Shown piece after piece: positions 1 through 34,179 of a DNA stretch of 34,179 bases (its first letter is position 1; each line of letters begins with the position of its first letter). The notes under the pieces were generated by a model, which was not told the origin of the DNA, did no database searches, and saw nothing but the letters and a program-made list of their open reading frames with translations. This DNA is from Opitutales bacterium (GTDB taxonomy: Bacteria; Verrucomicrobiota; Verrucomicrobiia; Opitutales; Coraliomargaritaceae). Made by a program: the position numbers and the translations under genes. The stretch spans positions 4,680-38,858 of the forward strand of contig JABBCA010000041.1 in the NCBI GenBank assembly GCA_018607135.1. The letters are read 5' to 3'.

Positions 1-30
1 TGTAGGACTTAAAGGCATGGCGCTTAGCGT

Positions 31-68
31 GAACGTCGAACGTCGAACGTCGAACTTGGAACGTCGAA
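31..68. repeat. Short tandem repeat, CGTCGAA units
   Basis: Three exact tandem copies of the 7-mer CGTCGAA lie at 34-54. A fourth copy follows at 62-68 after a CTTGGAA-like variant. Just downstream, TGTTCGACGTTCG (about 110-122) carries the same motif in inverted orientation. The block sits immediately beyond the 3' end of trpC (minus strand). It looks like an intergenic low-complexity repeat of the type that recurs at 1611-1760 (TTCGAGTT / AACTCGAA). Its function is unknown. Confidence 0.75.
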
Positions 69-124
69 TTCTACCCGTGAGTGATTCAATATTGGATGTT
101 GAGCGTTCAATGTTCGACGTTCGC

Positions 125-922
125 TCAGGCGTTGTGAAAGGCTTCGACAAGTGCTTCGGGGTCTTCGGCGCGCATGAGGGCTTCGCCGACGAGGATGGCA
201 TCGGCTCCGCAGGCGCTGGCGCGTTCGGCGTCTTCGACGTCGAAGATCCCGCTTTCACTGACCTTAATGATGTTGTCTGGAATTTGCGGTATCAGTAATT
301 CGGATACCGCGAGGTCGGTCTTAAAGCGCTTGAGGTCGCGGTTGTTGACGCCTACGATTTTTGGATCGAATTTGAGTGCCTTTTCGAGTTCGGATTCTTC
401 GTGAATTTCGAAAAGTGAATCGAGGCCTGCGAGATTGGCGGCATCGTAAAGTGCTTTGATTTCATCGTCTTCCAGCGCACGGACAATTATGAGGATGGCG
501 CGTGCGCCGGCTTCGGCGGCTTCGACGACTTGCACGGGATGCACCATGAAGTCTTTGCGTAGGCAAGGAGTCTTACGGTTGTGCACTTCGAGGAATTCAA
601 CGACATCCCACAGGTCTTGCAGTGTGCCGCCAAAATAATCGGTGTCGGTGAGCACTGAGAAACAGTCTGCCTCGGCGTTTACATATTTGCGTGCTTGCTC
701 GACTGCGTCGAGATCGGCCGCAGCAATTTCGCCAGCGGAGGGAGACTTACGCTTGATCTCGGAAATGACGGATAGGCGGTCTTTGCGGGCGAGCGCTTTG
801 AGGAAGCTGCCGCCTTGTGTTTGCATACGGCTCAAGCGTTCCAACTCGGAATCGCGCACGGGGCGAATCTGATTTTGGATTGCGAGCCGCTTGGCGGCCA
901 TGATTTCGGCTAATTTATCCAT
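125..922 (-). CDS. trpC: Indole-3-glycerol phosphate synthase
   Basis: This 265-residue protein is the normal length for a monofunctional TrpC. The enzyme closes the ring of 1-(2-carboxyphenylamino)-1-deoxyribulose 5-phosphate to indole-3-glycerol phosphate in cytoplasmic tryptophan synthesis. Visible family landmarks on the TIM barrel are SVISEIKRKSPSAG (about residues 51-64, with the catalytic Glu/Lys pair), CLRKDFMVHPVQV, VGVNNRDL, SESGI and GADAILVGEALM near the C-terminus. The start ATG at 922 gives MDKLAEIMAAKR, typical of the family. No other trp gene is in the window, so the pathway is dispersed or continues outside. The ATG follows a hairpin plus T-run with only four bases between (see 927-960), which leaves no room for a separate promoter and no Shine-Dalgarno sequence. 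Confidence 0.96.
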   Translation of the reverse strand: MDKLAEIMAAKRLAIQNQIRPVRDSELERLSRMQTQGGSFLKALARKDRLSVISEIKRKSPSAGEIAAADLDAVEQARKYVNAEADCFSVLTDTDYFGGTLQDLWDVVEFLEVHNRKTPCLRKDFMVHPVQVVEAAEAGARAILIIVRALEDDEIKALYDAANLAGLDSLFEIHEESELEKALKFDPKIVGVNNRDLKRFKTDLAVSELLIPQIPDNIIKVSESGIFDVEDAERASACGADAILVGEALMRAEDPEALVEAFHNA

Positions 923-926
923 AATG

Positions 927-960
927 AAAAAAGTCCGCCGAGTGGATCGAGCGGACTTTT
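927..960 (-). terminator. Intrinsic-terminator-like hairpin abutting the trpC start
   Basis: On the minus strand AAAAGTCCGC (960-951) pairs perfectly with GCGGACTTTT (938-929) around a 12-nt loop. It is followed by a T-run ending at 927 and then CATT-ATG of trpC. It may terminate the upstream DUF5069-like transcript, or act as an attenuator within a trpC leader. No Trp-rich leader peptide is visible in the 140 bp upstream; the only tiny in-frame ORF there reads MLQAY. The stem has A/T-rich ends on both sides, so it could also act on the plus strand. Confidence 0.7.
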
Positions 961-1062
961 GAAAATTACCGATTACAAGATAAGATCAAGCCGGAGTTTT
1001 AGTAAGCTTGAAGCATGTGTGGGCAATTTTTAGTAGAATCACAGAGAAGAATGCCCGTCTCG

Positions 1063-1590
1063 CTAGGATGACTGACGTCGTGCTTCAACCCAGTCGGCAA
1101 TTTTTTCAGGTTCGTCCTCATAGGCCCACGCGACGCGGAGAAATTCTGCCGCGTTGATGTTATTGGTTTTGAAGAAGCGACGATCACCTCCACAGCCATA
1201 CATGGTTTCTGGTGGCAGCTCGCCTTTGAGCTTTGCGATCGCTTTCGGAATAATGCGTGGGAGCCAAACAATGCCGCGTGTTTCTAAGTCTTTCGCGGGA
1301 AGTGTGGACGAATCTAGGCGTTTTTCGGAGGGCTTGCCCTCTTGATTGGTGAGGAAATAGTCGCGCCTGGCCTCGCAGACCATCAGAAAGGTTTCGAAGT
1401 CGGGAGCTTGTCCTGCGACGAAGTCTTCAGCGTAGTCAAAGACGTCCATGACGTTGAGACCTATACTTGCGAGTTCCGCGAGTGTGGCTTCGTCGAGAAA
1501 ACCTTCTGGTTTTTGATGGCCCGATTGATATTTTTCAACGGCTGCAGTCCAGATGGCTTTCAGGCGTGTTGGGTATGTGTAAGGATTCAT
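1063..1590 (-). CDS. Conserved hypothetical protein, DUF5069-like
   Basis: This 175-residue protein has no signal peptide or membrane segment and is probably cytoplasmic. Its C-terminal half (about residues 105-172) contains WLPRIIPKAIAKLKGELPP, MYGCGGDRRFF, a hydrophobic AAEFLRVAW stretch and an ending DWVEARRQ. This order resembles DUF5069, a small uncharacterised family common in Verrucomicrobiota and Planctomycetota. The N-terminal half (YTYPTRLKAIWTAAVEKY...) is less familiar. It lies upstream of trpC on the same strand with 140 bp and a terminator-like hairpin between them, so co-transcription is doubtful. The start is an ATG seven bases after a small perfect hairpin. No catalytic function can be assigned. 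The gene call is secure; the family name is moderately sure. Confidence 0.75.
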   Translation of the reverse strand: MNPYTYPTRLKAIWTAAVEKYQSGHQKPEGFLDEATLAELASIGLNVMDVFDYAEDFVAGQAPDFETFLMVCEARRDYFLTNQEGKPSEKRLDSSTLPAKDLETRGIVWLPRIIPKAIAKLKGELPPETMYGCGGDRRFFKTNNINAAEFLRVAWAYEDEPEKIADWVEARRQSS

Positions 1591-1597
1591 GATTGGA

Positions 1598-1612
1598 AAC
1601 GGCTACGCCGTT
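1598..1612 (-). promoter_or_regulatory. Small hairpin just upstream of the DUF5069-like start
   Basis: On the minus strand AACGGC (1612-1607) and GCCGTT (1603-1598) form a perfect 6-bp stem with a 3-nt GTA loop. Seven bases (TCCAATC) separate it from the ATG at 1590. Its place would put it over the ribosome-binding region. There is no T-run, so it is not an intrinsic terminator. A regulatory role is inference only. Confidence 0.35.
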
Positions 1613-1760
1613 GTTCGAGTTGCTAGTTCGAGTTTATAGTTTGAGTGACGAATGGGTAGAGTAGTTGGACTCTTTTGGAAATCAAGTGAGTGCGCCGATT
1701 TGAGTGCGAGTGTTTCTATTGAACTGCAGTAGCCTCGAACTCGAACTAATCACTCGAACT
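1611..1760. repeat. Imperfect inverted repeat, TTCGAGT/ACTCGAA type
   Basis: The left arm at 1611-1634 reads TTGTTCGAGTTGCTAGTTCG and onward. It matches the reverse complement of the right arm at 1733-1760 in two blocks, GTTCGAGT and TAGTTCGAGTT. About 100 bp lie between the arms. The right arm runs into the lipoprotein gene and supplies its last codons and stop (Ser-Ser-Ser-Asp-stop). There is no transposase, so this may be a small mobile or recombinational intergenic repeat. It is related in flavour to the CGTCGAA block at 31-68. Confidence 0.55.
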
Positions 1761-2393
1761 GGTTTCTTTATGGGGGTCGTAGCCCGCTTTCCAGACGGAG
1801 ACTGGCACGCAGATGGGGGGTTCACCGCCTGCGTAGAACCATGAATCTAGCGCGTAGTGTGCGCCTGTTTGGTTGTCAAAAATACTTGCGGTATTGTGCG
1901 GCAAGCGGCCTTGAAAAAATCCGCGATGCTGTGGGTAGCCGATTCGGTGGTGTTTGATGAGGCCTTCTTGGTCGAGTAAGATGAGTGCGACGGTGGTGTT
2001 TGCGGCTTCAGCGATACAGTCTAGCTGTGGCCCAGTAACCACACGGCGGTCGTTCTTCATGTTATCGGCAGAGGTGCCGTTCTTACTTCCGATGATGGTT
2101 TCCATGGCGCCAATTGCGATGATGAGACGCGCTCGCTCTTCCGCCGAGGTTGTGGGTGCTGGCTCAAAGATGTTTACGATGCTTTGCCACTCTTCTTCGC
2201 TGTATGCGAGACGAGAAATTTTTCGGCAACCTGAGGACTCGCAGACTTCAAAGTCTGAAACTATAGGATCTTTGAGCTGGAAGTGACTGAGATAGAGTCC
2301 TGGGTCGCGAGTCGAGCTGCAACCAGCACTTAGAAGGGCGAACAGTGCGAGCATCCAGTAAGCCAATGGGTTGCTTGGGGTAAACGCTGTCAT
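1746..2393 (-). CDS. Putative lipoprotein of unknown function
   Basis: The ATG at 2393 gives a 215-residue protein. It has a hydrophobic N-terminal segment (AYWMLALFALLSAGC) ending in a lipobox-like LSAG-Cys, so a lipid-anchored envelope protein is likely. The reading frame is open further upstream, but longer starts would overlap the end of pyrG and bury the signal peptide. The central and C-terminal region (about 110-205) carries LDCIAEAANTT, a short LPHNTASIFDNQTG stretch, YALDSWFYAGGEPP and a final VWKAGYDP. It resembles conserved uncharacterised proteins of marine gammaproteobacteria from memory; this is unverified. The stop codon lies inside an inverted repeat. It is 79 bp downstream of pyrG on the same strand, so they may share a transcript. 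No enzymatic motif was recognised. Confidence 0.72.
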   Translation of the reverse strand: MTAFTPSNPLAYWMLALFALLSAGCSSTRDPGLYLSHFQLKDPIVSDFEVCESSGCRKISRLAYSEEEWQSIVNIFEPAPTTSAEERARLIIAIGAMETIIGSKNGTSADNMKNDRRVVTGPQLDCIAEAANTTVALILLDQEGLIKHHRIGYPQHRGFFQGRLPHNTASIFDNQTGAHYALDSWFYAGGEPPICVPVSVWKAGYDPHKETSSSD

Positions 2394-2472
2394 ATGTCCG
2401 TTACGATTGGCTTCTGGTTGTGTTCGAACACCAGTAATGGAGGTAAAACTCAAACCACGGCTTAACCATCTC

Positions 2473-4449
<1,977 letters not shown>

Positions 4450-5256
4450 ATGTGTTCACTGTGTAGCTTTTTAAAGTCCACCATCGGGCGGAAAATTCTA
4501 ATGGCCTTATCCGGCTTGGTTCTCGTGCTATTTGTGCTCGGGCACATGCTGGGTAACCTTCAAATCTTTCTTGGAGCAGATGTGATCAACGCGTATGCCT
4601 ACAAATTGCATCATGTGCTGCCGACTTCTGGGCTGTGGGCGATACGCCTATTTTTGCTCGGCACGATCGCGGTGCACCTCTGGGCGGCTATCTCGCTTAC
4701 CTTGGACAATCGTAAGGCGCGTCCACAAGGTTACGATGAGGATAAGCCAATCCAAGCTTCCTATGGCGCACGCACCATGCGTGTGAGTGGGTTAATACTG
4801 CTCGCGTTTATCGTGTTCCACATTGCGCACTACACCGCGCGGGTGATCCCTTCGATGGAATACAACGACGAATCCGTCATGTCGCCAGTTGAAGTGCCGC
4901 TAGTTAAGAACGGTCACGTAGTGATGAAAGAGGGTGCGCCGGTAATGACTTTCAACGTGAATGACATGATGGTGGATGGCTTTCAGGTTTGGTGGGTCTC
5001 ACTTTTTTACATCATCGCAACGGGCCTCCTCTGTCTGCACCTTTCTCATGGTTTCAGTAGTATGTTTCAAAGCGTGGGCTTGCGAAACTCTCTCTGGCGC
5101 AAGCGTCTAGACAAAATCGCGTTGATTTACGGTTGGGTGATTTTTCTAGGCTTTGCAATCATCCCGGTTGCGACGCTCGCAGGCATCTTGAAAGAAGATC
5201 CAACCGGAGGCGCTGGTGAGCCAGTTGCCGCAATCACAGAAACACTTCACAAATAG
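4450..5256 (+). CDS. sdhC: Succinate dehydrogenase cytochrome b subunit (b558 type)
   Basis: This 268-residue integral membrane protein anchors the SdhAB dimer and carries the haems and quinone site of complex II. Five hydrophobic helices are visible: MALSGLVLVLFVLGHMLGN, LWAIRLFLLGTIAVHLW, VSGLILLAFIVFHIAHY, WWVSLFYIIATGLLCLHLSH and IYGWVIFLGFAIIPVATL. Histidines in several of them are candidate haem ligands. A single five-helix anchor with gene order C-A-B is the arrangement of the B-type enzyme known from Bacillus, epsilonproteobacteria, Bacteroidota and PVC bacteria. It is first in the operon, with 12 bp before sdhA. The ATG at 4450 keeps the family-typical short soluble N-terminus ahead of SxIGRKILMALSG. 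Confidence 0.94.
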   Translation: MCSLCSFLKSTIGRKILMALSGLVLVLFVLGHMLGNLQIFLGADVINAYAYKLHHVLPTSGLWAIRLFLLGTIAVHLWAAISLTLDNRKARPQGYDEDKPIQASYGARTMRVSGLILLAFIVFHIAHYTARVIPSMEYNDESVMSPVEVPLVKNGHVVMKEGAPVMTFNVNDMMVDGFQVWWVSLFYIIATGLLCLHLSHGFSSMFQSVGLRNSLWRKRLDKIALIYGWVIFLGFAIIPVATLAGILKEDPTGGAGEPVAAITETLHK

Positions 5257-5268
5257 GACTGCACGATA

Positions 5269-7212
5269 ATGAATCTTGATTCAAAAATTCCTGAGGGACC
5301 GCTCGAAAACAAGTGGTCGTCGCACAAGTTCAACATGAAGCTGGTCAATCCAGCGAATCGTCGGAAATATCATGTAATCGTGGTTGGCTCTGGCCTCGCT
5401 GGTGGGGCCGCAGCAGCCAGTCTTGCTGAGCAGGGCTACAACGTTTCCTGTTTTTGCTACCAAGATAGCCCACGTCGCGCGCACAGTATTGCGGCGCAAG
5501 GCGGTATCAATGCGGCAAAGAATTACCAAAACGATGGTGATAGCGTGAAACGTCTTTTTTACGATACCGTAAAGGGCGGGGACTATCGCGCTCGTGAAGC
5601 CAACGTGTATCGTCTCGCCGAAGTGAGTGCGGACATCATCGATCAATGCGTTGCTCAAGGAGTGCCATTTGCTCGCGAATATGGCGGCTACCTCGCCAAT
5701 CGTTCTTTCGGTGGCGCTCAGGTGTCTCGCACCTTTTATGCTCGAGGTCAGACCGGCCAACAATTGCTCCTCGGGGCTTACGCTGCTTTGAGTAAACAGA
5801 TTGGTCTCGGTAAGGTTAAGATGTATAACCGCCACGAGATGCTCGACGTGGTGAAGGTCGACGGTCACGCCAAAGGTATCATCGTCCGCAACATGATTAG
5901 CGGCGAGGTGTCACGCCACGCTGGCGATTGCGTCGTTCTTGCAACGGGCGGTTACGGCAATGTATTTTTTCTCTCAACCAACGCACAGGGTTGCAATGTG
6001 ACTGCCGCGTATCGTGCTCACAAGCGCGGCGCCGGATTCGCGAACCCGTGCTACACGCAGATTCACCCAACCTGTATCCCAGTTCATGGCGATCAGCAGT
6101 CAAAGCTGACCCTTATGTCTGAGTCGCTTCGTAACGATGGTCGAGTCTGGGCGCCAATGAGTGCCGACACCGCAAAGCAGATTCGTGAAGGGAAGTTAAA
6201 TCCAAACGATGTGGCTGAAGACGATCGCGATTATTTCCTAGAGCGCAAATATCCAAGTTTCGGTAACCTAGCCCCTCGTGATATTTCATCGCGGGCGGCC
6301 AAGGAGGCGTGCGACGAAGGTCGTGGCGTGGCGACGACCGGTCTTGGAGTATTCCTCGATTTTCGTGATGCAATTAAGCGCGACGGACAGAAGACGATCG
6401 AAGAGCGTTACGGCAATCTCTTTGAAATGTATCAATGCATTACTGGAGACAATCCATACGAGACGCCAATGATGATTTTCCCCGCGGTGCACTACACAAT
6501 GGGCGGTCTTTGGGTAAACTATAATTTGGAATCCACGATTCCTGGCATGTTTGTTGGGGGCGAAGCTAATTTCTCTGACCACGGTGCAAACCGTCTGGGT
6601 GCCTCGGCACTCATGCAGGGCCTCGCAGACGGTTATTTCGTGTTACCTTACACAGTCGGTAACTACCTTGGTGAACAAGGCGTGGCTGCTGCAGGTCAGG
6701 TAACGACCGATCACCCAGCGTTCGCTGAAGTTGAAGCGGATGTTAAGGGGCGCATCGAGAAGTTTATGTCGATCAATGGCACCGAGTCGCCACGATCTTT
6801 CCACAAGCGCCTGGGCAATATCGTCTGGGAAAAATGTGGTATGGCTCGTAGTAAGGAAGGTCTCGAAGAAGCGATAAAAGAAATTCAAGCACTTAAGAAA
6901 GAGTTCTGGAGCAATCTCCGCGTGGTAGGTGATGCGGATAGCTTGAATCCAGAGCTCGAACGTGCAGGTCGCGTGGCTGACTTTATTGAATTCGGCGAGC
7001 TGATGTGTCGCGATGCCCTCATGCGTGAAGAGTCATGCGGAGGTCACTTCCGCGTGGAGCACCAAACTGATGATGGAGAAGCGAAACGCGACGACGATAA
7101 CTTCACTTTTGCCGGCGTGTGGGAATACCAGGGCGACGATACCGACCCTCAGTTACACAAAGAACCACTCATTTACGAAAACGTTAAGCTCGTCACTCGT
7201 AGCTACAAATAA
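5269..7212 (+). CDS. sdhA: Succinate dehydrogenase flavoprotein subunit
   Basis: This 647-residue catalytic subunit oxidises succinate to fumarate with covalently bound FAD. The N-terminal Rossmann motif [21 protein letters not shown] (about 37-57) is intact. The segment [17 protein letters not shown] contains the histidine that carries FAD in the family. Further landmarks are [21 protein letters not shown], the substrate-site stretch [15 protein letters not shown] and [25 protein letters not shown]. The length fits B-type SdhA/FrdA (about 630-660) rather than the shorter mitochondrial type. It is the middle gene of sdhCAB, followed after 20 bp by sdhB. An AGGA lies about ten bases before its ATG, one of the few Shine-Dalgarno-like sequences in the window. 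Confidence 0.97.
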
Positions 7213-7232
7213 GAAGCCAACCAATACGAACG

Positions 7233-8006
7233 ATGGAAAAAACAATGAATCTTACACTTCGCGTTTGGCGTCAAAAGAACCGCTTAGATGTCGGTAAGTT
7301 TGTCGAATATCAGCTCGAAAACATTTCCGAGGACTCCTCCTTTTTGGAGATGCTCGACATCCTCTCCGAGCAACTGGTTGAGGGGGGGCACGAGCCTGTA
7401 GCCTTTGACCATGACTGTCGCGAAGGTATTTGCGGTATGTGCTCAATGACGATTAATGGCATGCCGCATGGTCCTGAAAACGGCACCACGGCCTGCCAGT
7501 TGCACATGCGTCACTTTCACGATGGACAAACGATTACTATCGAGCCCTGGCGGGCGAAGCCGTTTCCAGTTATTAAAGACTTGGTCGTTGATCGCTCGCC
7601 GCTGGATAGAATTATTCAGTCGGGCGGTTTTATTACGGGCCGCGCGGGCAGCGCAGTCGACGCGAATGCAATGCCAATATCGAAGCAAATCGCAGATTAT
7701 GCGATGGATGCTGCCGCCTGCATCGGTTGCGGTGCGTGCGTTGCCGCATGTCCAAATGCCTCTGCGATGCTCTTTACCGCTGCCAAGGTCTCGCACATGA
7801 ACAGCTTGCCACAAGGTAAAGCAGAGAAGGACCGTCGTTCGCTCGCGATGGTGACGACCATGGACGGCGAAGGCTTCGGCGGGTGCACCAACATCGGTGA
7901 ATGCGAAGCGGCATGCCCAAAGGGGATTCCGCTCGATATGATTGCACAGTTAAATAGAGATTACGCAGTTGCGCAGGTTAAAAACTTTTTTCAGCCAGTT
8001 TTGTAA
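7233..8006 (+). CDS. sdhB: Succinate dehydrogenase iron-sulfur subunit
   Basis: This 257-residue protein passes electrons from SdhA to the membrane anchor through three clusters, all of whose ligands are visible. [2Fe-2S]: Cys62, Cys67, Cys70 and Cys88 ([11 protein letters not shown]...TACQL). [4Fe-4S]: Cys163, 166 and 169 with Cys173 ([12 protein letters not shown]). [3Fe-4S]: Cys218, Cys224 and Cys228 ([17 protein letters not shown]). The ATG at 7233 was taken; an in-frame ATG four codons later ([10 protein letters not shown]) is an equally good start. It is the last gene of sdhCAB and is followed by a strong terminator at 8027-8063. Confidence 0.96.
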
Positions 8007-8026
8007 TCGCGAGTTAACTACCTTTT

Positions 8027-8063
8027 AAAGACGTATTGATCAGAGCAATACGTCTTTTTTTTT
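8027..8063 (+). terminator. Rho-independent terminator of sdhCAB
   Basis: AAAGACGTATTG (8027-8038) pairs perfectly with CAATACGTCTTT (8046-8057) around a 7-nt loop, and the T-run extends to 8063. It lies 21 bp after the sdhB stop and is the clearest intrinsic terminator in the window. Confidence 0.95.
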
Positions 8064-8209
8064 GCGATAGGGTGTTTTACTCAGTAGATGACTGGGTATT
8101 AGTGGCGCTTGCGCATTGAAATTGAGCGTAGAGTCATTGCTTATCTTTTTTTAAACGATATTTTTACTCGATTTAGAGCATTTGTGTGCTAAGGTTTATT
8201 GCTCATCTT

Positions 8210-8215
8210 TATAAT
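8210..8215 (+). promoter_or_regulatory. Possible -10 element of the DUF11 protein gene
   Basis: TATAAT occurs 62 bp before the ATG at 8278 in an A/T-rich stretch between the sdh terminator and this gene. A convincing -35 is missing (TTGTGT at 8182-8187 is 22 bp away). The gene stands alone between two terminators, so it must have its own promoter near here. Confidence 0.35.
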
Positions 8216-8277
8216 CTTGATGATAGTTGAACGCGCTCCGTTCGTCTAAAAGCAAACTAACCACATAACGATAAAAT

Positions 8278-9891
8278 ATGAATATAATGAAAAAGTTCCT
8301 TGGGGCTTCTACATTGGTAGCATTCATTGCACTCTCCGCTTCTCAGCTTTCTGCTGCAAGAAATCCGGATGCAGGCAAGAATTTTACAGTGTCTGAAACG
8401 CCTAACACGACGGTCTTCAATCTTAAGACTCCGTCTGGCAACCGCCACATTCACGATTTCCGTGATAATCCAAAGCCAGCACCTGCAGCACCTGCTCCAG
8501 CGCCGGCTCCTGTAGTTGACTGCGATGCAGGCACAGTAACAGATTACGTGAACAAGTCCCTTGTTCGTCTTGATAAGACAGCACCCGCAATGGTTGCGCT
8601 GAACACTCCTTTCAGCTATGACTACACAGTTACAGCAAAGGAAAAAGCAAAGCGCATCGTCGTTGAAGAGCAAATCCCTGCGGGCACAGTCTATGTATCC
8701 AGCACTCCAGAAGCAGAAGTTTCTGGTAGCTCTGTTAAGTGGACACTCTACAACGTAGAGAAGGGTTCAACTACACCGCTTCAGCTTGTTGTTAAAGCAA
8801 CACAAGCTGCTGACTTCAGCAACTGTGCTACAGTGGTTGCCTACCCAGAAGCTTGCACAACAACATCTGTTGGTGTTCCTGAGCTCGCGATCACAAAGAC
8901 AACTCCAAACCCACAAGTTCTTCTTGGTGCGGGTGTTCCTTGGAACATCACCGTTACTAATGTTGGTAACTTCTGTGCTTACGATGTTGTTCTTACAGAT
9001 ACGCTTCCTGCTGGCGTTTCTCATGACAGCGGCAACAGCACACTTACAACAAACATTGGCACGCTCGCTCCGGGTGAAAGCCGTGATGTTACAATCAACA
9101 CGACAGCTGCTGCAACAGGCGACCACTGCAACAATGCGGTCGCATCCTCTTCAAATGCTGGCTCCGTCTCCGACGACGCTTGTGTGAAGGTAGTTGAAGC
9201 TGGTCTCGAAGTGACTAAGGAAGGCACACCAATGCAATTCGTTGGTAAGAAAGCTTCTTACACACTTACAGCAACGAACACTGGTGATGTGCCACTTACA
9301 GACGTAGTGGTTGTGGACACAGTTCCATCACAAAACAAGTTGCTCACAGCTCCTGGTGCTACAATCAACGGTAACACAGCTACATGGAACACTAGCCTCG
9401 CTGCTGGTGAAACTAAGAGCTTCGATGTTACAGTTCTCGGTCTTCAAGAAGGCACATACTGCAACCAAGTGGGTGCGAGCTCTGGTGAATATGGCTTAAG
9501 CGATTCTGCTGAAGCCTGCACAGAGTGGCGCGGCTACCCAGCCCTTCTTATCGAGGTGATCGATACAGAGGATCCACTTCTAGTAGGTGAGCAAACAACA
9601 TACGTGATTCAGATCACTAACCAAGGCACTGCTCGTGATACAAATGTTGGACTTAAGGTTCAGCTTCCAGGCAGCCTCAAGGTAGTATCTGCTGCTGGTG
9701 ACACACAAGGCACCATCTCTGGAAACAACGTAGACTTCGCAGCTTACCCAGTGCTTGCAGCTAAGGAAATCATCGAGTTCCGCGTTGTTGCTGAGGCCGT
9801 CTCTGAAGGCGACTCACGCTTCAAGGCTCAAATGAGCTCCGATCTTCTTAAGACTCCAGTTCCTGAAGAAGAAGCAACACAGGTTTACTAA
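8278..9891 (+). CDS. DUF11 repeat surface protein, OmcB-like
   Basis: This 537-residue exported protein starts with a signal peptide (MKKFLGASTLVAFIALSAS...SA, cleavage near residues 26-27). An Ala/Pro-rich linker follows (about 65-80). Four DUF11 (TIGR01451-type) beta-sandwich repeats come next, at about 95-195, 203-305, 310-416 and 422-525, with hallmarks such as ITVTNVGN, DTLPAGV and GTLAPGESRDV. The layout recalls the chlamydial cysteine-rich protein OmcB. There are eight cysteines: Cys82 and a pair near the end of each of the first three repeats (183/193, 284/302, 395/414); repeat 4 has none. Codon use differs from the neighbours, with Thr mostly ACA and Leu largely CTT, suggesting strong expression. 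It is a single-gene unit with its own terminator. A structural envelope role is inferred. Confidence 0.85.
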   Translation: MNIMKKFLGASTLVAFIALSASQLSAARNPDAGKNFTVSETPNTTVFNLKTPSGNRHIHDFRDNPKPAPAAPAPAPAPVVDCDAGTVTDYVNKSLVRLDKTAPAMVALNTPFSYDYTVTAKEKAKRIVVEEQIPAGTVYVSSTPEAEVSGSSVKWTLYNVEKGSTTPLQLVVKATQAADFSNCATVVAYPEACTTTSVGVPELAITKTTPNPQVLLGAGVPWNITVTNVGNFCAYDVVLTDTLPAGVSHDSGNSTLTTNIGTLAPGESRDVTINTTAAATGDHCNNAVASSSNAGSVSDDACVKVVEAGLEVTKEGTPMQFVGKKASYTLTATNTGDVPLTDVVVVDTVPSQNKLLTAPGATINGNTATWNTSLAAGETKSFDVTVLGLQEGTYCNQVGASSGEYGLSDSAEACTEWRGYPALLIEVIDTEDPLLVGEQTTYVIQITNQGTARDTNVGLKVQLPGSLKVVSAAGDTQGTISGNNVDFAAYPVLAAKEIIEFRVVAEAVSEGDSRFKAQMSSDLLKTPVPEEEATQVY

Positions 9892-9915
9892 GACCTGTTG
9901 AGTTTCGGCTCTTTC

Positions 9916-9948
9916 AGAGGCGTCCGCGAATGCGGGCGCCTCTTTTTT
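9916..9948 (+). terminator. Rho-independent terminator of the DUF11 gene
   Basis: AGAGGCGTCCGC (9916-9927) pairs with GCGGGCGCCTCT (9932-9943), with one T-G wobble, around a GAAT tetraloop. Six T follow at 9943-9948. It begins 24 bp after the stop codon. Confidence 0.95.
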
Positions 9949-10012
9949 GTGCTCTGATTTAGAGAAATGTCTTTGCTAGCCGATACGATTTAGATGCAAT
10001 ACGCGACTACCC

Positions 10013-12406
10013 ATGCTGAAGCTTCAGACCACCACCTACTTATTTTTACTGCTGCCAATTTTCTTGGCGCAGGCAACGCCACGGGCCCCGATTTGGAAGC
10101 CCGAACGGTTGCTTGGCTCAGCGAATTTAGAGTTAGCCAGCATGCAATATATTGTCCTGCCTGCGGGTGCCCCGCCGAAAGTTCAAGCAGCTGTTGAGGA
10201 TTTGTTGATGGTGATATCGGATCGCATGGGGATTAATTTAGAGCGCTGCGAACCGGCAGCTTTATCCACAAAGCATTCAATTATTTTGAGCCTCCGCGAG
10301 CCGATCGATTCAACAGGCGGTTTTATGATTCAGCTCGAGCGCACAAATGTCCGAGTCTCTGCGTCTTCACACGAGGGCTTGGCAAATGGTATTTATCAAC
10401 TGTGTAAAGATGTATTCGGTGCCCGCTGGTATTGGTCAGGAGAGCTAGGTCTGGAGTATGTTGGTGAGGTGCCAAATAAGTTACCTCGTAGTCGTTGGTT
10501 TGTAGCGCCTGCCTTTATCCAGCGAGCAATGACTTGGGTTGACCGAGATTACAGTCGTCGAAACCGTTTAAATCAACCGTTTCAATTTAATCATGCGCTG
10601 GCTAATGTGTTTACACCTGAATTGTATGAAAATGATCCGGAAGTGTTTGCGATGGTTAAAGGGAGTAGGCCTGAGCCCAAAGGTCACCGAGGCACCGACG
10701 CTCAGCCGAATTTAGCACATCCACGCGCTGTGGAAATTGCTGCAGAGGCAGCCTTAAGCTATTTTAAAAAGCATCCAAGCGCGCTGAGCTTTTCCCTGTC
10801 GATCAACGATAACATTCTCTTTGACGAGTCTGGAGAAACTCAAGCGCTGGTCACTCCCCTAAAGTATTTTCGTCAGCGACCCGATTACACTGATTACGTC
10901 TTTGGCTTTATGAATGCCGTCGCTGAAAAGGTCTTCAACGAAGCTGGAGCTTGGAAGAACGCGAATGGCGAGGAACGTTACCTCACGGCGCTTGCCTACT
11001 ATTGGACTGAGCCCTCACCGAGCATACGATTGCATCCACGTGTGATGCCTGTGCTGACTTCGGATCGAGCGCAATGGCACGACCCTGAGTATCGCAATGA
11101 GGATGAAGCGCTTATTCGTCGCTGGTCAAAGTCGGGGGCAGAACGTATTGCGACATGGGATTACTATTTTGGTGCTCCGTATCCGTATCCGCGTCAGCTG
11201 AATCAATGGATCGCCGAGAGCTTACGATGTTTGAACAAAGAAGGAGTCGATGTGTTCTTTTCGGAACTTTCAAGCACTTGGGGAATGGATGGTGCGAAGG
11301 CATGGCTTTCATCGGAATTGTTGTGGGACCCCGAGCAAGACGCAGAGGCGTTGCTGGATGAATTCTACACCCACTTTTTCGGTGCCGCAGCTGAGGACAT
11401 CCGTTCGTTTTATGAGACTGCTGAACAACATCGTAACGAGAATGAGGGCAAAGCAGATTGGATAAAATTTTACAAAGATGAAGCAGGGATAGGCTTATTT
11501 TCCAAAGCGGTCTTGATGCAGATGAGAGCTTCTCTTGAAGCTGCTAAGCAAGCCGTGCAGGGCGATATGAAGCGTAGTGCTCGTGTGCAAATCGTATCAG
11601 ATGCGTTCTCATTAACTGAGGCTTACGCTGAATTTCATCAGGCGCGTCTTGAGTTAATCCAAGGCAGCTTGGATCACTCTCCAGATCTTAAAGCTCGGCT
11701 AAACTCATACCGAGCTAAACGTGCGGTGTATCGAAAGGCTGCAGCAGAAGTGGTCGCAGGACCCATGCACGCACGTCTCAAAACATTCACTCGGCAGATG
11801 CAAACGAATCCGGAACCATTGGCTTTGGTGGGACTCTCGGCAATGGGGAATCTATCAGAGGCGGAAGACAAATATGGCCTAATTGATTGGAGGCGCGGAA
11901 AGCAGGTCTTTAGGTCAGTTTTGGATGATGTGACCTTGCCTCATATCGGCACGTATCGCTTGAACTTCCTCGGGCCTGACTTACCACGAGTGGATCGCTG
12001 GTTTTTCGATTTACGCCCTTATGAGCATTTGAATGTGACTGGAATTGAAGGGGCAAGCGCGGGTGTTCGTATCGAAGGTGCAGACATTGTCTCGTTTTTT
12101 CGCGATGTCCCGGTGCTGCCAGAACGTAGTTACCTTTTAGATACAAAAATCGCTTGGAATGTCAGCCCAGACAATCGCACCCAGATGAAACTGGTTTGGA
12201 AGGACGACAATGGGAAAGTGATACGAACGGATAAGCCTTTACAGTTGCCATGGGGACATTCTGATGGAGTTCAACGATTAATTCTGCCCTTTAATTCGCC
12301 TAAAAAAGCGTATGACATGCGCATTCATTTGGTGACTTCGAGGCAGTATGAGGGGGACTTCCTTGAAGTGCATGAACTAGACTTTGGAGTGCTAGTTCCG
12401 CGATAG
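10013..12406 (+). CDS. Secreted DUF4838 (alpha-glucuronidase-like) protein
   Basis: This 797-residue protein has an N-terminal signal peptide (about residues 1-22, YLFLLLPIFLAQA). Residues 45-150 look like the small N-terminal domain of GH67/GH20-type glycosidases, ending in GLANGIYQLCKDVFGARWYWSG. Residues about 185-460 match the DUF4838 pattern: NDPEVFAMVKG, an AQPNLAHPRAVEIAAEAA stretch and SLSINDN. The C-terminal part (about 600-797) appears beta-rich and may bind carbohydrate. DUF4838 proteins are abundant in polysaccharide-degrading Verrucomicrobiota, Planctomycetota and Bacteroidota, but I know of no settled substrate. No sulfatase, transporter or other glycosidase lies nearby. Its stop codon directly abuts that of the convergent mnmM-like gene, with no base between. 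Confidence 0.82.
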   Translation: MLKLQTTTYLFLLLPIFLAQATPRAPIWKPERLLGSANLELASMQYIVLPAGAPPKVQAAVEDLLMVISDRMGINLERCEPAALSTKHSIILSLREPIDSTGGFMIQLERTNVRVSASSHEGLANGIYQLCKDVFGARWYWSGELGLEYVGEVPNKLPRSRWFVAPAFIQRAMTWVDRDYSRRNRLNQPFQFNHALANVFTPELYENDPEVFAMVKGSRPEPKGHRGTDAQPNLAHPRAVEIAAEAALSYFKKHPSALSFSLSINDNILFDESGETQALVTPLKYFRQRPDYTDYVFGFMNAVAEKVFNEAGAWKNANGEERYLTALAYYWTEPSPSIRLHPRVMPVLTSDRAQWHDPEYRNEDEALIRRWSKSGAERIATWDYYFGAPYPYPRQLNQWIAESLRCLNKEGVDVFFSELSSTWGMDGAKAWLSSELLWDPEQDAEALLDEFYTHFFGAAAEDIRSFYETAEQHRNENEGKADWIKFYKDEAGIGLFSKAVLMQMRASLEAAKQAVQGDMKRSARVQIVSDAFSLTEAYAEFHQARLELIQGSLDHSPDLKARLNSYRAKRAVYRKAAAEVVAGPMHARLKTFTRQMQTNPEPLALVGLSAMGNLSEAEDKYGLIDWRRGKQVFRSVLDDVTLPHIGTYRLNFLGPDLPRVDRWFFDLRPYEHLNVTGIEGASAGVRIEGADIVSFFRDVPVLPERSYLLDTKIAWNVSPDNRTQMKLVWKDDNGKVIRTDKPLQLPWGHSDGVQRLILPFNSPKKAYDMRIHLVTSRQYEGDFLEVHELDFGVLVPR

Positions 12407-12964
12407 TTAGGCGGGTTTGAATACCCAAAGTATTGGTGGGATGCGCAAGGCTTGTGGCTCATGGTATTCGACGATGTGTCCATTAGATTCCTGATCCAGC
12501 ATCCATTGCTCGACCTGCTTCGACTCCTCTATCCCGCCTTCGTGTCCGCGGTAAGCAGTGACCAGTAATGCGCCCTTTGGTGCGAGCAGTTTTATTGCAG
12601 TATCAAGTGCACGTAGGGTGCTGGCAGGCTGGGTTTGAACACTTTTATCGCTGCCTGGTAGGTAACCTAAGTTAAAAGTAATCGCAGCTGCTTGGCTTAG
12701 GTAGTCATTGAGTAGAGTGTCAAAAACTTTGGCATGATCGCCTTTGATAAGTGTCGCAGTGGTGACCTCCGCCTTCTCGAGCCGCTCGCGGGTGGATTCG
12801 AGCGCACTCGTTTGGATGTCGATGGCGATGACACTGCCTGTAGTTCCGACCAACTGTGCCATTTTAAGCACATCGTGACCATTTCCTGCAGTGGCATCGA
12901 TTGCGAGCGCGCCTTCGGATAAGTGCTGCGCCAAATATTGATGTGCCAGTTCGGTGAGTTGCAT
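12407..12964 (-). CDS. mnmM: SAM-dependent tRNA methyltransferase, MnmM/YtqB family
   Basis: This 185-residue class I methyltransferase belongs to the family long called putative rRNA methylase (PF06962). Bacillus YtqB of this family is now known as MnmM, which methylates the 5-aminomethyl group of nm5(s2)U34 in tRNA. Motif I is AIDATAGNGHDVLKMAQ (about 21-37), the acidic end of motif II is SVIAIDI, and the family signature FNLGYLPGSDKS is at about 97-108. It ends with a GALLVTAYRGHEGG strand and a short C-terminal tail. It lies 12 bp downstream of an FAD oxidase resembling the oxidase half of MnmC, which supports a tRNA wobble role over rRNA methylation. The family call is confident; the exact substrate is inferred. 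Confidence 0.83.
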   Translation of the reverse strand: MQLTELAHQYLAQHLSEGALAIDATAGNGHDVLKMAQLVGTTGSVIAIDIQTSALESTRERLEKAEVTTATLIKGDHAKVFDTLLNDYLSQAAAITFNLGYLPGSDKSVQTQPASTLRALDTAIKLLAPKGALLVTAYRGHEGGIEESKQVEQWMLDQESNGHIVEYHEPQALRIPPILWVFKPA

Positions 12965-12976
12965 TGGGAGGGTATA

Positions 12977-14023
12977 TTATGTGTAACGAGCGATGTCTAC
13001 TTCGTGGTCGAGTGCTTCATTGTCGAAAATATGGTTAATGAGCTGGCGACTCATTTCGGGGCCTACCGATGCACCTTTGGAGCCTAGGCCATTGAGGATG
13101 AATAGGCCTGAGGCATCTGGGTGCCTACCAAGGAAAGGACGTGCGTCTTGTGTGCTCGGGCGTAGTCCGGCCATGTGAGCTTCGACTTGTAGCGTGTGGT
13201 CTTCAGATAAGATCGCTTTCGTGTTGCTGAGTAGTTCTGCCTGCCCTGCTGCTGTGGGTGTCGGGTCTAGGTCGGATTCGTCATAGGTCGCGCCGACACG
13301 AAAGCGCTTCGCTTCGTAAGGGAGAAGCCATTTGGTGCTATGATAGATACTCGGCGGTAGTTTTAAGGATGCGGAGCTTACGATTAGAGTCTCTCCTTTT
13401 GCGGGTGTGAGTGGCAGGTGCTGAAACCAAGGGTTACGGGTGACGCCAGTTCCTTCGCAAAAAACGACACGTTTCGCTTTGAGGTTTTTGTAGCACCAAT
13501 TCCCTGCATTGGCTTGCAGTGTTGAATAGTTGAACTGTTCATCCTGCAGCTTCCCTTCAGCAATAAAGTGTTTCTGTAGCGCTTGGATGAGCACTGGGAG
13601 GTCGACATAGCCTGCCTTGAGGATCTGAAAACTGCCGTGTGTGTCGCGGATTGCACTTGGACCCGCTCCGGCCTTACAGTAGTTGCCTACCACGCCTAAA
13701 TAACGTGGATTACGAATGCGGCGGCCACAGCGTTTAACATCTTCTGCATTTTGGCAGTAGCGTCTGACTGGCATTGGGTAATACACCTTGATGCCAAAAT
13801 ATCGCTCAATCGACTGATAGGTGCGAATTGCTTCAGGTAAGAGGGTGTCGATATTCCAGCTCTTAGTCATCCAACGTCCAGTGACTGGATTGATAATACC
13901 CGCCGCTACGGACCATGCGTTTGGCAGTGACGAACTACCGATGATCCGAAAAGCGAGCCCACGCTGCTCAAGGCGCCACGCAAGCAAGCAGCCTGCAAGC
14001 CCTGCGCCGACGATCAGTGTGAT
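12977..14023 (-). CDS. DAO-family FAD oxidoreductase, MnmC(o)-like
   Basis: This FAD-dependent oxidase belongs to the D-amino-acid-oxidase fold family. The C-terminal part has MAGLRPSTQDARPFLGRHP and NGLGSKGASVGPEMS, typical of the FAD-binding half; SVAAGIINPVTGRW occupies the place of the MnmC segment after the first beta-alpha-beta unit. Its GxGxxG motif (IVGAGLAGCLLAW) is coded at about 14014-13979. No ATG, GTG or TTG in frame precedes it: the frame is open back to a stop at 14104-14102, and the first standard start is the TTG at 13987, which would delete half the Rossmann motif. I place the start at ATC 14023 (reading ITLIVGAG); CTG at 14017 is the alternative. It sits 12 bp ahead of the MnmM-type gene. 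I infer it converts cmnm5U34 to nm5U34. Glycine or another amine as substrate remains possible. Confidence 0.7.
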   Translation of the reverse strand: MTLIVGAGLAGCLLAWRLEQRGLAFRIIGSSSLPNAWSVAAGIINPVTGRWMTKSWNIDTLLPEAIRTYQSIERYFGIKVYYPMPVRRYCQNAEDVKRCGRRIRNPRYLGVVGNYCKAGAGPSAIRDTHGSFQILKAGYVDLPVLIQALQKHFIAEGKLQDEQFNYSTLQANAGNWCYKNLKAKRVVFCEGTGVTRNPWFQHLPLTPAKGETLIVSSASLKLPPSIYHSTKWLLPYEAKRFRVGATYDESDLDPTPTAAGQAELLSNTKAILSEDHTLQVEAHMAGLRPSTQDARPFLGRHPDASGLFILNGLGSKGASVGPEMSRQLINHIFDNEALDHEVDIARYT

Positions 14024-14111
14024 GGATGTGGAGTCTTGGTTGTTGATAGTTGTTGGATGGGCTGAAACTGTATTTAGTATCGAGACATCGTAATTTAGTA
14101 TCTATCTGCCT

Positions 14112-14576
14112 GTGAATATAATTCATCACCTGCTTGAGCGAATTTTTGGTTACTCAAAAAAGTTACCTGCAGAGAGCACGCGCGCGGAACGCGGCCAGTT
14201 TGGCGAAAATTTGGCGGCTGACTATTGTAAACGGAAGCTTGGCTACAAGGTAATCGTCCGGAACTGGCGTCATAAGCGGGATGAGGTCGATTTGATTTGT
14301 CGCGACGGAGCGGTGCTGGTTTTCATTGAAGTGCGCGCTCGATCCGAAAATGCGCTCGTTTCTGGCTATCATTCAGTCGGAAAGCATAAAAAAGAGGTTT
14401 TGCAGCGAGCGTATAAGAACTATTTAAAGCAATTGCAAAATCCACCAAAACACTTCCGTTTTGACATTATAGACGTTGCCATTTCCAACAGTGGTAGCGG
14501 GGCCGTTCGACATTACACGAATGTATCACTTTTTAATAAGCACTATACCGCACAAAAACCTTTAAGTTATGACTAA
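14112..14576 (+). CDS. UPF0102 family protein, YraN-like endonuclease fold
   Basis: This protein has 154 residues from a GTG start, the only plausible start before the conserved core. It shows the YraN/UPF0102 signature: RGQFGENLAADYCKRKLGYKVIVRNWRHKRDEVDLICRD and VLVFIEVRARSE (split here by a few residues), matching the Glu...Asp...ExR pattern of restriction-endonuclease-like nucleases. The usual GEIDL is DEVDL here. The cellular role of the family is unsettled (possible Holliday-junction or repair functions). It is divergent from the FAD oxidase and overlaps the start of zwf by eight bases, so the two are probably translationally coupled. Confidence 0.88.
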   Translation: MNIIHHLLERIFGYSKKLPAESTRAERGQFGENLAADYCKRKLGYKVIVRNWRHKRDEVDLICRDGAVLVFIEVRARSENALVSGYHSVGKHKKEVLQRAYKNYLKQLQNPPKHFRFDIIDVAISNSGSGAVRHYTNVSLFNKHYTAQKPLSYD

Positions 14577-16122
14577 CGAAACCGAAGAACAGAGACATCC
14601 TTTTTTAAAGGGCTTGAGCAAGCATCGTGGCGCGCCGCCGACTGTAATGGTCATTTTTGGTGCTTCGGGTGATTTGACCGCGCGCAAGTTGGTGCCTGCG
14701 ATTTTCAACCTTGGCGTGGATAACTTGCTGCCAGGCGAGTTCCACCTAATAGGTTACGGGCGCAAGCCGATTGAAGATGACTCCTTTCGTGAGATCATGG
14801 ATGAGGCCATTGATGAGCATTCTCGTCGGCCTCTTAATAAAGATATTTGGGAGCGTGTGCGTCAGAATATGGTGTATCACGATGGTGGATACGACGATTT
14901 GGATGCTTTTAAGTCCTTGGCTGAGCGCATCAATAAGATCGAAAGCGACCTGGGGCGCGATGTTCAGCGTCTCTTTTATATCTCTACGCCGCCGGGGGTA
15001 TTTCAGCCGATCATTAAGAACTTGGGGCGCAGTGGCATGGCGAAGGCGCATGTGCATACAAAGATCGCATCAAAGGTCATTATTGAAAAACCTTTCGGTC
15101 GTGATCTCGAGTCTGCGCGTGAGTTAAACTCTGTGATCAATAGCGTATTTGAAGAGCCACAGGTGTATCGTATCGATCACTACTTGGGCAAGGAGACCGT
15201 CCAAGACTTGTTGGTGCAGCGTTTTGCGAATTCGATTTTCGAACCGATGTGGAATCGCGAGTATGTCGATAATGTGCAAATCACTGTGGCAGAGAGTCTC
15301 GGTGTGGGCACGCGAGGTGGCTATTACGATACCAGTGGGGCGCTGCGTGATATGATTCAAAATCACACCATGCAGTTGGTTGCACTCACGGCGATGGAGC
15401 CACCTGTGTCGCTAGATCCGGAGTCGATTCGCGATGAGAAGGTGAAGGTAATCAAAGCGATTCAGCCCTTGGAATTGAAGGCCGACGGTGGCGATGTAGT
15501 GCGTGCGCGTTACACAGATGGTTTGGTGAGTGGCAAACCAGTTAAGGGCTATAAAGAGGAGGAGGGTATTCCAGCAGATTCTTCTACCGAGACCTATGCT
15601 GCGTTGCGACTTTCGATTAATAACTGGCGTTGGCAGGGCGTGCCTTTCTATATTCGTTCGGGTAAGCGTATGGCGCGCCGCGCGAGTGAGATTGCCATTC
15701 AGTTTAAGCGCCCACCAGGCATCTTGTTTTCTGAGGGTAAGAAATTCAACGTGGCTCCAAACACGATGGTGATTAGTATCCAGCCTGACGAGGGCGTCAC
15801 TCTAGTAATGAACTCCAAAATTCCTGGTCTAGAGACGCGCACGCAGCCAGTGAAGATGCACTTCCGTTATTCGACGACCTTTGGCTCGAATACTCCTGAG
15901 GCATATGAGCGGTTGATATTGGATGCAATGATCGGCGATAGCACATTGTTTATTCGAGGAGATGAAACGGAAGCATCGTGGAAGTTGGTTACCCCGATCC
16001 TTAAGCACTGGGAAGAGTGTGGCCAGAACGGCCTGGAGGATTATGCATCTGGTTCTTGGGGCCCTCTTGCCAGTGAGCGCTTACTTTGGGAAAAGAATCA
16101 TCAATGGCGTCGTTCTGGTTGA
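14569..16122 (+). CDS. zwf: Glucose-6-phosphate 1-dehydrogenase
   Basis: This 517-residue cytosolic enzyme oxidises glucose 6-phosphate to 6-phosphogluconolactone, making NADPH at the entry of the oxidative pentose phosphate pathway. The coenzyme-binding motif is VIFGASGDLTARKLVPAIF (about 28-46). The catalytic segment RIDHYLGKETVQDL (about 200-213) and the following RFANSIFEPMWNREYVDNVQIT are intact. Further landmarks are GYYDTSGALRDMIQNHTMQL and YIRSGKRM. The start at 14569 lies within the end of the YraN-like gene. The OpcA-like gene follows after 45 bp, an arrangement known from cyanobacteria and actinobacteria, so G6PDH activity here probably depends on that partner. Confidence 0.97.
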   Translation: MTNETEEQRHPFLKGLSKHRGAPPTVMVIFGASGDLTARKLVPAIFNLGVDNLLPGEFHLIGYGRKPIEDDSFREIMDEAIDEHSRRPLNKDIWERVRQNMVYHDGGYDDLDAFKSLAERINKIESDLGRDVQRLFYISTPPGVFQPIIKNLGRSGMAKAHVHTKIASKVIIEKPFGRDLESARELNSVINSVFEEPQVYRIDHYLGKETVQDLLVQRFANSIFEPMWNREYVDNVQITVAESLGVGTRGGYYDTSGALRDMIQNHTMQLVALTAMEPPVSLDPESIRDEKVKVIKAIQPLELKADGGDVVRARYTDGLVSGKPVKGYKEEEGIPADSSTETYAALRLSINNWRWQGVPFYIRSGKRMARRASEIAIQFKRPPGILFSEGKKFNVAPNTMVISIQPDEGVTLVMNSKIPGLETRTQPVKMHFRYSTTFGSNTPEAYERLILDAMIGDSTLFIRGDETEASWKLVTPILKHWEECGQNGLEDYASGSWGPLASERLLWEKNHQWRRSG

Positions 16123-16167
16123 GCCGCTTAATCTGGGAACCAATTAAAATCAAAACAGATACTTTCT

Positions 16168-17148
16168 ATGGCTGAATTAATCGACGCATTACCTGGTATT
16201 GAACTTCCCGTAGGGGAAGTGACCGCTCGTCTTGCAACCATGTGGGACGGCGGACCTGCAAGTGCATCTGCGGAGTTTCGTGCCTCACAAATGAATTTAG
16301 TTTTGCATTTTGGCTTGGATGTGAGCGCAGAACAAGCGAGAGAGCGATTTGAAACAGTTTTACAGTTCGCGCAGCGCTATCCCAGTCGCATCATCGTGCT
16401 TTGCCCATCGAAAGAGGTTGGCGATGGTTCAATGAGTGCCAAGCTCTTCAGCCAGTGCTATATCGGGGAGTCACACCGAGAGATGTGCTGTTGTGAGGCT
16501 CTGCTGCTAGGCTACAAGTCGGAGGACTGTGGTTATCTCTCGAATCAGGTGTCGGTTTGGTTGGAGCCTGATTTGCCGACCTATCATTGGTTCAGCGGTG
16601 TTCCGGGAAAGCGCATTGAGAGCTACTTTGAAAACTTATTGATTGGGGTGCGTCGCTGTGTTTATGACAGCAGCTGCGAGACGGAGGACTTATCGAAGCT
16701 CGATTGGCCTAGCGCGACATCTGCGAGTGATCTTGCGAAGGCGCGCTTATTGCCCGTGCGCCAAGCGGTCGGGCAGTTCTTGAGTGGCTACAAAATCGAA
16801 AGCCTGTGCCATGGATTAAAACGAGTTACCGTGTCTCACGACGATTCAATGTCAGGGGAAGGCCAGCGGTTAATGGAATGGATTAAAGACTGTCTCGGAG
16901 AGTGTAATAAGTGCACGGATTGCGCAGCCGCGAAGGCTGAGTTTTCAACTGTGAATTGTGATACCTCGGAGTGTTCGCTCTGCTTGGAGTGGGAATATGA
17001 CGACGATCGATATTTCCAATGGCGTAAATTTAGCGATGGAAGTTTGGGCGAGATCCAAGCTTATTTGGGCAAATCAAAAGAGATCATACCTACCCGTGTG
17101 AAGCCACTGGCACCAGAACAAGCACTTTCGGAAGCGCTATTTTTCTAA
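16168..17148 (+). CDS. OpcA-like glucose-6-phosphate dehydrogenase assembly protein
   Basis: This 326-residue soluble protein directly follows zwf. Residues about 40-165 show the OpcA pattern: MNLVLHFGLD, YPSRIIVLCPSKE, HREMCCCEALLL and VSVWLEPDLPTYHWFSGVP, then VRRCVYDSS. OpcA promotes assembly or activation of G6PDH, and in cyanobacteria it is a redox-responsive partner. Unusual here is a Cys-rich stretch at 242-272 (Cys242, 246, 249, 252, 264, 269, 272; spacing CX3CX2CX2C then CX4CX2C), plus three consecutive cysteines at 107-109. The cluster could bind a metal or Fe-S centre, or act as a thiol switch; this is inference. The family assignment leans partly on context. Confidence 0.78.
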   Translation: MAELIDALPGIELPVGEVTARLATMWDGGPASASAEFRASQMNLVLHFGLDVSAEQARERFETVLQFAQRYPSRIIVLCPSKEVGDGSMSAKLFSQCYIGESHREMCCCEALLLGYKSEDCGYLSNQVSVWLEPDLPTYHWFSGVPGKRIESYFENLLIGVRRCVYDSSCETEDLSKLDWPSATSASDLAKARLLPVRQAVGQFLSGYKIESLCHGLKRVTVSHDDSMSGEGQRLMEWIKDCLGECNKCTDCAAAKAEFSTVNCDTSECSLCLEWEYDDDRYFQWRKFSDGSLGEIQAYLGKSKEIIPTRVKPLAPEQALSEALFF

Positions 17149-17461
17149 AGCATTCTGCGCTTCGTTTGACCCATTTCGAAATGCAGCCGCCTCACCTTGC
17201 TGAGGCGTTCGCCTATTTGAGTGATTAGAGTGTTTCTCAAAAGTCTTTGCGCATTTCTTGAATCTTCAGAGCGCCCAATATTCGGTAGTGTGTAGTGTCT
17301 GAGCTTGCTCAGGCCAGCTGAGCCTAAGTTCTGGACCGAACACGGCTCGACAATTGGGGCGACGAGCAAGCTCGCACACTACAGTTTTACGTATGAACTT
17401 TTGAGGAACGCTCTTACATGGCTGCACGGCAACAGAACGATGTGGCTACAACTTCTACGGT
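17149..17461. other. Intergenic region with palindromes, between opcA-like and peroxiredoxin genes
   Basis: This is a 313-bp gap between convergent genes with no credible ORF. It contains a perfect 12-bp palindrome CATTTCGAAATG (17172-17183). A hairpin CGCCTCA/TGAGGCG with a 6-nt loop follows (17188-17207) and could help terminate the zwf-opcA transcript, although its T-run is poor. An inverted repeat lies at 17290-17383 (separate entry). Confidence 0.6.
17290..17383. repeat. Inverted repeat with GAGCTTGCTC core
   Basis: The left arm at 17290-17311 (GTGTAGTGTCTGAGCTTGCTCA) matches the reverse complement of the right arm at 17361-17383, which reads TGTAGTGTGCGAGCTTGCTC on that strand. There are about two mismatches over 20 bases. 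Each arm is itself a small hairpin (GAGC-TT-GCTC). About 50 bp separate the arms. It looks like a REP/MITE-type dispersed element; no transposase is present. Confidence 0.65.
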
Positions 17462-17968
17462 CTACCTTTTTGCAGAATGCTCTAAAGCGTTGAGAGCTGC
17501 TAGAACGTCCTCGGCTTGCTTGGTTGTCGAAGCGTTCAAGTCGCGCCAGACCAGTTTGCCGTCTTTAAATAGGTAGGCTTGGCGGCTCCATCTCCCTTTT
17601 CCGAAGGCCTTGCTCACGACTGATTCGGTGTCAGCTATCAGTTGAAAGGGTAGCTCGTAGCGATCGCTAAACTCTTTTTGTAGTTCTGCAGTATCTGAGG
17701 AAACGCCGAACGTTTTAACACCACGGCTTTTCAGTTCATCCCAACTATCTCGTATACTACATACCTGTTTGGTGCATCCGCCAGTCATGGCCTTAGGATA
17801 GAAAAAAACGAGTGCAGTGCCATCGCCGAGTGCGGCGCCGAGATCGATGGGTGTGCCGGTTTGATCGACTGCGGTGATCTGCGGAGCAGCGGTGCCGAGT
17901 TCGATTTCTGCAGAGAGTAGATTGGTAAGTAAGGAAAATAGCATGATGGATAAGAAGGTCTTTTTCAT
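17462..17968 (-). CDS. Secreted PrxQ/BCP-type peroxiredoxin
   Basis: This 168-residue protein has an N-terminal signal peptide (KKTFLSIMLFSLLTNLLSA, about 2-20), so it should work outside the cytoplasm, which is less usual for the family. The AhpC/TSA domain carries the active-site motif PKAMTGGCTKQVC. Peroxidatic Cys65 and resolving Cys70 are five positions apart, the PrxQ atypical 2-Cys arrangement; the PxxxTxxC frame is kept, while the common TPGC reads TGGC. FGVSSDT and the conserved Arg in KGRWSRQAYLF follow. It reduces hydroperoxides, probably with a thioredoxin-like periplasmic donor. It is 46 bp downstream of the cNMP-binding gene on the same strand. Confidence 0.9.
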   Translation of the reverse strand: MKKTFLSIMLFSLLTNLLSAEIELGTAAPQITAVDQTGTPIDLGAALGDGTALVFFYPKAMTGGCTKQVCSIRDSWDELKSRGVKTFGVSSDTAELQKEFSDRYELPFQLIADTESVVSKAFGKGRWSRQAYLFKDGKLVWRDLNASTTKQAEDVLAALNALEHSAKR

Positions 17969-18014
17969 ATGCTAGTATCGGGGATTGAGTAGGTTCCTTA
18001 CAAAGTTCGTTCTT

Positions 18015-18407
18015 CTAGTTCAAATGCTTCGCAAGCTCAGAAAGCTTTTCAGTGGTGCGGGTGAGTCGATTGGCCAAGGTTTCGATTATCATAGCAGCGA
18101 CGTCTGGATGTTCCGAGATTAAGATCTCTAAATTATCACATTCATACTTGCGAACCGTCGTTTCGGTTCGCGCCTTTATGCTGCCAGTGCGTTTCTTGCC
18201 GCTCGCAAAAGCGATTTCTCCAAAAATTGAACCCGGATACATAATTACGTTTAACAATGTTTCATCCACGTAGATTTCGACCGCACCTTTTTCGAGTATA
18301 TAGAAACAATTTGCAGAGTCGCCTTCACGGATGATCGTTGCTCCTGCGGAAAACTTTTCGATGGTTTGCACAAAGTGTAGATAAATGGAAAGACTCGTAG
18401 TTGGCAA
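18015..18407 (-). CDS. Stand-alone cyclic-nucleotide-binding domain protein
   Basis: This 130-residue protein is made almost entirely of one CAP_ED/cNMP-binding domain. It shows IIREGDSANCFYILEKGAVEIYV and a phosphate-binding-cassette-like FGEIAFASGKKRTGSI, with the Glu and Arg expected of a nucleotide binder. There is no HTH, kinase or channel domain; the last 35 residues (DVAAMIIETLANRLTRTTEKLSELAKHLN) form a helix that could dimerise or contact a partner. The start is a TTG at 18407; an in-frame stop lies four codons upstream and there is no earlier ATG. It is divergent from the methyltransferase-glycosyltransferase gene and upstream of the peroxiredoxin. Its output partner is unknown. Confidence 0.82.
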   Translation of the reverse strand: MPTTSLSIYLHFVQTIEKFSAGATIIREGDSANCFYILEKGAVEIYVDETLLNVIMYPGSIFGEIAFASGKKRTGSIKARTETTVRKYECDNLEILISEHPDVAAMIIETLANRLTRTTEKLSELAKHLN

Positions 18408-18482
18408 GACATGCTGCTAACGAGGGCTTTTTGCTTTCCGCTGTAGGAATTGAGCGTCTTACTGTGCTCATACATAGATACG

Positions 18483-19895
18483 ATGAATTACAAAGAGCAT
18501 TTTGATTGGGTTGCTGAAAACGACTCTAAGCCGCGTGGCAAACAACGAGGCTTCCATAGCCAAGTCCTACGCAAGTTGCGTCATCACATCCGCCCGGGGT
18601 CTCGTGTCTTAGAGTGGGGTTGTGGACGAGGCGACTTGCTGGCCGAGCTGGAGGTGGCTCACGGCCTTGGGGTCGACGTAAGTGTCAAAATGATTGAGCA
18701 GGCCACGAAAAAGCATGATTCGGATGTAATCGAGTTCAGAGAGGGCGATCTGCATATGGATTCAATAGATGAGCCATTCGATGCGATTATCATGGACTAT
18801 TTGTGTGGCTATTTAACTGACATTCAGCAGTGCTTCGAGAATCTGCATGGTTCCTGCCATGCGCGCTCACGCATATACATCACTTCATTGAATAATTTAT
18901 GGAAGCCATTGTTCTGGCTCGGGCAGAAGATGGGCTTCGTTTTGAAACAGCCACCCAGTAATTGGCTGACAACGGACGATCTGGTCAACCTCTTGGAAAT
19001 GTCTGGGTTTGAAGTGGTGAAGAAAAGCTCTGAGCAACTCTTCCCATTCCGAATGCCTCTGCTAGACGGATTCTTCAATCGCTTCCTCGCACGTTTACCG
19101 ATTTTTCGCCACATGGGCGTGTCGCTTTTCATCATCGCCCGCCCGGTCATGCGGCCACGTATTGAAAGCGAATATAGCTGCTCAGTTATTTTGCCCGCAC
19201 GCAACGAGTCTGGTCATATTAAGCCCGCTTTGGATCGTATTCCTGTGCTCGGGCAGAAGACAGAGCTGATCATCGTCGAAGGTAATAGCACCGATGATAC
19301 ATGGGATGTCATCGAAAAGGAAGTGGCCGCCTACGAAGGCTTGTTGGACGTGCGTTATATGAAGCAGCCAGGCAAGGGCAAGTGGGATGCGGTGTTTGCT
19401 GGTTTTGATCAAGCGCGGGGGGATGTGTTGGTCATTCAAGATGGAGATTTGACTGCCCCGCCTGAAGATTTACCTAAATTCTATGCCGCCATTGCAAGTG
19501 GTCGCGCAGAGTTTGCCAACGGTAGCCGCTTGGTATATCCCATGGAGTCTGAAGCGATGAAACCTCTGAATTTCTGCGGAAACAAGTTCTTTGCTCTCGC
19601 ACTTAGCTTCGTGATCGATCGCCCAATCAAAGATAGTTTATGTGGCACCAAAATGTTGCTCCGAGAGGACTATGTGCGCTTACTTAAGCGTATCGACGAA
19701 TTTGGCGAATTTGATCCTTACGGAGATTTTAATTTGATCTTTGGATCTTCTTTATTGGACCTAGCAATTCGTGACGTTCCAGTGCGTTACAAAGATCGCG
19801 CCTATGGTGATACGAATATCTCTAGGTTCTCAGGTGCTGCATTACTCTTGCGAATGACTTGGTTCGGATTACGCAAATTACGATTCCATAAATAA
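18483..19895 (+). CDS. Methyltransferase-glycosyltransferase family 2 fusion
   Basis: The ATG at 18483 gives 470 residues beginning MNYKEHFDWVAEN; a TTG 11 codons upstream is possible but less likely. The N-terminal half (about 1-220) is a class I SAM methyltransferase with motif I VLEWGCGRGDLLAEL, GLGVDVS and IIMDYLCGYLTDI. The C-terminal half (about 225-470) is a GT-A fold glycosyltransferase of the DPM1/GT2 kind: SVILPARNESGHI, ELIIVEGNSTDDTWDVI, the DxD-like motif VIQDGDLTAPPEDL, then CGTKMLLRED and a membrane-proximal VRYKDRAYGDTNISRF. No clear transmembrane helix follows. Such fusions are annotated in several phyla. A role in a lipid-linked or surface glycan is likely; the acceptor is unknown. 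No glycan cluster surrounds it. Confidence 0.88.
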   Translation: MNYKEHFDWVAENDSKPRGKQRGFHSQVLRKLRHHIRPGSRVLEWGCGRGDLLAELEVAHGLGVDVSVKMIEQATKKHDSDVIEFREGDLHMDSIDEPFDAIIMDYLCGYLTDIQQCFENLHGSCHARSRIYITSLNNLWKPLFWLGQKMGFVLKQPPSNWLTTDDLVNLLEMSGFEVVKKSSEQLFPFRMPLLDGFFNRFLARLPIFRHMGVSLFIIARPVMRPRIESEYSCSVILPARNESGHIKPALDRIPVLGQKTELIIVEGNSTDDTWDVIEKEVAAYEGLLDVRYMKQPGKGKWDAVFAGFDQARGDVLVIQDGDLTAPPEDLPKFYAAIASGRAEFANGSRLVYPMESEAMKPLNFCGNKFFALALSFVIDRPIKDSLCGTKMLLREDYVRLLKRIDEFGEFDPYGDFNLIFGSSLLDLAIRDVPVRYKDRAYGDTNISRFSGAALLLRMTWFGLRKLRFHK

Positions 19896-19926
19896 AAACA
19901 GCCGTTCGGTTTTAAACAAACGGCTG
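19894..19926 (-). terminator. Terminator hairpin between convergent genes
   Basis: CAGCCGTT (19899-19906) pairs with AACGGCTG (19919-19926). Read on the minus strand the stem is followed by TTTTT (19898-19894), so it best serves the gene ending at 19953. On the plus strand the following CTATAAATTT is a poorer tail, but the hairpin may still act for the fusion gene. Confidence 0.75.
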
Positions 19927-19952
19927 CTATAAATTTGGAGTGGTCGTCTAAA

Positions 19953-20432
19953 CTATTCCGCTGCTGGAGCTTCTGGCTCAGGTGTATCGCTAGCGGCTGC
20001 TTGCTCTACGAGTTCGGCTTGTGCACTTTTGACTGCTTCGAGCACTTTGCTTAGGCGGTCTTTCGTCTCAGAGTCTTGACCCTCTTTTTCCTGCTCTGCC
20101 ACGATCCGTTTTTCGACACCATCGCCTCGAATGGTGAATGCAAAAGCCAAAACTTTGTCCAAAGAGGCTTTGGCATTTTTATCTAGATACCAAATCTGGC
20201 GATGCATCGATGCGGCAGCCACTCCATTATCGATCACAGATGCAATGTTGCCGAGTGAAACGGCGTCGAGCTTACCTTGACCTTGGACAAATGCGTTGAG
20301 CGGAAACGCAAGTTCACCTGCGATTGCGTGTGCGCGCATGTTGGTGGCACCATAACGGGCTCCAGTTTCAAAAACAGCTAGGGCCGCAAACACTAGAGCG
20401 AGCGGTAAGAGTAAGGATTTTATTTTATCCAT
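19953..20432 (-). CDS. Small membrane-anchored protein of unknown function
   Basis: From the ATG at 20432 the protein has 159 residues (MDKIKSLLLPLALVFAALAVFETGARYG...). A TTG 15 codons upstream is unlikely because it would put a soluble extension before the signal anchor. One N-terminal hydrophobic segment (about 5-22) is followed by a mostly soluble, probably periplasmic domain with DAVSLGNIASVIDNGVAAASMHRQIWYLDK. The tail is Glu/Ala/Pro-rich (SDTPEPEAPAAE). It lies 50 bp downstream of pyk on the same strand and is closed by the hairpin at 19894-19926, so it is probably the last gene of a pyk transcript. I do not recognise a family. Confidence 0.7.
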   Translation of the reverse strand: MDKIKSLLLPLALVFAALAVFETGARYGATNMRAHAIAGELAFPLNAFVQGQGKLDAVSLGNIASVIDNGVAAASMHRQIWYLDKNAKASLDKVLAFAFTIRGDGVEKRIVAEQEKEGQDSETKDRLSKVLEAVKSAQAELVEQAAASDTPEPEAPAAE

Positions 20433-20482
20433 GGTATGTAGGGTTGGGTCGGCCACAGGCGCAATTGCGCATGCCAAGTGAT

Positions 20483-21904
20483 TTAACTTAGTTCACGGAT
20501 CTGCGTGCTGTCGATTAAGTTTTCACCTGCATACATCTTGGTGACTACCACCAATGGATCTCCCGATTTGCACCATTTATATTCTTTGAGGCGGCTGAAC
20601 GCGTTTTGGATGGTCGTTTCGTGGTCATGGTCAAATTCCATGTAGAAAGGCTCAATGCCACGCATGATCAGTAACTGTTTGAACAGCACAGGATTGTCAG
20701 TGAATGCATAAATTGGCAACTGTGGACGCAGAGAGGAGAGCTTCTGTGCAAAGAGCCCGCGGCGTGTAAATACCACGAGTGCTGCATCTAGATTACCTGC
20801 CAGTTGAGCAGCAGATTTTAACATCTTTGACTTCGGGTAGATGAGCTCAATATCATCGCGGATGGGAAGCGTTTCGTTGTGCTCCATGCGGTATGCGATT
20901 CGATTGATCGTTTCGACGCACTCGACTGGATATTTACCAACGGTGGTTTCTCCAGAAAGCATCACGCAGTCGGCTTGCTCCCGGATCGCATTGGAAATAT
21001 CGGTTACCTCGGCACGAGTAGGGATCGGAGAGTCGATCATCGACTCAAGCATGTGGGTGGCCACGATCACTGGTTTGGTGCCTTGGATACATGCATTTAT
21101 GGCACGAGACTGGATGAGCGGTAGATCTTCGAACGGGCACTCAATGCCGAGGTCGCCGCGAGCCACCATGAGACCATCAGAGGCCTTGATGATTTCGTCG
21201 AGATTGGTAATCGCTTGTTGGTCTTCGATTTTTGCGATGATACGCGCTTCGGAGCCACGCTCTTCAAGATACTTATGAAAAATTTCCAAGTCGCCGGGTT
21301 CACGCACGAAGGAAAGCGCGAAAAATTCGATGTTCTCCTCGATCCCGACGTCGACATCCGCTTGGTCCTTCTTCGTGAGAGCTGGAAGATTGACGCGAAC
21401 CCCAGGTAGGTTGATGTGGCGACGATTGCCGAGAGGGCCAGGGATGACGACTTCGCAACGCACGCGCTGACCTTCGATATCGAGCACTTTTAAGCGGATC
21501 AATCCACTATCAACGAGCACCGTGTCGCCAATCTTCATGTCTTTGGAGAAGCCAGGGTAATTGACATCGACTCGACGTATGCCGTCTTCGCCCATTCCTC
21601 CGAGTCCCTCGCCAAATGTGAAGTCGAATGTCTCGCCTTCGACGAGCTCAAACGTTTCAGGAACATCAGCAGTGCGAATTTCTGGACCTTTCACGTCCAT
21701 CATGATTGCAATTTGGCGACCAACGCGGTCACAAACCTTACGCACACGCTGGATGATCTCTCGCGTCCAAGCATGATCCGCATGCGCCATGTTGATGCGG
21801 CAGATGTCTACGCCTTTCTCAATGAGGCGCTCCAGTGTGGCTTCGTCCATAGTCGCGGGGCCAACTGTGAAAATGATTTTTGTTTTTCTATATGCGGTTT
21901 CCAT
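20483..21904 (-). CDS. pyk: Pyruvate kinase
   Basis: This 473-residue protein is the normal length for bacterial PK without the extra C-terminal domain. It transfers phosphate from phosphoenolpyruvate to ADP in the last step of glycolysis. Landmarks are [10 protein letters not shown] at the N-terminus (a variant of TKIVxTIGPA), [43 protein letters not shown], the catalytic Lys region [17 protein letters not shown] and [19 protein letters not shown]. The allosteric C-terminal domain starts near 345. The ATG at 21904 is three bases from the stop of the upstream MBL-fold gene (21908), so the two are likely one operon together with the small membrane protein downstream. Confidence 0.97.
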
Positions 21905-21907
21905 AAA

Positions 21908-22720
21908 TTACTCTGTGCTTTTCGCAGCAGCACATGCAGCGCTGATGCAGGGATCAATAATATTAATCGTGTATGCGTTTTGGTTATTGAGTGCGGCAAA
22001 CTTGGTTTGGACGTGCTGCACAGTATTACAGTCTTTGCTCAAGTGCGCGATAAAGACTTCTCTGAGTCGTGAGCTTCCATTGAGACTACTGAGCACTTCT
22101 AGTGCCGCATCGTTGGATAAATGACCATGACGGCCGCGAATTCTTTGTTTTGTGGACCAAGGTCTTTTTTCGTCCGCTTCGAGTAGCGTTTCATCGTAAT
22201 TGGCCTCCAGCACTAGCGTTTCGACGGTGCGCATGTGCTCTCGTATGTGCTCGGGCACGTAGCCGAGGTCGGTAATCCAGCCCAAACCTTGGCGTGGAGT
22301 GAACAAATCGCCCTCTTCGCCCCAATGAAATGTGTAACCGACTGGGTCGTAAGCGTCGTGTGGAATGGAAAAGGAGCGAATTTCGAGGTCACGAAAGTGA
22401 AAATGGGTGCCCGTTTGAAACACTTGCCAGTTGGGGCGCTTGCAGAGCTTACTTTGGACTGCATCGGCGGTGTCGCGATTGGCAAAAACGGGTAGATCGG
22501 CTCGTTTGGCGAGGCCACGAATGCCCTGAGCGTGGTCGGTATGCTCGTGCGTGAGGAAGACCGCATCGATATTATCCAAGGTCTCGCCGAGGGCATGCAA
22601 CATCTCACCAATGCGCTTGGCCGAAAAGCCCACATCGATCAGCACCTTGGTGTTACCGGTGCTTAAAAGGCCGCAATTGCCGCTGCTGCTGGAGCCTAAA
22701 ATACGAAATTGAGCGGTCAT
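21908..22720 (-). CDS. MBL-fold metallo-hydrolase, YycJ/WalJ-like
   Basis: The start was placed at the ATG at 22720 ([19 protein letters not shown]), which is the usual N-terminus of this family and gives 270 residues. An upstream start would add 12 unrelated residues. The metal-binding motif is [16 protein letters not shown] (HxHxDH), with further ligand candidates in [36 protein letters not shown] and [10 protein letters not shown]. These landmarks fit the YycJ/WalJ branch of the beta-lactamase fold, thought to act as a nuclease or phosphodiesterase in DNA maintenance. No WalK/WalR genes are nearby. It precedes pyk by three bases, which is unusual company for this family. Confidence 0.88.
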
Positions 22721-22901
22721 GGGCAGCACACTTAGCGGCAAAACTTGCGAGCGCAAAGCATTTTTACAGCCTTGCGTATCTCAAAAAATCTGCTTTCCTC
22801 CGCCGCTCCAATAATCTGGCTCGCAGGCTTGCGCTCAATCCATTCGCAGACAAAATCTTATGAATGATGGGATGTAAGTAGGCGTTCCGATCTATAACGT
22901 A

Positions 22902-23882
22902 ATGAAAGACAAAAATAGCAGCACATCTCAAGACCCACTCAGTTCCGCTTTTGTAAAGCCAAGCAAGGTCTACGATAAAGATTTCGTTCTATCCGACGAG
23001 TATCGCGCAGCCCTGCCCGATATGCAGAACACAGATGCGCAGCAAATTTTCGGCGCGAATGTGCCCATTTTAAAGGTCGGCATCTCCAATTTTCGCTTAC
23101 CGTTGCGTTACATTACGCCGACGTCGGACACCTTGACCCTAGAGACTTCGGTCACTGGCACCGTCTCTCTGGAGGCCAATCAGAAAGGGATCAACATGTC
23201 CCGTATCATGCGTGTGTTCTACGATTACCAAGATCGTATTTTCACGCCGGATCTGCTTCAAGATGTCCTTCAGCACTATAAAAAGGAAATCAATGCCCAC
23301 CGCGCTCAGTTGAAATTGGATTTTGAGTATCCGATCCTAAAGCCGAGCCTCCGCAGTGGACTTGAGGGCTGGCAATACTACAAATGTGCTTACGAAGGTA
23401 AAATTGATGAACTGGATCGCTTCCGTAAGTATATTCATTTTGATTTTGTGTATTCATCTGCTTGCCCATGTTCCTCAGAGCTCTCTGAGCATGCGCGTGA
23501 AAGTCGCCAAGTTTACGGCATTCCTCACTCACAACGCAGCACGGCTCGCGTGAGTGTCGAGGTCGCTGAAGGTGAGCACCTCGCAATTGAAGCCATTCAA
23601 GCAATCTGCCTCGAAGCCCTACAAACCGAGACGCAAGTCATGGTGAAACGTGAGGACGAGCAGGCATTCGCAGAAATGAACGGTGCCTTTACCAAATTTG
23701 TCGAAGACGCCGCTCGTTTGCTCTACGAGCAGCTCGACGAAGAGTCCAAGATCGTCGACTTTCAAGTTGCCTGCGCTCACTTAGAGTCGTTGCACTCACA
23801 CGATGCAGTGGCGGTCATCAATAAGGGTGTGCCAGGTGGATTCACTGGGCATTTTGAAGATTTTAAGGGTCTGATTCGCTAA
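22902..23882 (+). CDS. folE2: GTP cyclohydrolase FolE2 (type IB)
   Basis: This 326-residue protein converts GTP to 7,8-dihydroneopterin triphosphate, the first step of folate (and queuosine) synthesis. FolE2 replaces the zinc-strict FolE and can use other divalent metals. The family signature [20 protein letters not shown] places the catalytic/metal Cys at 188 and Cys190. [29 protein letters not shown] and [16 protein letters not shown] are further landmarks. The ATG at 22902 gives a slightly long polar N-terminus ([12 protein letters not shown]). It appears to be a single-gene unit with 181 bp before it and 173 bp after it. I saw no clear Zur box or pterin riboswitch in the upstream stretch. 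Confidence 0.94.
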
Positions 23883-24055
23883 ATTTGCCCTCAAACGGAA
23901 CGCGACGATTTATTCATTGTCACGGCAGCTTCACTAAATTGTAAAAATTGCGCGACACCGACACTGAGGTATCGCTATTTGCATGACATTTGCTTTCCTG
24001 CGCGTGTTTATCTATCCATAACCTGTTTTAGATAATCGTTACTAGACCTACTTTT

Positions 24056-24568
24056 ATGCCAATTACGAATGCCAAAGAGCTGTTCGACGTCGTCGATGCT
24101 GAGGATACTGTCCTTCGCTCGGAAACGCGCTCAGTCGTCCACCGCGAGAAGTTGTTTCACCGCGCGGTGCACATCTTTGTGTTCAATTCCAAAGGCGAGC
24201 TGTATTTACAGCGTCGTTCGATGACGAAAGACTCGGCACCCGGCAAATGGGTCAGCTCTTGCTCGGGGCATGTCGATAGTGGCGAAACGTATGACGCGGC
24301 GGCACCGCGTGAACTCGCTGAGGAAATCGGTCTCACTGAACCGCAAGGCTTGGTGCGCGTCTTCAAAGAGTCTCCATGCAAGCAGACAGGATACGAATTT
24401 GTCTGGGTGTATCGCTGTCATTCGGAAGGTCCATTCAAGCTAGACCCCACCGAAGTGAGCGAAGGGCAGTGGATCAAGGTCGAGCACTTGAACAACTGGA
24501 TAAAAGAGCGCCCCCGTGATTTCGCGTGGTCATTCGTTTATCTGTGGGAAAAGTATTTGGCGCTATAA
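24056..24568 (+). CDS. Nudix hydrolase, Idi/YfcD-like
   Basis: This 170-residue soluble protein has a complete Nudix box at 71-93 ([23 protein letters not shown], fitting Gx5Ex7REUxEExGU, given here as the two halves GHVDSGET and [10 protein letters not shown]). The N-terminus [37 protein letters not shown] resembles isopentenyl-diphosphate isomerase-like Nudix proteins such as YfcD. A true type 1 isomerase would also need its active-site Cys/Glu arrangement; SSCSGH has a Cys at 69, but I would not claim isomerase activity. The substrate is unknown. It converges on the secreted protein gene at 24579 with only 10 bp between the stops. Confidence 0.88.
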
Positions 24569-24578
24569 GCCGAGTGAA

Positions 24579-25271
24579 TCATTCTACGGATTCGCTTAGG
24601 AGCCTGACATCTAAATCTACCGAACCTCTGAGCACCGGAGGAAAGAAAATCATTAAGTAGCGATGGTTGGGTTGAAATGTATAGGTTTTGATTAATGCGG
24701 GCAGGAGTTTTTCACCGTCGAACGATCGCGCCCATAGATTCATCGGAAGGCTTTCTTGCACGCTGCGAGGTGCTGATTCACCCCTTGTGATCGAAACACG
24801 CTCTTGCTCTAAGAGGCCGGCCAAGTCTTTACCTGAAAAGTTAAGAAAAACTAAGTTGTTTTTAGGCAGGCTCAAAGAGCTATCATCGAACGGGTAGACC
24901 AAGAATTTTAGCTGCTTGTCAGGATTTTCTTTGTAACGAGGGTTCTTTATGAAAATCAGTAGCCATTCCTCGGATCCCTTAGGAATGCTGACCTGTGCGA
25001 CTATTTTTTGGTCCTTTTTGCTGACGAATCGTATCGGGCTTGTTCCCTTAAAGGTATAGGGGCCTGAGCGCTCAAGAGCGTGTGTTTTAATGATTATGGG
25101 TGGTTCTATTTTTGCGCCTGCAGCGATGGCTTCTTGGCTGACGGGGCTGTATTCGACGCCCCGCACAGGATACTGTCCGTAAGTTGTGAAGATGATCTCA
25201 CGTAGAGCTTGCCCACTCATTAAATGATTTAAAAAGCAAACTGCTAGGAGTGTGATTAGTTGCCGCTTCAT
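24579..25271 (-). CDS. Secreted protein coupled to the giant pseudopilin
   Basis: This 230-residue protein has an N-terminal signal peptide (QLITLLAVCFLNHLMSGQA, about 3-22) and no further membrane helix. The rest looks like two beta-rich segments with VRGVEYSPVS, KIVAQVSIPKGSEEWLLIFIKNP and FQPNHRYLMIFFPP. I do not recognise a Pfam family. Its start codon overlaps the stop of the 1024-residue pseudopilin gene as ATGA (25271-25268), so translation of the two is coupled and they probably act together in the envelope. From memory, large pseudopilins of Verrucomicrobiota are often paired with a small secreted protein; this was not checked. Confidence 0.78.
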   Translation of the reverse strand: MKRQLITLLAVCFLNHLMSGQALREIIFTTYGQYPVRGVEYSPVSQEAIAAGAKIEPPIIIKTHALERSGPYTFKGTSPIRFVSKKDQKIVAQVSIPKGSEEWLLIFIKNPRYKENPDKQLKFLVYPFDDSSLSLPKNNLVFLNFSGKDLAGLLEQERVSITRGESAPRSVQESLPMNLWARSFDGEKLLPALIKTYTFQPNHRYLMIFFPPVLRGSVDLDVRLLSESVE

Positions 25272-28200
25272 ATTTCTTCTTCGCTTAGCCAGCGTATAGA
25301 GAGTAACTTAAATTTGCGATTCGTTCCACCTTTGCTGACTCTTGTAAGGGGCTCAGGAGTCCTCTGTAAGGTCGCTTCTATTGTGGCATTGCTTAGCGGT
25401 TCACCTAATTGAGAAAAGCTCTCGCTGCGAGCGCGTATTCTAAAGGTGTCCGAGCGAGGGGAGAGCATCGGGCCTATTGCAGTCATAATGTCGGCTTGTG
25501 TTAAAAAGCCAGGTGAGAAGTGGTCGATATCTATCACATCATCTGCTGGTCCACGCACGCCAGTGGTTTCCCAAAGATGGTCCCATTGTTGCTTCCCGTT
25601 AGTCGTGAGCGTATTCGCTATGGCCTGTTCCAGAAGGCTTTGGTCTTGCTCTGCTCGGGTTGAAAGAAACGCCTCCATCGACTGGAAAGGTTCGCCGCGG
25701 GCCTTGAGTAAATTTACAATGGACTGTGCCAGATTTTCAAATTGATCGTCATCAAGACGTCGGGCTCCATGACGGTAATAGGCCGAGGGGGCGACAGGTT
25801 CACTGCTTTCAAATTCTGGTGTTTGAGGCGCTTCGTAGGTCTCCTCTAGAGAGTGTGAGAAACGCGCGAACGTGCCTTCTCTGGAAACATTTTTTGCTAC
25901 GATCGCACTTAAGTCTGAAGTGTCATCTTCGGGATAATCCAGATACTCCCATTTGTTTAAGCGTAGTGATGCAAGCACTGCTTTCCATGCGGCAACTGAA
26001 GTGGAGTTAACATTGAAGCGGTTCGCGACCATGAGTGATTCGGCCGGACCTTTGGCGGCATCTGCATCATTGTCCGATTCATTTTGCCAATCCGTAAGTT
26101 TGGTGCGAAAGCGATCTAAATCATAAAAAGTTAAAGCGGGATTGCTAGGACCCGCATCCGAGCTGAAATTAGTGGTCTCATCGCTACGGCTCATGCCTGA
26201 AAAATAGTAGCGGTCGAACCATTCGTTGGTATTGGTAGCACCATCACTTCCCCAACTGTTGCCGACTTGGAAGGGGCGTTCATTGTGGAAGTAAGTGTGT
26301 TGAAGTGCTGCGAGTGAGAGTATGCGTTCGCGCGGTAGCTCAAAGAGCGGAGCGTCCTGCCAGAGACGATTGTAGAGGTTTCCATTGGAGCCCGAGCTGC
26401 GGTCCATAAAGCGACGAAAGATGATCGTATTGATGGTGCCAGGGTCATATATTTCAGCTGGGTCTGCTAGCAGTAAGGGGCTGATGCCATCTTTGACAGG
26501 AGCGTAGGCACTACCCGATGACAGAGTTGGGTCGTTGTCTAAATTCCAGTCGGGGTTGAAGCTAGGCGATGGGTTTCGAGGGTCGTGATCATAGAGCCAG
26601 CGGCCACGGAAATATTCTGTGTCCGCTGTGCTCAAATGCGGACCTCTTAGTATAAAATGATAACCAAACTTTGCGCCTGAGTGAGTGTTTGCATATCCAC
26701 TTGGACGTGTTGAAACAGGTTCGTATTGTAAGCCATCTAGCTGAGCGATTAGAGTCTTAGAATTGGTTAGTTCGTTGAATAGGTATACTTTGACCGAAAT
26801 TGTGTCGGTGCCCACGCTCTCGTGCCGCAAATCTGCACTTAAGCGTGGTTCGCCAGTATCAATCCCAATAGATCCACCTAGGTTATGATTGGGGTCATTC
26901 CATTGCTTTCCGTCATTCTGTATTGAAAAGTATGGAGAGGTGCCAGTCGCTCGGGTCGCATCGACTCCAGTCCAATTCTTGGTGCGCCCAGGTAGCCAAG
27001 GCTCATTTGCATTATTTTCGAGCCGAATCGACATCGCATTGTCTGGATGGCTTGGGTCGCCTGTGAGGCTTTGAATGTTAATGGGCGAACTGCTCGCCAT
27101 TGTTCCTGTGGTTTTAATTACCGTCACCTCTGGCAATCCCGTGATGTCTAGTTCAAGGTTGAGATTGTTGCCGTTGGTATCTCGCATGTTCAAGGTATGT
27201 GTAAATGGATTCCAGAATTCACAGAAAAAGCGCATGCGCAGGTAAAAGTTTGGGTTGCTCGCCGCAGGAGAGTGAGAGCGAATAGTGAACGCTATCATGA
27301 AATTTGATAGAATTGGGGTAATGGGCATTGCGGCCTCACCGTCATTTAGCGGGTCGATGTCGTCGATGCCTTGTATTTGTGTGAAGAGTCTTTTGTCTGC
27401 GACTTCATCGTTCATTTGTCCGAGTAAATCGGCATTTTGCTCGCCAAGCCTGATGTAGTTCTGCACCCCAGTTCCAAGTAATGCTGGATATAGTGAAAGG
27501 TCTTGTAGGAGTCCACCGTCATTACCGTCCAGTGTATTTGCGAGCACACCGAAGCTTCCCGGAGTTAAGGCATGAAAGGGCGTTTCACTGGAAAAATCGG
27601 CATCGATCTCTTTAAAGTCAGCTCTGGAGAGCAGTTGCTTAATGGAGTTCACTCGATCTAGGACTTGAGCATCCGCAGAGGTGTAGCGGTCATATTTACT
27701 AAAGATTCCTTCGAGTCCTTGAGTGGATGCGACTTGTAATTGCAGACTTTTAACAGATGCATCGCTCAAGAAGTTGGGGTCTTCTTTTAGATTCAGCGGC
27801 AGGGTCCCTGCGCTCGCCTTTATACCTTCGTCGCTGATCCACCATGCGATCCGACTGTTAATATTACTAGATTGATCAAATACGGGCGTGCTTGGCGCAA
27901 AGACGTGTTGAGTCGCGTCGGGTCCAGCAGAGCCTTCGCCGACGAGTTGCATGCGATCGTTGGATAAATTGTTGGGGTCTAAATTCCTTCCTGAGACCAG
28001 CCAGGTTGGGGCGGCGGTGGGATTGGTGGTATCCCAGACACCGGTCCAGAAGCGTGCCGCAGGGTCGAAATTATTGTCGCCTAAGATTTCGGCTCGCGCA
28101 GTGACTCGTTGGTCGGGGCCGGCGTTTTTCTGTAGTTCGCCAATCGCGAGCATGAGGGCGAGGCGGGCGTTTTCTTTGGCGAGGAGCCGAGCTTTGTCAG

Positions 28201-28342
28201 CCGAGCTGACTTTGGTTTCTACTTCGACGAGAATCGTCATGGAGAGCACCAGCAAGAGCACAAAGGCCATGATCGAGAGCGCAATGACCAACGCGAAGCC
28301 AGATTGGGCTCGTTCGTAATTCGAATATGGGCGTTGGATCAT
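25268..28342 (-). CDS. Giant PilX/GspK-like pseudopilin, Verrucomicrobiota type
   Basis: This is a 1024-residue protein with a type IV pilin-like N-terminus. A short basic leader (to Gly15) is followed by the hydrophobic helix FALVIALSIMAFVLLLVLSM (16-35) and VEVETKVSSADKARLLAKENARLALMLAIGEL. As in PilX/GspK, Glu at +5 of the mature protein is missing. The large remainder is probably an extracytoplasmic domain with FWTGVWDTT (about 97-105) and a C-terminal signature ending FKLLSIRWLSEEEI. This resembles the Verru_Chthon-type cassette proteins, in which big pseudopilins occur in many copies in Verrucomicrobiota. It is followed by an ATGA-overlapping secreted-protein gene. No pilus motor, secretin or prepilin peptidase gene is near, so these must be elsewhere. 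Function (secretion, adhesion or surface assembly) is unknown. Confidence 0.82.
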   Translation of the reverse strand: MIQRPYSNYERAQSGFALVIALSIMAFVLLLVLSMTILVEVETKVSSADKARLLAKENARLALMLAIGELQKNAGPDQRVTARAEILGDNNFDPAARFWTGVWDTTNPTAAPTWLVSGRNLDPNNLSNDRMQLVGEGSAGPDATQHVFAPSTPVFDQSSNINSRIAWWISDEGIKASAGTLPLNLKEDPNFLSDASVKSLQLQVASTQGLEGIFSKYDRYTSADAQVLDRVNSIKQLLSRADFKEIDADFSSETPFHALTPGSFGVLANTLDGNDGGLLQDLSLYPALLGTGVQNYIRLGEQNADLLGQMNDEVADKRLFTQIQGIDDIDPLNDGEAAMPITPILSNFMIAFTIRSHSPAASNPNFYLRMRFFCEFWNPFTHTLNMRDTNGNNLNLELDITGLPEVTVIKTTGTMASSSPINIQSLTGDPSHPDNAMSIRLENNANEPWLPGRTKNWTGVDATRATGTSPYFSIQNDGKQWNDPNHNLGGSIGIDTGEPRLSADLRHESVGTDTISVKVYLFNELTNSKTLIAQLDGLQYEPVSTRPSGYANTHSGAKFGYHFILRGPHLSTADTEYFRGRWLYDHDPRNPSPSFNPDWNLDNDPTLSSGSAYAPVKDGISPLLLADPAEIYDPGTINTIIFRRFMDRSSGSNGNLYNRLWQDAPLFELPRERILSLAALQHTYFHNERPFQVGNSWGSDGATNTNEWFDRYYFSGMSRSDETTNFSSDAGPSNPALTFYDLDRFRTKLTDWQNESDNDADAAKGPAESLMVANRFNVNSTSVAAWKAVLASLRLNKWEYLDYPEDDTSDLSAIVAKNVSREGTFARFSHSLEETYEAPQTPEFESSEPVAPSAYYRHGARRLDDDQFENLAQSIVNLLKARGEPFQSMEAFLSTRAEQDQSLLEQAIANTLTTNGKQQWDHLWETTGVRGPADDVIDIDHFSPGFLTQADIMTAIGPMLSPRSDTFRIRARSESFSQLGEPLSNATIEATLQRTPEPLTRVSKGGTNRKFKLLSIRWLSEEEI

Positions 28343-28813
28343 GTCCTATATGAAGAAAGATTTATGCCTAAAGTGCGACTACGAACGCTGTTTTACAGAC
28401 TTCCAATGATTGCACTGTGAACTATGGCTGAACCGCAACTCTTATTACATGGAGCAGATCCTCTGCAGGAGAGGGTGGATCTCTCGAGCGGAAGGGCAAC
28501 TCTCTCCGACGCAGAATCGCTTGGGTGGAATCATTTCCACGGGGTAACTGTAGCCAAAATCGTAAGATTCGGACGAACTGCCGCTCGGCTTCGTGCACTC
28601 CAGAGCGTTACCGCTTCGGCTACCTTGAAACTTCACATTGCCAGTTACCGCACATTCAATTGAACATGGATCACTGGATCGCCTAGCAGCTGCATAACGC
28701 ACTTGCCAGCGATGGGGAGTTTCGCCAGTGTGCGGAGCTTTTTCGTAATCTTGGTGTCCTCTCTGAGCTGACATTGCGTCTTATTTTTCAAATTCAGTAT
28801 TCATTCAGATCTC
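28343..28813. other. Non-coding or unrecognised stretch upstream of secA
   Basis: This 471-bp region lies between the divergent pseudopilin and secA genes. It contains a repeat-like sequence at 28468-28487 (GGAGAGGGTGGATCTCTCGA) that matches 18 of 20 bases with the left arm of the inverted repeat at 31851. A perfect hairpin GTGGAA-TCAT-TTCCAC lies near 28526-28545. A weak promoter-like pair TTGCGT (28774-28779) and TATTCA (28798-28803), spaced 18 bp, precedes secA. A 79-codon ORF (28424-28663, plus) is open but matches nothing I know. I did not recognise tmRNA, SRP RNA, RNase P RNA or a riboswitch here. Confidence 0.5.
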
Positions 28814-31825
<3,012 letters not shown>

Positions 31826-31850
31826 CGTTGATGCGATTGCGATGGCTGTA

Positions 31851-31922
31851 GGAGAGGGTTGATCCCTCGACCTTTGCGGACCAAGTTTACTCATCGCCGG
31901 AGGTCGAGGGACCAACCCTCCC
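31851..31922. repeat. Large inverted repeat between secA and the SHD1-like gene
   Basis: The left arm (31851-31873, beginning GGAGAGGGTTGATCCCTCGA) pairs with the right arm (31901-31922, AGGTCGAGGGACCAACCCTC and onward) over about 22 bp with one or two mismatches, leaving a 27-nt loop. It fills the gap between convergent genes, so it could block transcription from both sides. There is no long T-run. The sequence resembles 28468-28487 and the palindromes near the window end, pointing to a dispersed repeat family in this genome. Confidence 0.75.
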
Positions 31923-31934
31923 CTGGGCGGTGTC

Positions 31935-32414
31935 CTACTTAAACAGCTCGTCCCAGATGTTGTCTTCCATCGTTGGCACGGCAGTTGTGCGGGTCATGGT
32001 CTTAGCAAGATAGGCGGCAAATGCTTTGTCTGTATCGGACAGCATGTGGACTGGTAGTGTGATTTCTGCTTGGTCCGCAATGCGACGAATTTGCAGGCTG
32101 TCGCTGTTTGCAGAGATCACTTCCGCTACCAGCGTGCGACCTTGGGTGTCGGTAAACGTGATTTGCTTTTGAGTCGCACGAAGCGAGTGCTCGTGCTCTG
32201 CGAGCATGGCTTCGGTGGCTGCATCGATCTTAGGCTCTACTTTTATTTCCACCTCTTGGGCGGGTTCAACATCTGGAGTGGAGACCGTTCGGCTTTCTGC
32301 TACCTGAGTCTTCGGCGTCTTAGCGGGTAGGGCGTCTTTCTGTCCTATGGTATAGCCTGCGTAGAAACAGAGTCCGGCGACTAGTAATAAAACGAGCGGG
32401 TAGAGTTTATTCAT
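31935..32414 (-). CDS. Membrane-anchored protein with SHD1-like domain
   Basis: This 159-residue protein has one N-terminal transmembrane or signal-anchor segment (YPLVLLLVAGLCFYAGYTIG, about 5-24). A Pro/Glu/Val-rich linker (about 30-65) follows. The C-terminal domain (about 80-140) contains ITFTDTQGRTLVAEVISANSDSLQIRR, then ITLPVHMLSDTDKAFAAYLAK. That order (a strand pair around TDxxGRxxxAEV, then LPxxxLSxxD) resembles the SLA1 homology domain 1 repeats that are frequent in Planctomycetota and Verrucomicrobiota, where they are fused to envelope proteins. The specific partner is unknown. It is divergent from lnt and converges on secA. Confidence 0.75.
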   Translation of the reverse strand: MNKLYPLVLLLVAGLCFYAGYTIGQKDALPAKTPKTQVAESRTVSTPDVEPAQEVEIKVEPKIDAATEAMLAEHEHSLRATQKQITFTDTQGRTLVAEVISANSDSLQIRRIADQAEITLPVHMLSDTDKAFAAYLAKTMTRTTAVPTMEDNIWDELFK

Positions 32415-32525
32415 TCAGTGAACATTGCGATGGATTTTGCAGTTTGTAAAGAAGTGCTCTTCACCACTCTTCGATTGATTTATTAACTGGTCGTGCTTGA
32501 GTGCCTCTTCTACAAAAGGCTCGAA

Positions 32526-34112
32526 ATGAAGCAGCAATCATCAATCTGGGCAGTTTTAGCGGGCGTGCTCTCAGCAACGTTTTGGGTGTTGTCGATCCCG
32601 CCCTTTGAATTTGCCGAGGCTGCCTATATCGCATTTGTGCCGCTCTTACTTTGGTTGTATTCCAAGCCTTCGTATAAGCAGACGATAATCGTCGGCTTCG
32701 GAACGGCTTGGGTCAGCTGGTTGGTGATTTTAATTTGGCTTCGTCACGTCACTGTATTTGGCACCGTCGCACTCGCGGGTGTGCTGTCTGTTTTATTCGT
32801 CTGTTGGCTTGTATTGGCTCGTTGGATACTGCCAGGCATTGCAGATAGGGGATTTCTAATTCGTGCGTTGTGTTTCGCAGGCTTAGCGGGTGCTTGGGTG
32901 GTCTTTGAGTGGTCGCGCACATGGTTGCTGTGGGGCTTTCCTTGGGCGCCGCTTTCCTTGAGCCAATGGCAGCGTCCAGTGGTGTTACAGATTGCCGCAT
33001 GGAGTGGCGCTTACGGTGTGTCGTTTTTGCTGGTTTTCTTTAATTGCTGCGTTGCACAGACCTTACGCAATCGTGTGGTGCAGCGGCAACGCAAGTTGTG
33101 GACGGGTTGGTTCAGCCCCGACCTGTATCTCGCTATGGGTTGTTTGGGGGCTTGCATTTATGTTTTCTTTGGTTCCTTGCCACAACGTGATTCTAATGAG
33201 GATCTGTTTACCGCTGCCGTGGTGCAGCCTTACATTGCGCCCGAATTGAAATGGGATAATGAGCGTGAACTTGAGAACTTAGATATTTTAGAAACTCACA
33301 CGCGCTTTGTATCTGCCTTGGAGAGCGACCTTGTTCTTTGGCCTGAGGCAGCAACGCCTTGGCCAGTGGTGGGGTATCCCGACATGGCAGTTCGTGTGGC
33401 GCGAATTGGCAATGAAATCGGCAAGCCGATTCTTATGGGGAATTTGGCTTGGGATCGAGAAGCGGACTTGTGGTATAATGGCGCGTTTCTGTGCCTGCCT
33501 GGCGAAGGGGTATTATCGAACTTCTATGTAAAGCGTGAGCTTGTTCCATTTGGAGAATATGTGCCCAGACCATTTGGATTTATCAAGAAAGTGGTGCCTG
33601 TGGGCGGGTCCTTTGTGCCTGGAGATGGCGCGGCTCTGATCGAGTTACCCATTCGAGATAAGGTGTATAAAGTCGGATCGCTGGTGTGCTACGAAGATGT
33701 CTTTCCTGCGCTTGCACGAGAGAGCGCGCGCTCAGGAGCGGATGTTTTTTTTGTCGCGACCAACAATGCTTGGTATGGCGAAGAGGGCGGAGCACCTCAG
33801 CATGCGGCACACTCAGTTTTGCGTGCGGTTGAAAATCGTCGCCCAGTGATGCGAGCGGGTAATGGTGGGTGGAGTGGTTGGATTGATGCTTATGGCACCG
33901 TGCGTGAAGTGCTGTTTGATGCCGAAGGCAGCATCTATTTTAGAGGTGGTGGCACGTATACGGTGTTTCAATTCGCAGAATGGAAACGAAAGCAGACCTT
34001 CTACACACGCCATGGCGATTGGTTCGTCTGGCTCAGTGGTGGGTTGCTGGTGTTGACGGTGTTGATACGAAAGGTCCTAGGGGCGCGACTGGACGCACCC
34101 GCGCATACTTAG
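32526..34112 (+). CDS. lnt: Apolipoprotein N-acyltransferase
   Basis: The start was placed at the ATG at 32526 (MKQQSSIWAVLAGVLSATFWVLS), giving 528 residues; an in-frame GTG at 32493 would add 11 residues. The enzyme adds the third acyl chain to the N-terminal Cys of lipoproteins at the inner membrane, implying a diderm envelope. There are about six N-terminal hydrophobic helices, then a periplasmic nitrilase domain with the catalytic triad visible: Glu in LVLWPEAATPWP, Lys in YVKRELVPFGEY and Cys in LVCYEDVFPALAR. TNNAWYGEEGGAPQH is the conserved segment after the Cys. A final hydrophobic helix (WFVWLSGGLLVLTVLI) closes the protein. It is consistent with the lipoprotein encoded at 1746-2393. 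Confidence 0.95.
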   Translation: MKQQSSIWAVLAGVLSATFWVLSIPPFEFAEAAYIAFVPLLLWLYSKPSYKQTIIVGFGTAWVSWLVILIWLRHVTVFGTVALAGVLSVLFVCWLVLARWILPGIADRGFLIRALCFAGLAGAWVVFEWSRTWLLWGFPWAPLSLSQWQRPVVLQIAAWSGAYGVSFLLVFFNCCVAQTLRNRVVQRQRKLWTGWFSPDLYLAMGCLGACIYVFFGSLPQRDSNEDLFTAAVVQPYIAPELKWDNERELENLDILETHTRFVSALESDLVLWPEAATPWPVVGYPDMAVRVARIGNEIGKPILMGNLAWDREADLWYNGAFLCLPGEGVLSNFYVKRELVPFGEYVPRPFGFIKKVVPVGGSFVPGDGAALIELPIRDKVYKVGSLVCYEDVFPALARESARSGADVFFVATNNAWYGEEGGAPQHAAHSVLRAVENRRPVMRAGNGGWSGWIDAYGTVREVLFDAEGSIYFRGGGTYTVFQFAEWKRKQTFYTRHGDWFVWLSGGLLVLTVLIRKVLGARLDAPAHT

Positions 34113-34132
34113 TGAATGGCTATACTGACGGC

Positions 34133-34179
34133 GGGCGCATCAAGTTGCGCCCCTACGGTGGGCGTTCTTTTGTAGGGGT
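34133..34179. repeat. REP-like palindromes after lnt, cut by the window end
   Basis: GGGCGCA (34133-34139) pairs with TGCGCCC (34146-34152) around a 6-nt loop. The overlapping CCCCTAC (34150-34156) pairs with GTAGGGG (34172-34178). The nested hairpins follow the lnt stop by 20 bp and may end its transcript. The style (GTAGGGGCG) is that of a dispersed intergenic repeat; the element runs out of the window. Confidence 0.6.

Follow-up and report, generated by a model that had tools for sequence, protein, structure and literature searches.

An oxidase gene beside mnmM in an Opitutales bacterium: a probable two-gene route through the last steps of mnm5(s2)U34 synthesis

Two neighbouring genes in an Opitutales bacterium are proposed to form an operon for the last two steps in the synthesis of mnm5(s2)U34. 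An FAD oxidase would convert cmnm5(s2)U to the nm5 form, and the methyltransferase MnmM would convert this product to the mnm5 form. The oxidase would work with a partner that is either MnmM or a protein with the PF05430 domain. We put the probability of this reading at roughly 0.86. The genes lie in a stretch of 34,179 nucleotides, which as a whole is called the window below. Their features, in window coordinates, are as follows.

12407..12964, minus strand: predicted gene for MnmM (YtqB family), the nm5(s2)U34 methyltransferase; NF053511, 172.6 bits; second gene of the pair
12965..12976, minus strand: intergenic spacer of 12 bases between the oxidase gene and mnmM
12977..14047, minus strand: gene for an oxidase of the DAO fold with FAD (PF01266), proposed to convert cmnm5(s2)U34 to nm5(s2)U34; the range begins at the proposed AUC; the leading gene of the two
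12979-12977, minus strand: stop codon of the oxidase gene
13073..13093, minus strand: NGLGSKG motif; at the same place E. coli MnmC has ALGSRG and ThiO has GHFRNG
13160..13162, minus strand: Arg288 in AGLRP, invariant in alignments A1 and A3
13991..14008, minus strand: FAD-binding GAGLAG motif (alignment A1), residues 6-11 counting from the ATC at 14023
14045..14047, minus strand: proposed AUC initiation codon, 11 codons ahead of the IVGAGLAG motif

A preliminary description of this DNA had seen a DAO-family oxidase and a YtqB-family methyltransferase as close neighbours in the order of their reactions. This is indeed what is found: both genes are present, encoded on the minus strand with the oxidase leading, and the gap is 12 bp. 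The mnmM frame runs from an ATG at 12964 to 12407 and encodes 185 amino acids. The two genes would share one transcript as a two-gene operon.

The same description called the pair a split MnmC, a label that does not fit. MnmC of E. coli is one bifunctional protein, with PF05430 and an MnmC1 oxidase in a single chain, whereas the window has two open reading frames without PF05430. The methyltransferase is of a family (PF06962/NF053511) different from that of MnmC2, and the oxidase scores 84 bits against the MnmC1 domain model (TIGR03197), below the cut-off of 174.2. What the pair has in common with E. coli MnmC is the two proposed reactions, a close oxidase fold, and an LGS[KR]G motif near the C-terminus of the oxidase.

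The proposed pathway would begin with MnmE and MnmG, which would make cmnm5U34 by attaching a glycine-derived group, and with MnmA, which would add the s2 group. The FAD oxidase would then oxidise the N-carboxymethyl side chain, an N-substituted glycine, to an imine. Hydrolysis of this imine would yield glyoxylate and nm5(s2)U34, and MnmM would methylate the amine with SAM to give mnm5(s2)U34. The oxidation and methylation chemistry of MnmC, as given in the available text of PMC3648344, is the model for these steps. Several observations suggest that the oxidase has the substrate, product and chemistry of a cmnm5(s2)U oxidase: which genes are present and in what order, their adjacency and fusion, the near-exclusive partners, the fold of the model and the conserved residues.

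The other enzymes of the pathway can be found in the window's own genome, which comprises 3.53 Mb in 106 contigs and is 99.98% complete and 2.44% contaminated. MnmG and MnmE lie side by side on one contig (C100) and MnmA lies on another (C89), all above cut-off. No protein encoded there scores as high as the MnmC1 cut-off, and only the window oxidase matches that model over nearly its full length. A search for PF05430, MnmC's methyltransferase domain, finds nothing in this genome at an E-value of 1e-8. The genome thus provides the context of a cmnm5U oxidase: MnmE/MnmG and an nm5U methyltransferase are present, and MnmC is not found.

The two genes also stay together in close relatives. In eight sampled genomes of the window's family (f1), the window's own included, the oxidase occurs in seven, and mnmM is directly downstream in six of these seven; in the remaining one (G145) a contig of 3155 bases ends within the oxidase. 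The eighth genome sampled (G051) has neither the oxidase nor MnmM. The preliminary description had read the pair as an mnm5U pathway and had named linkage in relatives, the presence of mnmE/mnmG and the absence of a fused mnmC as checks. Its reading is supported by the linkage in f1, by the presence of MnmE, MnmG and MnmA, and by the failure to find MnmC. The pairing is not a peculiarity of Verrucomicrobiota; it is also found in other phyla.

By its sequence, the product of the second gene is a clear MnmM. It matches the Pfam family rRNA_methylase (PF06962) at 117 bits, and its score against the NCBIfam equivalog NF053511 lies above the curated cut-off of 135. The available text of Cho et al. 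2023 (PMC9976899) gives seven residues of bsMnmM whose mutation nearly abolished activity. Six of the seven are identical in the window protein, where D31, N98, Y101, K107, Y138 and H141 correspond to D34, N101, Y104, K110, Y141 and H144. The seventh, K11, which contacts U33, is replaced by His. Of 144 rows aligned to bsMnmM, 129 have His, Arg or Gln at this position, and because it varies over the whole set the substitution is not taken to exclude membership of MnmM. A point against the proposed pathway is that 29 of 65 Verrucomicrobiota rows and 17 of 32 fused rows, in which certain genomes appear twice, have a residue other than Lys where bsMnmM has K110. The equivalog call and the conserved residues together predict methyltransferase activity for the window protein.

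Evidence that the oxidase and MnmM belong together is provided by their distribution across the class. Among 286 class genomes, MnmM is present in 66, the oxidase in 79 (profile search at an E-value of 1e-25) and PF05430 in 84. Both MnmM and the oxidase occur in 65 genomes, MnmM only in one (G209), the oxidase only in 14, and neither in 206. Hence the oxidase is found in 65 of the 66 MnmM genomes, or 29 of 30 MnmM genera, as against 14 of the 220 genomes without MnmM. For MnmM and PF05430 the corresponding figures are two genomes with both (G098 and G251, where the PF05430 open reading frames have 689 and 758 residues), 64 with MnmM only, 82 with PF05430 only and 138 with neither. Because the class genomes are related, these counts do not represent independent events. 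In a sample of 387 genomes from the phylum, all 62 MnmM genomes fall within the window's class.

When all 80 oxidase places of the class survey are considered, the oxidase is adjacent or fused to MnmM in 24 of the 66 MnmM genomes, which belong to 17 genera. In 20 of them it lies directly upstream on the same strand, and in four a single open reading frame contains both. The genes are not side by side in the other 42 genomes, 41 of which still carry the oxidase elsewhere, in one case 2.7 kb away. This unlinked majority weighs against the proposed pathway, as do the MnmM genome that lacks the oxidase and the two that also have PF05430. Profile A1 was built from 24 oxidases, including the window's; 23 of these are adjacent or fused to MnmM, and one (L057) is 2.7 kb from it. 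As 40 of the 41 unlinked oxidases are absent from A1, they constitute an independent test of the association with MnmM.

The pair, and a second partner for the oxidase, can be found beyond the class. A scan of public genomes with A1 gave 433 relatives, and the best 80 of these carry the titles of Opitutia relatives, methanotrophs and other Gammaproteobacteria, Mariprofundaceae, a Nitrosomonas, and Bacteroidota. Of the best 80 loci, 46 also contain MnmM; one of these is a fusion, 43 have it at most 200 bases away and two at a greater distance, measured to the start of the profile match. The only fused locus among these 80 is L203, and four of the 34 loci without MnmM end within 100 bases of the oxidase. 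These downstream MnmM genes, together with the adjacent or fused genes in the same order and on the same strand in 17 genera of the class, show that the pairing exceeds chance.

From the best 80 of the 433 loci, 40 oxidase genomes were picked for taxonomic spread and searched genome-wide; at least two of the 40, those behind L177 and L203, are also in the class or f2 surveys. MnmM is present in 26 of them (above cut-off in 24), PF05430 in 13, both in none and neither in one. The PF05430 open reading frames have 225-259 residues, and all 13 genomes are Bacteroidota by title; the Bacteroidota studied here come from Hymenobacteraceae, Saprospiraceae and similar groups, and Bacteroides itself is not among them. 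The stand-alone PF05430 methyltransferase bears the name MnmD. This protein (MnmC2/MnmD, for example DUF752 of Aquifex) belongs to a methyltransferase family unlike MnmM and was not found in the window's genome, yet in these 13 genomes it is the partner of the same oxidase family. The one genome with neither methyltransferase (G522) is a Bacteroidia bin whose oxidase groups with that of Methylobacter. Thus the oxidase accompanies an nm5U methyltransferase, whichever of the two families the lineage has.

In one Opitutales family (f2), a sister of the window's family that includes the four fused genomes of the class survey, the two proteins are mostly found as a single polypeptide. Of 250 genomes surveyed, 29 have MnmM, 28 of them above cut-off and one (G294, 103 bits) below. 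Oxidase and MnmM occupy one open reading frame in 26 of the 29, spread over eight genera, with the oxidase first and a short linker between them. From stop to stop these frames span 543-714 residues, except in G423, where the frame is cut by the contig end. Three of the fused genomes (G208, G409 and G294) are single contigs. The remaining three MnmM genomes, G379, G396 and G451 of genus g141, have a separate MnmM, and no oxidase was found near it within stretches of about 6 kb.

The fused locus L203, titled Opitutaceae bacterium, has contig coordinates identical to those of G309 of f2. The oxidase tree includes five of the 26 fused genomes, L203 being one of the five, and not the more divergent G294 and G306. 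The five fused oxidases group together in a single clade (SH-aLRT 97), and one origin is therefore likely for these five fusions. An AlphaFold2 model of the L203 fusion (pTM 0.69) predicts two confident domains joined by a low-confidence linker at residues 378-385, and the list of structure comparisons for this model took in the oxidase half only. The available text of PMC3648344 places the oxidase in the C-terminal half of E. coli MnmC. The f2 fusion, by contrast, has it at the N-terminus, so that the order is reversed and the methyltransferase is a different one.

Compared with other proteins, the oxidase is a member of a distinct family of DAO proteins. The window oxidase matches the Pfam family DAO (PF01266) at 96 bits. 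Profile A1 scores 143 family members at 174-472 bits, the window oxidase among them at 459, and gives 71 bits to E. coli MnmC and at most 53 to 20 other DAO proteins of the class that were fetched as matches to the ThiO model. In a tree of 105 rows, made by a quick search with SH-aLRT support only, the family stands apart from six other DAO proteins (SH-aLRT 100), and members linked to MnmM are intermixed with unlinked ones. E. coli MnmC appears as a long branch on the family's side, a placement that is unreliable. The best NCBIfam score of the window oxidase is against ThiO (TIGR02352), at 100.3 bits for a cut-off of 250.8. Since the score is below both this cut-off and that of MnmC1, neither name applies by curation. 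There is no MnmL model among the NCBIfam matches of the oxidase. A ThiO role was considered and rejected; the score is about 150 bits short, and no ThiO above cut-off is present in 141 class genomes.

The AlphaFold2 model of the window oxidase, counted from 14023, has a pLDDT of 95.9. In a Foldseek comparison its top match is the iminodiacetate oxidase IdaA (6pxs, TM 0.81), followed by glycine oxidases and MnmC. VIA-align gives a Z of 36.7 for glycine oxidase 3if9 (2.4 A, 337 aligned) and 34.9 for E. coli MnmC 3ps9 (2.8 A, 339 aligned). The modelled fold thus appears a little nearer to glycine oxidase than to MnmC, and profiles of solved structures likewise place glycine oxidases ahead of MnmC. 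The substrates of these enzymes are glycine or its N-substituted derivatives, and to the latter class the cmnm5U side chain also belongs. IdaA, to judge from its name, has an N-substituted glycine as substrate, as is proposed for the window oxidase; it differs in acting on a free small molecule and shares 23-24% identity.

Individual residues point in both directions. Like the fold, a conserved arginine in an AG(L/I)RP motif is a likeness to ThiO: Arg288 aligns with the arginine of ThiO AGLRPG, and also with GVRCAT of E. coli MnmC. In ThiO, the arginine at this position holds the carboxylate of glycine. The C-terminal LGSKG, on the other hand, matches E. coli MnmC and differs from ThiO. As a loose pattern, NG(L/F)G(S/A)KG occurs in 132 of the 143 family sequences, and two of the 11 misses are cut by the contig end before the motif. 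LGS[KR]G was found at none of seven loci of MnmC-like class proteins, but each locus extends only 1500 bases to the left and right of the PF05430 match, so that this count carries no weight. MnmC-type and ThiO-type activity cannot be told apart by sequence or fold.

Could the oxidase be a free amino-acid or amine oxidase, similar to those of glycine, sarcosine or iminodiacetate, whose place next to mnmM has no functional meaning? ThiO is its top-scoring NCBIfam model, and glycine and iminodiacetate oxidases come first in both the solved-structure profiles and the fold comparison. However, the ThiO cut-off is missed by a wide margin, and the LGSKG motif is common to E. coli MnmC and not to ThiO. 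A mere neighbour is also at odds with the presence of the oxidase in nearly every MnmM genome of the class, unlinked cases included, with the finding of MnmM or PF05430, never both, in 39 of the 40 oxidase genomes, and with the fusion in eight genera. We consider a free oxidase improbable. The preferred reading, a cmnm5(s2)U oxidase that feeds the methyltransferase, has also to be weighed against a source of nm5U that bypasses the oxidase. MnmE-MnmG can make nm5U directly with ammonium, according to the available text of PMC9976899 and PMC3648344, and so MnmM alone does not prove the need for an oxidase. MnmM might use this nm5U while the oxidase is an accessory with another role in tRNA or one-carbon metabolism. 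The 14 class genomes with the oxidase and without MnmM, of which six have PF05430 and eight have neither methyltransferase (one of them, G145, cut by the contig end), would fit such a role. Yet pairing with two families of nm5U methyltransferase, and fusion with one, would be difficult to account for if the oxidase did not supply the methyltransferase with its substrate, which makes an accessory role quite improbable.

A change of substrate may have occurred in part of the family. Five genomes with the oxidase and without MnmM (G075, G081, G104, G164 and G221) have PF05430 in open reading frames of 691-779 residues, which are as long as a complete MnmC, so that the oxidase may be redundant or altered there. 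In the tree, five oxidases of f2 genomes that lack MnmM group in a clade of their own (SH-aLRT 99), and their A1 scores are lower, at 174-292 bits. If the oxidase changed substrate in an Opitutales clade without MnmM, some members of which have a full-length MnmC-like frame, the window oxidase might share the new role. It lies in another supported clade, however, together with MnmM-linked relatives, and its A1 score is far above that range; a shared change of role has hardly any probability.

The proposed pathway is known in kind, as a two-protein route in Bacillus is in print, and it was already known that MnmM and MnmC exclude each other. In B. subtilis, MnmL, which we take to be YurR, and MnmM (YtqB) are likewise a separate oxidase and a methyltransferase of the same family as in the window. 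A table in the available text of a 2025 review lists MnmC/MnmL for nm5s2U and MnmC/MnmM for mnm5s2U, and the review cites later work (2024, J Bacteriol) that named MnmL in Gram-positive bacteria (PMC12548931). In the available text of Cho et al. 2023 (PMC9976899), an operon or fusion was sought from three Gram-positive genomes and none was found. The same text states that no MnmC(o)-like enzyme was known either for MnmM-containing organisms or for those, Bacteroides among them, whose mnmC(m) is an orphan, and it urges that the distribution be mapped.

In the open-licence PMC literature, no report was found of an oxidase-MnmM operon or fusion, or of the two partners of the oxidase family. As far as this literature shows, the oxidase family seems to be new, and so do its pair of partners and the fusion in reversed order. 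The pairing and the natural fusion point to one candidate MnmC(o)-like family in three Gram-negative phyla. On balance, it seems somewhat more probable than the contrary that the missing MnmC(o)-like enzyme of bacteria with MnmM or an orphan PF05430 methyltransferase is to be found in this one family, which Verrucomicrobiota share with several Pseudomonadota and with Bacteroidota, that the oxidase family pairs with either methyltransferase family, and that its fusion with MnmM in one Opitutales family is a second, independently evolved bifunctional 'MnmC' of reversed order. If this is true, a fusion of oxidase and methyltransferase for the wobble uridine has been assembled at least twice in bacteria, from different methyltransferases. 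If the oxidase family is MnmL, the oxidase itself is not new, and only its spread, partners and fusion are.

The oxidase gene may begin with an unusual codon. The preliminary description had placed its 5' end at 14023, but this position is an ATC codon, and the likeliest start is instead the ATC at 14047. The frame extends from stop to stop over 12977-14101, without an ATG, GTG or TTG ahead of the FAD motif. The TTG at 13987 that the ORF program took as the start lies inside the protein, and its use would delete the GAGLAG motif. AUC is a candidate start codon. Among 15 loci of the lineage, seven have no canonical start between the last stop and the FAD motif. An ATC stands 10-12 codons ahead of this motif in 12 of the 15. 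ATC is an ordinary codon, and five of the 12 loci are closely related to one another. In two other loci (L060 and L142) an ATG lies close by, and one (L072) has neither ATC nor ATG there. Among 87 places examined in other family members, some genomes being represented twice, none lacks a canonical start within 30 codons. In the congener G806, a TTG takes the place of the ATC.

The oxidase gene of the window lineage, which encodes a DAO-fold FAD oxidase proposed to convert cmnm5(s2)U34 to nm5(s2)U34, probably begins at an AUC codon, judging from sequence conservation:

14045-14047, minus strand: candidate AUC start of the oxidase gene, ATC conserved in the lineage

Of the 15 lineage loci, 12 (the window itself, L053, L071, L139-L141, and L143-L148) have an ATC between codons -12 and -10, counted from the FAD-binding motif, and 7 of the 15 lack any ATG, GTG, or TTG start. 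Among relatives outside the lineage, a canonical start within 30 codons was missing at none of 87 places. At the far end of mnmM, the methyltransferase gene directly downstream, the DUF4838 gene (10013-12406, plus strand) and mnmM (12407-12964, minus strand) abut end to end at 12406/12407, with 0 bases between them.

In the sister Opitutales family f2, the oxidase and MnmM form a single fused ORF in 26 of the 29 genomes that have MnmM. The fusions of genomes G294 (a 691-aa ORF) and G306 (a 581-aa ORF) are more divergent.

Oxidase-MnmM fusion ORFs
L031, L035, L051, L054, L203, L270-L291, L293, L294, L298-L300

Oxidases are also found in f2 genomes without MnmM. These (L254, L258, L259, L264, and L265) form a distinct clade with lower scores, and possibly act on a different substrate. 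Three of these genomes (G164, G081, and G075) carry elsewhere an ORF of MnmC length with PF05430, the methyltransferase domain of MnmC.

Two contigs may be misbinned. L169 (CAIVCR010000068.1) is labelled "Bacteroidia", yet its oxidase clusters with Methylobacter in the tree. L143 (JAACDF010000105.1) is labelled "Gammaproteobacteria", yet it bears an Opitutia-type oxidase-MnmM pair, its oxidase being 54% identical to that of the window.

Elsewhere in the window, a Pfam search at E 1e-5 returned no match for a 1024-aa ORF (25268-28342, minus strand). On the plus strand, zwf (glucose-6-phosphate dehydrogenase) is followed by a gene whose product resembles the G6PD assembly protein OpcA (PF10128 match of 43 bits; the two genes together span 14569-17148), and a single 481-aa ORF (18450-19895) encodes a methyltransferase domain and then a family 2 glycosyltransferase domain.
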